The notes beneath the pieces are model-generated. The model worked only from the letters and a program-made list of their open reading frames with translations, had not been told where the DNA came from and searched no databases. Of a stretch of 64,000 nt of DNA, positions 1 to 64,000 are shown in pieces (within the stretch, counting starts at the first letter, position 1; every line of letters begins with the position of its first letter). Both the position numbers and the translations under genes were made by a program. Source of the DNA: Gloeomargarita lithophora Alchichica-D10 (GTDB lineage: Bacteria > Cyanobacteriota > Cyanobacteriia > Gloeomargaritales > Gloeomargaritaceae); the NCBI RefSeq assembly GCF_001870225.1, contig NZ_CP017675.1, positions 957,660 through 1,021,659 on the forward strand, written 5' to 3'.

Positions 1-1292
1 CTAAAGGGTTCCCCCAGTTGGGCTTTGCGGGCAAACTGCTTCACCAACGCCGGGTCGGTAAAGGTTTTGCCGTTGTTTTCGCCGCCGTAGAAGGTCACAC
101 TCACGCCCGTTTGCTCGATACTGTACTGGGAATCCGCCCGCCGGAAAGGAATATCCGCCCGCACGACCCCATCTTGATCCACCAACACCACCGGGAAGGT
201 TTCAAAGAAGTTGGGCAAACGCCGCACGGTCAAGACCCGCCCCTCCGCATCCTTAAATTCCGGGTGACCGAGCCAACCCTGCGCCAGCCCATCCCCCTTG
301 TTCATCGGCCCGACCCGGAACAAACCGCCCTTGGCCGGACTGTTGCCCACGTAATCGTAGAAGGCCAATTTTTCAGGAATCTGCGCCCAGGCTTGCTCTG
401 GAGTCAGACCGGCAACCAAATCCGCCTGCACCCGCCGCTGGATTTCCTGCTGGAAATAGCCCTTATCCCACTGGAAGCGAGTCGGGCCAAACAGTTCCAT
501 CGGGGTGGTCGCTGAGCCGTACCACATGGTTCCCGCCACGATAAAAGCGGCAAAAAACACGGCGGCAATACTGCTCGACAGCACGGTTTCGATATTCCCC
601 ATTCGCAAAGCCCGGTAGAGCCGTTGGGGTGGCCGCACAGTCAGGTGGAATAATCCGGCAATAATCCCGACAATACCGGCGGCAATATGGTGCGCCACTA
701 CACCCCCCGGATTGAAGGGATTGAACCCTTCCGGCCCCCAGGCAGGAGCCACCGCTTGCACATGGCCGGTCAAACCGTAGGGGTCAGACACCCACATCCC
801 CGGCCCAAACAAGCCAGTGAGGTGAAACGCCCCAAACCCAAAACACAGCAGACCCGAAAGAAACAGGTGAATGCCAAACATTTTCGGCAAATCCAGCGCC
901 GGTTCGCCCGTGCGGGGGTCACGGAACAATTCCAAGTTCCAATAAACCCAGTGCCAAATTGCCGCTAAAAACAATAAACCCGACAGAATAATATGCGCCG
1001 CCGCCACCCCCTCAAAAGACCAAATCCCTGGGTCAGCCGCCGGTTCACTTGCAATGCTCCAGCCCTCCCAGGAGTCCGTAATCCCCAACCGCACCATAAA
1101 CGGCAGAACAAACATCCCCTGCCGCCACATGGGATTCAACACCGGGTCACTGGGGTCAAAAATCGCCAGCTCGTAGAGAGCCATTGAACCCGCCCAGCCC
1201 GCCACCAGCGCTGTGTGCATCAGATGCACCGAAATCAGCCGCCCCGGGTCATTGATGACGACTGTATGAACACGATACCAGGGTAGTCCCAT
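1..1292 (-). CDS. psbB: Photosystem II CP47 chlorophyll-binding protein, 3' end missing
   Basis: CP47 is the inner antenna protein of photosystem II. It binds chlorophyll a in the thylakoid membrane and passes excitation energy to the reaction centre. The reverse strand reads [18 protein letters not shown] and continues with the family's His-rich transmembrane helices and a large lumenal loop. About 430 codons are present, against roughly 505-510 in the family, so the C-terminus lies beyond position 1. The start is the ATG at 1292, preceded by GGAGG at a slightly long spacing. The gene is divergent from the radical-SAM gene. The roughly 210 bp between them is A/T-rich and should hold the psbB promoter, but I cannot place it exactly. 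Identity is very secure. Confidence 0.97.
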
Positions 1293-1505
1293 TGACTACA
1301 CGCCTCCTTCGTCTTAAATCTTTTTTGTACCGACAGCTTCGATTGTAAGGGTTAATTAGGCCAGCAAAACCGACCACAACCCCACCGCCAGGGGGACGGA
1401 TGCGAAACTTAGATTACATTTTACTAAGAACCTCCCCCAAAACCCTAGCGGTTTCTTAACATTGCTTAACATCAAGCTGAGAGAGCCTAGCCCCAGCGGG
1501 TCGGA

Positions 1506-3173
1506 ATGCCAATGAGTTTGCCCTGGGCGGCGGAAATTCATCTATTTACCCCAGCCGTACCGGAAACTGGGGCGATGCCAATTGTTTGGGCGTTTCCCAG
1601 TACTTACAATGTCGGGATCACCAGCCTGGGGTATCAGTTGATTTGGGGGATATTGGCGCAGAGAAGCGATGTGCGGGTGAGCCGGTTATTTACCGATGGC
1701 GGGGAAGTTTTACCCAGCCGACCGGAGTTGGTGGGGTTTTCTTTTGCGTGGGAGTTGGATTATCCCCATATTTTTAATCTTTTGGAGCAGTTGGGCATTC
1801 CCCTGCTCAGCCATGAACGGCAAAATCACCATCCCTTGGTCTTTGGGGGCGGGCCGGTGTTGAGTGCCAACCCGGAACCTTTTGCTAATTTTTTTGATGT
1901 GATTTTGCTCGGCGATGGGGAAGAATTGATCCCCAATTTTTTAGATAATTACCAAGCAATACGCAATCATAATCGCCCAGAAAAGTTATTGAGATTAGCA
2001 CAAATCCCCGGAATTTACATCCCCCAATTTTATCAACCGGTTTATCAATCCATTACCGGCTTTTTAGAAACGGTTATCCCTCACCCAGAAGTCCCACCAA
2101 CCATTAAAAGACAAACCTATAAGGGCAATACCTTGGCGACTTCTACTGTAGTGACACCCCACGCCGCCTGGGAGAATATCTATCTGGTGGAAGTGGTACG
2201 CAGTTGCCCGGAAATGTGCCGCTTTTGTTTGGCCAGTTATTTAACCTTACCCTTTCGGAATGCGGAAATAAATACCGGGCTAATTCCGGCAATTCAACGG
2301 GGGGTTGCTGTGACCCATCGCATCGGTTTACTCGGCCCTTCGGTGACCCAACATCCCGAATTTCCTGAGTTATTAACTTATCTCAATCAACCGGAATTTG
2401 ATGCCCTGCGTTTGAGTCTGGCTTCCGTGCGGGCGGCGACGGTGGATGAATTATTAGTAGAAACCCTGGTGCGTCATCAGAGCCAATCGTTAACCATTGC
2501 GGTGGAAAGTGGTTCTGAACGGTTACGTCAGGTGATCAATAAAAAGCTCACGCAACCAGAAATTTTTCAGGCGGCCAAAGTTGCCCAAAAGGGGGGATTA
2601 AAAGGCTTAAAGCTATATTCAATAGTGGGGGTGCCAACGGAAAATGAAACCGATGTGCAGGCCACGGTTGACCTCATGCAAGAATTACGAAAAATTGCCC
2701 CCCGCCTGCGTTTAACCCTGGGATGCAGTACTTTTGTCCCCAAAGCCCATACCCCCTGGCAGTGGTTGGGGGTGAATCCCCAGGCGGAAAAACGTCTGCA
2801 ATTTTTAAGTAAACACCTGGGCAAATTGGGGGTGGAATTTCGCCCGGAAAGTTACAAAGATTCCCTGGTGCAAGCGGTGATTTCCCGCGGGGATCGCCGG
2901 TTGACTCAATTGTTACTCCTCACCCGGAATTATGGGGTTTCTTTGGGGGGTATCCGGCGGGCATTTAAGGAATTGCGGGGACAGCTACCGCCCCTGGATT
3001 TTTATGTGCATCAGGATTGGTCAGAAAATAGGTTTTTACCCTGGCAACATTTGACCGGCACGGTGGGTTTAGCAATGCTGGTTTCCCACCGGCAACGTTC
3101 CTTCGCTACGGCACCATCAACTGCCCCACCCGCTGGCGAATGGCGAGTAAATTCACCTGAATCCCGCGGGTGA
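1506..3173 (+). CDS. B12-binding-type radical SAM protein (TIGR03960-like)
   Basis: Radical SAM enzyme of unknown substrate. The N-terminal 170 residues resemble the cobalamin-binding-like domain of YgiQ/TIGR03960-type proteins (GGG and GDGEE motifs). The radical-SAM core follows near residue 235, with the cluster motif CPEMCRFC (CX3CX2C). The central part carries the ESGSERLR segment typical of these enzymes. Length is 555 aa. ATG codons at 1506 and 1512 are both possible starts. The last 68 bp overlap the convergent SRPBCC gene, so the extreme C-terminus (low-complexity, Ala/Pro-rich) may be a read-through extension. Family membership is clear; the reaction is not known. Confidence 0.85.
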   Translation: MPMSLPWAAEIHLFTPAVPETGAMPIVWAFPSTYNVGITSLGYQLIWGILAQRSDVRVSRLFTDGGEVLPSRPELVGFSFAWELDYPHIFNLLEQLGIPLLSHERQNHHPLVFGGGPVLSANPEPFANFFDVILLGDGEELIPNFLDNYQAIRNHNRPEKLLRLAQIPGIYIPQFYQPVYQSITGFLETVIPHPEVPPTIKRQTYKGNTLATSTVVTPHAAWENIYLVEVVRSCPEMCRFCLASYLTLPFRNAEINTGLIPAIQRGVAVTHRIGLLGPSVTQHPEFPELLTYLNQPEFDALRLSLASVRAATVDELLVETLVRHQSQSLTIAVESGSERLRQVINKKLTQPEIFQAAKVAQKGGLKGLKLYSIVGVPTENETDVQATVDLMQELRKIAPRLRLTLGCSTFVPKAHTPWQWLGVNPQAEKRLQFLSKHLGKLGVEFRPESYKDSLVQAVISRGDRRLTQLLLLTRNYGVSLGGIRRAFKELRGQLPPLDFYVHQDWSENRFLPWQHLTGTVGLAMLVSHRQRSFATAPSTAPPAGEWRVNSPESRG

Positions 3174-3660
3174 TGCGCCCTTCAATCCAGCGCACCGGCA
3201 AATTCGCCCGGGGACGTAGATGTACTGCATAGCTCAACCGGGTGGCGGTCGCTTCCGGGTGCAGATGCCACGCCCCATCAAAGCGACTAAAATCCCCTGC
3301 CACGCAGGTGAAATGAATTTGCTGGGGGTAAATTTCTTCAATATCCACCACCACCCGCGCCCGAAAATTAATTTTCAGCAGGGGTTGGGTGCCCACCTGC
3401 TCCAAGCGAATTTTGGCCTCTGGGTGCGCCAGCCTGCGACTCACCGCCAGATTGGGGATAAAGTCCGCCAGGGCTTCGTAGTCCGTCAAGACTTGCCAAA
3501 CCGGGGCAACCGGGTGGGGAATCAAAATTTCCGCTTGAATCCGCCGTTCCCAACGGTTCAGCCGCTCCACCGATACCCCCGGCTCCAATGTGGGTTCTCC
3601 GGCTGGCTCTAATTGCTCTAATTCGGCTAATTCTGCCAATGCCTCTAACTCTTGACTCAT
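3106..3660 (-). CDS. SRPBCC (START-like) family protein
   Basis: Small protein of the polyketide cyclase/START-like fold, which binds hydrophobic ligands in a deep cavity. After an acidic Glu/Leu-rich N-terminal stretch of about 40 residues, the domain starts at the segment ending IPHPVAPVWQVLTDYEALADFIPN, typical of cyanobacterial coenzyme Q-binding-like SRPBCC proteins. The start is set at the ATG at 3660 (MSQELEA), which has a good GGAGGGG site just upstream; an ATG five codons earlier is less likely. The stop overlaps the convergent radical-SAM gene by 68 bp. The gene lies 21 bp downstream of the HAD gene in the same direction, so the two are probably co-transcribed. Ligand unknown. Confidence 0.8.
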   Translation of the reverse strand: MSQELEALAELAELEQLEPAGEPTLEPGVSVERLNRWERRIQAEILIPHPVAPVWQVLTDYEALADFIPNLAVSRRLAHPEAKIRLEQVGTQPLLKINFRARVVVDIEEIYPQQIHFTCVAGDFSRFDGAWHLHPEATATRLSYAVHLRPRANLPVRWIEGRITRGIQVNLLAIRQRVGQLMVP

Positions 3661-3681
3661 AACCCCTCCCAGCACCCGCCG

Positions 3682-4404
3682 TTAAATTAGCACAGATTCG
3701 GGCACCAGATGGCTAAGATTGGGCAAGACCAAGTCTGCTCCCTGCTTTTGTAATGTTTTTGTATAGTTATCCACATCTTGAACATGGGGGGGAAGAATCC
3801 CGCAGGCAAACCAGTGATACGCCGGTTTTTCCCGCCGAGCCGCCTGCACGGTCATCATATCCGCCACCGTATCCCCGGCGTAGATCACCGCTGTTCTGGG
3901 GGGGCAATTCCATCCTGTCAACAGTTGCAATAGCCCCGTGGGATCGGGTTTTTCCGGCGCATCCTCCATCGCCACCAAGGGGGCAAACCCCACCCCCAAC
4001 CGGTCAAGGGCAACCTGGGCTTCCCGGCGGGGGGCACCGCTGAAAAACCCCCACTGCCAGCCCCGTTGACTCAGTTGGGTGAAATAGGCCGTTGGGATTA
4101 ACAACTCCTCCTGGGTAATGAAACCCGTGGGCTGGTCACTGTCGCCCCAGTAAAGTTTTTGGAAATGCTCAATCACCGCCGCAATGGGAATTTTCCGCCC
4201 CCAACGGTGGAGCAACTCCTGGGTAGCCAGCCAGTCATTATTCCAATGGCCTTCGCTTTTGAGTTGGTCAATCTGCGCCAGGGTAGGCTCATACTGCCCG
4301 TTGGTAAAGTGGTGTACCGTAGCCTGCATCGCCCGCCGGTAGGAATGGCGCACATCCCGAATTACCCCGTCAATATCGCAAATTAGAACCCCAACCTTGG
4401 CCAT
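3682..4404 (-). CDS. HAD-superfamily hydrolase, subfamily IA (TIGR01548-like)
   Basis: Haloacid-dehalogenase-type phosphatase of 240 aa. Motif I appears at the N-terminus as ICDIDGVIRD, containing the DxD nucleophile and acid/base pair. Motif II is SGAPR near residue 120. The acidic motif III/IV appears as YAGDTVADM near residue 195. A helical cap domain lies between. The opening MAKVGVLICDIDGVIRDVRHSY and the overall length match the cyanobacterial subfamily-IA group of unknown substrate. It probably forms an operon with the SRPBCC gene downstream. Confidence 0.83.
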   Translation of the reverse strand: MAKVGVLICDIDGVIRDVRHSYRRAMQATVHHFTNGQYEPTLAQIDQLKSEGHWNNDWLATQELLHRWGRKIPIAAVIEHFQKLYWGDSDQPTGFITQEELLIPTAYFTQLSQRGWQWGFFSGAPRREAQVALDRLGVGFAPLVAMEDAPEKPDPTGLLQLLTGWNCPPRTAVIYAGDTVADMMTVQAARREKPAYHWFACGILPPHVQDVDNYTKTLQKQGADLVLPNLSHLVPESVLI

Positions 4405-4487
4405 AGGGAATGCGGTGAAAATAGTTAAATTAGGCCAGAGTAGGTTATCCTAACAAATTATCACGAATTTTTTCACGGGAGGTTCAT

Positions 4488-4793
4488 TTGCTCAAATTTC
4501 AGTTGAAAGCCCTGTGGTTGCAGAAAGATGTGGGATTGGCGGTGGATCAGATTGTGGGTACGGGCAGTAGTCCTTTGACCTGCTACTTTTTCTGGCCTCG
4601 GGACAACGCCTGGGAACAACTTAAGGGTGAACTGGATGCCAAATCCTGGATTCCCGAATCGGATAAAGTAGAATTGTTGAATCAGGCAACGGAAGTGATT
4701 AACTATTGGGAGGAGGGAAAATCCACCCGCTCCCATACCTTGCCCGAGGCTCAAAACCAATTCCCCGATGTCATTTTTGCGGGGAGCAATTAG
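4488..4793 (+). CDS. 30S ribosomal protein PSRP-3 (Ycf65)
   Basis: Plastid-specific ribosomal protein 3, also called Ycf65, a small-subunit protein of cyanobacterial and chloroplast ribosomes. The translated 101 aa carry the family signature [18 protein letters not shown] and [17 protein letters not shown]. The start is a TTG at 4488, preceded by GGGAGG five bases upstream. No ATG or GTG gives the conserved N-terminus ([20 protein letters not shown]), so the TTG is well supported. First gene of a + strand run leading to recF. Confidence 0.93.
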
Positions 4794-4850
4794 TTTGAGT
4801 CGTTGGTTTTGCTCCTCCTCCACGACCTTTAATTCTTGTGAGGTGTGACC

Positions 4851-5933
4851 ATGGCAATAGTTTTGGAGCAGACAACCTTGATGGGGGCTTTGGCCTGCCT
4901 GGATATTGACCTAGAGCAGGAATTGCATCAGTTGCAGATGGAACGGGCGAATTGGGAGCCGGGGTTTGTGCTGTCGCTTTTGGGCAGTAAACCCACGCCG
5001 CCCCCGGAGATGGCTTGGACATTTCCCCCGGCGGCCAGTGCGGATGAACCGTTGGAGCCGACGGAGGTGGTCACGGAGCCGGAAGCCCCGGTGCTCTTGG
5101 CGGTGCCGGAACTGGATGTAACCGTGGCCTTTGTCCCCCCGGCAGACCCGGCCCTGGAAGCAGAATTAGCGACTGAAGCAGAACTAACCGGTACTTTGGC
5201 GTTTCTGAATACCGGAGAGGACGAAACCACGGATGAGGTGGCGGCTTTGCTAAGTGATGAATTGGCAGTGCAACCGCCAGCCCCAGAAGTCCCAGCCCTA
5301 TCCCCACGGCCTTCCTGGTCAGAGCGGCTGAATCGGGTATTTACTCGTCGTCAAGCCCTTGCCCCGGCGGGAGCCTTGGTCGTTCCTGAAGAAGCGGTGG
5401 GCGACCCCTGGGCGGAAACCTTCCCGGAACCCCACCAGCGACCCTTGCCCCAACGGGGATTACAGCATCCGGTTTTGGGGTTTGCCATCGGGGTCACGGC
5501 GGCGACCCTAGGCACCCTGGGGGTTTTGTTTATCTTGAACCAACAGCGTCCCACCCAGACCACCACGCCCCAGCTAACCGTCCCGGCTCCGCCGCCGGAA
5601 AGTGCCGTGGTGCCCCCCCCCAACCTGGCTCCCGTGCCCAATCTCGCCCGCAAGGAACTGCCGGATTTGAGTGCCATTCCCACCGCCAGCCCCATAGCCG
5701 TTCCCAGTACCAGCCCAGGGGTCAGCCCCGACCCAGGATTTTTCTACGTGGTCTTGGATTACCAAAACGAGCAAAGTTTGCTATCAGCCCAAAAAATGGT
5801 ACCAGAAGCCTTTGTTTGGCAATTTTCCAGCGGGGTGAAGGTACAGTTGGCCGCCTTTGAGGGGCGGGAGCAGGCGGAACAATTTGTGGCAGACTTGAAG
5901 GCGAAGGGCATGACTGCCCGTGTTTATCCCTAG
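4851..5933 (+). CDS. Membrane-anchored SPOR-like domain protein
   Basis: 360 aa protein not recognised as a named gene. Residues 1-200 are acidic and Pro/Glu/Ala-rich, probably disordered and cytoplasmic. One hydrophobic segment near residues 205-230 (GFAIGVTAATLGTLGVLFIL) looks like a transmembrane helix. A Pro/Thr/Ser-rich linker follows. The last 65 residues (FFYVVLDYQNEQSLLSAQK through KAKGMTARVYP) look like a SPOR domain, which binds denuded peptidoglycan glycan strands. ATG 4851 is chosen because GAGG lies seven bases upstream; a GTG two codons earlier is possible. Its role is inferred only from architecture: a cell-envelope or septum protein. Confidence 0.7.
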   Translation: MAIVLEQTTLMGALACLDIDLEQELHQLQMERANWEPGFVLSLLGSKPTPPPEMAWTFPPAASADEPLEPTEVVTEPEAPVLLAVPELDVTVAFVPPADPALEAELATEAELTGTLAFLNTGEDETTDEVAALLSDELAVQPPAPEVPALSPRPSWSERLNRVFTRRQALAPAGALVVPEEAVGDPWAETFPEPHQRPLPQRGLQHPVLGFAIGVTAATLGTLGVLFILNQQRPTQTTTPQLTVPAPPPESAVVPPPNLAPVPNLARKELPDLSAIPTASPIAVPSTSPGVSPDPGFFYVVLDYQNEQSLLSAQKMVPEAFVWQFSSGVKVQLAAFEGREQAEQFVADLKAKGMTARVYP

Positions 5934-5943
5934 AGGCACTCCG

Positions 5944-6411
5944 GTGAACCTGTGGCCCTGGCGAAACTCCCCTGACCCGGAACGGTTGCTTGAGCAATGG
6001 GTGAATCATTTGCACCGGCAATTGCGCCAGGTGAAACGGGCAGTGGCTCTGATGGTGGCGACCCAGCGCCGTCTGCGCCGTCAACTGCAACGGGCGGTTT
6101 GCCCCCAAATTCGCCAGGAATTGCAACAGGCTCTTGCCCACCAGAGCGTCCACTGCCGCCAACTGCAACAACAACTGCTCCATCTAGAACAGCAGGTGCA
6201 GGCACTCCAAGCCCGACGGGAGGTTCTCACGGCGCGGGCATCCACCGCCACCGCCCGCAAGGCCATTTGTGACCTGCGCCAACACATCACCGATGGCACC
6301 CTCCCGACGGTTTTGGGCGATACGGAGGAGTGGGTGCATCGTCTGGAAGCGGAGGTGGAACTGTGGGAACACAGCTTGGGGGAATATGCGCCCTCCCTGT
6401 CCCAGCGGTGA
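5944..6411 (+). CDS. Short PspA/IM30-like coiled-coil protein
   Basis: 155 aa, almost wholly helical and rich in Gln and Arg. The N-terminal part (SPDPERLLEQWVNHLHRQL, then RQVKRAVALMVATQRRLRRQL) follows the PspA/Vipp1 pattern in which an AEDPEK-like segment precedes the long hairpin coiled coil. PspA and Vipp1 are 220-260 aa, so this is a shortened relative or truncated hairpin. GTG 5944 has AGAGG seven bases upstream and is preferred to the GTG at 5920, which would overlap the previous gene. The membrane-binding role is inference. Situated between the SPOR-like gene and recF, three bases before recF. Confidence 0.62.
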   Translation: MNLWPWRNSPDPERLLEQWVNHLHRQLRQVKRAVALMVATQRRLRRQLQRAVCPQIRQELQQALAHQSVHCRQLQQQLLHLEQQVQALQARREVLTARASTATARKAICDLRQHITDGTLPTVLGDTEEWVHRLEAEVELWEHSLGEYAPSLSQR

Positions 6412-6414
6412 CCG

Positions 6415-7518
6415 GTGTACTTACACCAGCTAAATCTCTGGCACTTTCGTAATTACACCGAGCAGGCCATCACCTTCAACGGCAACCAGACCATCCTGTT
6501 GGGGGACAACGCCCAGGGGAAATCCAACCTGCTGGAGGCCATTTTATTACTCGCCACCCTCCATTCCCCCCGGTCACAGCGGGATGGGGATTTGATTCAA
6601 TTTCAGCAGGAAACCGCCCGGATTCAAGCCCAGGTGATACGGCAACCCGACCCGGCGGAATTGAGCTTGATTTTACGGGCTTCCGGGCGACGTACTCCGG
6701 CAGTCAACCAGCAAACCCAGCGGCGGCAGATGGATTTTTTGGGGTATCTGCGGACGGTATTTTTTTCGTGCCTAGATTTGGAACTGGTGCGGGGCGGCCC
6801 CGGCCAACGCCGGGATTGGTTGGATCAAACCCTAGTGCAACTGGAACCCCTGTACAGCCAACTGCTCCAGGATTACCAACGGGTGATCCGGCAACGCAAT
6901 GCCCTCCTGCGCCAGGAAACCGTCACTCCAGCCCACCTCACCCCCTGGAATGACCTACTCATCCAAACCGGCACCCGCCTGATTCGCCGCCGTTTTCGCC
7001 TGCTGGAACGGCTGGTTCCCCTAGCCCAGACCTGGCACCAGCGGATCAGTCAAGCCCTGGAGGTTTTAGCCATCAGCTACGCCCCCTGCGTCCCCGTATT
7101 GGCAAATGAAAACGAGGCCATCCGGGAGCAATTTCAGCACCAACTAACGGCCAAACTACCCGCCGAACTGGCCCAAAAAACCACCCTGGTCGGCCCCCAC
7201 CGGGACGAGGTGCATTTTGGCCTCAACGGGCATCCCGCCCGCACCTACGCCTCCCAAGGCCAACAGCGTACCCTGGTGCTCGCCCTGAAATTGGCCGAAT
7301 TAGAGCTTTTGGAAACCGTCCTGGGGGAAACCCCGGTGTTGCTTTTGGACGATGTACTGGCCGAATTGGACTTAAAACGGCAACAGCAATTGCTCACGGT
7401 GATTAGTGAGCGGGTACAAACCATCATTACCACCACGGATTTAGAGCGGTTTTATCCCCCTTGGCTCCAGGCGGCACAACAATTTCAGGTGGTACAGGGG
7501 CAGTTATTCCCCCGCTAA
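6415..7518 (+). CDS. recF: DNA replication and repair protein RecF
   Basis: SMC-like ATPase that loads RecA at gapped DNA. The Walker A motif is GDNAQGKSNLLEAI near residue 31. The signature region is YASQGQQRTLVLALKLAE and Walker B is LLLDDVLAELD near residue 310, all in RecF order. Length 367 aa is normal. The start is GTG 6415, three bases after the stop of the PspA-like gene, implying translational coupling. It is not next to dnaA/dnaN here, which is usual in cyanobacteria. Confidence 0.95.
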   Translation: MYLHQLNLWHFRNYTEQAITFNGNQTILLGDNAQGKSNLLEAILLLATLHSPRSQRDGDLIQFQQETARIQAQVIRQPDPAELSLILRASGRRTPAVNQQTQRRQMDFLGYLRTVFFSCLDLELVRGGPGQRRDWLDQTLVQLEPLYSQLLQDYQRVIRQRNALLRQETVTPAHLTPWNDLLIQTGTRLIRRRFRLLERLVPLAQTWHQRISQALEVLAISYAPCVPVLANENEAIREQFQHQLTAKLPAELAQKTTLVGPHRDEVHFGLNGHPARTYASQGQQRTLVLALKLAELELLETVLGETPVLLLDDVLAELDLKRQQQLLTVISERVQTIITTTDLERFYPPWLQAAQQFQVVQGQLFPR

Positions 7519-7562
7519 ATGTTGCTGAAAGACCCCTTGGCTCGCTATGATAGAAAACGCAT

Positions 7563-7634
<72 letters not shown>

Positions 7635-7796
7635 TTTTGGCTCATTGACAAAAGGTTGGCTCACGGTTTTAACCGATGTGCTAGCAATTTGGCGGCACAT
7701 CAATCCGATTGGGTAATCCCCGCACTCAGCGGCGGGTAACCTAGCCAATCAAGCCCTAATTGGCGTAATCGGGTCGCATCACCCAGGCGATACATA

Positions 7797-7866
7797 GAGA
7801 ATTATCTCGCTAGAAACTTTGTATTCAGGAAAACCAATAACGGGGGTGCGCCGCTGGGACTACTTT
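7797..7866 (-). repeat. Degenerate family A element core
   Basis: Read on the minus strand, this contains GGCGCACCCCCGTTATTGG, then TTTTCCTGAATACAAAG, then TCTAGCGAGATAATTCTC. It aligns with family A cores at 39970-40020 and 20930-20990. No terminal repeats are recognisable. The rest of the 250 bp between tRNA-Asn and ycf3 shows nothing I can interpret. Confidence 0.6.
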
Positions 7867-7885
7867 TAACCGTGTCCTAAAATCA

Positions 7886-8407
7886 TTAAATTAAAATATC
7901 AATCGTGGCTCGCCCGGTGGTTTTTAGCCAGTTTTGGGCTTCGATGTAATTGTTGGGAGCCAAGCGGATCGCCTGTTGCCAGTACTGGGAGGCTTGGTCA
8001 AATAATTCTTCTGCCCGCTCCGGGTCATCAGCGGCCTTGGCCTGCTCCGCCTGGTAATGGTAAATCACCGCCACGTTGTTCAACGCCTGGGGCATCCGGG
8101 GATTCAAGTCCAGGGCTTGTTGGTAATAATCCAGGGCTTTGTCATGTTCGCCATTGCTGGTGTGAATCAGGGCAATGTTGTACAAAATAAAGCTCCGGTC
8201 GTAGATGTCCTCCTCCAGGGTGAGGGCTTCTTCGTAGTTTTGCAGGGCTTCGGCGTATTCCCCCTCCGCCTGGGCGTTCATGCCATCCCGGTAATAAACA
8301 AAGGCGGCCTTTTGCTTGGGGGTGGCGGGCAGGACTTTGAGTAAAATATCCGCCATCACCGTAAAGGTCTTGTCAATAAAGTTGTCGTTGCGTTGGGAAC
8401 GAGGCAT
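7886..8407 (-). CDS. ycf3: Photosystem I assembly protein Ycf3
   Basis: TPR-repeat chaperone required for photosystem I assembly at the thylakoid membrane. The N-terminus [20 protein letters not shown] is diagnostic. Three TPR units follow: about residues 35-68, 72-105 ([24 protein letters not shown]) and 120-152. Length 173 aa is normal. ATG 8407 is chosen because the family starts with MPRSQRND; the upstream in-frame extension would overlap mgdA. It starts 2 bp after the mgdA stop, so the pair is probably one transcript. Confidence 0.95.
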
Positions 8408-8409
8408 GG

Positions 8410-9741
8410 CTATTCCCCAGGGTTGACGTGAACGGTTTTTACCCATTTTAACCGTTTTGGCCGCAGGGCGACCCGCACCATCATGGCCGCCATCACCGGC
8501 AACCAGTGGGTCATGTACAGCATCGCCCGCAGGGATTCCCCCAGCAGTTGCCAGGGGGAACGAGCCTCCAGCCGGGACAACCCCCGCCAGGTGGAACCGC
8601 AGAATAACAACAGCATGACACTGGTTAAAGGCCAGAGCAGGGGGGGATGTTTGCCCCAGATCGCCAGCAAACTATCGGGGATACTGGCCGCCGGGAGCAG
8701 GTATTGACTGACACAGGTTACCCCCGTATCAAAGCGTTTCCAGCCGCCCCAGGGCCAGAAGAGCCAGGGTCGCCAGTAGTCCAAATAGCGTTGATAGCCG
8801 CCTTCCGCCCAACGGTTGCGCTGGTGCCACAGGGCACGGAAATTGGTCACGCCCTCTTCCATGACGCTGGCGGCAAACAGAAATTCAATATCCCAGGTGT
8901 CCAGTTGCAACCGAAAGGTTAAATCTAAATCGTCGGTCAGGGTGGCTTCATTCCAGCCGCCCACCCGGTTCAGGGCAGTGCGCCGGACAAATTGCCCATT
9001 CCCCCGCAGTTCGGCAATGCCCCCCCAGCGGCGGCGTTGTTGTTGCAAAAAGGCATCCAGGATCATTTCCACCCGTTGTCCCTGGAGCCACCAGTTGGCT
9101 GGCCCCGGCGCAATCGCCTTGCGTACCTGCACCGCCCCCACCTGGGCTTGTTGAAACAAGGGCACAATCCAGTGCAACAAATCCGGGGACACCTGGGCAT
9201 CCGCATCAAACACCCCGACAATTTCCCCTTGGCTGAGGCGCAAACCCTCATTCAGGGCACCGGATTTGCCCCCGCCTGCCCCGGCGACCCGGTGCCGTAC
9301 CCGCAGTTGGGGGTAATGGGGACTAAGTTCTGCCAAAATTTGCCCCGTAGCATCCGTACTGGCATCGTCAATCACCCATACCTCATAGCAGGGGTAATCC
9401 AATTGGCACAACGAACGCACCAGCCGCTCAATCACCACTTCTTCATTTTTGGCCGCCACCAACAGGGTCACCGACGGGAGCGACGTTTCCCCCGCCAAGC
9501 TGGGAGCCGCCTCCGGGAGGGTTTTTCCCCACAGCAAACGCAGTACCCGCCAACCCACCACGGTGGTCAACGCCCACACCACCCAGGTGCCCCAGGAAAC
9601 CCAATGTAGGGCAAGCGTCCCCCCCCAGAGCAGGGACAACACCAGCACCGCTTTGCGACGGCGACCCCCGCCATAGGCGTTAAAATCCTGGGGGGTGGGG
9701 TCGTAAAATTCCGGTTGTTCCCAAACCTGTTCGGCGGCCAT
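8410..9741 (-). CDS. mgdA: Beta-monoglucosyldiacylglycerol synthase (GT2 family)
   Basis: Processive-type GT2 glycosyltransferase of 443 aa that transfers glucose from UDP-glucose to diacylglycerol, the first step of thylakoid galactolipid synthesis in cyanobacteria. Motifs in order: [35 protein letters not shown], the metal-binding [18 protein letters not shown], and [18 protein letters not shown]. Two hydrophobic segments precede the catalytic domain and two to three follow it. The C-terminal [12 protein letters not shown] closely matches my memory of the Synechocystis enzyme. ATG 9741 is chosen; GTG codons upstream would run into the divergent kinase promoter. An unassigned GT2 specificity is the alternative. 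Confidence 0.86.
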
Positions 9742-9778
9742 AGCGATTCTTTGCACCTTTGCCCCCACTATACTATCT

Positions 9779-11173
9779 ATGGATAACCGTGGGGCAAACC
9801 CACCCTTTAACCCTATGCTTGGTCAACTTTTGGATAACCGCTACCAGGTGCATCAACTCCTGGGCAGTGGGGGGTTTAGCCGCACTTATCTCGCCCAGGA
9901 TACTCGCCGTCCGGGTCAGCCGGTTTGTGTGGTGAAACAACTGGTACACCGGGCCAGCGACCCGGAGCAGTTGGCTTTTGTCCGCCGCCTGTTTCGCCAG
10001 GAGGGGGAGATTTTGGAACGCTTGGGGGAACAGGACCAAATCCCCCGCTTATTAGCCTATTTTGAGCAGAAGGAAGAATTTTTTCTGGTACAGGAGTACA
10101 TCGAGGGTCTTTCCCTGGAGCAGGAATTGACCCTGCCGCCGGTGTGGAATGAAACCCAGGTGTTGAACTTCCTCAAGGATGTGCTCACCACCCTCACCTT
10201 TGTCCACGCCCAGAATGTGATCCATCGGGACATCAAACCCAGCAACCTGATCCGCCGCCACAGTGACCAAAAAATCGTCCTGCTGGACTTTGGTGCCGTT
10301 AAGCGCATTCACAGCGGGGACACCCCCGCCGATGGCCAGAGTACCCTGGGGCTGGGCACCACCGGCTATGCCCCCCTGGAGCAGGTGGAAGGCCGCCCCC
10401 GCCCCGGCAGTGACATTTACGCCCTGGGGGTAATGGCGATTCAAGGCTTGATCGGGGTGAATCCCCTGCAAATCCCAGAGGACGACCAGGGAGAATTGCT
10501 CTGGCAAGTACCCAATTTGCACCCGACCCTAACCGCCGTGTTGCGCCGCATGACCCGTCGCTACTACTGGGACCGCTACGACCGCACTGCCGCCGTTTTA
10601 CAGGATTTGGCTACGGTGGAAAAACACCTCTACGAACCCCCGGAAACCCTTTTGTTACCCAAGGTCGGGAACCTCTCCCGCCAGGGGGACATTGTACTGG
10701 TGGATGACCAACCGGAACGTTTGCGCTGGCTAAGTTTGACCCTCGTAGAACAGGGGTTTAATGTGCGATCAACGGCGGATGGCACCCTCGCTTTGGAAAT
10801 GGCTCAAACCCAGACCCCGGATTTATTGCTGGTGGAAGCCGCCCTGCCGGGGATGGATGGGTATGAATTTTGCCAACGGTGCCAAAGCCAGTCCGCCCTG
10901 CAAGCCGTTCCCGTGATGATTCTTAGCGACCAGACGGCACCCTGGGCGGCGGTGAAAGCCTTTAGTGTGGGAGCGGTGGACTACCTGCCCCGCCCGTTTA
11001 AGGTGTTGGAACTGATTGCCCGGATGGAAACCCGCCTCCACCAGGGTCGTCTGTGCCGAGAAGTGACATTCCTCCAGCAACAACTCCAGCAAACCCAAGC
11101 CCGTTTACAAATGGAAATTCAATGCCGCCAGGATTTAGAACAAAAATTACACGAACACCCACAACCAAATTGA
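9779..11173 (+). CDS. Ser/Thr protein kinase fused to a degenerate receiver domain
   Basis: 464 aa. The kinase domain (20-285) has G-loop LGSGGFSRTYLA, catalytic Lys53 in CVVKQL, HRD Asp151 and DFG Asp170, so it looks active. A response-regulator receiver follows (303-423). The acidic pair Asp309-Asp310 and Ser383 are present, but the phospho-acceptor Asp is Glu353 (LLLVEAALPGMDGYE) and the conserved Lys is Arg405 (PRPF). A Gln-rich coiled coil ends the protein. The receiver therefore cannot be phosphorylated in the usual way and may act as a fixed interaction module. It is divergent from mgdA with only 37 bp between the starts. The ATG at 9815 is an alternative start. Confidence 0.88.
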   Translation: MDNRGANPPFNPMLGQLLDNRYQVHQLLGSGGFSRTYLAQDTRRPGQPVCVVKQLVHRASDPEQLAFVRRLFRQEGEILERLGEQDQIPRLLAYFEQKEEFFLVQEYIEGLSLEQELTLPPVWNETQVLNFLKDVLTTLTFVHAQNVIHRDIKPSNLIRRHSDQKIVLLDFGAVKRIHSGDTPADGQSTLGLGTTGYAPLEQVEGRPRPGSDIYALGVMAIQGLIGVNPLQIPEDDQGELLWQVPNLHPTLTAVLRRMTRRYYWDRYDRTAAVLQDLATVEKHLYEPPETLLLPKVGNLSRQGDIVLVDDQPERLRWLSLTLVEQGFNVRSTADGTLALEMAQTQTPDLLLVEAALPGMDGYEFCQRCQSQSALQAVPVMILSDQTAPWAAVKAFSVGAVDYLPRPFKVLELIARMETRLHQGRLCREVTFLQQQLQQTQARLQMEIQCRQDLEQKLHEHPQPN

Positions 11174-11174
11174 T

Positions 11175-12323
11175 TCAATCCACCCGTTCTTCAATATCGG
11201 TATAGGCTAAATCATGCCCGCCAATGTAAATTTGGGTGGGACGAAAAATGCGGTTGTGGTTTAATTGTTCCTTCCAATGCGCCAGCCAACCCGCCACGCG
11301 GGCGATGGCAAATACCGGGGTAAACAAATCATTGGGAACCCCCAATTTGCGATAGACCAAACCGGAATAAAAATCCACATTTGGGTAAATGCCCTTATGC
11401 CCCAAATGCCTCACCACCACCCGTTCGATCTCCACCGCAATATCGTAGTAATCATCGGCACCAAATTCCGCAAAAAGTTCCTTGGCTAAATCCTGCAAAA
11501 TGGTCGCCCGTGGGTCTTTGACCTTGTACACCCGATGCCCAAATCCCGGAATGCGGGCTTTTTGCTCTAATAACTTCTCAACATAGGGTTCTACCTGCGC
11601 CACCGCGCCAATCTGTTCAATCATCTGCATCACATCCTCGTTCGCCCCCCCGTGCAGAGGCCCCGCCAACGTCCCCACCGCCGAAGCCACCACGCCGTAG
11701 GGGTCGGTCAGGGTGGAAGCCGTCACCATCGCCGCAAAGGTCGAGGCATTGATCGTATGTTCGGCGTGTAGGGTCAAACACACATCCAACGCCCGGGCTT
11801 CCAGGGAATGCGGCACCCGCTCGCGCAACATATACAAAAAATTAGCGGCATAATTCTGGTCGTCCCGGGGTTGCACCGGGTCATTGCCCTTGCGGATGTG
11901 TTGAAACGCCGCCACCATCGTGGGAATTTTTGCCAAGAGCCGCACCACCGCCGCCCGAATGTAGGCCGGGTCATCCAACGCCCGGCGGGAATAGAACAAC
12001 CCCAAGGCCGCCGCCGAAGCCTGGAGCGCATCCATCGGATGACCGCTTTCGGGAAAACATTTCATCATGTCCCGAATCCGATATTTCACCCGCCGGTGGT
12101 AGGTGATTTCATGCTCAAAAGCCTGTAATTCACTGGCCGTGGGCAGTACCCCCCAAATCAATAGATAGGCCACCTCCAAAAAACTACTTTTGGCCGCCAA
12201 TTTTTCAATCGGAATCCCCCGATACTCCAAAATGCCCCGCTGACCATCCACAAAACTAATGCTGGACTGGGTCACCGGCACCCCTTCCAACCCCGGACGA
12301 TACTCACAGGCCAAGGTGGTCAT
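11175..12323 (-). CDS. gltA: Citrate synthase
   Basis: Condenses acetyl-CoA and oxaloacetate to citrate. 382 aa of the short Gram-positive/cyanobacterial type. Catalytic residues are recognisable: His in GPLHGGANEDVM, His in PGFGHRVY, and Asp in YPNVDFYSG. The N-terminal SSISFVDGQRGILEYRGIPIE is typical. ATG 12323 (MTTLACEYRPG) is chosen; a TTG two codons upstream is unlikely. It is convergent with the kinase gene, whose stop lies 1 bp away. In cyanobacteria it supplies carbon skeletons for 2-oxoglutarate and nitrogen assimilation; glnB is nearby but not in the same operon. Confidence 0.96.
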   Translation of the reverse strand: MTTLACEYRPGLEGVPVTQSSISFVDGQRGILEYRGIPIEKLAAKSSFLEVAYLLIWGVLPTASELQAFEHEITYHRRVKYRIRDMMKCFPESGHPMDALQASAAALGLFYSRRALDDPAYIRAAVVRLLAKIPTMVAAFQHIRKGNDPVQPRDDQNYAANFLYMLRERVPHSLEARALDVCLTLHAEHTINASTFAAMVTASTLTDPYGVVASAVGTLAGPLHGGANEDVMQMIEQIGAVAQVEPYVEKLLEQKARIPGFGHRVYKVKDPRATILQDLAKELFAEFGADDYYDIAVEIERVVVRHLGHKGIYPNVDFYSGLVYRKLGVPNDLFTPVFAIARVAGWLAHWKEQLNHNRIFRPTQIYIGGHDLAYTDIEERVD

Positions 12324-12393
12324 CGGCAATTACCCATAAACTTTTGGTTTGCCCATTATAAACCGCTCCGTCCCATCCCCTTTGCACCCAAAG

Positions 12394-13232
12394 TTACCAA
12401 CGCCGCGCTGCCCGCAATTTTGCCGACCGGGAACGGGGATTTTCCGCCTGCTCCTGGGCACTGGGAGTGATGGGTTTGGGGGTTAAAATTTCCAGCCGCT
12501 CGTCCCGCCGGAATGCCCATTTTACCAGCCGGTCTTCCAAACTATGAAAACTGATGACCACCAGCCGCCCCCCCGGTTTCAACCAGGCCGGTGCCCGTTG
12601 CAAAAACCGTTCCAAGCTGTCTAACTCGCCATTTACCGCCACCCGTAGAGCCTGAAACACCTGGGTCGCCGGGTGAATCCGCCCGTACCGCACCGCCGGG
12701 GGCACCGCCTGCCGGATGGTTTCCGCCAGGGTCACCGTATCGCTAAACGGGCGTTTTTGCACAATACTACGGGCAATGCGGCGGGCAAAGGGAGCTTCCC
12801 CGTACCGGCTAAACAGAGCGACTAAATCCACCTCGCTGGCGTGGTTAATAATCTCTGCGGCGGTGCGGGCTTGCCCCTGATCCATCCGCATATCCAACGG
12901 CCCAGCCTGGCGAAAACTAAACCCCCGCTCCGGCCTATCCAAATGCAGGGAACTCACCCCCAAATCCGCCAAAATCCCATCAAATTCCCCCCCCGGATAG
13001 TCGCCATAATTTCCCGGCCACCAAGTCACTGCATACCCCCGCAATCGTTGTTGCGCCAAAACCAACGCCTGGGCATCCCGGTCAATCGCTGTTAGGTCAA
13101 TATGCGGCGTTTGTAATAATAATTCACTGTGTCCCCCCAAGCCAACGGTGGCATCCAAAAAATGCTCCCCCGCCTGGGGTTGCAAATAATCCCGCACCGC
13201 CTGCGGTAATACGGGGATGTGTCCCCCATCCG

Positions 13233-13239
<7 letters not shown>
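12394..13239 (-). CDS. rsmH: 16S rRNA (cytosine-1402-N4)-methyltransferase RsmH
   Basis: Methylates N4 of C1402 in the ribosomal P site. Motifs: HIPVLPQAV near the N-terminus, SAM-binding FLDATVGLGGHSELLL, DGILADLGVSSLHLD, RGFSFRQAGPLDMRMD, and a C-terminal VISFHSLEDRLVKWAF. Length is 281 aa, slightly short because the C-terminal tail is trimmed. The start is ATG 13239. The start codon overlaps the NtcA box of the divergent glnB promoter. Confidence 0.95.
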
Positions 13240-15137
<1,898 letters not shown>

Positions 15138-15157
15138 AAAATGGGCGTTGCCTAATA

Positions 15158-15245
15158 GGACACCTCTAAAAATAGGTCGCAGGGGCAACCCCCCTGAACC
15201 AGAAGCACCTGCGGTGTATGATTCTCCAAAATATCTGTTCAATAA
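15158..15245 (+). repeat. Family A element, partial
   Basis: Begins with GGACACCTCTAAAAATAGG and continues into the core TCGCAGGGGCAACCCCC, then ATTCTCCAAAATATCTGTTC. The left end is intact and preceded by TA. I find no matching right end. Confidence 0.7.
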
Positions 15246-15271
15246 TCATGTCATATTGCCATAACTCAAAC

Positions 15272-16210
15272 TCAATAGGGACTGACTTCCAGTGCCCCAG
15301 ATTCCTTAAATACCACCCGAAATTCCGCCACCGCCTGGCCTGGTTGTTTTAATTTTTCCAGGGGTAATAAGTTAGCTTCACCCGTTGCGGTTCCCAAGGG
15401 CGTGAAATTCACCACTTTGCCCTGGGCATTGACCCCTACCCGGAAACTCAAATCCTGGGTGATGCGTTCATTCCAAACGGCGTTGATTTCCTCATACACC
15501 TGGATCAGCAACCGGCTGGTATCGGTGGGGGCTAAGGCTACGGTGGGGCTAGGGGTGGGCGTGGGGGTAATTGTCGGGCTGGGCGTGGGACTAGGACTGG
15601 GACTGGCCGCTGGGGTCGGTTGCGTCTCAGCAGTGGTTGCGGTGGGGGTTTCCCGCAGTTCCGGGGGCGGTTCGATTTTGGGAGATGGGAGCAACGCCAG
15701 GGCAACGGCGGCGGCGGCCAAGGTGGTCAACCCCACTCCGGCGGGCACGGTTTGTTGGGAAAGCTTCAGGCTCCGGGGCATCCGGGGCACCAGGTCAAAA
15801 GTCCAATCCGGTAGGGTTTGGGGGTCGCTCATGCCCTGGTCAAAGGCTTCGAGGAGGTCAAACAGTTGAATGGTGGTCAAATCCAACTGCACCGGTTCCC
15901 GCGCCTCCTGCAAGAGTTCCGGGTGTACCCGCAGGCGGTGCTGGTGTTGGGACAGGGGTTCCAGGGCAACCGGACCAGCGGGATGCACCGGCATGGGTTC
16001 CCGATGGCTCAAGAAATTCTGCACATACTCGCTCACCGTCCGGGATAGATGCTCCAGCAGTTCACTGCCCCCCCGCATGGGGTGTTCCAGCCCCGGCAAA
16101 TAACAATCCATCTGGATCAACACCGCCAAGGCACCCCCGGCTTGGGTGGTAAACCCTTCCAAAATTACCGTGCAATGGGGTAAACGGTACTCCCGCACGA
16201 GGGTACTCAC
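15272..16210 (-). CDS. DUF4335 domain protein
   Basis: 312 aa cyanobacteria-specific protein of unknown function. The N-terminal domain starts VREYRLPHCTVILEGF, typical of DUF4335. A hydrophobic segment (GVGLTTLAAAAVALALL, near residue 180) looks like a single membrane anchor, followed by a Pro/Thr/Ser-rich linker of SPTP and TPTP repeats. The C-terminal domain (LLIQVYEEINAVWNERITQDLSF to EVSPY) would lie outside. The start is GTG 16210, overlapping the DUF3038 stop as GTGA, the standard order of these two genes in cyanobacteria. A second DUF4335-type protein lies at 19024-19950. Confidence 0.75.
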   Translation of the reverse strand: MSTLVREYRLPHCTVILEGFTTQAGGALAVLIQMDCYLPGLEHPMRGGSELLEHLSRTVSEYVQNFLSHREPMPVHPAGPVALEPLSQHQHRLRVHPELLQEAREPVQLDLTTIQLFDLLEAFDQGMSDPQTLPDWTFDLVPRMPRSLKLSQQTVPAGVGLTTLAAAAVALALLPSPKIEPPPELRETPTATTAETQPTPAASPSPSPTPSPTITPTPTPSPTVALAPTDTSRLLIQVYEEINAVWNERITQDLSFRVGVNAQGKVVNFTPLGTATGEANLLPLEKLKQPGQAVAEFRVVFKESGALEVSPY

Positions 16211-16827
16211 AGCACTTCCCCAACAAATAAACTTGCCCAAATCCGTTGCGCCCCGCAGGTGCCGGTGCAAAAGAGCAATTGGTGTAATAAATCAATCGCC
16301 AGCAAGTTCAAGCGTTCGTCATCCCGATAAATTTGCAGGCGTTCCCGGCGCGGGTTCATGCGTTTACGAAAATGGGTGCGAAACCGTTGGCAATAATCAT
16401 CCAAGCGGGGGTGGTGACTAAGGTCAACCCCATGCTGTTGCAGTTGTTCCCCAGCCAGGAGCAGTTGCCGGATCAAAATAGTCAGCCGTTTAGCCAAATA
16501 GACCAGCACCAGCAGTAAGGCGCGGGCTTGATTTAAGGTCAACAAGCGGCGATTGTGGGCACGGCGCAGGGGATTAGCTCCCCGCAGTTGCCAGAGTAGC
16601 ACCCGGTTGGGAATCACCCCATTGAGTTCCAATTCCTTGACCACCATCATCATCAATTCCGCCCCCGTGCGGTCTAGGGCTTCAATCGCCAGCAACAGCA
16701 AATCCAACTTACCCGCCACCACCGTAGGACACAGCCCCTGGGCGAGGGGGGGTTCCGGGTCGGGCAGTTGTTGCAGTGCTAACACCGCATCATGTTCCAG
16801 GTCAGTGGTCGGAGATTGGGTCATCAT
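16207..16827 (-). CDS. DUF3038 domain protein
   Basis: 206 aa, helical, of unknown function. Recognised by KLDLLLLAIEALDRTGAEL, ELELNGVIPNRVLLWQLR and NPLRRAHNRRLLTLNQARALL, characteristic of cyanobacterial DUF3038. It overlaps the downstream DUF4335 gene by 4 bp; the two are partners in most cyanobacterial genomes. ATG 16827 or 16824 could be the start. Confidence 0.78.
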   Translation of the reverse strand: MMTQSPTTDLEHDAVLALQQLPDPEPPLAQGLCPTVVAGKLDLLLLAIEALDRTGAELMMMVVKELELNGVIPNRVLLWQLRGANPLRRAHNRRLLTLNQARALLLVLVYLAKRLTILIRQLLLAGEQLQQHGVDLSHHPRLDDYCQRFRTHFRKRMNPRRERLQIYRDDERLNLLAIDLLHQLLFCTGTCGAQRIWASLFVGEVL

Positions 16828-16928
16828 GGCCAGGTTACTTTAGGCACTAATTTACCAGTTTACGGGAACGACCGGGGGGCTGGGGCGACTCAGGCATAAT
16901 AGAGGCAGTAATCGCAACCCAATTACCC

Positions 16929-17936
16929 ATGTCCATGTCCGCCGTTGTCCTGACCACCCCTGGGGAATCGGCAGGGTTGCGGTGCCAATCGGTTCCCCAA
17001 CCCGCTATTCAGTTCCCCCACCAGGTTTTGGTGCAAATTAAGGCGGCCAGTGTCAACCCCATTGATACCAAACTGCGGCGGCGGGGGATGCTCCTACACC
17101 CAGGACAACCGGCCATTCTAGGCTGTGATGGCAGTGGGGTGGTGGTGGCCTGCGGCTCTCAGGTGACCCGATTTCAACCCGGCCAAGCGGTGTACTACTG
17201 CTATGGCGGGTTGGGGGGGATGACCGGCAGTTATGCGGAGTATATTGTCCTGCCGGAGACGGCACTGGCGGCCAAACCCGCAGGGCTGAGTTTTGTGGCA
17301 GCGGCGGCGTTACCTTTGGTGGGAATTACCGCCTGGGAAGCCCTGTTTGAGCGGGGTCAGGTGCAAGCTGGGGAAACCGTACTCATACACGCTGGCGCTG
17401 GGGGGGTGGGACACATTGCTCTGCAATTGGCGACCCAGCGGGGGGCGAGGGTGTTTACGACCGTGAGTTCCCTGGCGAAGGGGCAGTTGGCGCAAAGTTT
17501 GGGAGCCGCTGAAGTCCTGTACTACCGGGAAAGTGATTTTACCCAGGCGATTGCTTATGCCACCCAGGGGCAAGGCGTGGACTACGCCCTGGATACGGTC
17601 GGCGGCGAAACCTTTCACCAAACCCCGGCGGCGGTGCGCTACTATGGCCGGTTGGTAACTTTGCTCCAACCCCCACCAATGGGACGGGGCTGGGAAATTG
17701 CCCGCCAGCGCAATTTAACCGTGGGTTACACCCTGATGCTCACCCCGCAAACGGCGAATTTACCCCCGGAGCAGGGGCGTCAGACCCAAATTTTGGCACA
17801 ACTGGCCGCCTGGGTAGCGGCGGGACATTTAAGCGTTACCATCGCCCAGACCTATCCCCTCGCCGCCGCCGCCAGTGCCCATCGCCATCTGGAACAGGGG
17901 GGCTTCATGGGCAAATTGGTACTAACAATGGATTAG
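16929..17936 (+). CDS. Quinone oxidoreductase-like MDR protein
   Basis: Medium-chain dehydrogenase/reductase of 335 aa. The GroES-like domain (residues 1-120) has IKAASVNPIDTKLRRRG and GCDGSGVVVACG. The NADPH-binding Rossmann domain has GETVLIHAGAGGVGHIALQLA, and VDYALDTVGGETF follows. The zinc-ligand Cys clusters of alcohol dehydrogenases are absent, so it belongs to the zinc-free quinone/enal reductase branch. Divergent from the DUF3038 gene, with about 100 bp between. Physiological substrate unknown. Confidence 0.88.
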   Translation: MSMSAVVLTTPGESAGLRCQSVPQPAIQFPHQVLVQIKAASVNPIDTKLRRRGMLLHPGQPAILGCDGSGVVVACGSQVTRFQPGQAVYYCYGGLGGMTGSYAEYIVLPETALAAKPAGLSFVAAAALPLVGITAWEALFERGQVQAGETVLIHAGAGGVGHIALQLATQRGARVFTTVSSLAKGQLAQSLGAAEVLYYRESDFTQAIAYATQGQGVDYALDTVGGETFHQTPAAVRYYGRLVTLLQPPPMGRGWEIARQRNLTVGYTLMLTPQTANLPPEQGRQTQILAQLAAWVAAGHLSVTIAQTYPLAAAASAHRHLEQGGFMGKLVLTMD

Positions 17937-18136
17937 AGCTGGTGATATTACCACTATCTTAGTTAAGTCTAAGAGATTTTACCTCACCCCCTGCCCTTCT
18001 CCCAAAGTGGGCGAGGAGAGCTAAGAGAGCCTAAAAAGTGCCCTATTTGTCCCCTCCTGAGCAAGTGGAAGGAGCGAGTTCTAAGGTTTTATAGAATGAA
18101 TGCAGAGAAGGAACAATCAATAGGAGCTAAAAATTT

Positions 18137-18757
18137 ATGACAACGATTTGCGAAATTGAGGTTGTTTGTGCCGTCTGTGGTACTTCTTCTAGCTTTAGTG
18201 CGTTGATGAGTACCACGAACTTTGGTTGTAATGACCTAGATGGGCGACCCCCAGAGATGGAGCGAGATACAATGCACCTTTGGTTACAGTATTGTGAGCA
18301 CTGTGGGTATATCAATAATGACATAGGTGAATTGCACCCAAATGCCCAAGAAATTATCAATTCTCAGGAGTACAAAAGCATTTTGACTAATAAAAAATAT
18401 CCGCCGCTCTCTCAGTTGTTTCTCTGTGATGCCCTATTTTATCCCGATGACCATGTGCAGGCAGGGAACCAGGTTTTATGTGCGGCCTGGGTCTGTGATG
18501 ATGGGCAAAATCAAGAACTGGCAAGGGAATTTCGCAACTGGGCGGCCAATCGCCTGCTGACTTTGCAACCCTTTACGGGGGGACAAGGGGGCGACATCAA
18601 CACGGGTATGCAGTTGGTGGATATTCTGCGGCGGGCAGAACGTGGTGCGGAAGCGATGGATTTAGCGAGATGTTTGCTGGCTGATCCACAGGTGCAAGCG
18701 GAGAAAAAGATGGTCAAAATTCTGGAATTTCAGCTAGTGGGACTTTATAAGTTTTAA
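18137..18757 (+). CDS. Hypothetical zinc-ribbon protein
   Basis: 206 aa, not recognised with certainty. Two Cys pairs, C11xxC14 and C53xxC56, plus C31, suggest a zinc ribbon like that of DUF2225-type proteins. The remainder is probably helical and TPR-like (LVDILRRAERGAEAMDLARCLL). AGGAG upstream supports ATG 18137. The reading frame stays open for about 54 more codons after the TAA at 18755, so the stop may be a recent truncation. Codon use is less GC-rich than its neighbours. Confidence 0.55.
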   Translation: MTTICEIEVVCAVCGTSSSFSALMSTTNFGCNDLDGRPPEMERDTMHLWLQYCEHCGYINNDIGELHPNAQEIINSQEYKSILTNKKYPPLSQLFLCDALFYPDDHVQAGNQVLCAAWVCDDGQNQELAREFRNWAANRLLTLQPFTGGQGGDINTGMQLVDILRRAERGAEAMDLARCLLADPQVQAEKKMVKILEFQLVGLYKF

Positions 18758-18795
18758 GCCCTAAAACAGGCTCAAGCTCAAGCAAGACAGGCAAA

Positions 18796-18996
18796 ACACA
18801 TCGGCAAGGTAATAATGGCTGGAACCCAGTCGCATCAAGAAAATATGCTGATCGAGGTAAAACAATTGCTGTGTCTAGGTCTGAGGCCGTTTAGGAGCCA
18901 GTTTCTCTCAAAGTCCCACTAGAGCGTTGCCAAAATCAGGACATCACCTGTTATACGGTCGGACAGGCTTTTGAGGATTCCTCTCCATCGTATTAA
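18796..18996 (+). pseudogene. Possible relic of a small unknown ORF
   Basis: A 67-codon frame interrupted by one TAG. The first half reads NPVASRKYADRGKTIAVSR and the second half VSLKVPLERC then YTVGQAFED. The continuity suggests a decayed small gene, perhaps an antitoxin-type protein, but I do not recognise the family. The rest of 18758-19023 holds nothing else I can identify. Confidence 0.25.
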
Positions 18997-19023
18997 CGAC
19001 ACCTCAAGTACAGGAGTTTCAAT

Positions 19024-19950
19024 TTAAGACTGCTCCCAGCCCTCAAACCACACCCGCACCTGCCCGTTGGGAGCCAATTCCAATTGAATTGTGGCGGTCT
19101 TGGGAATCGTCCCCATAAACGCTTCCCCCACCAAAGGCATGGGGGTTTGATCCAGAAATAAACCCGCCGCCGCCGACAGGGGCATAATCTGGCTCAAGGT
19201 GCCCTGCGGGGTAACCACCAACCGATAGGTGAGGGGTTGTTGGAGCGTTGCCGGGGGTTGCCAGCGCTGGCGGAAATAATTCTGCACCCCTGCGAGTTCC
19301 GGGGGAGCCGCCGTTTTCACCGTTGGCATGGGAGCTATATCCCCAGGCGGGGCGGGCAAAGGCATGGTTAAAGGCATGGTTTGAATCGTTCCCACCGGAG
19401 GCGGCGGGGGCAAGTTGGTGACCGTATTCAGGGTAATGGTCGGGCCAGGGGGCGGGGTTGGTGGCGGATTGGGTAATGGCTTAACCGACTTGAGCGCAGC
19501 ACCCGGTATCAGTCGGGTCACCAGGGTCATCTGCACCGGGCGGGGCAACCAGGCCAAGGTTAGGGCTAGGGCTAACCCCACGCCTGCCGCCAGCCAACCC
19601 AGCCATTGTTGCCACCAGGGGAACCGGGGGGTTTTGGCCGCTTCCAATACCCAAGCCAAATCATGCAACTCCTGAAGCGTCAAATTCATCGCCGGGGCAA
19701 GGCCGCCAAATTGCAACGCATAACGGTGCGACACGGGTAGGGATTCCCCCAGGGGAACCAATTCTCCCGGTGTTTCCATCAGGGTCGCTGGGGGCGGCGG
19801 TGTGGCTAAATAAGCCAAAACCAGTACCGTCAGTGCCGCCAACTGCTCCCGTTGTCCCCGGATTTCCAGCCCATTCGCCAGCTTCAGGTAAAAATACTGC
19901 CACCGAAGGCATAACTGGCAACTGGGTCGCCGTATATTCTGCCATGCCAT
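19024..19950 (-). CDS. Second DUF4335-type membrane-anchored protein
   Basis: 308 aa. It shares the layout of the protein at 15272-16210. An N-terminal domain begins RRPSCQLCLRWQYFYLKL. A transmembrane segment (WLGWLAAGVGLALALTLAWL) lies near residue 125. A Pro-rich linker with PPPTPPPGP follows. The C-terminal domain (NYFRQRWQPPATLQQPLTYRLVV to VRVWFEGWEQS) is the part best conserved among cyanobacterial DUF4335 proteins. ATG 19950 is chosen because GAGG lies five bases upstream. The Pro-rich linker could span the cell wall; function unknown. Unlike the first copy, it has no DUF3038 partner. Confidence 0.62.
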   Translation of the reverse strand: MAWQNIRRPSCQLCLRWQYFYLKLANGLEIRGQREQLAALTVLVLAYLATPPPPATLMETPGELVPLGESLPVSHRYALQFGGLAPAMNLTLQELHDLAWVLEAAKTPRFPWWQQWLGWLAAGVGLALALTLAWLPRPVQMTLVTRLIPGAALKSVKPLPNPPPTPPPGPTITLNTVTNLPPPPPVGTIQTMPLTMPLPAPPGDIAPMPTVKTAAPPELAGVQNYFRQRWQPPATLQQPLTYRLVVTPQGTLSQIMPLSAAAGLFLDQTPMPLVGEAFMGTIPKTATIQLELAPNGQVRVWFEGWEQS

Positions 19951-20036
19951 CACCACCTCGCCATCCCCCGCAAAACCTTTTCTACTTTACCCTGGTGCCA
20001 CCCAATTCATTTTAGCCATCGCCTTCCTACCCTAGG

Positions 20037-20153
20037 GTGCAGGGGTTTGGGGATCACCCCTATTTGAATTTTGCATAGCGTAACAACCGGACTTGGCTCT
20101 CCGGCACTTTTGTTCACAAATCCTGTGAGATTGCTATGGAGATGTCCTTAATA
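20037..20153 (+). repeat. Degenerate family A element
   Basis: Contains TTTGAATTTTGCATAGCG, ACTTGGCTCTCC and a right end GGAGATGTCCTTA, each with mismatches to the family A consensus. It fills most of the 217 bp between the DUF4335 and DUF3782 genes. Confidence 0.5.
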
Positions 20154-20167
20154 GACGGTAAAGGCAT

Positions 20168-20782
20168 TCACCAGGCGGCGGGTTGGAACTGGGGTTCATT
20201 GGTAATCGCTACGCTGTCCCCGGCTGGTTTGATCACAAACAACCCTTTGCGAAAAGCATAGTGGTCAATGCCTTCATCTATCTCAATCCCAGCCACCGCC
20301 CCATGCACCCGGTAGTTTTGATATTGTGGAAACGATTGCTTAAAACGACTTAGTTTTATAAGAAATTCATCCACATCATCTTTGCTTAAACGGGATTTAC
20401 ACTCCACCAGAATCGCCACCGTATCATCTACCGCCAGAACATCAATCTCCATCGCCAAGCCAGGTTGCCTGGTTTTTGCCCTTGGATATACATACTTAAT
20501 ATCAATGCCCCGTTGCTGAAATAAATTCAATACCGCTGGCTCCACCAAACCCTCAACAAAACGACCCCAACGGGTGGTCAACCCATCCACCGCCTTGGTG
20601 GTGCGCTCGACACTCTGCTCTAATTTCGCTAAGCGTCGGTCTGCTTCAGCACTGCGTCGGTCTGCCTCCTCACTGCGCCGGTCTGCTTCAGCACTGCGTT
20701 TATCTGCCTCCTCACTGCGCCGGTCCGCTTCCGCTTGGGACTTCTCAAATAGTTTGTAAATATCTGCCAAGGTGATCGCCAT
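20168..20782 (-). CDS. DUF3782-like protein: coiled coil plus PD-(D/E)XK nuclease-like domain
   Basis: 204 aa. Residues 10-60 are a charged coiled coil of 7-residue repeats (ADRRSEE / ADRRSAE), encoded by tandem 21-bp DNA repeats. The C-terminal domain (about 75-195) has the nuclease-fold pattern EIDVLAVDDTVAILVECKSRLSKDDVDEF, with Asp and ECK in the PD-(D/E)XK arrangement. Such proteins are abundant in cyanobacteria and are often annotated DUF3782 or 'coiled-coil protein'. Catalytic activity is inferred from fold only. It is flanked on both sides by family A elements. Confidence 0.7.
   Translation of the reverse strand: MAITLADIYKLFEKSQAEADRRSEEADKRSAEADRRSEEADRRSAEADRRLAKLEQSVERTTKAVDGLTTRWGRFVEGLVEPAVLNLFQQRGIDIKYVYPRAKTRQPGLAMEIDVLAVDDTVAILVECKSRLSKDDVDEFLIKLSRFKQSFPQYQNYRVHGAVAGIEIDEGIDHYAFRKGLFVIKPAGDSVAITNEPQFQPAAW
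20631..20735 (-). repeat. Tandem 21-bp repeats inside the DUF3782-like gene
   Basis: Five imperfect 21-bp units, with alternate units most alike (42-bp period), encode the ADRRSEE/ADRRSAE heptads. Copy number may vary between strains. Confidence 0.8.
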
Positions 20783-20895
20783 ACTTAAAACTTACTACTA
20801 CACCTCCATTGTACAATCCGGTAATGGTTCGTGCGTCAGGTCACCAGAGAATCAGGGACTATGCGGGAGATAGAAAATTCCCAACACATGAACTA

Positions 20896-21016
20896 TGGCA
20901 ATCCTATCTGAATTTTGCCCAGCGGTTGCAGGGGTGCCGTCCCCGGATTTAGTTCTCCTGGACATAAGCTTTCTCGCAAGATAATTCTCTATAATTGCAA
21001 ATAGATAGAAGTGTCC
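20896..21016 (+). repeat. Family A element
   Basis: Core GCGGTTGCAGGGGTGCCGTCC, then GGATTTAGTTCTCCTGGAC and TTCTCGCAAGATAATTCTC, ending with TAGAAGTGTCC at 21006-21016. The left terminal repeat is not evident. It ends 17 bp before the likely start of the next gene. Confidence 0.7.
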
Positions 21017-21033
21017 CTAACTCAGATACCCCT

Positions 21034-21768
21034 ATGACATCAAAACCATCCCGCTTCAGTGATCCCTACTCTGATTGGCATGGGTGTGAAAATCTATTTA
21101 AGGATATTCTTGACCAGGAACCCATTGATCTGAATGTGAAGGACTATCGGGTAATCTTTGCCCGTCATTTACCGGCGGCGGATTATCGTGAAGGTTTGTA
21201 TTACATTCCCCACTGCCTCGATTATATCCGTAGGGGGCAAGAGCACCATACCTCCCGTTATCCCGATTCACTGCTTTGGTGGATCAAAAATTACCAGCAA
21301 CACTTTGAGTCCGATGGACAATGGGAAAACGTGCTTCAAGCCATTACCCAATTGGTCTTAGATCTGTTGACATCTTTTGTCCTATTTGATTTAAGTGAAC
21401 AGCAATGCGCTGACTTGGGTCGGGACTTTGACTACTCCATTGGGCCCTACAATCAAATCACTGTCCATGAAATGCTGGATGACCTGACCATCTGGACGGA
21501 ATATGCAGGTGTTTTAGAAGCATTAATCGCACAATTAAAAGCCCTTAAGACGGTCAATCATGCCCGCTGGTATGTGGAATTAGCCGCCCACTCCCGCATT
21601 TGGTGCCTTCTTTATGACCCCTCCACGCCCCTTGATAACTATGCCAACAAGGAGCGGCTATTTCATGAACTTCACACCTTTGAATCCCTGCAAAAAGCCG
21701 AAGAAATTGCTCGGAGTATAACCCACTCGGAGGGTAAATCGAAGTACAATAAATTGGTATTGCTTTGA
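21034..21768 (+). CDS. Hypothetical protein, 244 aa
   Basis: No family recognised. Soluble, acidic, Trp/Tyr-rich and probably all-helical, with segments such as ENLFKDILDQEPIDLNVKDYR and LDYIRRGQEHHTSRYPDSLLWWIKNYQQHFES. No signal peptide, membrane segment or catalytic motif is seen. ATG 21034 is chosen because an upstream TTG start would place family A repeat sequence inside the protein. No strong ribosome site precedes the ATG. Slightly A/T-richer than its neighbours. Confidence 0.5.
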   Translation: MTSKPSRFSDPYSDWHGCENLFKDILDQEPIDLNVKDYRVIFARHLPAADYREGLYYIPHCLDYIRRGQEHHTSRYPDSLLWWIKNYQQHFESDGQWENVLQAITQLVLDLLTSFVLFDLSEQQCADLGRDFDYSIGPYNQITVHEMLDDLTIWTEYAGVLEALIAQLKALKTVNHARWYVELAAHSRIWCLLYDPSTPLDNYANKERLFHELHTFESLQKAEEIARSITHSEGKSKYNKLVLL

Positions 21769-21802
21769 AACAGAAATGGGTGCCTAGCCCGGTAAAACCC
21801 CC

Positions 21803-22054
21803 ATGACCACGACTCTCTGGGACCTGATCTTTATCGGTTTGACCCTGCTGTTGGTCTGGCTGGTGCTGGGTTGGTTGATAAAGGTGACACTGGATACCGG
21901 CAAAACCCTACTCACCATTGGCATAATTTTACTCATCTTGCAGTTTGGTCTTGGGGTTGGCCCCCGCACCGTCCTCACCCGCGCCTGGGAGATTGGGCAA
22001 AAATGGTGGCCGTCCCCGCTATATTTATTTCCGGCGCAATTTGGTCTATGGTAG
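21803..22054 (+). CDS. Small membrane protein, 83 aa
   Basis: Two hydrophobic segments (LIFIGLTLLLVWLVLGWLI and LLTIGIILLILQFGLGV) are separated by a short charged loop, with an aromatic C-terminus. It resembles small conserved cyanobacterial membrane proteins of unknown function. It lies 29 bp before the STAS gene in the same direction, so the two may share a transcript. Confidence 0.55.
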   Translation: MTTTLWDLIFIGLTLLLVWLVLGWLIKVTLDTGKTLLTIGIILLILQFGLGVGPRTVLTRAWEIGQKWWPSPLYLFPAQFGLW

Positions 22055-22083
22055 GCTAGAAAAGTATTGCAGTATTAATAATT

Positions 22084-22407
22084 ATGAGTCAGTTGCCCTT
22101 GGAGGTGGTCGTACCGCCGGTGCGCTTGGATACCACCACAAAAGATGGATTAACCCAGCAAGTCAAACAGATTGCCAGTCAAAAGGCGACCTTGGTTTTG
22201 CTGGATTTAAGCCAGGTGGAATTTGTGGATAGTTCGGGTTTGGGGGCGATGGTGGCGGCCTTAAAAAGTCTGCGTTCTGTGGGTGGCGAACTGGCGCTTT
22301 GCCAGCCCTCGGCACAGGTAAAAACCCTACTAGAAATTACCGGTTTAGAGCGGATCATCAAAATTTACCCCAATCGGCAAGCCTTTGACCAGGAATATGC
22401 CAAATAA
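22084..22407 (+). CDS. STAS-domain anti-sigma factor antagonist-like protein
   Basis: Single STAS domain of 107 aa. The phospho-Ser motif region reads DLSQVEFVDSSGLGAMVAA, matching SpoIIAA/RsbV-type proteins where the first Ser of the SSG is phosphorylated by an anti-sigma kinase. No kinase partner is adjacent. Its end overlaps the next gene by 11 bp. Confidence 0.87.
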   Translation: MSQLPLEVVVPPVRLDTTTKDGLTQQVKQIASQKATLVLLDLSQVEFVDSSGLGAMVAALKSLRSVGGELALCQPSAQVKTLLEITGLERIIKIYPNRQAFDQEYAK

Positions 22408-23035
22408 TATGGCCGGAAATTCCCACTTTTGCGAACAGGATTTATCCGCCGAATTTCTCGCCCATTACCAACAACAAACTGTTTTGGGTGTGGATACGGA
22501 AACCATGGGCTTGATCCCCGTTCGGGATCGGCTGTGTTTGGTGCAAATTAGTGATGCGGCGGGACAGACCACCCTAGTAAAAATTCTGCCGGGACAGACC
22601 CAAGCCCCCCATTTGCAAACCCTGTTGGAAACCCCTGACATTCTCAAAATTTTTCACTATGCCCGGTTTGATTTAGCGACCTTACGTTACCACTTGAATA
22701 TCCAAGTACAACCCATTTTTTGTACCAAAATTGCCAGCAAAATCGCCCGTACCTATTCCCCAAAACACGGGTTAAAAGAGGTCGTGCAGGAACTCGTGGG
22801 CGTTGAATTGGATAAACAATCCCAATCTTCGGATTGGGGGCGACCGGATGCCCTGCGCCCGGAACAACTGGCCTATGCCGCCAATGATGTGATTTATTTA
22901 CCCCAAGTTGCTGAGCAGTTAACCGCTATGTTGCAACGGGAAGGCCGCTGGCAATTGACGCAACAGTGTTTTCAGTGTGTGCCCACCATCGTGAGCTTAG
23001 ATTTATTAAACTATCAGGGAATTTTTGAACATTAG
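22397..23035 (+). CDS. Ribonuclease D-type 3'-5' exonuclease
   Basis: DEDDy-family exonuclease domain without HRDC domains, 212 aa. Exo I is VLGVDTETMGL, Exo II is KIFHYARFDLATL, and Exo III is LAYAANDVIYLPQV with the Tyr and Asp of the DEDDy type. These short cyanobacterial proteins are annotated ribonuclease D; a substrate (tRNA 3' end or other RNA) cannot be fixed. ATG 22397 overlaps the STAS gene; ATG 22409 is an alternative. Confidence 0.87.
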   Translation: MPNNMAGNSHFCEQDLSAEFLAHYQQQTVLGVDTETMGLIPVRDRLCLVQISDAAGQTTLVKILPGQTQAPHLQTLLETPDILKIFHYARFDLATLRYHLNIQVQPIFCTKIASKIARTYSPKHGLKEVVQELVGVELDKQSQSSDWGRPDALRPEQLAYAANDVIYLPQVAEQLTAMLQREGRWQLTQQCFQCVPTIVSLDLLNYQGIFEH

Positions 23036-23038
23036 AGC

Positions 23039-23425
23039 CTAAAACCCTTTGCGTTGCCGGAGCATGGCCTCTTGAATGCGTTTGCTGAGGTTGGGGTCTT
23101 GTTGGGCTTGGGTGGTGATGATATTAAATTCTTGGATGGTTAATCCCCGTTGCTCCACCAGGCGTTGGGATTTTTCAAAGTAGCGACTGCACACGGTTTG
23201 TACCGGGGTGGGTAGATTGCGTTCGCCGCAGAGGTTGCCGCTGGTGTTGACGGTGCCCAATAACCGGCGGGCTTCTTCTAAATGGGCTTGGCGGATGGGT
23301 TCCAGTTCCAGGACAATCAGGGCGTAGCGCTGAATCCGGTCATCACTGGGGGTCGCTTGTCCCCAGGCGGGCCGATGCAGGCAGGTCAAGAGCAACAATA
23401 GGGTCAAAGTCAGGCGGGTTGGCAT
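23039..23425 (-). CDS. DUF4168 secreted protein
   Basis: 128 aa with a clear signal peptide (LTLTLLLLLTCLHRPAWGQA, cleavage near residue 23). The mature helical part contains IQRYALIVLELEPIRQAHLEEARRLL, typical of cyanobacterial DUF4168 proteins. Located in the periplasm or thylakoid lumen. Two Cys (in LCGER and TVCSRY) could form a disulphide. Convergent with the RNase D gene, 3 bp apart. Confidence 0.75.
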   Translation of the reverse strand: MPTRLTLTLLLLLTCLHRPAWGQATPSDDRIQRYALIVLELEPIRQAHLEEARRLLGTVNTSGNLCGERNLPTPVQTVCSRYFEKSQRLVEQRGLTIQEFNIITTQAQQDPNLSKRIQEAMLRQRKGF

Positions 23426-23588
23426 GGGTCGGGAGTTTTCAGTATTTAGTATGGCTAATTTTATATGAAGTTTTGGGCGGGGGAAGGTTCCGGCGGGGGT
23501 AGGTGTTGTGTTGGGTCAGTGTTGCGTTAGGTTGCGTTGGGTTAGATTGTAGAGTAGGCTTTTGAGTAATTGTTATTTAGCCTAACCT

Positions 23589-23837
23589 ATGCCCAGGGTC
23601 GCTGACGAGTATTTGGTGCATCTATTGCTGGAGGGGGGACACCGGGAGGAGGTGCGCTTTGGCTCGATCCAGGATTTTCAGAAGTGGTACCAGGGGGAAC
23701 TGATGGCGCAGAGCAATTCCCAGGAGCTAGTAAATGTGCCGGTGCGGGGGCTACAGGGGGAATTTTTGGTGGTGCGTCCGGCACGGTTGGTGGCGATCCG
23801 GGTGGAACCGGTGTTTTTGTCGAGCATTGAACGCTAG
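23589..23837 (+). CDS. Conserved cyanobacterial hypothetical protein, 82 aa
   Basis: Small soluble protein. The segments FQKWYQGELMAQSNSQELVNVPV and FLVVRPARLVAIRVEPVFLSSIER look like a conserved cyanobacterial family whose function I do not know. It lies 36 bp upstream of the Na+/H+ antiporter gene and is probably co-transcribed. The preceding 160 bp is strikingly G/T-rich with GCGTTRGGTT repeats. Confidence 0.6.
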   Translation: MPRVADEYLVHLLLEGGHREEVRFGSIQDFQKWYQGELMAQSNSQELVNVPVRGLQGEFLVVRPARLVAIRVEPVFLSSIER

Positions 23838-23873
23838 GCGGTTGCCCCCGGTTGCGGGGTGAATCCAACGGGT

Positions 23874-25694
23874 ATGACCGATTCTTTAGCCCTCACCCTG
23901 CAAATTGTTTTGGCGTTGGTCGCTGGGATTGGGGCGCAGGTGCTGGCGGATGTCCTGCGGGTGCCGAGTATTACTTTTTTGTTACTTTTTGGCATTGTTT
24001 TGGGCGCAGATGGGCTGGGCTGGTTGCAACCCCAGTCGTTGGGAATGGGGCTGGAGGTGGTGATTTCCCTGTGTGTGGCCTTGATTTTGTTTGAGGGGGG
24101 GTTGAATCTGTCCCTGCGGGAGTTGGGGCAGGTGTCGGGGACGATTCAGAATTTGGTGACGGTGGGGGCGTTGATTACGTTGGTGGGGGGTGGGGTGGCG
24201 GCGCATACCCTGGGGGAGTTTCCCTGGCCGTTGGCGTTTTTGTATGGGTCGTTGGTGACGGTGACGGGGCCGACGGTGATTGGGCCGCTGTTGCGTCAGG
24301 TGAAGGTGGATCGCAAATTGGGCGCCCTGTTGGAGGGGGAAGGGGTGTTGATTGACCCAGTGGGGGCGATTTTGGCGGTGGTGGTGTTAAACATTGTCCT
24401 AACGGGGGATACGGGCTGGACGGAGATTGTCCTGGGGTTGGGGACTCGGTTGGGGCTGGGAATTGGCATTGGGGCGGTGGGGGGCTGGTTGTTGAGTTGG
24501 TTGTTTCGCCAGGAGAGTGTCCCCAGCCAGGATTTGAAAAATTTGGCGGTGTTGGCGGGGCTGTGGGGGTTGTACGGTTTGGCGCAGTGGGTGCAGAGTG
24601 AGTCGGGGTTGATGGCGGCGGCGGTGGCGGGGATTGTATTGCAGTTGGCCGCCCCGGAGCAACGGTTATTGCGCCGGTTTAAGGGGCAGTTGACGACGTT
24701 GGCGGTGTCTTTGTTGTTTATTTTGCTGGCCGCGGATTTGTCCCTGGCGAGTTTGGGGATGTTGGGCTGGGGGGGCTTGGGGACGGTGGTGGTGCTGATG
24801 GGGGTGGTGCGCCCGCTGAATATTCTGGTTTCGACCTGGAATAGCGATTTGCATTGGCGGCAGAAGTTGTTTTTGGCTTGGATTGCGCCCCGGGGGATTG
24901 TGTCGGCTTCGGTGGCTTCGTTGTTTTCGATTGTGTTGACGGCGCGGGGGTTGAACGGGGGGGATTCGGTCAAAGGGCTGGTGTTTTTGACCATTATTCT
25001 GACGGTGGTGGTGCCGGGGGTGACGGCGCAGGGGGTGGCACGCCTGTTGGGGGTACGTTCGGAGCAGACCAATGGGGCGGTGATTGTGGGCAGTAGTCCC
25101 CTGGGGCGGTTGTTGGCGCGGTTGTTTCAGGAACACGGGGAGCCGGTGGTTTTGATTGATACCAACCGGGAGGACTGTCGGACGGCGGCGCGGGAGAATC
25201 TCCGCACGATTCCGGGCAGTGCCCTCGACCCGGAGGTGCTGGCGGAGGCGGGGATGGCGAATATGGGCACCTTCCTGGCTTTGACCAAAAATGCGGAGGT
25301 GAATCTGGTGCTGGCGCAACGGGTGGCGGAGGAATTTTATCCCCCCCGGGTGTTGGCGTTGTTTCAGGAAGACCAGCGGTTGAACCACTCCCAGGTGCGG
25401 TGTGCCTTTCATCCCCAGTTGGTACTGGGGGAGTGGAATCAAGCCCTGGAGCGGGGCGAGGTGCGCTTGGCGGAAACCCGCTGGGGGGAATCGGCGCAGG
25501 AATTGGATTCCCCGGAGGTATTGCCCCTCCTGCGGCAGAGGCATGAATTTTTAGAGGTGGTCACCACGGATATGGCCTACCAACCGGGGGATCGGTTGAT
25601 TTATTTGGCTCCCCATGCTCCCGCCAATGGAGCAACGGAACCCGAACCCGTGGAAGCCGGGGACATGGTGCAGGCGTTGTTGGGGCTGGGGTGA
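23874..25694 (+). CDS. CPA1-type Na+/H+ antiporter with C-terminal TrkA-N domain
   Basis: 606 aa. About 12 transmembrane helices occupy residues 5-400. Helix 4/5 motifs are TGPTVIGPLL and GEGVLIDPVGAI (antiporter core Asp), and RGIVSASVASLFSI follows. A cytoplasmic Rossmann TrkA-N/RCK domain starts at GAVIVGSSPLGRLLARLF, with LIDTNREDC for nucleotide binding. The role is proton-coupled Na+ (or K+) export with ligand gating. ATG 23874 is chosen; a GTG at 23859 is possible. Codon use is strongly G/T-biased (TTG, GTG, GGG) compared with most genes here. Confidence 0.9.
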   Translation: MTDSLALTLQIVLALVAGIGAQVLADVLRVPSITFLLLFGIVLGADGLGWLQPQSLGMGLEVVISLCVALILFEGGLNLSLRELGQVSGTIQNLVTVGALITLVGGGVAAHTLGEFPWPLAFLYGSLVTVTGPTVIGPLLRQVKVDRKLGALLEGEGVLIDPVGAILAVVVLNIVLTGDTGWTEIVLGLGTRLGLGIGIGAVGGWLLSWLFRQESVPSQDLKNLAVLAGLWGLYGLAQWVQSESGLMAAAVAGIVLQLAAPEQRLLRRFKGQLTTLAVSLLFILLAADLSLASLGMLGWGGLGTVVVLMGVVRPLNILVSTWNSDLHWRQKLFLAWIAPRGIVSASVASLFSIVLTARGLNGGDSVKGLVFLTIILTVVVPGVTAQGVARLLGVRSEQTNGAVIVGSSPLGRLLARLFQEHGEPVVLIDTNREDCRTAARENLRTIPGSALDPEVLAEAGMANMGTFLALTKNAEVNLVLAQRVAEEFYPPRVLALFQEDQRLNHSQVRCAFHPQLVLGEWNQALERGEVRLAETRWGESAQELDSPEVLPLLRQRHEFLEVVTTDMAYQPGDRLIYLAPHAPANGATEPEPVEAGDMVQALLGLG

Positions 25695-25704
25695 GCTTGG
25701 TAGC

Positions 25705-28485
25705 CTAACTCGCCACGGGTTGCACCTGGGGCTGGAATTGGAACAGGGCATAAACCACATTCCGGCGGATATTGGTCATCATGTCTTGAAATAGCTCATA
25801 GCCCTCAATTTTGTATTCAATCAAGGGGTCTTGTTGCCCATACCCCCGCAATCCCACGGACTCCCGCAGGGCATCCATTTGTTGCAGATGTTCGCGCCAA
25901 AGGGTATCCACCTGTTGCAGGATGAAAAACCGTTCCGCTTCCCGCATTAACCCCGTGCGAATTTGCTCCACCTGAGCCTCTTTCAAGTCATAGGCAATGC
26001 GGACTTGTTCATGCAAAAACACTTGCATTTCTGGCAAACTCAAATCCTCCAGTTGGCTGGCCTCCAAATCGCTCAGCAGATAGATAAATTGTTTCACCTT
26101 TTCCACCACCCCCGGCAAATTCCACTCCTCGCTCGGTAAATCCGGGTTAATGTAGGCAGCGATAATATCATCAATGGTTTTTTCAGCGTATTGAATCACC
26201 AATTCCCGCAAATCCCGTCCCTCCAAAATCCCCCTGCGTTCGGCATAAATCGCCCTGCGTTGATTGTTCATCACCTCGTCATATTCAAATACCTGTTTGC
26301 GAATGTCGTAGTAGTAGGTTTCTACCTTTTTTTGCGCCCCTTCCAACGAACGGGTAAGTATGCCGGATTCGATGGGCATATCCTCCTCGACCCGGAAGGC
26401 ACTCATCAGAGCCGCCACCCGTTCGCCGCCAAAAATCCGCAGGAGATTATCCTCTAAACTCAGGAAAAACCGCGTGGTGCCGGGGTCACCCTGCCGGGCG
26501 GCTCGCCCCCGCAGTTGGTTATCAATCCGCCGGGATTCGTGGCGTTCGGTGCCAATCACGTGCAATCCCCCCCGTTGTACCACCTCGTCATGTTCGGCTT
26601 GGGTATAAACTTCGTACTCATGACGTACTAAGTTATATGCCTCTCGCAACCGGGCAACCACCGGGTCATCCGTGGGGGCTTTTTCCGAAGCGATGGCGAT
26701 TTTGTCCTCCGCCACCAATTCCGGCAAACTTTGTTCCCCATAAACCTGCACCGCAAAATCCACCGCCAAGCGTAGGGTGCGTTCCGCCTCCGGGGAAAGT
26801 TCTGTGGGAAAAATGTTGGGTGACGCTTTCCAGGTTTTGACTTTTTTGCCGGTGCCAAACCCCACCCCACCAGCCCGATTTTGCCCCAGGAGAGAGGCAA
26901 AAACACTCAAGCCATCATCGCTTTCCGGCAATACCAACCGGGGCATGAAATACTCCCGCATTTTCAAGCGCGCCATGTACTCGGCGTTCCCCCCCAGGAT
27001 GATGTCCGTCCCCCGCCCCGCCATGTTGGTGGCAATGGTCACCGCCCCCTTGCGTCCCGCCTGGGCAACAATTTCCGCCTCCCGCTCCACGTTTTCTGGT
27101 TTGGCGTTGAGCAGGTTGTGGGGAATCCCCCGTTGTTGCAGTAAGGAAGCTAAAAGTTCGGATTTTTCCACACTGGTTGTCCCCACCAATACCGGGCGAC
27201 CGAGGGTGTGAAATTCCGCACATTCTTCGGCAATGGCTAACCATTTCGCCATCTCGGTTTTATACACCACATCGGGCACATCTTTGCGCACGTTGGGGCG
27301 GTTGGTGGGAATCGTGGTCACGTCCAATTTGTAAATTTTGCCAATCTCCGCCTCCTCGGTTTTGGCCGTGCCGGTCATCCCCGCCAATTTGGGATACAGC
27401 AAAAAGAAATTTTGGTAGGTAATGGTGGCTAAGGTTTGGGTTTCCGGCTCAATGGCTAAGCCTTCTTTGGCTTCAATCGCTTGGTGCAAGCCATCACTCC
27501 AGCGTCGCCCCGGCATCACCCGCCCGGTAAATTCATCTACGATCACAATTTCATCATTGCGGACAATATAATTCACATCTTTGATGAACAGTTCCTTGGC
27601 TTTGATGGCATTAAACACATAATGCGCCCAGGGATTATCCGAATCGTATAAATCCGTGACTTCCAGGATTTTTTCTGCATCAATAAACCCTTCATCCGAA
27701 AGTAAGATATTCCGGTTTTTCTCATCCACTTCGTAGTGTTCATCCGGTTTTAGTTGGGCGGCAACTTGGGCGGCAGTCATATATTTTTTCTCCCGTTCCT
27801 CCGGGTCACCCACCTGCCCGGAAATAATCAACGGCGTGCGGGCTTCGTCAATCAAAATTGAATCCACTTCGTCAATTACGCAATAGTTAAAATTCCGCTG
27901 CACCACCTCTTCAATACTGGTCGCCATACTGTCACGCAGGTAATCAAACCCCAATTCGCTATTGGTGGCGTAGGTGACCTCACAGGCGTAGTTTTTGCGC
28001 CGCTCGCTGGCATCCATCCCCTGCTGAATCAAGCCCACGCTCAGCCCCATAAACCGATGCAACTGCCCCATCCATTCCGCATCCCGGCGCGCCAGGTAAT
28101 CATTCACCGTTACCACGTGTACCCCTTTATTTGTGAGGGCGTTCAGGTAGCTGGGCAGGGTGGCCACCAGGGTTTTCCCTTCCCCGGTTTTCATTTCGGC
28201 GATTTGCCCCTCGTGCAGTACCATCCCCCCCAACAATTGCACGTCAAAATGGCGCAGACCCAGCACTCGTTTTCCCGCCTCCCGCACGGCGGCAAAGGCT
28301 TCGGGCAATAAATCCTCCAGGGTTTCCCCCTGGTCTAGTCGTTGGCGAAATTCCCCGGTTTTCCCCCGCAGTTCCTCATCCGAGAGTCGCTGCATTTCCT
28401 CTTCCAGCAGGTTAATTTCTACCACCAGCGGCTTGTACTGGTTAATTTTGCGCTGATTGGGGTCACCGAGCAGAAGTTTCAGCAT
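25705..28485 (-). CDS. secA: Preprotein translocase ATPase SecA
   Basis: Motor ATPase that drives proteins through SecYEG in plasma and thylakoid membranes. Walker A is [18 protein letters not shown]-like Walker B is [21 protein letters not shown], then [15 protein letters not shown] and [27 protein letters not shown]. 926 aa. The C-terminal zinc-binding Cys motif found in many SecAs is absent, as in other cyanobacteria. ATG 28485 ([17 protein letters not shown]) is chosen from the family N-terminus; in-frame ATGs upstream lack conservation. Convergent with the antiporter gene. Confidence 0.97.
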
Positions 28486-28608
28486 GGGCGTGGGGCAAAT
28501 GTTACAGATAACAATGGGCATGATCCATCCTAGCACTGGGCGATGGGGTCATCTCGTCAACGGGTATGGTAGGCTGAAGGCGTTGGCAATGTGGAGGCAT
28601 TGGGGCGC

Positions 28609-28953
28609 ATGACTCAGGGAAAAGGGTTTGGCTTTGGGCTGGGCAAGATGAAGGAATTTGCCGATGCCATCAAAAAGGCGCAACAAGTCCAAGAAGGCGC
28701 CATCCAAATGCAACAGGAATTGGACAGCATGGAAATTGTGGGCGAGGCCGCCGAGGGGGCTGTGAAAGTGATCCTCAGCGGCAATCAAGAACCCCGGCGG
28801 GTGGAAATTGCCCCGACTGCCCTGGAGAAAGGTGCTGAGGAATTAGCCGCATTGGTACTTACTGCCCTCAAATCCGCCTACGAGCAATCCACCGCCACCA
28901 TGAAACAAAAAATGGATGACCTCACGGGCGGTTTAGGCTTGCCAGGGGTTTAG
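28609..28953 (+). CDS. YbaB/EbfC nucleoid-associated protein
   Basis: 114 aa DNA-binding dimer of the YbaB/EbfC family. The core contains [41 protein letters not shown] and a Gly/Leu-rich tail. ATG 28609 is chosen; a GTG six codons upstream is possible. Divergent from secA (124 bp apart). Its stop overlaps the convergent kinase gene by 4 bp. Confidence 0.9.
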
Positions 28954-30275
28954 TTTTGGGATAATTTGCGGTTAAAATTTTGCACAATCCTGGTCAAAAC
29001 GTCAATCCCGCCCACATTTCCCGGTACGATCACTACGGGCAAATTGGGGAATTGGGGATGGTTGACCGGCGTGCAAATCACGTTAATTCCAGGCGCAATT
29101 TGACCCAGCAAACGCACTGCGGTTAAATTCAAACCGTGGCTGAGAATTTCATTAGACGTGATCCCCCCTTTGCTGACCAGAAAGCCTATTTCTGAGGGTA
29201 AATGATGCACCAACAAAGAGGTAACTTCCGCCACCTGTTTCCCAAAATGTAAACGGGTTTGAGTATCGGGAAATCGCAATTCCTGGCGGGGGGTATAAAG
29301 GACGGGGATTAACCCTTGGTTTAAGGTAGCTGTGATTGACTTTACGGCCATCTCTACCACATCCAAGGGGGTTTTGCCTTGGAGTAGTTGGGCAATTGCT
29401 AATTCAATGCCCTGCACATGCTCTTGTTGGAGTAAATGCTGAACCTGCTGGGTGGAAAGTTGCACATGGGAACCGACAATCACCACGCCGGGTAGGCTTC
29501 CCCGGACATATTGGGACATGGATTCGGGGGCAACGGGTTGGGGCGGTAATTGGGCTAAGGCACTGACAATTCCCGCCGCCGAACGGAGTAACCAGCGTTT
29601 CCCCTGTTGATGCGTGCGCTCCAGGGCTTGGGCAAATAAATTTAGGTCATTGTGGGTAACCGCATCCACCACCCCACAGGCATTATTTTGCAAGCTCAAT
29701 AACAATTCATCACAGCCGGAACGAATGTTATCTAAGGTGAAACGCACCACATCTTTACTACTAATCCGACCCGCGGTTTTTTCCTCAACATAAGCGGGCA
29801 AATAGGCGGATTGATACCCAAAGACCGAATCCTTGGCAAATTCCGTTTGATCCACGGGCACCGGTGCCCCATTTACCAGCAAATAATGCACACTTTCTTG
29901 GGTAATTCTCCCCCCTTCAATAAAGGCAGGAATGAGCAAATGGGCATCAAAACCCCCTAATTCTTGGTTGATCACCTCAATTTCCAGGGGATAATGCCCC
30001 CGCAATGTGGAATCGGAACGGCTGATGACGAGGTAATTTTTGAGCAAATCCGCCCCCAATACCTGCCGCAGATTTTGGCAAATTTCTTGGGTAACCTGGG
30101 CGGCCATTTCGGGGGTACGGGCGCGGGTATTGCCCAGGATAAAGAGCAGGGGCGACTCGTCCTGTAATGCCATTGTCAAACTTTCCACATCCCAGCGCAG
30201 GAGGAGCAAACAGCCATGCACGGTCTGGGAGCCGGTGGGGTCGTCATCCAAAACCAGTAATTTGGGGCGGGTCAT
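28950..30275 (-). CDS. Four-carbon acid sugar kinase family protein (OtnK/DUF1537-like)
   Basis: 441 aa. N-terminal domain: [36 protein letters not shown] and [13 protein letters not shown]-terminal nucleotide-binding domain: [33 protein letters not shown] and [14 protein letters not shown]. In proteobacteria this family phosphorylates erythronate- or threonate-type acids. The cyanobacterial substrate is unknown, and no dehydrogenase or isomerase partners are adjacent. ATG 30275 starts the conserved domain. Confidence 0.83.
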
Positions 30276-30344
30276 CGTTGCACCAGTTGCCAGGGGAACC
30301 ATCAACCCTTCAGTATAGACACAAGCGGGTTACGGGGTACGCAG

Positions 30345-31238
30345 GTGAATTTTCAACAAATGCAGGCGGCACTGCACCAGTTTTGGGGGGGGCGGGGGTG
30401 TGTGATTGTCCAACCCTACGATGTGGAAAAAGGGGCGGGCACCATGAGTCCCCACACGTTTTTGCGGGCGTTGGGGCCGGAACCTTGGGCGGTGGCCTAT
30501 GTGGAACCCTGTCGTCGTCCGGGGGATGGCCGTTATGGGGAAAATCCTAACCGGTTTCAGCATTATTTCCAGTATCAGGTGTTGATTAAACCCTCGCCAG
30601 CGGGGATTCAAGAAACCTATTTGGCATCCCTGCGTTGCTTGGGTATCAAACCAGAAGAACACGATATTCGCTTTGTGGAAGACAACTGGGAATCCCCCAC
30701 CCTGGGTGCCTGGGGCGTGGGTTGGGAAGTGTGGTTGGATGGCATGGAAATTACCCAATTTACCTATTTTCAACAATGTGGTAGCTTAGACTGCCACCCG
30801 GTCGCCATTGAGATTACCTATGGATTGGAACGGCTCGCCATGTATCTGCAAAATGTGGATAAAATCCTAGATATTCGCTGGAATGACCAGGTGAACTATG
30901 GGCAAATTTATCTGCAAAATGAAATCGAACAATGCACCTACAATTTCCAGGCCGCTGACCCCGAAATCCTTTTTCAACTATTCACCCTCTACGAAAAATC
31001 AGCCCAGCAATTGCTCACCCAAAACCTGGTCACCCCCACCCTGGATTATGTGCTGAAATGCTCCCACACGTTTAATTTGCTGGAAGCCCGGGGGGTGATT
31101 GCCGTCACGGAACGCACCCGTTATATTGGCCGGATTCGCCAACTCGCCCGTCACGTCGCCCAACTGTATGTCCAACAACGGGAAGCCTTAGGATTTCCCT
31201 TGCAACGGCCTAGCGTCCTGTCCCCCAAACCGGCATAA
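30345..31238 (+). CDS. glyQ: Glycyl-tRNA synthetase alpha subunit
   Basis: Catalytic subunit of the alpha2beta2 class II enzyme. 297 aa beginning [20 protein letters not shown] from a GTG start, then [21 protein letters not shown] and [19 protein letters not shown]. The partner glyS is not adjacent, which is usual in cyanobacteria. Confidence 0.97.
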
Positions 31239-31279
31239 TAAAGGCAAACGCAAAACCATCGGGTTCAGGAGTTGGGATT

Positions 31280-31873
31280 ATGGCACGCACCCCGTCAGTC
31301 ATGGTGGATTTGGGCACCCCCGCCCCGGAATTTCACCTACCGGATGTGGTCACCGGCAATACGATTAGCTTGGACACTTTTACGGGCAAAACCGGTTTAT
31401 TGGTGATGTTTATTTGCCGCCATTGCCCCTACGTGAAACACATCCAAGACCAGTTGGCACAGTTGGGACGAGATTATCAAAATCAAGATTTAGGCATCGT
31501 GGCGATCAGTTCCAATGATGCGGAAAAATACCCGGATGATGCCCCAGAATCCCTCAAGGAAATGGCCGAAACCTTGGGATTTACCTTCCCTTTTTGCTAC
31601 GATGCCACCCAATCGGTCGCCAAAGCCTACCAAGCCGCCTGTACCCCGGATTTTTACCTGTTTGACCGCCAGCAAAAACTGGTCTATCGGGGGCAATTGG
31701 ATGACAGCCGCCCCAAAAGCGACCCGCCGATTCCCGTCACCGGCAAAGACCTGCGAGCCGCCCTGGATGCCCTGCTCAGCGGTCAAGCCATCCCCACCGA
31801 GCAACGAGCCAGCATCGGTTGCAACATCAAATGGCAACCGGGGAACGAGCCGGATTATTACAAAACCGCCTAA
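31280..31873 (+). CDS. Peroxiredoxin-like thioredoxin-family protein (PRX_like1)
   Basis: 197 aa thioredoxin fold. The N-terminal DLGTPAPEFHLPDV and the active-site region MFICRHCPYVKHIQDQL place it in the PRX_like1 group, with a CxxC in CRHC. A conserved C-terminal ASIGCNIKW adds a further Cys. Probably a cytosolic thiol reductase or peroxidase. CAGGAG at good spacing supports ATG 31280. Confidence 0.87.
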   Translation: MARTPSVMVDLGTPAPEFHLPDVVTGNTISLDTFTGKTGLLVMFICRHCPYVKHIQDQLAQLGRDYQNQDLGIVAISSNDAEKYPDDAPESLKEMAETLGFTFPFCYDATQSVAKAYQAACTPDFYLFDRQQKLVYRGQLDDSRPKSDPPIPVTGKDLRAALDALLSGQAIPTEQRASIGCNIKWQPGNEPDYYKTA

Positions 31874-32046
31874 TTCCCTCTTTCCCACGCCGCTGGTAAC
31901 CTCTCAGATTCACCAACCAACTTGATACGGTCGGTGCATGAGCGTTGTTATACGGCATTTGTCCACAGACACATCATAGGTAGCTTTTTTTAGAAACTGC
32001 ACGATAATCTTAAAACTTGTGGAGCACTCCAGCCTAAAAAAACTAT

Positions 32047-32919
32047 ATGTCAAACAATCCCCTGGCCGAGGTCTTTGGTTTTCCCAGTAACACCTTCTCA
32101 GAGAAAGCAGAACGCTATCGACGAAACAAGCTTTGTCCGTATAACAACAAAGTGCCCAATTGTACCAAGGACAAGGCTAACAACCCATTAGGGGTATGTA
32201 GCATTTATCACAGGAATTCTCCTGTCATCACTTGCCCAGTCCGATTTAGGCAAAACTGGTTGATTGCTGAGAATGCGGCAACCTTCTTCTTTGGGAATCA
32301 GGCAAACTGGACTTCTTTAACAGAGGTTCGGCTGAAGGATGCTAACGGACAATCAGCAGGCAACATTGATGTTGTACTGGTTTCTTACGATGATCGAGGA
32401 AGAGTGATAGATTTTGGGGCTGTGGAGATACAGGCTGTTTACATATCTGGAAATGTACGTAAACCTTTCGAGACATACATGAACAACCCTCAAGATTGGG
32501 AGAATATAGATTGGTCAAGATTAGCGGATTATTACCCAACTCCAGACTATCTGTCATCATCACGCAAGCGATTGACTCCTCAACTGTTGTATAAAGGTGC
32601 AATTCTGCATGGATGGAACAAAAAGCAGGCTGTTGTTGTCCAGAAGAGCTTCTTTGAAACGTTACCCAATTTGCCAAGAGTTGAGCAACAGCAGGCTGAG
32701 ATTGCTTGGCATCTTTATGATTTGCAGCGGCAGGATGATCAGTTTGATTTAGCCTTAAATAATATTTTTTATACAGAGTATTGGTCGGCAATTAACCGAA
32801 TCTCTACTCCAGAATCTGGAAGGTTAGAAGATTTTATGGAAATACTTCAACAGAAGCTAGATGATAAATTGGAAAACCCACCAGATACGCAAACGATTTT
32901 AGATATACCTTTACAGTAA
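32047..32919 (+). CDS. NotI-like type II restriction endonuclease
   Basis: 290 aa. The N-terminus NPLAEVFGFPSNTFSEKAERYR is followed by four Cys (30, 39, 51, 63) arranged like the iron-binding Cys4 of NotI. The catalytic core of the PD-(D/E)XQ type reads GNIDVVLV (Asp108) then DFGAVEIQAVYISG (Glu127, Gln129), close to the GVLEIQTMDFHGS segment of NotI. It is followed 11 bp later by an adenine methylase, so the two form a restriction-modification operon. The pair is A/T-richer than the flanks, suggesting transfer. Family assignment is from remembered motifs; the target site is unknown. Confidence 0.78.
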   Translation: MSNNPLAEVFGFPSNTFSEKAERYRRNKLCPYNNKVPNCTKDKANNPLGVCSIYHRNSPVITCPVRFRQNWLIAENAATFFFGNQANWTSLTEVRLKDANGQSAGNIDVVLVSYDDRGRVIDFGAVEIQAVYISGNVRKPFETYMNNPQDWENIDWSRLADYYPTPDYLSSSRKRLTPQLLYKGAILHGWNKKQAVVVQKSFFETLPNLPRVEQQQAEIAWHLYDLQRQDDQFDLALNNIFYTEYWSAINRISTPESGRLEDFMEILQQKLDDKLENPPDTQTILDIPLQ

Positions 32920-32930
32920 GAGAAAAAACA

Positions 32931-33809
32931 ATGAATCAAATTGAATTATTTGATACTAACTCTTTACAAGAAAAACAGCATATAGTGAACGTTGCTACTG
33001 TGCCTCAGCGTAGTCCCTTTCGTTACGCTGGGGGTAAGACTTGGTTAATTCCGAGAATTAGACAGTGGCTATTAAAACATGGTGGTTTAAACAAAGAATT
33101 GATTGAGCCTTTTGTGGGTGGCGGAATTGTAAGCCTAACGGCTGCCTTTGAAGGTTTAGTTGGTCAAGTCATAATGGTAGAAAAAGATGAGGGTGTAGCT
33201 GCTGTATGGCGAACCATTTTAGAAGATGACGCTGAATGGTTAGCAGATACTATTAAGAATTTTCATTTAACTCCAGAAAACGCAAGAAGAGCAATTGAAG
33301 CCTCGGATCAATCTCTAAAGTCTCTTGCTTTCGCTACCGTTGTGAAAAACCGTGTTAATCGAGGTGGAATTCTTGCAGACGGTGCAAGTTTCATTAAGCA
33401 AGGAGAAAATGGCAAAGGCATAACATCACGCTGGTATCCCGAAACCCTTCAAAAGCGGATACTTGCTATTTCGCAAATGAAACACAAAATTAAATTTATT
33501 GAAGGAGATGGATTTGAGATTTGTGAACAAAATGCTCATCGGAGAGATGCTATTTATTTTATTGATCCACCCTATATCAAAGCAGGCCGAAGGCTATATC
33601 GATATTCAACAATTAATCATAAGGGTTTGTTTGAACTTGCTGATAAACTGCAAGGAGACTTTTTAATAAGCTATGATAATACTCAAGAAGTACAAGGTTT
33701 AGCAGGATATTACGGCTTTACTACAAGACCTATCTCCATGAAAAATACACACCATGCAGAAAAAACAGAATTACTAATCGGACGTGATCTATCGTGGTTT
33801 TTAGGATAA
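32931..33809 (+). CDS. DNA adenine-N6 methyltransferase (D12 class)
   Basis: 292 aa Dam-like methylase. The SAM motif is PFRYAGGKTWLIPRIR (residues 29-44), motif I is LIEPFVGGGIVSLTAA, and the catalytic motif IV is FIDPPY (212-215). It should protect the host from the NotI-like nuclease upstream. Because it methylates adenine, the shared target must contain an A, unlike NotI itself. A/T-rich codon use matches the nuclease gene. Start ATG 32931, preceded by a weak AAGAGAAA. Confidence 0.92.
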   Translation: MNQIELFDTNSLQEKQHIVNVATVPQRSPFRYAGGKTWLIPRIRQWLLKHGGLNKELIEPFVGGGIVSLTAAFEGLVGQVIMVEKDEGVAAVWRTILEDDAEWLADTIKNFHLTPENARRAIEASDQSLKSLAFATVVKNRVNRGGILADGASFIKQGENGKGITSRWYPETLQKRILAISQMKHKIKFIEGDGFEICEQNAHRRDAIYFIDPPYIKAGRRLYRYSTINHKGLFELADKLQGDFLISYDNTQEVQGLAGYYGFTTRPISMKNTHHAEKTELLIGRDLSWFLG

Positions 33810-33851
33810 AGATTCGTTTGGGAGGCAAAGGTTGTCGCTACCGTAAGACTC

Positions 33852-34619
33852 CTACAATAACTGATCCATCAAACGAAACACCGTCCCCGCCGCCGCCCAA
33901 TCCGGGGGCTGGGGTTGGGTACTTAACCACTGGCTGAGCAAACGGTGCAAACCCATCAGCTTAAAACTGGGTTCCGCCTGCGCCTGCACCATCGCCGCCG
34001 CCACCGGCAGATAACCGGTTTCTCCCAAATCCGCCAACATTACCCTTTGCAGGCGGGTTTCCGCCCGGTTGATTAAAACTAACAACTGCTGCACATAATC
34101 CGAGTCCTGGGTCAGTAAATACATCGTACATAAAGCGACACTCCGCACCCGGGGCAGGGGATGGGTTAAGAAAGATTGAATTTGGGGGCGAGCAACCTGG
34201 GCATTTAACCGTCCCAAAGCCAGCAGAATCGCCGGGTAGGGTTGGGGCAATTCCTCCGTCCCCAGGGCAGAGGGGACTTCTGTAGCCATCAACAGACTCA
34301 CCAAGTCGGGAATCGCCTGGGTTGCCCCTAATAATCCCAAGGCAGTCGCCGCCGCTGAGCGCAGTTGAAAGTCCGCCACCCCCAAACAAGCCAACAAGCC
34401 GGGTATCGCCTGCGGGTCACCAATTTGCCCCAGGGCACGGGCGGCATTGCGGCGCAGGGGATAGCCCCCCAACTCCGTGCGGTCGGACTCATCCTGCAAA
34501 GCCTGGATCAAGATGGGAACTGCCACCTTGACCCGAAACCGCCCCAACCACCAGGCGGCATAGTACCGTTGGCTCAAATCCGGGGCTTGGAGTTGGGCAA
34601 TCGCTTCAGCGACCGTCAC
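33852..34619 (-). CDS. cpcE: Phycocyanin alpha-84 phycocyanobilin lyase subunit CpcE
   Basis: HEAT-repeat protein which, with CpcF, attaches phycocyanobilin to Cys84 of alpha-phycocyanin. 255 aa with five to six HEAT repeats. The N-terminal SQRYYAAWWLGRFRVKVAVP and DESDRTELGGYPLRRNAARALG are diagnostic for CpcE. Start GTG 34619 overlaps the cpcD stop as GTGA, so the two are translationally coupled. CpcF and cpcBA are not in the window. Confidence 0.92.
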   Translation of the reverse strand: MTVAEAIAQLQAPDLSQRYYAAWWLGRFRVKVAVPILIQALQDESDRTELGGYPLRRNAARALGQIGDPQAIPGLLACLGVADFQLRSAAATALGLLGATQAIPDLVSLLMATEVPSALGTEELPQPYPAILLALGRLNAQVARPQIQSFLTHPLPRVRSVALCTMYLLTQDSDYVQQLLVLINRAETRLQRVMLADLGETGYLPVAAAMVQAQAEPSFKLMGLHRLLSQWLSTQPQPPDWAAAGTVFRLMDQLL

Positions 34620-34870
34620 CCCGGTTGGCCGTTGGCACTCCCCAGGGCGGCAATCCCGACAATTTTGCCCCCCAAGCGGGTAATCCGGCGCATTTCTTCA
34701 TTCATCCGGTTGTAGGGCACGGTGACAAACACACTGCCACTTTTGCGGATGGGAAACGTGCGGCGGTCACTCTGGTCGCTCTGGCGCAGACCCACCACTT
34801 CGTAACGAAACAAACGCTGGTTGGCTTCGATCAAACCGGATACTCCGGCACTAGCTGACCCATAAAACAT
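34616..34870 (-). CDS. cpcD: Phycobilisome small rod-capping linker CpcD
   Basis: 84 aa CpcD-domain protein that caps the end of phycocyanin rods. The motifs RLFRYEVVGLRQSDQSD, IRKSGSVFVTVPYNRMNEEMRRI and TRLGGKIVGI match the family along its whole length. ATG 34870 has GGAG eight bases upstream. It is the first gene of a two-gene cpcD-cpcE unit, detached from the phycocyanin subunit genes. Confidence 0.95.
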   Translation of the reverse strand: MFYGSASAGVSGLIEANQRLFRYEVVGLRQSDQSDRRTFPIRKSGSVFVTVPYNRMNEEMRRITRLGGKIVGIAALGSANGQPG

Positions 34871-35002
34871 CGGTGCGGCTCCCGAATAAATTGCTGTCCC
34901 AATTTTAGAGGCTGGTGGCTCCCCACCGAAACTATGACAATTTGTAACAATAGCTCCAGAGGGGATTGCTCTAGGATGGGCTTAACCATCGGTTTCGTAA
35001 TT

Positions 35003-36703
35003 ATGGCGCAGGTCAAGCTCAAAAAATTACTCCACCAGCCGGAATTGGCGGCCATACTGATGGAACTCACCCAGGGGCAGGCGTGGGGCGTGACTGATAC
35101 TGAGGGCAAACCATTGGCGGGCACTTTGACCAGCGGTACTGGGCTGGCTATTACCAGCGAGGGTCAACGCCTGGGGTGGGTGTACGGGGAAATGGCACCC
35201 CTGCTTGCCCGTTGGTTGCAGTATGTGGTTACCCAGGAGCAGGACAAACGTACCCTCGCCCAGGAAACCCTGGATCGCTACCGGGAGGTGAATCTGCTGT
35301 ATGATTTGGCGGAAAAAATGCACGCCACCCTGGATTTGCAAGCCTTGGCCGACCTGGTAATCGGGGAAACCCAGGCATTATTAGGGGGGCACCAGGGCTG
35401 TTTGATGTTGTTTAACCCCCATACCCAGGTGTTGGAGGTGGTCAGTAGCTATGGTGCCTCGGTCGAGCAGACCTATTTTGCGCCAGGGATGGGCATTGCC
35501 GGACACGTCTTCCAGACCGGGCGGGCGGAAATTATCAACGATGTTACCCAGGATGCCCGCTTTGTACCTGGGTTGATCCCGATCCATGCCCTGATGTGTG
35601 CCCCCCTCACCACCAAAACCGGGGTAATCGGGGTGATTAGCGTCACCAGCGACCAGCCGGTGGAATACACCGCCAGCCACCTGAAACGCCTGATGGCCTT
35701 GGCCGCCCAGGCCGCCCTGGCGATTAGCAATGCCCGTGCCCACGCCAATAAATTGCAGGAAGAACGCCTGCGCTTAAACCTCGACCGCTTTTTGGGGGGG
35801 CGGTACCGGATTTTACGCACCCTGGGCACCGGCGGCTTTGGGCACACCTACCTGGCGGAAGACCTGCAACGCCCCGGCACCCCCGCCTGTGTGGTGAAAC
35901 AATTGCAACCGGCGCGGGACAACCCCACCCTGATGGACGTGGCGCGGCGGTTATTTCGGGTCGAGGCGGAAACCCTGGAACTCCTGGGCAAACACGACCA
36001 AATCCCCGACCTGCTGGCCTATTTTGAACAGGACGAGGATTTTTACCTGGTGCAGGAATACGTGGACGGCCAACTCCTGAGCGAGGAACTGGCGCAAACC
36101 ACCCCCTCCCATCCCCATCGGGTAATTCAACTCATCCAAGAAATTTTGCACATCCTCGCCTTTGTCCACCACCACCAGGTCATCCACCGGGACTTGAAAC
36201 CGGAAAATATCATCCGCCGCCGCCGGGACCGCCAATTGGTGCTGATTGATTTTGGCTCCGTGAAACAATGCCGGGGTGCCACCCAGCGCCAGGAAACCAT
36301 CGCCGTTGGCACCAGGGGGTATGCCCCCAGCGAACAGTACGCCGGTCGCCCCCGCTTCAGCAGTGACATTTATGCCGTGGGGATTATTGCCATCCAAGCC
36401 CTGACCGGTTTGCCCCCCAGCCAATGGCAAGCCCAGGATGGCACGGGGCAACTGCGCTGGCGGGATCATTGCCCCGACGTACCGGCGGACTTTGCTCAAG
36501 TATTGGACAAAATGGTGCGCGAGCAAACCTGGGAACGCTACGCCAAAACCAGCGATGTCCTCAAAGCCCTAGAACAGGTAGAGATACCCGACACCCCGGA
36601 CACGGAAATCCTCACCCCCATGCCCGCCAACCCCGAACCCTCCCTGCTGGCGCAAAGTAGCCGCTGGTTGGTAGAAACCGCCCGCCGGTTGATCCAAGGT
36701 TGA
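35003..36703 (+). CDS. GAF-domain Ser/Thr protein kinase
   Basis: 566 aa. An N-terminal region of about 100 residues of unknown fold is followed by a GAF domain (about 105-260; GHQGCLMLFNPHTQVLEVVS, FAPGMGIAGHVFQTGRAEII). A eukaryotic-type kinase follows (about 270-530) with TLGTGGFGHTYLAEDLQRPG, CVVKQL Lys, VIHRDLKPENIIRR and LIDFGSVK. The GAF has no obvious bilin-binding Cys, so it may sense a small ligand. ATG 35003 is chosen; in-frame ATGs at 34976 and upstream would lengthen the N-terminus into the cpcD promoter. It is one of three kinases of the same subfamily here. Confidence 0.9.
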   Translation: MAQVKLKKLLHQPELAAILMELTQGQAWGVTDTEGKPLAGTLTSGTGLAITSEGQRLGWVYGEMAPLLARWLQYVVTQEQDKRTLAQETLDRYREVNLLYDLAEKMHATLDLQALADLVIGETQALLGGHQGCLMLFNPHTQVLEVVSSYGASVEQTYFAPGMGIAGHVFQTGRAEIINDVTQDARFVPGLIPIHALMCAPLTTKTGVIGVISVTSDQPVEYTASHLKRLMALAAQAALAISNARAHANKLQEERLRLNLDRFLGGRYRILRTLGTGGFGHTYLAEDLQRPGTPACVVKQLQPARDNPTLMDVARRLFRVEAETLELLGKHDQIPDLLAYFEQDEDFYLVQEYVDGQLLSEELAQTTPSHPHRVIQLIQEILHILAFVHHHQVIHRDLKPENIIRRRRDRQLVLIDFGSVKQCRGATQRQETIAVGTRGYAPSEQYAGRPRFSSDIYAVGIIAIQALTGLPPSQWQAQDGTGQLRWRDHCPDVPADFAQVLDKMVREQTWERYAKTSDVLKALEQVEIPDTPDTEILTPMPANPEPSLLAQSSRWLVETARRLIQG

Positions 36704-36763
36704 GCCAGGGGTAAAATGGAGCATTCTCAGATTTTCACCTGAATTTTTCGAGGAATTACCCCC

Positions 36764-37009
36764 ATGCGTTCTCATCTCTGGCTTGTGTCGAGCCTGCTGG
36801 CAACCACCCTGCTGGCACCCGCCCTCGCCCAAACCCCGGCCAAAGTCACCACCAGCAATACCCCCATCACCGACCAGTTCAAAATCCCCCCCTTCCGGGA
36901 CTACACCGGGGATGGGGTGCAAAATCTGGATGACATTCCCGCCCACCAAAAAAACTACAACGACCTGCTCAAAAAATGGGCAGCCCGCATCAGTGGCACC
37001 GGCACCTAG
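36764..37009 (+). CDS. Small secreted protein with EF-hand/dockerin-like loop (A)
   Basis: 81 aa. Signal peptide LWLVSSLLATTLLAPALAQ, cleavage near residue 23. The mature part is about 58 residues and contains the loop DYTGDGVQNLDD, which fits a calcium-binding EF-hand/dockerin pattern (ligands at loop positions 1, 5, 9 and 12). It then continues IPAHQKNYNDLLKKWA. The loop and about 30 flanking residues are nearly identical to those in the protein at 37224-37772. CGAGGAA upstream supports the ATG. Calcium binding is inferred from the motif; function unknown. Confidence 0.68.
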   Translation: MRSHLWLVSSLLATTLLAPALAQTPAKVTTSNTPITDQFKIPPFRDYTGDGVQNLDDIPAHQKNYNDLLKKWAARISGTGT

Positions 37010-37148
37010 GCCAATTAAGAGGTGAATTTCTGTGGACAGATTCGCCACCTTCACGACGGCAATTCCGCCCCTCCAGGTTATGTCTGGGTTAAGGTTGGGA
37101 ATCTATAGGCCAAATCTGGCGGAACTCCTGCTAGAATTTGGTTGATAG

Positions 37149-37168
37149 CACTACAGAAATTTGTAGTG
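37149..37168. promoter_or_regulatory. 7-bp inverted repeat upstream of secreted protein B
   Basis: CACTACA, six bases, TGTAGTG: a perfect inverted repeat about 55 bp upstream of the start. It could be an operator or part of a leader hairpin; no regulator is indicated. Confidence 0.35.
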
Positions 37169-37223
37169 GGTTCGAGACCAATGTCTGTGAATCAAATCGT
37201 TTAACCGTTGAGGAGTTATGGCT

Positions 37224-37772
37224 ATGCGTCCCCAAATGTTACTTTCCCTGTCGGTAGCTGGCACGGTGCTGGCGGCGGCAATGGCTCCGGCGAGTGCCCA
37301 ACCCGCCCCCAAACTCTACGACCCCCCGGTGATGACCACCACGGCGGCGAAATCCGAAGCTTGGCCTCCTTTTACCAAGCCCTTCCTGTGGCGGCAACCC
37401 AATACCACCATTCAATTCCCCAAGCCCTCCTACTACGAGCATCCCTTCGCCATTGAGCGGAGCATGGAGCCGTTCAAAATTGGTATCAAAAAAACCACTG
37501 GCACTTCCGCCACGCCCGTGACGGACAAGTTCAGAATCCCCCCCTTCCGGGATTACACCGGGGACGGGGTGCAAAATCTGGATGACATTCCTGCCCACCA
37601 AAAAAACTACAATGACCTGCTGAAAAAGTGGGCGAGTACCATCAGCACCTGCTCCAAACAGCGGGGGGTGATGTTCCGGCAAGTGGGTAAAGAACAAGTG
37701 CCCATCCAAATCAACGGCGACCCTGGTAAGGTGCAGTTGAATGCCAACAACATTCCCGTCTGCCCCGGTTAA
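37224..37772 (+). CDS. Secreted protein with EF-hand/dockerin-like loop (B)
   Basis: 182 aa. Signal peptide MLLSLSVAGTVLAAAMAPASAQ. The mature protein has a Pro/aromatic-rich N-terminal part (SEAWPPFTKPFLWRQPNTT), then a block TDKFRIPPFRDYTGDGVQNL followed by DDIPAHQKNYNDLLKKWAS. This block is shared almost exactly with protein A, at DNA level too. A C-terminal extension has two Cys (STCSKQ, PVCPG). GAGGAG lies eight bases before ATG 37224; ATG 37218 is too close to it. It arose by duplication with A. Probably periplasmic or lumenal. Confidence 0.68.
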   Translation: MRPQMLLSLSVAGTVLAAAMAPASAQPAPKLYDPPVMTTTAAKSEAWPPFTKPFLWRQPNTTIQFPKPSYYEHPFAIERSMEPFKIGIKKTTGTSATPVTDKFRIPPFRDYTGDGVQNLDDIPAHQKNYNDLLKKWASTISTCSKQRGVMFRQVGKEQVPIQINGDPGKVQLNANNIPVCPG

Positions 37773-37864
37773 GCCGAGGTTCTAATTCCTAAACTTGAGT
37801 GGCTCCCTGGGCGACTGGGGAGCTTACTTTTTGGTATTTGGACAAGGGAAATCCGTTGACCATG

Positions 37865-37975
37865 GGACACCTCCCTGACTATAGCAATCCCACCCGATAG
37901 CCTGCGTGCCGTAGGCATACAAATGTTCAGAAGAACCAGGGACGGGGGCGGTGCCCCGGCAATTGCTATCCCCAA
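37865..37975 (-). repeat. Family A element
   Basis: Left end GGACACCTCC at 37865. The core, on the minus strand, reads CCGGGGCACCGCCCCCGTCC then CTGGTTCTTCTGAAC. The accessory block TAGCCTGCGTGCCGTAGGC lies beside the core, as in other copies. It fills the gap between secreted protein B and arsC. Confidence 0.65.
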
Positions 37976-38008
37976 CTGATATTGATAAAACGTTTAACCC
38001 CAAAAAAA

Positions 38009-38410
38009 CTAACTTAACCCCTGTTCCTCAAGCAACCGCACCACCCGCTCTTTCACCTGATCCCGGATGCGCCGAAATGTATCCAACTCACCCCCTTCCG
38101 GGTCATCCAACTGCCAATCGGCAAAATACTCCCGCATCAACCATTCCGGGGGCAAATTCACCCCACAGCCACACAGGGAAATCACCGCATCGAAGTCTTC
38201 CGGTTGAAAATCCCCCAGGGACTTGGACTTTTGCTGGCTAATATCAATGCCCACTTCCTGCATCACCTGCACCGTCAGCGGGTCAACAAAACTGGATGCT
38301 AACCCCGCACTGACTACCCGCACCTGGTCGCCCCCCAAGGCATTGGCAAACCCCTCCGCCATCTGGGAACGGCGGGAATTTTTCTTGCAGACAAACATCA
38401 CCCGGTACAT
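38009..38410 (-). CDS. arsC: Arsenate reductase, glutathione/glutaredoxin-linked type
   Basis: 133 aa, low-molecular-weight-phosphatase fold. The Synechocystis-type residues are all in place: Cys8 in MFVCKKNS, then Cys80 and Cys82 in ISLCGCGVNLPPEW. The Cys of the equivalent KKNSCRSQ loop is Arg here, a position not needed for catalysis as I recall. Reduces arsenate to arsenite for export by the adjacent Acr3. ATG 38410 has AAGGGGG upstream. 16 bp after acr3, same operon. Confidence 0.93.
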   Translation of the reverse strand: MYRVMFVCKKNSRRSQMAEGFANALGGDQVRVVSAGLASSFVDPLTVQVMQEVGIDISQQKSKSLGDFQPEDFDAVISLCGCGVNLPPEWLMREYFADWQLDDPEGGELDTFRRIRDQVKERVVRLLEEQGLS

Positions 38411-38426
38411 ACAGCCCCCTTTGTGT

Positions 38427-39470
38427 TTATGACGTACTCGGAAAATACTTGCGGGTACGATTGGCAAAAGCCACCAGGGACAACATCACCGGCACTTCCA
38501 CCAACACCCCCACCACCGTTGCCAAGGCCGCCCCTGAATTTAGCCCAAACAAGCTAATCGCCACCGCCACCGCCAATTCAAAAAAGTTGGACGTACCCAC
38601 CAACGCCGCCGGAGCCGCCACCGCAAAGGGCACCCGCCAGAAATAACCCCAGGCGTAGGCAATCACAAAAATCCCATAGCTTTGAATCAGCAAAGGAATC
38701 GCAATCAAAACAATCACCAAGGGTTGGCTCACAATCGTCTGCGCCTGGAACCCAAACAACAGCACCACCGTCCCCAACAACCCCACAATCGCATAGGGTT
38801 TTACCTGGGTGCAGAACTGGCTAATCGCCGCCCCATGCCCCCGGCGATCCAATTGTTTCCGGGTCCCATACCCCGCCGCCAAGGGAATCACCACATACAA
38901 AATCACCGAGAGTAAAAGCGTTGTCCAAGGCACCTGCACCTGGGTCACCCCCAACAGCCAGGACACAATCGGCGCAAACGCCACCACCATAATCAGGTCA
39001 TTGATCGAAACCTGCACCAGCGTATAATTCGCATCGCCGCGCACCAATTGACTCCAGACAAACACCATCGCCGTACAGGGAGCCGCCCCCAGCAAAATCA
39101 TCCCCGCAATATATTCTTTTGCCACTTCCGGTGTGACCAACCCCGCAAAAACATAATTAAAAAATAAAATTCCTAAGAAGGCCATCGTAAAAGGCTTGAC
39201 CAGCCAATTGACCACCAAAGTAATACATAAACCCTTGGGTTTGCGTCCTACTTCCCGAATCGAAGCAAAATCCACACTCACCATCATTGGGTAAATCATC
39301 ACCCAAATCAGCACCGCCACCACCAAATTCACACTGGCGTATTCCAGGCGGGCGATAAATTGAAATAAACCGGGTAACCCAATCCCCAACTTCACCCCGG
39401 CGATGATACATAGCCCCACCCACAGGGATAAATACCGCTCAAAAATACCCAGAGGCGAAACTACTTTCAT
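38427..39470 (-). CDS. Arsenite efflux permease Acr3
   Basis: 347 aa, about ten transmembrane helices, of the ACR3 (BART superfamily) type. The signature [16 protein letters not shown] contains the conserved Cys of helix 4, and [18 protein letters not shown] is the second conserved core segment. Exports arsenite. ATG 39470 is chosen. Divergent from arsR, sharing an operator region. Confidence 0.94.
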
Positions 39471-39528
39471 CCCATAACCCCAACCGGCGACAATATAACC
39501 CACCGCTTTTACCTTATCAAATTATATC

Positions 39529-39550
39529 TATATTGACAAGTATCAATATA
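39529..39550. promoter_or_regulatory. Probable ArsR operator
   Basis: TATATTGA, six bases, TCAATATA: a perfect 8-bp inverted repeat between the divergent acr3 and arsR genes. Size and symmetry fit the SmtB/ArsR operator class (TGA-N6-TCA centre). It lies 31 bp before the arsR start and 59 bp before the acr3 start, so it could repress both promoters. Confidence 0.72.
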
Positions 39551-39580
39551 CTGAAAATTCCCAAGCTAAAATAACAAAAT

Positions 39581-39955
39581 ATGCCTAAAACCGTGAGCGA
39601 CCCCCACCCCTGGCAATGTTGTCCCCCTTTATTAACCGGGAAATTAACCCCCACTGAGGCCATCGCCCTCGCCGGAATTTTTCGGGTACTGGGCGACCCC
39701 ACCCGCCTGCATTTGCTGAGTTTGATCGCCGCCCAGCCCCACCAGGAAGTCCCCGCCTGTGCCCTAGTGGAAACATTAGGACTCAGCCAACCCACCATCA
39801 GCCACCATCTCAAGGTGATGTACGAGGCGGGACTGCTAACCAAACAGCGGCGGGGGACGGGGATTTATTACCAACTGGTGCCGGAATGCTTGGCGACCCT
39901 GCAACAGGTGCTGGCGGGAACTGAGTTGTCCCCAACTTCTATTGGACACCCCTAA
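39581..39955 (+). CDS. arsR: ArsR/SmtB-family repressor
   Basis: 124 aa winged-helix repressor. The core reads IFRVLGDPTRLHLLSLIA, then ETLGLSQPTISHHLKVMYEAGLL and RGTGIYYQLVP. A vicinal Cys pair near the N-terminus (WQCCPPLL) and a further Cys (VPACALVE) could bind arsenite; the classical CxCxxC at the recognition helix is absent. The last codons (about IGHP and the stop) lie in the left end of a family A element, so the C-terminus has been rewritten by insertion. Confidence 0.93.
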   Translation: MPKTVSDPHPWQCCPPLLTGKLTPTEAIALAGIFRVLGDPTRLHLLSLIAAQPHQEVPACALVETLGLSQPTISHHLKVMYEAGLLTKQRRGTGIYYQLVPECLATLQQVLAGTELSPTSIGHP

Positions 39956-40156
39956 AAATAGGTTGCCAGGGCACCGCCCCCGGACTTGGTTCTCCTGAAT
40001 ACAAGGCTTCTAGCCAGATATAGCAGTTCAATTTCGCATGGCGGTCGCCGGGGGGCACCCCCCGTACTTGGTTCTCGGTAATACCGGGATGCCAGTGCGA
40101 TGATTTATGGCTACGCCACGCAGGCTATCGGTTGGTGCCAATAAGTAGAAGTGTCC
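39944..40156 (+). mobile_element. Family A element with two core units
   Basis: 213 bp bounded by GGACACCCCTA (39944-39954) and TAGAAGTGTCC (40146-40156). Inside are two core units: one near 39964-40025 (CAGGGCACCGCCCCCGGACT, TTGGTTCTCCTGAATAC) and one near 40040-40105 (GCGGTCGCCGGGGGGCACC, TTGGTTCTCGGTAATAC). TA follows the right end. No coding capacity. With the Fur-like box it accounts for the 39956-40319 gap. Confidence 0.75.
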
Positions 40157-40263
40157 TAAATGTGTCCTACTTGATTGAAAGTCTCATTTAGGTTACAATC
40201 CATGGCGGGAGAAATTAAGTGAAACCCAATTCACCCCCAATCCCATCTGAGACTGCCCCGGAT

Positions 40264-40274
40264 TGATAATCATT
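40264..40274. promoter_or_regulatory. Fur-box-like sequence before the porin gene
   Basis: TGATAATCATT matches the 11-base centre of the 19-bp Fur consensus exactly; the outer arms match poorly. It lies 45-55 bp upstream of the porin start. Consistent with iron control of an iron-type porin. Confidence 0.5.
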
Positions 40275-40319
40275 CTTATTTACGTTAAAATTGTGAAACA
40301 AAGTGTGGGGAATACAAAC

Positions 40320-42041
40320 GTGAACAAAAGTCTTTGCGGGTATTTAGTCGGTAGTTCCCTGCTAGCGGGGGTACTGTGGGCGGGGGCGGCGGGGGCGCAG
40401 GTAACCAATAGCCGAGAGTCCATCAATCAGGTGCGCCAGTACGGGCGGGATTTGAAGGAAGATAGTGAGTTTGGTCAGGTCACGTCGGTTTCCGAGTTTA
40501 CGGATGTGAAACCCACGGACTGGGCGTTTTTGGCGTTGCAATCTTTGGTAGAACGGTACGGTTGCATCGTTGGTCTGCCCACGAATCCACCTACTTACCA
40601 AGGGCGGAGAGCCACCACCCGCTATGAATTTGCCGCCGGGTTGAATGCCTGTTTAGACCGGATCAATGAACTGATTGCCGCCTCGGTGGAAAATCTGGTT
40701 ACCAAGGAAGATATAAAGTTGTTGCAACGTCTGCAAGAGGAATTTGCCGCCGAACTGGCGCTATTGCGGGGGCGGGTGGATACCTTGGAGGCACGCACGG
40801 CTACGTTAGAAGCGCAACAATTTTCCACCACCACCAAGCTTTCTGGGCAGGTGATTTTGAGTGCCCAGGGAGCCTTTGGGGGGAATCAGGCGGTGCCTAA
40901 GGGGGTTCCCCAGGGGGCTTTGGGTAATATCCAGGATGCCGCTACCTTGGGCTACCGGGTGAATTTGACCTTCAATACCAGTTTTACGGGCAAAGATTTA
41001 CTCACCACCAATTTGCAGATAGATGATGTCTCGTTGGGGGCAATACCGGGGAGCAGTGCCTTGGCGACGACGGGAACCAACAGTGCCAGTTTGAGCTATG
41101 GCTTTTTGAATGCGGGTTCCGGGGGCGTTGTTGCGCTGGATACCCTCACCTACGAATTTCCGGTGCTGGCGGACAAGGGGCGGGTCACGATTGCCGCCCT
41201 GGGGGGAGCGATTTACGACCAGGTGGATACGCTGAACCCCTTGGATGACGATGGGGCGGGGGCGTTATCGGCCTTTGGTTTACGCAATCCCCTGTACAAC
41301 CAAAATTTGGGTGCCGGGGTCGGGGCGGCCTTCAAAATTGATTTTCTGGAGGAAAAGCTCAATTTCGCCCTGGGCTACATGGCCAGTGGGGGGGGATCTA
41401 GCGGTGCCTATACGCCCGTGGGTTCGGTGAATCCCTTTGGCACGGAGGGTTTATTTGGCTCGTCTTTTGTGGCCTATGGGCAGTTGACTGCTTACCCCCT
41501 GGAAAATCTGGGGCTGAGCTTGCTGTACGTGCGGGGTTATAGTGACCTGGATTCGGGTCTGGCCTTGAATTTGGGCGGGGGTGTGGGGAATACCTCTGTG
41601 GATGCCTTGACGGGGGTGGCGGGCACGCAGGCGGATAATGTCGGCTTCCAGTTTCAATGGCAACCCCTCAAAAATTTCATCCTGGGGGGATGGTTTGGGG
41701 TGACTTGGTTTAACGATGTGGTCGCCGGGTTGAATGCCAGTGGAACGGCCTTAAACTATGCCCTGGTGTTTGCCTTCCCGGACGTGGGCACGAAAGGTTC
41801 CCAGGCGCAGATCGTCGTGGGGGCACCGCCTTACTTGAGTAATAGCAATGGTTTAGTAGCCAATGGGCTGACCTTTGCGCCTGCGGATGATGTCCCCATC
41901 GTGGTCGAGGCTTCCTATCGCTTCAAATTCACGGAATACTTGACCATTACGCCGGGGATTTTTGCCATCTTCAGCCCGGAAGGCAACAATGCCAATCCGA
42001 CGGTCTTGGTGGGTGCGATTCGTTCCACTTTTTCCTTCTAG
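40320..42041 (+). CDS. SLH-domain outer-membrane porin (iron uptake porin/SomA type)
   Basis: 573 aa. Signal peptide (LVGSSLLAGVLWAGAAGAQ). An SLH domain follows (about residues 47-115; FTDVKPTDWAFLALQSLVERYGCIVG and RYEFAAGLNACLDRINELI), then a coiled coil (LLRGRVDTLEARTATLEAQ). The remainder is an OprB-like beta-barrel ending FSF, with a terminal aromatic residue as expected for outer-membrane insertion. The SLH domain anchors the barrel to peptidoglycan. GTG 40320 is chosen because the signal peptide begins there. A Fur-like box upstream fits an iron-related role. Ion selectivity cannot be read from sequence. Confidence 0.88.
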   Translation: MNKSLCGYLVGSSLLAGVLWAGAAGAQVTNSRESINQVRQYGRDLKEDSEFGQVTSVSEFTDVKPTDWAFLALQSLVERYGCIVGLPTNPPTYQGRRATTRYEFAAGLNACLDRINELIAASVENLVTKEDIKLLQRLQEEFAAELALLRGRVDTLEARTATLEAQQFSTTTKLSGQVILSAQGAFGGNQAVPKGVPQGALGNIQDAATLGYRVNLTFNTSFTGKDLLTTNLQIDDVSLGAIPGSSALATTGTNSASLSYGFLNAGSGGVVALDTLTYEFPVLADKGRVTIAALGGAIYDQVDTLNPLDDDGAGALSAFGLRNPLYNQNLGAGVGAAFKIDFLEEKLNFALGYMASGGGSSGAYTPVGSVNPFGTEGLFGSSFVAYGQLTAYPLENLGLSLLYVRGYSDLDSGLALNLGGGVGNTSVDALTGVAGTQADNVGFQFQWQPLKNFILGGWFGVTWFNDVVAGLNASGTALNYALVFAFPDVGTKGSQAQIVVGAPPYLSNSNGLVANGLTFAPADDVPIVVEASYRFKFTEYLTITPGIFAIFSPEGNNANPTVLVGAIRSTFSF

Positions 42042-42175
42042 GGGAAAATTTGCCATCCCCACCCCGCTCGTTAGTTTGGGCGGGAGAAGGTTACAGGCGG
42101 CCATCAAATCGTAGCGGAACCCTCAAGATTGTAACTGCGGTCTGCCCTGGGTTACCATGAGGGATCAAGACCCGT

Positions 42176-42303
42176 GGACACCTCTGTCAATTTAGGATTC
42201 GAGTCCTATTCTCGGTTGGTGCCTGCGTATCGCAGACTAGGGTAAATAACATCAGTATTTCAGTGAGATAACTTTCATTTGGTTCAAATCAACAGAGGTG
42301 TCC
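42176..42303 (+). mobile_element. Family A element with perfect 12-bp terminal inverted repeats
   Basis: 128 bp. Left end GGACACCTCTGT (42176-42187), right end ACAGAGGTGTCC (42292-42303), exact reverse complements. The interior carries diverged core pieces (TCTCGGTTGGTGCC, CAGTGAGATAACTTTCATT). It stops one base before the ATG of the nucleotidyltransferase gene. Size, ends and lack of coding fit a miniature inverted-repeat transposable element. Confidence 0.82.
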
Positions 42304-42304
42304 G

Positions 42305-42775
42305 ATGGCAGTAGGGGTAACAGAAATACAGGTGAAAATAATAAAACAAAAAATTGAAGCTATTTTTGGCCTTGACCTATGGGCAATCGTAATTTATGGG
42401 TCACGGGCAACCCATTCATGGGTGCATAATTCTGACCTCGATTTATTGGTCGTTGCCGAAAATATACCCAATGATAGAAGTAGGGATGATTTACTATTGC
42501 CGACCTGTTTGACTTTGGAGAAGCTGTTAAAATTTGATGTGAATTTCACGTTACTTAAACCTTTAGAACTATGTCAACCGATTAGTTTGACCTATGAAAT
42601 AGGTGTAAATCACTATATAGTCTATGACAAGTCTGGTTTCATAATACACATCAAAAACATTGTAACCAAGTTAATCAATGAAAAGTTGATTGAGCATAGG
42701 ATATGTCGCGGTATCCCCTATTGGACGAACAACAATGAGAAAGAAATTAGCCAAAGACTATTATCAAAGGGCTAA
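42305..42775 (+). CDS. MNT-type minimal nucleotidyltransferase
   Basis: 156 aa. The active-site motif is an exact GSX10DXD: YGSRATHSWVHNSDLDLLVV. In MNT-HEPN pairs this protein acts as the antitoxin that modifies its HEPN partner. It overlaps the HEPN gene by 41 bp. The only ribosome-site-like sequence (AGAGGTG) lies in the right terminal repeat of the family A element directly upstream. A/T-rich relative to the flanks, suggesting transfer. Confidence 0.87.
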   Translation: MAVGVTEIQVKIIKQKIEAIFGLDLWAIVIYGSRATHSWVHNSDLDLLVVAENIPNDRSRDDLLLPTCLTLEKLLKFDVNFTLLKPLELCQPISLTYEIGVNHYIVYDKSGFIIHIKNIVTKLINEKLIEHRICRGIPYWTNNNEKEISQRLLSKG

Positions 42776-43175
42776 GTATCGCATCCAGGGACTATCATTC
42801 TTTTATGAAATTGGTGATTATGCCGATGTGGTTCGTATGAGCCAAGAAATCATCGAATTATTGATCAAGGCTTGCTTGATCTATCGTGGAATCAATTATG
42901 GCAAAACCCATGATGCAGGTGGTCAGGTCGTGGAAAATAGAGAACGATTTCCGGAGTTTTCCGATGAAGAATTATCCTTAATTGAGGAAATATCCTACAT
43001 CATTCGTAAAGATAGAGAACTGGCTTTTTATGGTGCAGTAGATATTATTCCATTGGAATACTACAAACAAAAAAATGCCGATCAGGCCATTGCTTTCGTT
43101 AGCCAAATAGAACAGATTGTGGACAAGTGCTGGAACGATACTGCCATCGGTGCTGAACCAGAATATGAATCCTGA
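42735..43175 (+). CDS. HEPN-domain protein (partner of MNT)
   Basis: 146 aa helical HEPN protein: KLAKDYYQRAKYRIQGLSFF, then YADVVRMSQEIIELLIKACLIYRG and KTHDAGG. The RX4-6H motif of toxic HEPN ribonucleases is not evident (Arg and His in RGINYGKTH are seven apart), so this may be a non-RNase branch. ATG 42735 lies inside the nucleotidyltransferase gene, so translation is coupled. Family A sequences lie on both sides of the pair. Confidence 0.8.
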   Translation: MRKKLAKDYYQRAKYRIQGLSFFYEIGDYADVVRMSQEIIELLIKACLIYRGINYGKTHDAGGQVVENRERFPEFSDEELSLIEEISYIIRKDRELAFYGAVDIIPLEYYKQKNADQAIAFVSQIEQIVDKCWNDTAIGAEPEYES

Positions 43176-43186
43176 TGTGGCAATCC

Positions 43187-43350
43187 TCATTAAGTTTTGA
43201 ATAGCAGTCGCAGGGCATCGCCCCGCTCTGGTTCTGATAGCCTGCGTGGCGTAGCCATGTAGCCTTGTTATTCACATAAGGGCACTTCTATAAATTCAGA
43301 ATTAGGGGTCGCAATACTGGCGCTGCCCCAGTAATAGTTATCAGTCCGTA
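43187..43350 (+). repeat. Family A sequences, two partial units
   Basis: TTTGAATAGCAGTCGCAGGG, then CTCTGGTTCTGATAGCCTGC (accessory GCCTGCGTGGCGTAGCC block). A second piece follows with GGGCACTTCTATAAATTCAG and GGTCGCAATACTGGCGCTGC. Confidence 0.6.
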
Positions 43351-43414
43351 GGGGGCGCACAACGCTGACTCATGTTAGCCTGATGGCAGATAGCGGCCAA
43401 GTGCGGTATCACCA

Positions 43415-44323
43415 ATGGAATTAGTTGCCCAGGATTTGTGGAAATACTACGGGGAACGCGCCGTCGTGCAGGGGGTGAACCTGAGCCTACAGCCGGGACA
43501 GGTTTTGGGACTGCTAGGGCCAAATGGAGCCGGGAAAACCACCACCTTTGGGATGCTCTACGGGGCGGTAATTCCCAGTCGGGGTTTTGTCCAGATTGGT
43601 GCATACAATGTCCATCGCCAGGGACGGCAGGCACGCCAAATTCTGGGCGTAGTCACCCAGGAGGATAATCTCGACCCAGATTTTACCGTGCTGGAAAACC
43701 TGGTGTTTTTTGCCCACCATTACCGGATCACGGGACGACCGGCCCAGCGGCGGGCGTGGGAATTGCTGGAGCAGGCGGGATTAACGGAGTATGCCCACCA
43801 ACGGGTGGAGGTGCTTTCCGGGGGGTTAAAGCGGCGCTTGGTGTTGGCACGGGCGTTGGTGCATCATCCAAAAATTGTCTTTCTGGATGAACCGACCACG
43901 GGGCTTGACCCGGATGCCCGTCAGGAATTTTGGCGGCGGATTTCACTATTAAAACAGGCGGGCTGTAGCGTTTTATTGACCACGCACTATATGGACGAAG
44001 CCCAGCGCTTGTCTGACCGATTATTGTTATTACAAAAAGGGGTGATTGTTGACCAGGGGGCACCGGCAGAATTGATCCAGCGCATTATCGGAGCGGAGGT
44101 GGCGGAGCTTGAAGGTGTAGAGATAGATGCAGTACAAAGTTTGGCGGAACAGGCGGGGGTCTGGTGGCGCCGGTTGGGGCAGGGTTTTGTGGTCAGTTTA
44201 CCAGCCCAGGACTCGGCTCTGTGGCAGGCATTACAGGCGATGAATAGTACCCGTTTGAGCCGCAGGCAGGCCAATTTGGAGGATGTGTTTCTGCGTTTGA
44301 CGGGTCAGGAATTAGTAGATTGA
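43415..44323 (+). CDS. ABC transporter ATP-binding protein (ABC-2/NodI-like)
   Basis: 302 aa ATPase. Walker A is [18 protein letters not shown]-loop [18 protein letters not shown], signature [16 protein letters not shown], Walker [17 protein letters not shown], and the H-loop TTHYMDEA. Most like NodI/DrrA-type exporters of drugs or polysaccharide. No ABC-2 permease gene follows, which is unusual for this class. Its last 19 bp overlap the DUF2256 gene on the other strand. Confidence 0.9.
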
Positions 44324-44443
44324 CGGCGGCGGCGGCACCGTTCGGAGCAGTATTTCACGTCTGCCCAGCAGTTGGCCCATTTTTTGCGCCAGGTGAAGGG
44401 GCGGCCACAAACGGGGCAGAGCTTTTCGGGTAAGTGGGATTTA

Positions 44444-44460
<17 letters not shown>
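44305..44460 (-). CDS. DUF2256 small zinc-binding protein
   Basis: 51 aa: [20 protein letters not shown], then [20 protein letters not shown] and [11 protein letters not shown]. The four-Cys pattern (CPVC and YCSERC) with the conserved PFTWRKKW is diagnostic of DUF2256, a tiny zinc protein of unknown function widespread in cyanobacteria. The start ATG lies inside the 3' end of fcl (17-bp overlap), and the stop lies inside the convergent ABC gene. Easily missed by gene callers with a length cutoff. Confidence 0.88.
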
Positions 44461-46773
<2,313 letters not shown>

Positions 46774-46809
46774 GCAATAAGAAATAAATGATTCATTTTA
46801 GGAGGGGTT

Positions 46810-47343
46810 ATGGAGCATATGCCAGCGATTGTGACCAGTTTGGTGGTGTTTATCCTGAGTGCGTTGGTGTTGGTGGGTGCCCAGGTGATGGGCAGTTTCA
46901 ACCCACCTCCAGCCTTGGCGATGAGTGAAATGGTGCCCGAAGAACCGCCCGCCACCCCAGAGATTGAGGTCAGCCAAAAGCCCAGTACCACGATGGATGA
47001 TTGGATCATGACCCCATCGGGACTGCGCTACCAGGAACTGCAACCGGGCAAAGGTGCCAGTCCGCAACGGGGACAAACCGCCGTCGTTCATTACACGGGC
47101 ACCTTGGCAAATGGCAAAAAATTTGACAGTTCCCTCGACCGCAACCAACCCTTTAGCTTCCGAATCGGGGTCGGGCAAGTGATTAAGGGCTGGGATGAAG
47201 GGGTCGCCACCATGAAAGTGGGGGGCAAACGCCGGTTACAAATCCCCCCGGAACTGGGCTATGGAGCCAGGGGTGCCGGTGGGGTGATTCCCCCCAATGC
47301 CACGCTGTATTTTGACGTGGAATTGCTGGCGATTCAGCCTTAA
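46810..47343 (+). CDS. FKBP-type peptidyl-prolyl cis-trans isomerase, exported
   Basis: 177 aa. An N-terminal hydrophobic segment (IVTSLVVFILSALVLVGAQ) acts as a membrane anchor or signal peptide. A Pro/Glu linker precedes the FKBP domain (about 70-177): VVHYTGTLANGKKFDSSLDR, GVGQVIKGWDEGVATMKVGG, LGYGARGAGGVIPPNATLYF. Folding catalyst in the periplasm or thylakoid lumen. AGGAGGGG supports ATG 46810. 36 bp after ahcY, possibly the same transcript. Confidence 0.93.
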   Translation: MEHMPAIVTSLVVFILSALVLVGAQVMGSFNPPPALAMSEMVPEEPPATPEIEVSQKPSTTMDDWIMTPSGLRYQELQPGKGASPQRGQTAVVHYTGTLANGKKFDSSLDRNQPFSFRIGVGQVIKGWDEGVATMKVGGKRRLQIPPELGYGARGAGGVIPPNATLYFDVELLAIQP

Positions 47344-47397
47344 ACGCTTAATCAAACCGCTCGAATTGTAGTAAAGATGAAAGCATGAAATTATTAG

Positions 47398-47458
47398 TAG
47401 GGTCATAATCAGCCCTCAATTTTACCGTGCTAGAGAATATCTCTATTTACTTTCACCA
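47398..47458 (+). pseudogene. Relic of an ABC ATPase gene
   Basis: The frame at 47418 reads NFTVLENISIYFH, matching [13 protein letters not shown] of the intact ATPase at 43415-44323, and the bases before it resemble that gene's Q-loop codons with deletions. The match ends exactly where family A sequence begins. Confidence 0.5.
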
Positions 47459-47573
47459 GCAGAAAGTTATCTGACTGGAATGCAGATATTACCGAGAACC
47501 AGTGACGGGGGTGCCCCTCTGCGACCGCTAATTTGCATAGCTTGCGTGGCGTAGCCTATTTATAGAGGTGCCC
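47459..47573 (-). repeat. Family A element
   Basis: On the minus strand: GCGGTCGCAGAGGGGCACC, CCGTCACTGGTTCTCGGTAA, and AGTCAGATAACTTTCTG. It aligns closely with the copy at 49557-49702 in opposite orientation. One end is TAGAGGTGCCC at 47563-47573, with the GCTTGCGTGGCGTAGCC block beside it. Confidence 0.72.
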
Positions 47574-47596
47574 TCAATGCTAAAACACCTGTAAAA

Positions 47597-47616
47597 CAAG
47601 GGGCTTAAGCCCCTTG
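47597..47616. repeat. Perfect 20-bp palindrome
   Basis: CAAGGGGCTT followed by its exact reverse complement. It could form a hairpin. Similar short GGGGCTTAAGCCCC palindromes occur as dispersed repeats in many bacteria. Confidence 0.6.
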
Positions 47617-47634
47617 CCCGTAACCCATCAGCGT

Positions 47635-47848
47635 GAAAAAGGCTATATCTCCATTTTGCGTTATCAACCGGGGCAATTTTATCAACGATATGGGGATTGG
47701 GGGTTATTTGAATGGGGATTTTACCGGCGGGGAAACCTATTTTGACCGACAGGAAATAACGGTCAAACCGCAACCAGGGACGGTGGTGGTCTTACACCCA
47801 TCCCCACCAATCCCTGCCGGTACAATCGGGGGTAAAATACGCCTTTGA
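47635..47848 (+). pseudogene. Frameshifted 2OG-Fe(II) oxygenase relic
   Basis: Frame one reads EKGYISILRYQPGQFYQRY. After a frameshift the next frame reads YLNGDFTGGETYFDRQE and TVKPQPGTVVVL. Together these resemble the iron-binding core and GGETxF segment of prolyl-4-hydroxylase-like oxygenases. N-terminus and the distal His are missing. With the ABC relic, family A copy and palindrome it fills the 583 bp between the FKBP and methyltransferase genes. Confidence 0.55.
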
Positions 47849-47926
47849 CCACTTGGCTATTCCATCATCACTAGGTCATCGTTTATCCTAGGGACACAAG
47901 CTGTTAATTTGGGGCATCCGAACGAT

Positions 47927-49429
47927 ATGGCAATGAATTGGCAGGATGGCTATGTGACCGAAATTCCCTATACCCAAGGTTTTTATCATCATTTAAGTCC
48001 AGCCAATTTAGACCTATGTTTGCTCACCAAACAGGTAAAATCCCCCCGCTTGGATCAGCGGTTTACCTATTGTGAACTGGCCTGCGGTCAGGGATTAACT
48101 ACCAATGTATTGGCGGCGGCCTATCCCCAGGGAGAATTTTACGCCACGGATTTTAATCCCACCCATGTGGCCCAGGCGCAGGACTTGGCTCAGGCCACCG
48201 GATTGACCAATGTGACCTTTAGTGACCAAAGTTTTCAGGAGTATTTAGAAACCGATTTACCCCCCTTTGATTTTATTAGTTTGCACGGTATTTACAGTTG
48301 GATTAGTGGGGAAAATCGGCGGGTGATTCAGGCATTTCTCAAACAAAAACTGAAGGTGGGAGGGGTGGTTTATGTCTCCTACAATACCTTGCCCGGTTGG
48401 GCGGTGATGGCTCCCATCCAAAAATTAATGCAGTTCCAGCGAGAACGGAGTACGGGCACGGTGGTAGAACGCTTGAAAACAACCTTGGAATTCGTGGAAT
48501 TATTAAAGACCAATCAGGGAATTTATCTGCAACATCCCTGGTTACAAAGTCGGTTGGAGCAACTTAAATCCCAGGATGTTAGCTATTTGGTGCATGAATT
48601 ATTTAACCAACATTGGCATCCCTTGTACGTGGACGAGGTGATGACGGAAATGGCAACGGCCAAATTAAATTACGTCGGTTCTGCCCATCTGGTTGACCAT
48701 GTGGATGCGTTTAACCTCACCCCCACGGCCATCAACCACCTGACGACCCTGAGCGACCCGGTTTTGCGTGAACTGGTGCGGGATTTTTACCTGAATACCC
48801 AGTTCCGCCGGGATGTGTATGTGCGGGGAGCAGTAACCCTATCGGGGGAAGCCCAGGTAAGTCGTTTACAAAATATGCAATTTATACTAACTGTTTTGCC
48901 CAATTTGGTCAAACTGGAACATCAGACTGGGGCGGGGCAGGTGCAACTCCAGGCCAGTTTGTACCAGCCGGTGGTGGAGCATTTGGCATCCGGGGCGGTA
49001 ACGGTGGGGGAGTTGGTGGTGCGTTTGGCTCCCCAGGGGATCACTTTGCAACAAATTGGCCAGACGTTGATTGTCCTGACGGGGTTGGGGTATGCCCATC
49101 CGGTGGTGGGCAACGGGGCGCAGAGGGAGCGGTTTAACCGGGTGATTATTGAACGGGCAGAAACAGCGGGGGAATTGCAGTTTTTAGCCAGCCCCCTGAT
49201 TGGCAATGGGGTGAAGGTATCCCACCTGGAACTGCTGTTGCTATTGGCGGAACAGCGGCAGCAACCGGCGGTGGAGTTTGTCTGGCAGATTCTTTCCCGG
49301 CGGGGATTGCAACTCACCCATGAGGGCAAAGTTTTGGATACGCCGGAGGCCAATCGTAAATTTCTTAAGGAGCAGGCGGCGAATTTCCAGCACCAGGGGC
49401 GACCGCTTTTGCAACAGTTGGGAATTTAA
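47927..49429 (+). CDS. SAM-dependent methyltransferase with regulatory domain
   Basis: 500 aa. Class I methyltransferase domain in the N-terminal half: YCELACGQGLTTNVLAAAYP (motif I), FYATDFNPTHVAQAQ, FDFISLHGIYSWIS. The C-terminal half (about 215-500) matches the predicted methyltransferase regulatory domain (PF10119-like; YLVHELFNQHWHPLYVDEVM). The opening WQDGYVTEIPYTQGFYHHLSP is typical. ATG 47927 is chosen. Substrate unknown; it may act on a surface molecule or peptide. A family B element begins 6 bp after the stop. Confidence 0.85.
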   Translation: MAMNWQDGYVTEIPYTQGFYHHLSPANLDLCLLTKQVKSPRLDQRFTYCELACGQGLTTNVLAAAYPQGEFYATDFNPTHVAQAQDLAQATGLTNVTFSDQSFQEYLETDLPPFDFISLHGIYSWISGENRRVIQAFLKQKLKVGGVVYVSYNTLPGWAVMAPIQKLMQFQRERSTGTVVERLKTTLEFVELLKTNQGIYLQHPWLQSRLEQLKSQDVSYLVHELFNQHWHPLYVDEVMTEMATAKLNYVGSAHLVDHVDAFNLTPTAINHLTTLSDPVLRELVRDFYLNTQFRRDVYVRGAVTLSGEAQVSRLQNMQFILTVLPNLVKLEHQTGAGQVQLQASLYQPVVEHLASGAVTVGELVVRLAPQGITLQQIGQTLIVLTGLGYAHPVVGNGAQRERFNRVIIERAETAGELQFLASPLIGNGVKVSHLELLLLLAEQRQQPAVEFVWQILSRRGLQLTHEGKVLDTPEANRKFLKEQAANFQHQGRPLLQQLGI

Positions 49430-49434
49430 TTTTT

Positions 49435-49547
49435 GGCGTTGGTTACAGGAGGTATGAAATTTAGGCTTGTAATTAACCCACTTGCTGACGTGGGTGGGGT
49501 TTGCCCCATGGGGCTTTTTGGGTACCATCCCCAGAGGCAGCAACGCC
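49435..49547. mobile_element. Family B inverted-repeat element
   Basis: 113 bp from GGCGTTG to CAACGCC. The interior GGTATGAA, TTAACCCACTTGC, GGGTTTGCCCCATGGGGC and TTTTTGGGTACCATCCCCAG aligns with the element at 56727-56837. Non-coding. Confidence 0.72.
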
Positions 49548-49556
49548 TAGGGTGTG

Positions 49557-49702
49557 TCTAGCAATCCTAATTGGGTATGGCTACGCCACGCTAACGCTAT
49601 GAGAATAGCGGTCGCAGGGGAGCAACCCCCGTCACTGGTTCTCGGTAATATGGGCATTCCAGCGAGATAACTTTCTGCGGGTGTGAATAAATAGAGGTGT
49701 CC
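49557..49702 (+). mobile_element. Family A element
   Basis: Contains the block ATGGCTACGCCACGC, the core TAGCGGTCGCAGGGGAGC, CCCCGTCACTGGTTCTCGG, CCAGCGAGATAACTTTCTG and the right end TAGAGGTGTCC (49692-49702), followed by TA. The left end is unclear. Directly adjacent to a transposase relic. Confidence 0.74.
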
Positions 49703-49706
49703 TATA

Positions 49707-49951
49707 GTTGCCGATACGCTACTGGCTGATAAAGGCGAGAATGCTGATGAGCGTGTGATTGAGAACGAGGGTAAAACGGCTGTGATTCCACCGAAGCGCA
49801 ATCGGACAATAGGGAATATGACCAATGTACCAAACTCGACATTTGATTGAGAACTTGTTCGCCAAAACAGTATCGAGCCATTGCTACCCGCTAGGATCAA
49901 CGAGCAACCAATTTCCTAGGAGTTATTTATCTGGTTGCTTCTCTCCTCTGA
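49707..49951 (+). pseudogene. IS5-type transposase relic (C-terminal part)
   Basis: Frame pieces read VADTLLADKGENADERVIEN, GKTAVIPPKRNRTIGN, then after frameshifts RHLIENLFAK, KQYRAIATR-stop-DQRATNFLGVIYLVASLL. This is the DDE C-terminal region (ADKGYDS, PPKSNR, RHxIENxFxKLKQYRAIATRYD) of IS5-family transposases, broken by frameshifts and a stop. About 80 of some 250 codons remain. With the A and B elements it fills 49430-49993. Confidence 0.72.
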
Positions 49952-49993
49952 CTTAATTGATGACACGCTCTAGGGAAGAAATGGTCACATATT

Positions 49994-52900
49994 TTAATGC
50001 CCCTCCGAGGAACTCCCCTCAAAGCGCATCACCGGGGCAGGCAGGTCTTCCACCGTCGGTTCTAAAGCAGTAGGGGCAGGGGTTTCCCCCCCATCATCGG
50101 AGAAAAATTGCCGCTCCAGGTTTTTAATCACCACGTACAGCACCGGCACCAGGAACAAACTCAGCAGGGTGGAAATGGCATAACCCCCAAACAAGGCCGT
50201 CCCCAAGGACCAGCGGCTCATTGCCCCCGCCCCCTTCGCCACCAGCAGAGGCGCAAACCCCACCAACCCGGAAAGCACCGTCATCAAAATCGGGCGCAGG
50301 CGTTCCCGACAGGCATGGATGGCCGCCTGGGTGAAATTCATCCCCTCTTCCTTGTGGGCTTGGTTGGCAAATTCCACGATCAAAATCGCATTTTTACTCG
50401 CCAACGCAATCAACATCACCAGGGCAATCTGGGTGTACATATTATTATTTACCGCTGGCCAACCACTCCAGGATTGCAATAAATTTGCCCGCAGTTGGAT
50501 CGCCCCCAACGCCCCCAAAATAGACAGGGGCACCGTCAGCATAATAATCAACGGGTCAATATAACTTTCGTACTGCGCCGCCAACACCAAAAATACAATC
50601 ACAAACGACAAGCCAAACACAATCGGAGCCGCCCCCGCCGCCGCCCGCTCCTGAAAAGCCATCCCCGTCCATTCCAGGGCAAACCCCGGTGCCAACACCT
50701 CCTGCGCCACCTCCTCCATCGCCCGCATCGCATCCCCGGTACTAAACCCCTGGGCGGGATTCGCCAAAATATCCACCGCCGTATAAATATTGTAATGCTG
50801 TACAATCGGCGGATAGGTAATCTGCTCTAGGCGTACCACCTGGCTAAGTTGCACCGAACGCCCATCCCGCGAACGCACATACAACTGGTCAATCGCCTGG
50901 GGGTCAGAGCGATACTGGGCATCCGCCTGGGCATAGACCCGATACAAAAAGCCCCCCAAAACGTACTGGTTCACATAGGTAGAACCCAGGTAGGTCTGCA
51001 TGGTGTTAAACACCGTATTGATGTCCACATTCTGGGCATTGGCCAAATTCCGGTCAATGCTCACCTGCACCAGCGGCGCACTGGGCGTAAAGTTGGCAAA
51101 AGCACTGGCAATTTCCGGGCGTTGATTCACCTGCTCCAAATACTTTTGCGAATTTTCAATCAGGGCATCCATCCCCCGATACGCCCGGTCTTGCAGATAA
51201 ACCTCCATCCCCCCCGTACTGCCCAAGCCATCAATCGCCGGGGCATTCACCGCCGCCACCCGCATCCCCGTCACCTGGGTCGCCATCAACCGGTTTGCCC
51301 AACGCAGGAGGCCAAACACCGATTTTTGAATCCCCTGCCGTTCCTCCCAGGGTTTGAGTTTCACAAAAAACAAAGCCTTATTGCTGGCATTTCCCGTAAA
51401 ACTAAAACCACCAATGCCCATGACACTCGATACTTCCGGGTTTTTGAGCATCAGTTCTTCCACCTGCTTCACTTGGTTGGTGGTGTACTGCAACGATACC
51501 GTCGAGGGTGCCTCTCCCAACATAAAAAAGTAGCCCTGGTCTTCCTCCGGGATAAACCCCTGGGGCGTGACCTGATAAATCCACCCAGAAGCAATCAACC
51601 CCACCACAAAAATCGGCACCACCACCCACCGCCAGCGGATCACTTGGGCTACCAGACCGGTATAGCCCTGTTTGACCCATTCAAAGCCCTGATTAAAACC
51701 CCCAAATAAACCCCGCAACGGGCCATGCAAAGGCTGGCTGGGGCGCATCAAAATCGCCGCCATGGTGGGGGAAAAACTCATGGCATTAAACGTAGAAATA
51801 ATAATGGCAAAGATAATAATCAGGGCAAATTGCTTATAGACAATCCCGGTAGTACCTGGGAAAAATGTCACCGGGATAAACACCGCCACCAATACCAACG
51901 AAGTGGCAATCACCGCCCCCAACAATTCCCCCATCGAATCAATCGCCGCCTGCAAAGGCCGCATCCCAGCTTGTAACTTATTCGCCACCGCCTCCACCAC
52001 CAAAATCCCATCATCCACCACCAATCCGGTCGCCAAAATCACCCCAAACAAGGTGAGTTGGTTCATGCTAAACCCAAAGGCCAGGGCAAAGGCCATCGCC
52101 CCAATCAGCGACACGGGAATGGCAATCGAGGGAATAATCGTGGTGCGCCAATCCTGCAAAAACAGCAAAATCACCAAAAATACCAGCAAAATAGCTTCAA
52201 ACAAAGTCTTGAAGGCTTCTTGCAAAGCGGCGGCCACAAAGTCCGTATTATCCAAAGCGATGGTGGCCTGCAATCCGGGGGGGAAATCCCTCGCCAACGC
52301 ATCCATCTTGGCCCGCACCAACTGCCCCGTATTCCAAGCGTTACTCCCCGGTAACTGATATACCAACAAGGCCACCGCCGGGGCTTGGTTAAAAATCGCC
52401 GTCACGCTGTAGTTTTGGGCACCCACCTCCGCCCGCCCCACATCCCTGATCCGGATCAACGCCCCATCACTGCCGGTTTTGACCACAATATCTTCCGCTT
52501 CCTGCGGAGTCGTAAACCGCCCCACCGCCCGCAAACTCAACTGGTACTGCTGACCCGGAGGCGCCGGTTCCTGGCCAATTACCCCCGCCCCCACCTGGAC
52601 ATTCTGCTGGTTAATCGCATTCACCACCTCCTGCGCCGTTACCCCCCGCGCCGCCAGGGCATCGGGATTCAGCCAAATCCGCATGGCGTACTGCCGTTGG
52701 CCAGCGATATTAACCGCTCCCACCCCATCCAGGCGTTTAATTTCATCGGTAATATAACGGTCAACATAATTACTTAAAAAGGTATTATCATAGATAAATT
52801 CACCCTGCTCGTTTTTCTCTGAATAAATACCATAGGCCAGGGTAATACTGGGGGATTGTTTATTGGTCGTTACCCCAGTACGATTTACGGATTCTGGTAA

Positions 52901-53260
52901 TTGGGGTTGGGCGGTAGCGACATTATTTTGCACCAAAACCTGGGCGATATTGGCATCAATCTCCACCGGGAAGGAAACACTAATGGTGGCATTACCCGTA
53001 CTATCCGTGTAGGAGGACATATACAACATATCTTCCGTGCCGTTAATCTGCCGCTCTAAAACCGTGGTCACATTATCGGCGGTGGTCTGGGCATCGGCAC
53101 CCTGGAAATTGGCGGTCACCTGCACCTGCTTGGGTGCCAAATCCGGTAATTTCGCCAGGGGTAATAAAGGAATCGCAATCCCCCCCAACAAAATAATCAA
53201 CAACGAACAAACCGTGGTCAGTACCGGGCGTTTGATGAAACCAGTGGCGAGATTGAACAT
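49994..53260 (-). CDS. RND multidrug efflux transporter, HAE1/AcrB type
   Basis: 1088 aa inner-membrane pump with 12 helices and two large periplasmic loops. The N-terminus FIKRPVLTTVCSLLIILLGG, the proton-relay helix GVILATGLVVDDGILVVEAV (Asp pair) and the C-terminal VMLIALASKNAILIVEFANQ are characteristic. Exports hydrophobic or amphiphilic compounds with an MFP adaptor and outer-membrane channel. It begins 8 bp after the adaptor gene, forming one operon; no TolC gene is nearby. Confidence 0.95.
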   Translation of the reverse strand: MFNLATGFIKRPVLTTVCSLLIILLGGIAIPLLPLAKLPDLAPKQVQVTANFQGADAQTTADNVTTVLERQINGTEDMLYMSSYTDSTGNATISVSFPVEIDANIAQVLVQNNVATAQPQLPESVNRTGVTTNKQSPSITLAYGIYSEKNEQGEFIYDNTFLSNYVDRYITDEIKRLDGVGAVNIAGQRQYAMRIWLNPDALAARGVTAQEVVNAINQQNVQVGAGVIGQEPAPPGQQYQLSLRAVGRFTTPQEAEDIVVKTGSDGALIRIRDVGRAEVGAQNYSVTAIFNQAPAVALLVYQLPGSNAWNTGQLVRAKMDALARDFPPGLQATIALDNTDFVAAALQEAFKTLFEAILLVFLVILLFLQDWRTTIIPSIAIPVSLIGAMAFALAFGFSMNQLTLFGVILATGLVVDDGILVVEAVANKLQAGMRPLQAAIDSMGELLGAVIATSLVLVAVFIPVTFFPGTTGIVYKQFALIIIFAIIISTFNAMSFSPTMAAILMRPSQPLHGPLRGLFGGFNQGFEWVKQGYTGLVAQVIRWRWVVVPIFVVGLIASGWIYQVTPQGFIPEEDQGYFFMLGEAPSTVSLQYTTNQVKQVEELMLKNPEVSSVMGIGGFSFTGNASNKALFFVKLKPWEERQGIQKSVFGLLRWANRLMATQVTGMRVAAVNAPAIDGLGSTGGMEVYLQDRAYRGMDALIENSQKYLEQVNQRPEIASAFANFTPSAPLVQVSIDRNLANAQNVDINTVFNTMQTYLGSTYVNQYVLGGFLYRVYAQADAQYRSDPQAIDQLYVRSRDGRSVQLSQVVRLEQITYPPIVQHYNIYTAVDILANPAQGFSTGDAMRAMEEVAQEVLAPGFALEWTGMAFQERAAAGAAPIVFGLSFVIVFLVLAAQYESYIDPLIIMLTVPLSILGALGAIQLRANLLQSWSGWPAVNNNMYTQIALVMLIALASKNAILIVEFANQAHKEEGMNFTQAAIHACRERLRPILMTVLSGLVGFAPLLVAKGAGAMSRWSLGTALFGGYAISTLLSLFLVPVLYVVIKNLERQFFSDDGGETPAPTALEPTVEDLPAPVMRFEGSSSEGH

Positions 53261-53268
53261 GATTGCAA

Positions 53269-54501
53269 TCAGGGGGTAGGTTTGGTGGCGGTGGCGGCTT
53301 CCGGGCGGATCGGGGCACCATCCACCAGTCCCAGCAACCCGGAGACAATCACCTGTTCATTGGCCTGCAAACCGGAGCGTACCTGGTATTGTTGCCCCTG
53401 GATGGCCCCCAGTTGGACAGGTTTTTTGCGGGCAACACTGCGGCCATTTTCCTGGGCAACGGTAAAGACAAAAGCCTGCGCCCCCACTGGGGTAACGGCG
53501 ACCACCGGCACCAGCAAACCCGGTTGGCGGTTCCAGACCAGGCGGGCTTGCACGTACTGCCCGTCCCGCAATAGCCCCTGGGGATTACGAAACTCCGCCT
53601 TGGTCAAAACGGTCTGCGCCCCCGTATCCACCTCCGGCGAAATAAAGTACAGCCGCCCCTGGGACAGGGATTTACCACTGTTGGGGTCTTCTAACAAGAC
53701 GGGCAACTCCAGGCGCAACTGGTTCAAGCGGCTGGTGGGCACGGAAATCCGCAAATCCAGCACGTCATTTCTGACAATTTGGGTAATTTGCTCCCCCGTC
53801 TGGACAAAATCCCCCACCCGCAAAGGAATGTCCGCCACCATGCCATCAATGGGGGACACAATGGCCTTAAAGTCAAAACTCACCCGGGCTGTACCCGCGC
53901 TGGCCTGCGCCTGTTTCAAATTGGCATTCGCCTGTTCTAGGGCGGCTTCCGTAGCCTTCACCTGATCCACAGTGGCCTTCAAATCCGCCTGGGCTACTTC
54001 CAAATTTTTGGTGGCCGTGTCCTTGGTCTGCTGGGAAACTACCCCTTCTGCTAATAATGCCACCGCCCGTTGGTACTCCAATTGCTGCAACTCCAGGGTG
54101 GCCTGAGCCGCATTCCGTTGGGAACGAGCCGCCTGCACATTCGCCTGGGCCTGGCGTACCCCATCCTGCGCCGCCCGCACCCCCGCCAAGGCTCCCGCCA
54201 ATTCCGTAGCGGTTTGATCCGGCTCCAACCGGGCGATTACTGTGCCCTGGCGCACCTGTGCCCCATTATTGACTGGGATCGCCGTAATCCGGCCACTGAT
54301 CTGGGGGCGAAGCGACACCCGCACCAGGGCTTCCAAATTGCCCACAAATTGGGAACTGTCTTCTAATAAACCGCTGACCACTTCCTGGGTCTTGACGGGT
54401 GTTTCCCGAGGGCCAGCGGCTTTTTTGGGGTCACAGGCGGCGGTCAGGCCAACCATTGCGACCAAAACGGCTGACCACCCCAACGGTCTTAAGGTTTTCA
54501 T
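53269..54501 (-). CDS. RND efflux periplasmic adaptor (MFP/HlyD family)
   Basis: 410 aa lipoprotein-type adaptor. Signal sequence with lipobox LTAAC at residues 19-23. A lipoyl half-motif follows (VSLRPQISGRITAIPVNNGAQVRQG), then a long coiled-coil hairpin (AQDGVRQAQANVQAARSQ to ANLKQAQASAG), the second lipoyl half, a beta-barrel and a membrane-proximal domain. Links the RND pump at 49994-53260 to an outer-membrane channel. Confidence 0.94.
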   Translation of the reverse strand: MKTLRPLGWSAVLVAMVGLTAACDPKKAAGPRETPVKTQEVVSGLLEDSSQFVGNLEALVRVSLRPQISGRITAIPVNNGAQVRQGTVIARLEPDQTATELAGALAGVRAAQDGVRQAQANVQAARSQRNAAQATLELQQLEYQRAVALLAEGVVSQQTKDTATKNLEVAQADLKATVDQVKATEAALEQANANLKQAQASAGTARVSFDFKAIVSPIDGMVADIPLRVGDFVQTGEQITQIVRNDVLDLRISVPTSRLNQLRLELPVLLEDPNSGKSLSQGRLYFISPEVDTGAQTVLTKAEFRNPQGLLRDGQYVQARLVWNRQPGLLVPVVAVTPVGAQAFVFTVAQENGRSVARKKPVQLGAIQGQQYQVRSGLQANEQVIVSGLLGLVDGAPIRPEAATATKPTP

Positions 54502-54522
54502 GATCCCAACATTACAGACGAC

Positions 54523-54544
54523 GTTACTAGAGACTTAGTGTAAC
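54523..54544. promoter_or_regulatory. Imperfect inverted repeat before the efflux operon
   Basis: GTTAC, 12 bases, GTAAC, 21 bp upstream of the adaptor start codon. Position and spacing suit an operator or promoter element, but no regulator gene is linked and only five bases per arm match exactly. Confidence 0.3.
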
Positions 54545-54732
54545 AAACGGGTTTGGATGCGCTCCCAATTGCCGTAACTTTCTTAATCATATTCACCGCC
54601 GGCACTTGTCCTGTCGCTTTAGGGGAACCAAGCACCCTTGATTTTGAATAAATCTTATAATCCCGTGGGTAAATTCCCGGCAACCCGCCCAGAAATGCCA
54701 TAATCAACCTGAATCGGTCTAGGGTTAAAGCC

Positions 54733-55707
54733 GTGGCGAAACCGGTGGTATTGGTGGCGGATATTGGCGGGACAAATACTCGTTTTGAACTGTTGCGCTT
54801 GGCTGACCCGCCCCAAGTCCTGCTGGTGCAAAATTACCAAAACGATGACTACCCGGATTTGGGCACCATTGGTCAGGAATTTCTCAGCCAAACCCCGGTG
54901 CAGGCCGACTTGGCTTGTCTGGCGGTAGCCGGTCCGGTGGAAGACAACTGCATGAATCTCACCAACCGGGGCTGGCGGGTGACGGGCGCAGAACTGGCGG
55001 CCCAAATGGGGATTCCCCAGGTGCATTTGATCAATGACCTAGAGGCGGTGGGCTACGGGGTGCGTTATCTCCATCCCAAGGATTGGGTGGTACTCCAGGC
55101 GGGAACGGTGGTACCCCAAGCCCCCATCGGCATCGTGGCGGCGGGGACGGGGTTGGGGGAATGTTTCCTCACCTGGGATGGGCAAAAATACCGGGTGTGG
55201 CCTTCCGAGGGCGGGCATACGGATTTTGCTCCCCGCAATGACCGGGAATTGGCCTTGTGGCGGCATCTCCAGGGGCAATTTGGCCGGGTATCGGCGGAGC
55301 GGGTCGTCTCCGGGCCGGGGTTGTGGAATATCTACAGTTATCTGGCGCAGGTATTTCCCGAACAGGCGCGCGCGGCCATTCTGGAGGCCAAAAACCCGGC
55401 TTTGATTACCCAAAATCTGAGCGACCCCTTATGCAGTCAAGCGGTGGATATTTTTGTCGCCAATTATGGCAGTGAAGCGGGAAATTTCGCCCTCAAACTC
55501 CTGGCTCGCGGGGGGATTTATCTTACCGGCGGCATTGCCCCTCGTTTGGTGGAGCGGTTCCAGCAGGGGGGATTTATGCGGGCATTTTTGGATAAGGGAC
55601 GCATGGGGCCTCTATTGGTGAACATCCCCGTGTTTTTGGTGACCGCTGAACGGGTGGGGTTACTCGGAGCAATTGAAGCGGCACGGCAATATAGCCATCC
55701 TCTTTGA
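54733..55707 (+). CDS. glk: Glucokinase (Glk family)
   Basis: Phosphorylates glucose with ATP. 324 aa. The phosphate motif is VLVADIGGTNTRFELL, sugar-binding CLAVAGPVEDN and HLINDLEAVGYGV, then IVAAGTGLGECFL and PSEGGHTDFAPRN. GTG 54733 is the start. The stop TGA lies within the left repeat of a family A element (TTTGAATTTT). Confidence 0.95.
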   Translation: MAKPVVLVADIGGTNTRFELLRLADPPQVLLVQNYQNDDYPDLGTIGQEFLSQTPVQADLACLAVAGPVEDNCMNLTNRGWRVTGAELAAQMGIPQVHLINDLEAVGYGVRYLHPKDWVVLQAGTVVPQAPIGIVAAGTGLGECFLTWDGQKYRVWPSEGGHTDFAPRNDRELALWRHLQGQFGRVSAERVVSGPGLWNIYSYLAQVFPEQARAAILEAKNPALITQNLSDPLCSQAVDIFVANYGSEAGNFALKLLARGGIYLTGGIAPRLVERFQQGGFMRAFLDKGRMGPLLVNIPVFLVTAERVGLLGAIEAARQYSHPL

Positions 55708-55835
55708 ATTTTTTTTGCATATTTGAATTTTTTTTGCATAGCGGTCGCCGGGGCGCAGTTCTTATCGTTGGTTCTCCCAAATATCCGTTCGCCTAACGAA
55801 ACATGGAGTGGCAGTTGTAATCAGAGGGGCACTAC
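55703..55835 (+). repeat. Family A element with a duplicated leading segment
   Basis: A 19-bp segment TTTGAATTTTTTTTGCATA is present twice in perfect tandem (55703-55721, 55722-55740). The core GCGGTCGCCGGGGCGCAG, TTGGTTCTCCCAAATATCC follows. A weak right end (AGAGGGGCAC) is near 55825. Confidence 0.68.
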
Positions 55836-55856
55836 TTTTCTTCAGAAAGCGCATGA

Positions 55857-56102
55857 TTTCGCTGCTTCACAGTCATTCTTCATAAAGAAGATGATATGTA
55901 GGTTTCTGAGTGTCCAGAGGTTGGCACGGTTGATCAAGGGGAAACAATCGAACAAGCAATCGCAGGTTTGAGAGAGGCAACGCAACTCTACCTAGAGGAA
56001 TTTCCCCTACCTGAAACATCTCCTAGACTTGTAACCAGCATTGAGGTCAGCTATGCCCAAGATGCCACGAATCTCAAGCAGAGAAGCAATTCGGGCACTT
56101 GA
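55857..56102 (+). pseudogene. hicB antitoxin pseudogene
   Basis: The frame reads FTVILHKEDDM-stop-VSECPEVGTVDQ, then GETIEQAIAGLREATQLYLE and EFPLPETSPRLVTSIEVSYA. This is HicB-type antitoxin sequence in order. The initiating Met is missing and a TAG (55899-55901) replaces the usual Tyr. Overlaps hicA by 50 bp in the normal HicB-HicA arrangement. Confidence 0.75.
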
Positions 56103-56166
56103 GCGTTTAGGATTCGAGCAAGTTCGTCAAACAGGCAGTCATGTTGTATTGACAATCTACGCCTGA
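56053..56166 (+). pseudogene. Truncated hicA toxin
   Basis: 37 codons: MPKMPRISSREAIRALERL, then GFEQVRQTGSHVVLTIYA. The catalytic GSH His is present, but the protein stops just after it. HicA is normally 60-80 aa, so the C-terminal half of the dsRBD-like fold is lost. Its end overlaps the 3' end of the convergent DUF1269 gene by 10 bp. Confidence 0.75.
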
Positions 56167-56666
56167 GATGGCGGTTCTACCCCCCGATTCGCCAGCACTT
56201 CTTGGAGTTCCGCCTCCTTGTCCTTGGTGAGGGAAGTACGCAAGACCTTACCCCCATAGGGCGCAATTTCGTCCAAAACTTTGTCGGGAGTGAATTTCCG
56301 CACCAGGATAAACAGTGCCGAGGTGCTGGGACACATGGTTTCCGCCAACTCCCGCATGAAATTGTCATCCACACCGATGTCGGTTAATGCCCCGCTGACC
56401 GCACCCGTGGCCGCCCCAATCGCCAACCCCGCCAAGGGCATAAAAAACAAAGTGCCAATCAACATACCCCAAAAACCGCCGCTCACGGCACCCATTCCCG
56501 TCAGGTTTACCGCCTGCTTGAGTTGAACTTTACCATCGGCATCTTTGACCACCACGGCGGCATCCCCCAATTCGATCAGATGCTCTTTTTGCAACTTAGC
56601 GAGGGTGAGACGCACTTCCTCGGCCTTGAACATATCATCGTAGGCGATGGCAATCAGTTCACTCAT
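56157..56666 (-). CDS. DUF1269 glycine-zipper membrane protein
   Basis: 169 aa. The opening MSELIAIAYDDMFKAEEVRL is typical of DUF1269. A Gly-rich hydrophobic hairpin follows (GGFWGMLIGTLFFMPLAGLAIGAATGAVSGAL), then a soluble C-terminal part (CPSTSALFILVRKFTPDKVL). Probably membrane-associated and stress-related; function not established. TGGAGG supports ATG 56666. A decayed hicBA pair lies immediately downstream. Confidence 0.83.
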   Translation of the reverse strand: MSELIAIAYDDMFKAEEVRLTLAKLQKEHLIELGDAAVVVKDADGKVQLKQAVNLTGMGAVSGGFWGMLIGTLFFMPLAGLAIGAATGAVSGALTDIGVDDNFMRELAETMCPSTSALFILVRKFTPDKVLDEIAPYGGKVLRTSLTKDKEAELQEVLANRGVEPPSQA

Positions 56667-56726
56667 GGGTCACCTCCAAGACGTACCACCACCCTACCAT
56701 ATCTTTTCGGAGATAAATTTTAGGGG

Positions 56727-56837
56727 CGTTGCTGATTTAAGGTATGAAGTTTCCGTGCGTCATTAATTCAACCTTTGGTGTGGGCGGAGTTTTCCCTATG
56801 CTGTTTTTTGAGTATCATACCCAGATTCAGCAACGTC
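56727..56837. mobile_element. Family B inverted-repeat element
   Basis: 111 bp from GGCGTTGCTGA to TCAGCAACGTC (ten of eleven end bases complementary). The interior GGTATGAA, TTAATTCAACC, GGAGTTTTCCCTATG and TTTTTTGAGTATCATACCCAG aligns with the copy at 49435-49547. Four bases separate it from the purU stop codon. Confidence 0.78.
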
Positions 56838-56841
56838 AATT

Positions 56842-57675
56842 TTAGGTAAATACCACCGTTTTGTTGTGATAAACCAGCACCCGATGTTCCAAGTGCCAGC
56901 GCACCGCCTGAGCCAACACCCGCCGTTCCACATCCCGGCCTTGGCGAACCAAATCCGCCACCGTGTGCCGATGGCTGACCCGCACAATATCCTGCTCAAT
57001 AATCGGCCCGGCATCCAGGTCTGGGGTAACGTAGTGGGCGGTGGCACCAATAATTTTCACCCCCCGTTGGTGCGCCCTATGGTAGGGATTTGCGCCGGGA
57101 AAAGCGGGTAAAAACGAATGATGAATGTTAATCATGGGCGGGCATTGATCAATAAAATCTTGACTCAAAATTTGCATATATTTAGCCAAAACAATTAGCT
57201 GAATGTCATGGGTTTTGATTAGTTTTAACTGTTCGGCTTCTACTTGGGATTTATTGGTAATTGTTATGTAATAAAAAGGAATCTGAAACTGCTCAGCAAT
57301 GGGGGCACAATCCTGATGATTGCTGATAATCAGAGTAATTTCTCCCGGTAATTCCCCCGCCCGTTGCCGCCAGAGTAAATCCCACAGACAATGGCTTTGT
57401 TTGCCCACAAAAATTGCCAACTTGGGCGATTCATTGCGGGTGTGATACGACCACTGGGCTGAAATGCTTTGAGCAATCGGGGTAAATTCCGTGCGGGTCG
57501 CTGATGGAGAGAGTTGAAACCCCGCTAATTCCCATTCCAAGCGGCTGAGAAATAAACCCTCATCTAAGTGGTGATCCGCATGGATGATATTACCGCCCCA
57601 CTGATGGACAAACTGGCTGATTTTGGCCACTAACCCCCGTTGGTCGGGGCAACACACCTGTAAAATTCCGTGCAT
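56842..57675 (-). CDS. purU: Formyltetrahydrofolate deformylase
   Basis: Hydrolyses 10-formyl-THF to formate and THF. 277 aa. An N-terminal ACT domain (CCPDQRGLVAKISQFVHQWGG) is followed by a formyltransferase-fold domain with YMQILSQDFIDQCPPMINIHHSFLP (Asn/His), FPGANPYHRAHQRGVKIIGATAHYV and DLDAGPIIEQD. ATG 57675. Divergent from tkt with 118 bp between. Confidence 0.95.
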   Translation of the reverse strand: MHGILQVCCPDQRGLVAKISQFVHQWGGNIIHADHHLDEGLFLSRLEWELAGFQLSPSATRTEFTPIAQSISAQWSYHTRNESPKLAIFVGKQSHCLWDLLWRQRAGELPGEITLIISNHQDCAPIAEQFQIPFYYITITNKSQVEAEQLKLIKTHDIQLIVLAKYMQILSQDFIDQCPPMINIHHSFLPAFPGANPYHRAHQRGVKIIGATAHYVTPDLDAGPIIEQDIVRVSHRHTVADLVRQGRDVERRVLAQAVRWHLEHRVLVYHNKTVVFT

Positions 57676-57793
57676 TAGATAACCGACTCCTAACCCATTT
57701 ACCGTAATTTAACCTGCCTTGGAAACCCAGGATGTCCCCCCTATGGCACAATGGGACTGACTGCGCCGACTGTAATGCAAGAGGTAAATATCT

Positions 57794-59794
57794 ATGACCG
57801 TCGCTGCCCCCCCGAATCTTGACCAACTGGCGATCAATACCATCCGGTTTCTCGCCGTGGATGCGGTGCAAAAAGCCAAATCCGGCCACCCCGGCTTACC
57901 GATGGGGGCGGCACCGATGGCCTACGTGCTCTGGCAAAATTTCCTGAAATTTAACCCCCGTAATCCCCAATGGGCAGACCGGGATCGCTTCGTGCTGTCG
58001 GCGGGTCACGGCTGTATGTTGCAGTACGCTTTACTGCATTTGACGGGCTATGACGTGGGGATGGATGACCTGAAACAATTCCGCCAGTGGGGTTCGATTA
58101 CCCCCGGCCACCCGGAGAACTTTGAAACCCCAGGCGTAGAGGTGACCACCGGCCCGCTGGGGCAAGGGGTGGGCAATGGGGTGGGGTTGGCGATTGCGGA
58201 GGCGCACCTGGCCGCCCGGTTTAACCAACCCGGCCATACCATCGTGGATCATTACACCTATGTGATCCTGGGGGATGGGTGCAACATGGAGGGGATTGCT
58301 TCGGAGGCGGCTTCCCTGGCGGGGCATTTGCAGTTGGGTAAGCTGGTCATGCTCTACGACAGCAACCACATTTCCATTGATGGCAATACGGAAATCGCCT
58401 TTACGGAAGATGTGGGCAAACGCTACGAAGCCTACGGGTGGCACGTCCTCAAGGTGGCGGATGGCAACCAGGATTTAGCGGCGATTGGGGAGGCGATTGC
58501 CCAGGCCAAGGCGGTGACGGACAAGCCTTCTTTTATTATTGTGGAAACCACCATCGGTTACGGTTCCCCCAACAAGGCGGGGACGGAGGGCGTACACGGG
58601 GCGCCCCTGGGGCCGGATGAGGTGAAATTGACCAAGGAAAACCTGGGCTGGCCTTTGGAGCCGGATTTTTATATTCCCGATCAGGTGCTAAGCCATTTTC
58701 GGCAGGCGGTGGACAAGGGTGCCGAAGCGGAAGCGGCCTGGAACCAGAAATTTGCGGCTTATAAGCTGGCCTATCCGGCATTGGCGGCGGAATTTGAGCG
58801 GATCATGGGGGGGGAATTGCCGTCTGGGTGGCAAGCGGCCTTAGCACCCGTGGCGGAAACCGGTAAGGAATCCACCCGCAATTTGTCCAAGTTTTGTTTG
58901 AATGCGTTGGCCGGGGCAGTGCCGGAATTTTTGGGCGGTTCGGCGGACTTAGCGCACTCGAATATGACCTTTTTGAAGGGGATTCCCGAATTTCAACCCG
59001 GTTCTTACGAGGGGCGCAATTTCCGGTTTGGGGTGCGGGAACACGGCATGGGGGCGGTCGCCAACGGCATGGCTTTGCACGGCGGGTTGATTCCCTACGA
59101 TGCCACGTTTTTGATTTTTACCGACTATATGCGGGCGGCGATCCGCTTGTCGGCCCTGTCCCAGGTGCGGGTTTTGCACGTGATGACCCACGATTCCGTC
59201 GCCCTGGGGGAAGATGGCCCGACCCACCAACCGGTGGAAACTACCGCTTCGCTACGGTTGATTCCCAATCTATATGTCTTTCGTCCGGCGGATGCCCGGG
59301 AAACCGTGGGGTCTTACCAGGTGGCCTTGGCATCGGCCAAAACCCCGTCGGTGTTGGTGTTTACCCGCCAAGCCCTGAACCCGCAGGCCGGTACTTCTAT
59401 CGAAGGGGTCGCCCAGGGGGGCTATATCGTGGTGGACTGCGGCTGTGAGCATCCCGATTTGATTTTGATTGCCACCGGCTCCGAGTTGGAACTGGCGGTG
59501 CAGGCGGCGGCGCAACTGGCGGACAAAAAGGTGCGGGTGGTGTCTATGCCTTGCACGGCCTTGTTTGATAGCCAACCCCAGGCGTACCGAGATAGCGTGC
59601 TACCCCCGCAGGTGACCAAGCGTATTTCCATCGAAGCCGGGGTCACCGCTGGCTGGTACAAGTACGTGGGCTTTGGCGGCAAAACCCTGGGCATTGACCA
59701 GTTTGGGGCTTCCGCACCGGGGCCGGTGTGCATGGAGAAATTCGGCATGACCGTGGCGAATCTGGTGGCAACGGCACAAGCCCTGCTGGCCTAG
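57794..59794 (+). CDS. tkt: Transketolase
   Basis: Thiamine-diphosphate enzyme of the Calvin cycle and pentose phosphate pathway. 666 aa. [20 protein letters not shown], the ThDP motif [41 protein letters not shown], and the pyrimidine-domain [19 protein letters not shown]. Full length. Confidence 0.97.
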
Positions 59795-59825
59795 TTAATC
59801 CTCGGTATCATCCGGCTGGATGCCA

Positions 59826-60779
59826 TCAACGGCCAAAGCGGAACTTTTGGATCAAACTGCTCAGCCGTTGTCCTAAAGAAAGCTCCGGGGGGGTGGCCGC
59901 CACCTGCTCCGGGGGGGCACCCCGCATCCCGGTGACGATCTGCGCCCCCGCTTCGCCCACCTTGGCACCAAGAACCACCCGGTTGGCAATCTGGCTCAAA
60001 CCGGCAGGGGACACCACCAGGGTTTGGGGGAGGGTCGCCAAGCCCATTACCGTGGTCACCCCGTCCCCCAGGGGCATGGGCGGAGATTTGGGTGTGGGGG
60101 CAACCTGTACGGCCAAACCTGGATGTACCGCCAAGCCCAGTTGCAGGGGTTGGTAATGCAGTTGTTCTACCATCTGATTCACCCCCGCCATCGCCTGCAA
60201 TAGGTCTAAGGCCGCCCACACCGCCCGATCCACTGTCCGGTCATGGCGGGCAGGGTCAAAGGTGACCAGGGCGTGGGTGCCCATGGTACTGCTGATTTGG
60301 CCGCCGTAGGTGCTAATAATCTGATACAACTGTTGAAAATAACGCCCCATGATGTGCGCCATATCGTAGGGAAAATTCACCTGGTCAAAGGTTTCCATCC
60401 CTTTCAGCCCCGCATAAAGAAGCACCAATTCCTGTTCGGCGATGCCTTGCCCCCCCGTCAGTTGTTGATCCACCAAGTCTAAATCCTGGTTGTCCATCAC
60501 CAAACGACGAATGGTGACATCGCCACTGATTTTGGTCTGGCAGGCCAAACGCACATGGATGGGAAATTGTAATTTCTGCGCCAGGGCTTTTTCCGCCCGG
60601 GTGGGGGAACTACAATGCTTGATGCCATCCAAAATTAGCACCCGGCAGGTGGAGCAGTAGGCTTGGCCGCCACAGGCGTGGGTGTGGGGAATCTCATGGG
60701 ACAGCAGGGCATCCAAAAGGGTTTCCGAGGCATTGGTGGCAATCGTCTGCTGGTCCGGTTGCACAGAAAGCTGGGACAT
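59826..60779 (-). CDS. 2Fe-2S ferredoxin fused to a degenerate class III cyclase domain
   Basis: 317 aa. Residues 1-95 form an adrenodoxin-type ferredoxin domain with ligand Cys36, Cys42, Cys45 (HACGGQAYCSTCRV) and Cys80 (RLACQT). Residues 117-250 follow the adenylate/guanylate cyclase fold, as in ferredoxin-type adenylate cyclases (FPYDMAHIMGRYFQQLYQII). The two metal-binding Asp are lost: LFADIRG-type motif is LYAGLKG (Gly124), and GDG is GTH (Thr168). It is therefore probably catalytically dead and may sense redox or nucleotide. Not a normal electron-transfer ferredoxin. Convergent with tkt; divergent from the kinase at 60933. Confidence 0.8.
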   Translation of the reverse strand: MSQLSVQPDQQTIATNASETLLDALLSHEIPHTHACGGQAYCSTCRVLILDGIKHCSSPTRAEKALAQKLQFPIHVRLACQTKISGDVTIRRLVMDNQDLDLVDQQLTGGQGIAEQELVLLYAGLKGMETFDQVNFPYDMAHIMGRYFQQLYQIISTYGGQISSTMGTHALVTFDPARHDRTVDRAVWAALDLLQAMAGVNQMVEQLHYQPLQLGLAVHPGLAVQVAPTPKSPPMPLGDGVTTVMGLATLPQTLVVSPAGLSQIANRVVLGAKVGEAGAQIVTGMRGAPPEQVAATPPELSLGQRLSSLIQKFRFGR

Positions 60780-60932
60780 TAGTTATTCTCCTGGTGAGAT
60801 GAACCACTATTTCAAGGTACGCTAACCACTAGCAATTGGATGGGTGATCTGGCTACTGCCAAAATTTGTGAGGCTATCCCACGCAAATAGATGAATTTCA
60901 CCATAAACTGATAGTATTTCTGGCCGTTTGCC

Positions 60933-62393
60933 ATGACCGATACCACCCTTGCTGGCCGTTATCACATTCTTAAACCCCTGGGCAGTGGCGGGTTCGGGCA
61001 TACTTTTTTGGCCGAAGATTTATTTTTACCCGGCCATCCCCGCTGTGTGGTCAAACAACTCCAACCCCAGTCCACCAATTCCCAGGTGATGGAGGTGGCG
61101 CGGCGATTATTCAACCGGGAAGCGGAGGTGATGTATCAATTGGGTTCGACCGTCAGCCGCATTCCCCACCTGCTGGCGCACTTTGAACAGGATAAGGATT
61201 TTTATCTGGTGCAGGAATTTGTCGAAGGCCACGACCTCAGCCACGAACTCACCCCCGGCCAAAAATACCCGGAAGTCTGGGTGCAACAACTGTTGTTGGA
61301 TGTCTTGGAAGTTTTGGGTCAAGTGCATCAGCGCAGTATCGTGCATCGGGATATTAAACCCGCCAACCTCATGCGTCGCCAGTCCGACCAGCACATTGTC
61401 CTGATTGATTTTGGGGCGGTGAAGGAGGTGGGTTCCCTGGTGGCGGATGGGAAAGGGGAAACCGCTATTGGCACCCAAATTGGCACCCGCGGCTATATGC
61501 CCATTGAACAATTCCGGGGGCAGCCCCGCCTGAGTAGCGATGTGTATGCGGTGGGGGTGGTGGCGATTCAAGCCCTGACCGGTTTACCGCCCAGCCAGAT
61601 GGAAGACTACGACACCGGCGAATTGCACTGGCAACGGTATGCCCAGATTAGCCCTGGGTTGCAAACGGTGCTGGAAAAAATGGTACGTCCCGACTGGCGG
61701 CAACGCTATCCCAGTGCCGTGGAAGCCCTGCACGCCGTCCAAGAATTAACCACCGCTTCCGCCGCTAGTGTCACCCAACCGCTTAGCCCCATCCCCCCGA
61801 CCCCGGTGGCACCCACGGTGGCCATGACCCAGCCCAGCCGTCCGGTCGCCGTTTCACCAACGTCACCTTCGCCAGCGTCAACCCAACGCTCCCGGGGGTT
61901 ACCCTGTATTTTTTGGTTGTTTGGCGGGTTTGGCTTGGTGGGGTTAGCGTTTGTGGGGTTAATTGTCCTGGTGGCGGTCACCGATCAAACCCCCACCACC
62001 GAACCGACCCCCGACCCCAGCCCCACGTCCCAAAATAACCAACCCCCACGTCCCACGCCACCTGCCCCGGAACCCCAGAATAGCGGGGATTTATTCGGTG
62101 CCATTGCCTACAACAACGAAGATGGCTCCTACGGCTACGGCTTCAACTTCACCGACCGTGCCGGTGCCGAAGCCCGGGCGATCCAGGAATGTGCACGGGT
62201 GGCCCAGGGCAAAACCTGTGAAGTGTTGGTCTGGTTTCAAAACGCCTGTGGTGCCCTCGCCAAAGATGGGCGCAACAATGCGGGCAGTGGTTGGGGGGAC
62301 ACGCGAGCCTTGGCTCAGGAAAAAGCGGTGGCTTCCTGCCGCACGGTTGGGGGTGCGGACTGCGCCGTGGTGGAAACCGTCTGTAGCAAGTAA
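60933..62393 (+). CDS. Membrane Ser/Thr kinase with extracytoplasmic DUF4189 domain
   Basis: 486 aa. Kinase domain 8-270: LGSGGFGHTFLAEDL, Lys41 in CVVKQL, HRD Asp140, DFG Asp159. A Pro/Ser/Thr-rich juxtamembrane region follows, then a transmembrane helix at about 325-350 (CIFWLFGGFGLVGLAFVGLI), a second Pro/Thr linker, and a C-terminal DUF4189-type domain (387-486; FGAIAYNNEDGSYGYGFNF with six Cys, probably disulphide-linked). The layout suggests a receptor kinase sensing something outside the cytoplasm. Third member of the CVVKQL kinase group here. Confidence 0.9.
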   Translation: MTDTTLAGRYHILKPLGSGGFGHTFLAEDLFLPGHPRCVVKQLQPQSTNSQVMEVARRLFNREAEVMYQLGSTVSRIPHLLAHFEQDKDFYLVQEFVEGHDLSHELTPGQKYPEVWVQQLLLDVLEVLGQVHQRSIVHRDIKPANLMRRQSDQHIVLIDFGAVKEVGSLVADGKGETAIGTQIGTRGYMPIEQFRGQPRLSSDVYAVGVVAIQALTGLPPSQMEDYDTGELHWQRYAQISPGLQTVLEKMVRPDWRQRYPSAVEALHAVQELTTASAASVTQPLSPIPPTPVAPTVAMTQPSRPVAVSPTSPSPASTQRSRGLPCIFWLFGGFGLVGLAFVGLIVLVAVTDQTPTTEPTPDPSPTSQNNQPPRPTPPAPEPQNSGDLFGAIAYNNEDGSYGYGFNFTDRAGAEARAIQECARVAQGKTCEVLVWFQNACGALAKDGRNNAGSGWGDTRALAQEKAVASCRTVGGADCAVVETVCSK

Positions 62394-62438
62394 CGGCCTT
62401 GTGTGTATGATTAAGGACGCACCCTGCGAGAGAAACCC

Positions 62439-63875
62439 ATGCGAATTTTGTTTGTGGCCGCCGAAGCCCATCCCATTGCCAAAGTGGGCGGCATGGCCGA
62501 TGTGGTCGGGGTTTTACCCAAAGTCTTAAAACAACTAGGCCATGATGTGCGGGTGTTTTTACCCTACTACGGGTTTCTGCCGGAAAAATTAACCATCCCC
62601 AGTACCCCCATTTGGCAGGGGTACGCCATGTTTCATTATTTTCAAATTTATGAAACCCGCCTACCAGATAGCGATATACCCCTATATTTGTTCGGCCATT
62701 CGGCGTTTTTGCCCAAACGTATCTACCACGGCGAGGATGAAGAATGGCGGTTCACTTTGTTTGCCAACGGAGCCGCCGAGTTTTGCTGGAACTACTGGAA
62801 ACCGGATATTATCCACTGCCACGACTGGCACACGGGCATGATTCCGGTGTGGATGCACCAGTCCCCCGACATTACCACCGTGTTTACCATCCACAACCTG
62901 GCCTACCAAGGCCCCTGGCGCTGGAAACTGGAGGGGATGACCTGGTGCCCCTGGTATATGCAAGGGCATAATGTCCTAGCAGCGGCAGTACAATTTGCCA
63001 ATAAAGTAAATACGGTTTCTCCGAACTATGCCCAGCAGATTCGCCTACCGGAATATGGGGAAAAATTGGATGGGTTGTTGCGATTTTTGGGGGATAAGGT
63101 CACGGGGATTTTGAATGGCATTGATCCGGATATTTTCAATCCCGAAACCGACCCCCATATTCCCCAAAACTATAGCGCTGAAACCCTAGACCAACGGGTG
63201 GTCAATAAATTGGCATTGCAGGAAGAAGTGGGTTTAGAGATAGACCGTAATAAATTTTTGGTGGGCATGGTCACCCGCTTGGTAGAACAAAAAGGGTTGG
63301 ATTTACTCCTGCAAATGTTAGACCGATTTTTGTCCTATACCGATACCCAATTTGTGATCATGGGCACGGGGGAACGGTCTTACGAAACCCAGTTGTGGCA
63401 GATGGCTTCCCGTTATCCGGGGCGGGTGTCGGCGCAGATTTTGTTTAATGACCCCCTGTCCCGCCGGTTGTATGCGGGCAGTGATGCGTTTATCATGCCT
63501 TCCCGGTTTGAACCCTGTGGCATCAGCCAGATGATTGCCCTGCGCTACGGTTCGGTGCCGATTGTGCGGCGCACTGGCGGCCTGGTGGATACGGTGTTTC
63601 ACCACGACCCCATCACCGAAACCGGGAATGGCTACTGCTTTGACCGCTACGAACCCCTGGATTTTTTCACCTGTATGGTGCGGGCGTGGGAAGGGTACCA
63701 TTACCGGCGGGAATGGCGGGCACTGCAACAACGGGGAATGGCCGCCCGTTACACCTGGGAGCAGTCGGCGCAAGAATATCACGCCCTGTACAATTCGATT
63801 TATGGTCTGCCCCCCACCCACGGCCTGCCGGAGGCATCGGTGGCGCTGGAGAAAGAGCCTCTGACGGTTTCCTAG
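62439..63875 (+). CDS. glgA: Glycogen synthase (ADP-glucose)
   Basis: GT5 enzyme elongating alpha-1,4-glucan from ADP-glucose. 478 aa. N-terminal MRILFVAAEAHPIAKVGGMADVVG with the KxGG motif; C-terminal RFEPCGISQMIALRYGSVPIVRRTGGLVDTV with the ExxGISQ motif. Full length. ATG 62439 has GAGAGAAA upstream. Confidence 0.96.
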   Translation: MRILFVAAEAHPIAKVGGMADVVGVLPKVLKQLGHDVRVFLPYYGFLPEKLTIPSTPIWQGYAMFHYFQIYETRLPDSDIPLYLFGHSAFLPKRIYHGEDEEWRFTLFANGAAEFCWNYWKPDIIHCHDWHTGMIPVWMHQSPDITTVFTIHNLAYQGPWRWKLEGMTWCPWYMQGHNVLAAAVQFANKVNTVSPNYAQQIRLPEYGEKLDGLLRFLGDKVTGILNGIDPDIFNPETDPHIPQNYSAETLDQRVVNKLALQEEVGLEIDRNKFLVGMVTRLVEQKGLDLLLQMLDRFLSYTDTQFVIMGTGERSYETQLWQMASRYPGRVSAQILFNDPLSRRLYAGSDAFIMPSRFEPCGISQMIALRYGSVPIVRRTGGLVDTVFHHDPITETGNGYCFDRYEPLDFFTCMVRAWEGYHYRREWRALQQRGMAARYTWEQSAQEYHALYNSIYGLPPTHGLPEASVALEKEPLTVS

Positions 63876-63960
63876 CGGCAGGCGGTCGGTGGCGTTAGTA
63901 TATCTAGCAGTTATAACCAAGTGGGTTCTGCCTTGTTGAAGTGGTATAATTGGAACCTGT

Positions 63961-64000
63961 GCGTCCTTAGTTCAGTTGGTAGAACGTCGGTCTCCAAAAC
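63961..64000 (+). tRNA. tRNA-Trp (CCA), 3' part beyond the window
   Basis: The first 40 nt match a bacterial tRNA-Trp: GCGTCCTTAGTTCAGTTGG, D-loop, and anticodon loop CTCCAAA with CCA at 63994-63996. In many cyanobacteria this gene precedes secE-nusG. Confidence 0.88.

Follow-up and report, generated by a model that had tools for sequence, protein, structure and literature searches.

A predicted membrane-associated ferredoxin on a degenerate class III cyclase scaffold in Gloeomargarita lithophora and other cyanobacteria

The window, a 64,000-nucleotide stretch of the Gloeomargarita lithophora Alchichica-D10 genome, encodes a protein that is most likely a membrane-associated ferredoxin carried on a pseudocyclase scaffold, acting either as a redox sensor/adaptor or as an electron relay. 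It belongs to an apparently single-origin family of dead cyclases that selection has maintained across many cyanobacteria. This pattern points to a redox function for which cyclic nucleotide synthesis is no longer needed. A preliminary description had read the protein as a redox sensor on a dead cyclase scaffold, possibly paired with the adjacent kinase; the dead scaffold holds, the sensor is plausible, and the kinase partnership is not supported. The features concerned are as follows.

59826..60779, minus strand: Fer2-pseudocyclase fusion protein of 317 aa (open reading frame with ATG start, homologues, tree)
60492..60776, minus strand: ISC/adrenodoxin-type [2Fe-2S] ferredoxin domain, residues 2-96 (Pfam Fer2, E. 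coli Fdx 1i7h, conservation)
59925..60443, minus strand: class III cyclase-fold domain, residues 113-285 (AlphaFold model, Cya2 match, motif register)
60384..60422, minus strand: degenerate metal-1 motif and start of a clade-specific segment, residues 120-132, LLYAGLKGMETFD (conservation, Cya2 alignment)
60264..60293, minus strand: degenerate metal-2 motif, residues 163-172, SSTMGTHALV (motif reading, Cya2 alignment)
59829..59876, minus strand: C-terminal basic amphipathic helix, residues 302-317, candidate membrane anchor (predicted helix 302-315, hydrophobic moment)
60933..62393, plus strand: Ser/Thr kinase with DUF4189, a divergent neighbour outside the system (Pfam; kinase present in relatives that lack the Fer2 gene)

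Ferredoxin and cyclase-fold domains of the window protein

Pfam recognizes Fer2 at residues 6-84 (E 1.2e-11), and the best solved relative of this part found by phmmer is E. coli Fdx 1i7h (E 4.5e-7), with 2mjd at E 7.5e-6. The ligands C36-x5-C42-x2-C45-x34-C80 have the ISC/adrenodoxin spacing; all four cysteines are present, as the preliminary description had said, and are invariant across the 54 family members, Cys56 being an additional invariant cysteine of the domain. Judged by its sequence the domain is an intact ISC-type [2Fe-2S] domain with a predicted bound cluster, the predicted model being poor around the cluster loop (pLDDT 42-49).

Pfam gave no match in the second half of the window protein, where Guanylate_cyc was not detected in this one protein. 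The assignment as a cyclase domain is made because 14 of the 15 degenerate-clade members scanned match PF00211 at E<=0.1, because phmmer aligns residues 116-224 with the solved Cya2 structure 2w01 (E 7e-9), and because the predicted fold superposes on Cya2 (Z 23.4, rmsd 2.1, 179 residues aligned). The AlphaFold model, of a single chain only, was built with 16 relatives and has a mean pLDDT of 78.5, mostly 80-97 in the cyclase domain.

Aligned with Cya2 by phmmer, LLYAGLKG matches ILTSDLRG and TMGTHAL matches FMGDGIL, so that G124 and T168 face the metal-1 and metal-2 Asp, respectively. The motifs singled out earlier as degenerate, LYAGLKG and GTH, fall exactly on the metal sites. Misplacement of the ligands through misalignment was ruled out by the direct alignment with Cya2 and by 25 intact relatives. 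The purine-specifying residues are also absent (S164 at the Lys position, a gap at the Thr position), about ten residues have been lost internally in the former active-site region, and the transition-state Asn and Arg are replaced by T242 and G246, a loss that the preliminary description had overlooked. Two-metal catalysis by class III cyclases requires both Asp residues, so it is near certain that the window protein is enzymatically dead as a class III cyclase, its predicted loss of activity following from these replacements.

The C-terminal helix of the window protein (SLGQRLSSLIQKFR) has a hydrophobic moment of 0.57 (shuffle p 0.028), and an amphipathic helix is kept at the end of most clade members, its moment of 0.6-0.87 in most relatives sampled being stronger than that of the window copy. 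This amphipathic end argues for membrane binding of the window protein. The GC3 of the gene, 0.68 against a mean of 0.65 for its neighbours, gives no sign of recent foreign origin.

Origin and selective maintenance of the dead clade

A search of 390 cyanobacterial genomes, in which scoring was confined to the top few candidates of each genome so that counts are lower bounds, recovered at least 53 full-length relatives outside the window, giving 54 Fer2-cyclase proteins with the window protein; a contig scan with the window protein alone as query gave no match. Both metal Asp residues are present in 25 of the 54 and neither in 29, with no mixed cases. The dead proteins are spread over eight families of genomes, their named matches including Pseudanabaena, Synechococcus-like, Oscillatoriales, and Leptolyngbyaceae records, and two genomes (G118, G339) carry one intact and one dead copy.

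Outgroups in the tree were Fer2-cyclases from Rhizobium, Sinorhizobium, Tistrella, Hymenobacter, and an actinomycete bin, each with its two metal Asp residues in place. The 29 dead proteins form one clade with 100/100 support, nested among the intact cyanobacterial proteins, and the clade persists after removal of the metal and transition-state columns (SH-aLRT 97). Because the dead proteins are one clade, the simplest history is a single loss of both Asp residues in an ancestor that still carried them. The search for orthologues with the same substitutions, proposed in the preliminary description, accordingly returned the same Asp losses in all 29 members, the window protein included. The transition-state Asn and Arg are kept in 62% and 66% of the clade, respectively. 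With an end branch of 1.1, the window copy ranks with the most divergent sequences of the clade, and it has lost the clade-typical C6.

One dead-clade relative (L100:2988-4862) has a putative open frame of 624 aa, some 300 residues longer than its closest relative, and Synechocystis salina LEGE 00031 has an 88-aa Fer2-only relative of the clade (L140:8004-8270) with no cyclase domain after it. Identity of the latter with Synechocystis Fed6 (ssl2559) was considered, and the gene context described for Fed6, a Rieske/pobA cluster (PMC4284462), gave no support for it.

Among close Pseudanabaena relatives, pairwise dN of the dead domain is typically 0.02-0.06 against a dS of 0.3-1.1, dN of the Fer2 domain is similarly low, and the Synechococcus-like subgroup also has dN far below dS, at greater distance. 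Purifying selection therefore acts on both domains of the dead clade. The cyclase domain evolves at 0.94 times the rate of Fer2 in the intact group and at 1.5 times in the dead group, where mean identity is 62% for Fer2 and 43% for the dead domain; the latter is relaxed, not free of constraint. Chance decay in a single genome was ruled out by the 29-member clade and by the dN/dS of the relatives. The clade has its own conserved residues, including the segment FDExNFxYD (FDQVNFPYD in the window protein, with one substitution), Y209, L191, P73, and H75; in the dead domain D132, F136, and Y209 occur in 29 of 29 members and N135 in 83%. Such clade-specific conservation suggests that a new constraint, possibly a new surface, has replaced the active site. 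The likely single ancestral loss, the absence of both Asp residues from all 29 members and the purifying selection together give strong support to the earlier view of a dead cyclase scaffold.

Gene neighbourhood and possible roles

The gene lies between a transketolase gene and the divergent kinase, which has a hydrophobic, probably transmembrane segment in addition to DUF4189, and 18 matches in the genome at E<=1e-30. The Fer2 gene was not found in the seven other genomes of the family searched, although each of them encodes the kinase, at 75-86% identity in six and at 55% in one. In three of these relatives, the transketolase and kinase genes are tandem neighbours separated by about 60-70 bp, with glgA next, whereas the corresponding interval in the window (59795-60932) is about 1.1 kb; the window gene thus occupies the place where these two genes meet in the other genomes. 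Two other family relatives have the transketolase gene at another location. Among the genomes searched, only that of the window places the gene head to head with the kinase, and this kinase was not found near a homologue at any of 53 loci. The proposal that the kinase is the partner was therefore set aside, the absent synteny and the presence of the kinase in every searched family relative without the gene both telling against it; the signalling partner is probably another protein.

A conserved neighbourhood, which the preliminary description had proposed to look for, was likewise not recovered, no neighbour being common across families: shared neighbours are limited to a few in Synechococcus-like genomes and to a cluster specific to Pseudanabaena.

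L070:3644-10592 and equivalents in L075-L080 and L085: operon-like Pseudanabaena cluster of SDR, GMC oxidoreductase, glyoxalase-like gene, 276-aa gene, Fer2-pseudocyclase, and second GMC oxidoreductase

Of the eight Pseudanabaena loci, five have a GMC FAD oxidoreductase gene on the same strand 22-31 bp downstream of the pseudocyclase gene, and in five loci a 276-aa gene of no assigned function ends 1-4 bp upstream of the pseudocyclase gene; several loci also contain the second GMC enzyme, the SDR, and the glyoxalase-like gene on the same strand.

A redox sensor/adaptor, in which the [2Fe-2S] ferredoxin is mounted on the pseudocyclase, offers the best explanation, although a tentative one. The cyclase fold would still dimerize as class III domains do, and together with the C-terminal helix it would hold the ferredoxin at the membrane. 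A change in the oxidation state of the cluster may then shift the conformation of the pseudocyclase, with the output delivered by docking to a partner and not by synthesis of cAMP or cGMP. The redox-regulated CyaC of Sinorhizobium meliloti, itself an intact Fer2-cyclase, makes such a role plausible, and it is favoured because the protein descends from a redox-linked cyclase architecture and its scaffold is still under selection. It is opposed by the lack of a conserved partner gene and by the clearly better conservation of Fer2 than of the scaffold in the dead clade; the divergence of the window copy (end branch 1.1) and its lost C6 were counted on the same side, as was the assignment of the CyaC redox response to heme-B in PMC10463352. 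Extended to the whole clade, the proposal becomes still more tentative: a pseudocyclase signalling family, kept across several cyanobacterial families, in which the [2Fe-2S] cluster would drive a conformational, cyclic-nucleotide-independent output of a dead class III cyclase dimer that arose once from an active redox-linked cyclase.

Electron transfer alone is also possible, at a somewhat lower probability again, with the ferredoxin exchanging electrons with an oxidoreductase and the dead domain being only a dimerization or docking module. This relay is nearly as good an explanation because of the GMC gene close downstream at the five Pseudanabaena loci described above, the higher mean identity of Fer2 (62% against 43%), and the intact Fer2-only version kept by S. 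salina. However, the GMC neighbourhood is restricted to Pseudanabaena and is missing in the window, and a mere docking module sits less easily with the purifying selection still acting on the dead domain.

It is unlikely that the protein is a regulatory subunit that pairs with a competent cyclase and makes the activity of that enzyme redox dependent. Mammalian C2 domains keep the transition-state Asn and Arg, as do many clade members (62% and 66%), and the window genome has four intact class III cyclases (L001-L004), one with a response-regulator receiver and three with FHA-like parts recognized by eye. The window protein, however, has lost the metal Asp residues as well as Asn and Arg, which leaves it with neither of the two half-sites that a composite active site needs, and no intact Fer2-cyclase was found in its genome. 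Slightly less probable still is a decaying, functionless relic in the window genome, which would fit one of the longest branches, the loss of about ten residues around the former active site and the missing gene in seven other family genomes, but not the open frame, full cysteine set, C-terminal helix, and neighbour-like GC3 (0.68 against 0.65).

Catalytically dead kinases are familiar components of signalling, and the clade is a bacterial group of dead class III cyclases that selection has kept while fused to a ferredoxin. Its intact sisters, which in two genomes accompany a dead copy, allow a direct test of whether a cyclase fold can pass on a redox signal without catalysis. Fer2-cyclase fusions whose active sites are intact are already known; such fusions are usually annotated as adenylate/guanylate cyclases, which would mislabel about half of the cyanobacterial ones sampled; the dead clade was not found described in the literature searched on pseudocyclases and Fer2-fused cyclases in cyanobacteria.

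Comparison with known systems

The metal-less halves of heterodimeric cyclases, mammalian AC C2 and sGC alpha, are class III domains without metal Asp that have been kept by selection, as in the window protein; they retain residues for a shared active site, whereas the window protein keeps none among those tested. The Cya2 guanylyl cyclase of Synechocystis (2w01) has the same fold (Z 23.4 over 179 residues), but it has the metal Asp residues lost from the window protein, and its solved construct is without Fer2. The E. coli ISC Fdx (1i7h) and the adrenodoxin-like Fed5 of Synechocystis (PMC4284462) share the ISC/adrenodoxin-type [2Fe-2S] domain, but both are small stand-alone carriers, unlike the fusion described here.

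The same two-domain layout is seen in the 25 intact cyanobacterial Fer2-cyclases, proteins of about 350 aa with a basic hydrophobic C-terminal end which, unlike the window protein, have intact FADxRGF and MGDG motifs and invariant Asn and Arg. In this group (L086, L094, L095, L101-L122) the purine-specifying Lys is replaced by N, V, or I, and its substrate preference is therefore uncertain.

CyaC of S. meliloti (Wissig et al., 2019, cited in PMC10463352) consists of a 6TM diheme-B domain, Fer2, and a class III adenylate cyclase. Its activity responds to the quinone redox state, a sensitivity that PMC10463352 assigns to the heme-B groups rather than the iron-sulfur domain. Both metal Asp residues and the purine Lys are present in CyaC (CDLRDF, DKFIGDG), whereas the window protein has none of them. 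The N-terminal heme membrane domain and demonstrated cyclase activity of CyaC would likewise have no counterpart in the window protein. In both proteins Fer2 lies directly N-terminal to the class III cyclase domain, and membrane association, predicted for the window protein, would be a further common trait.
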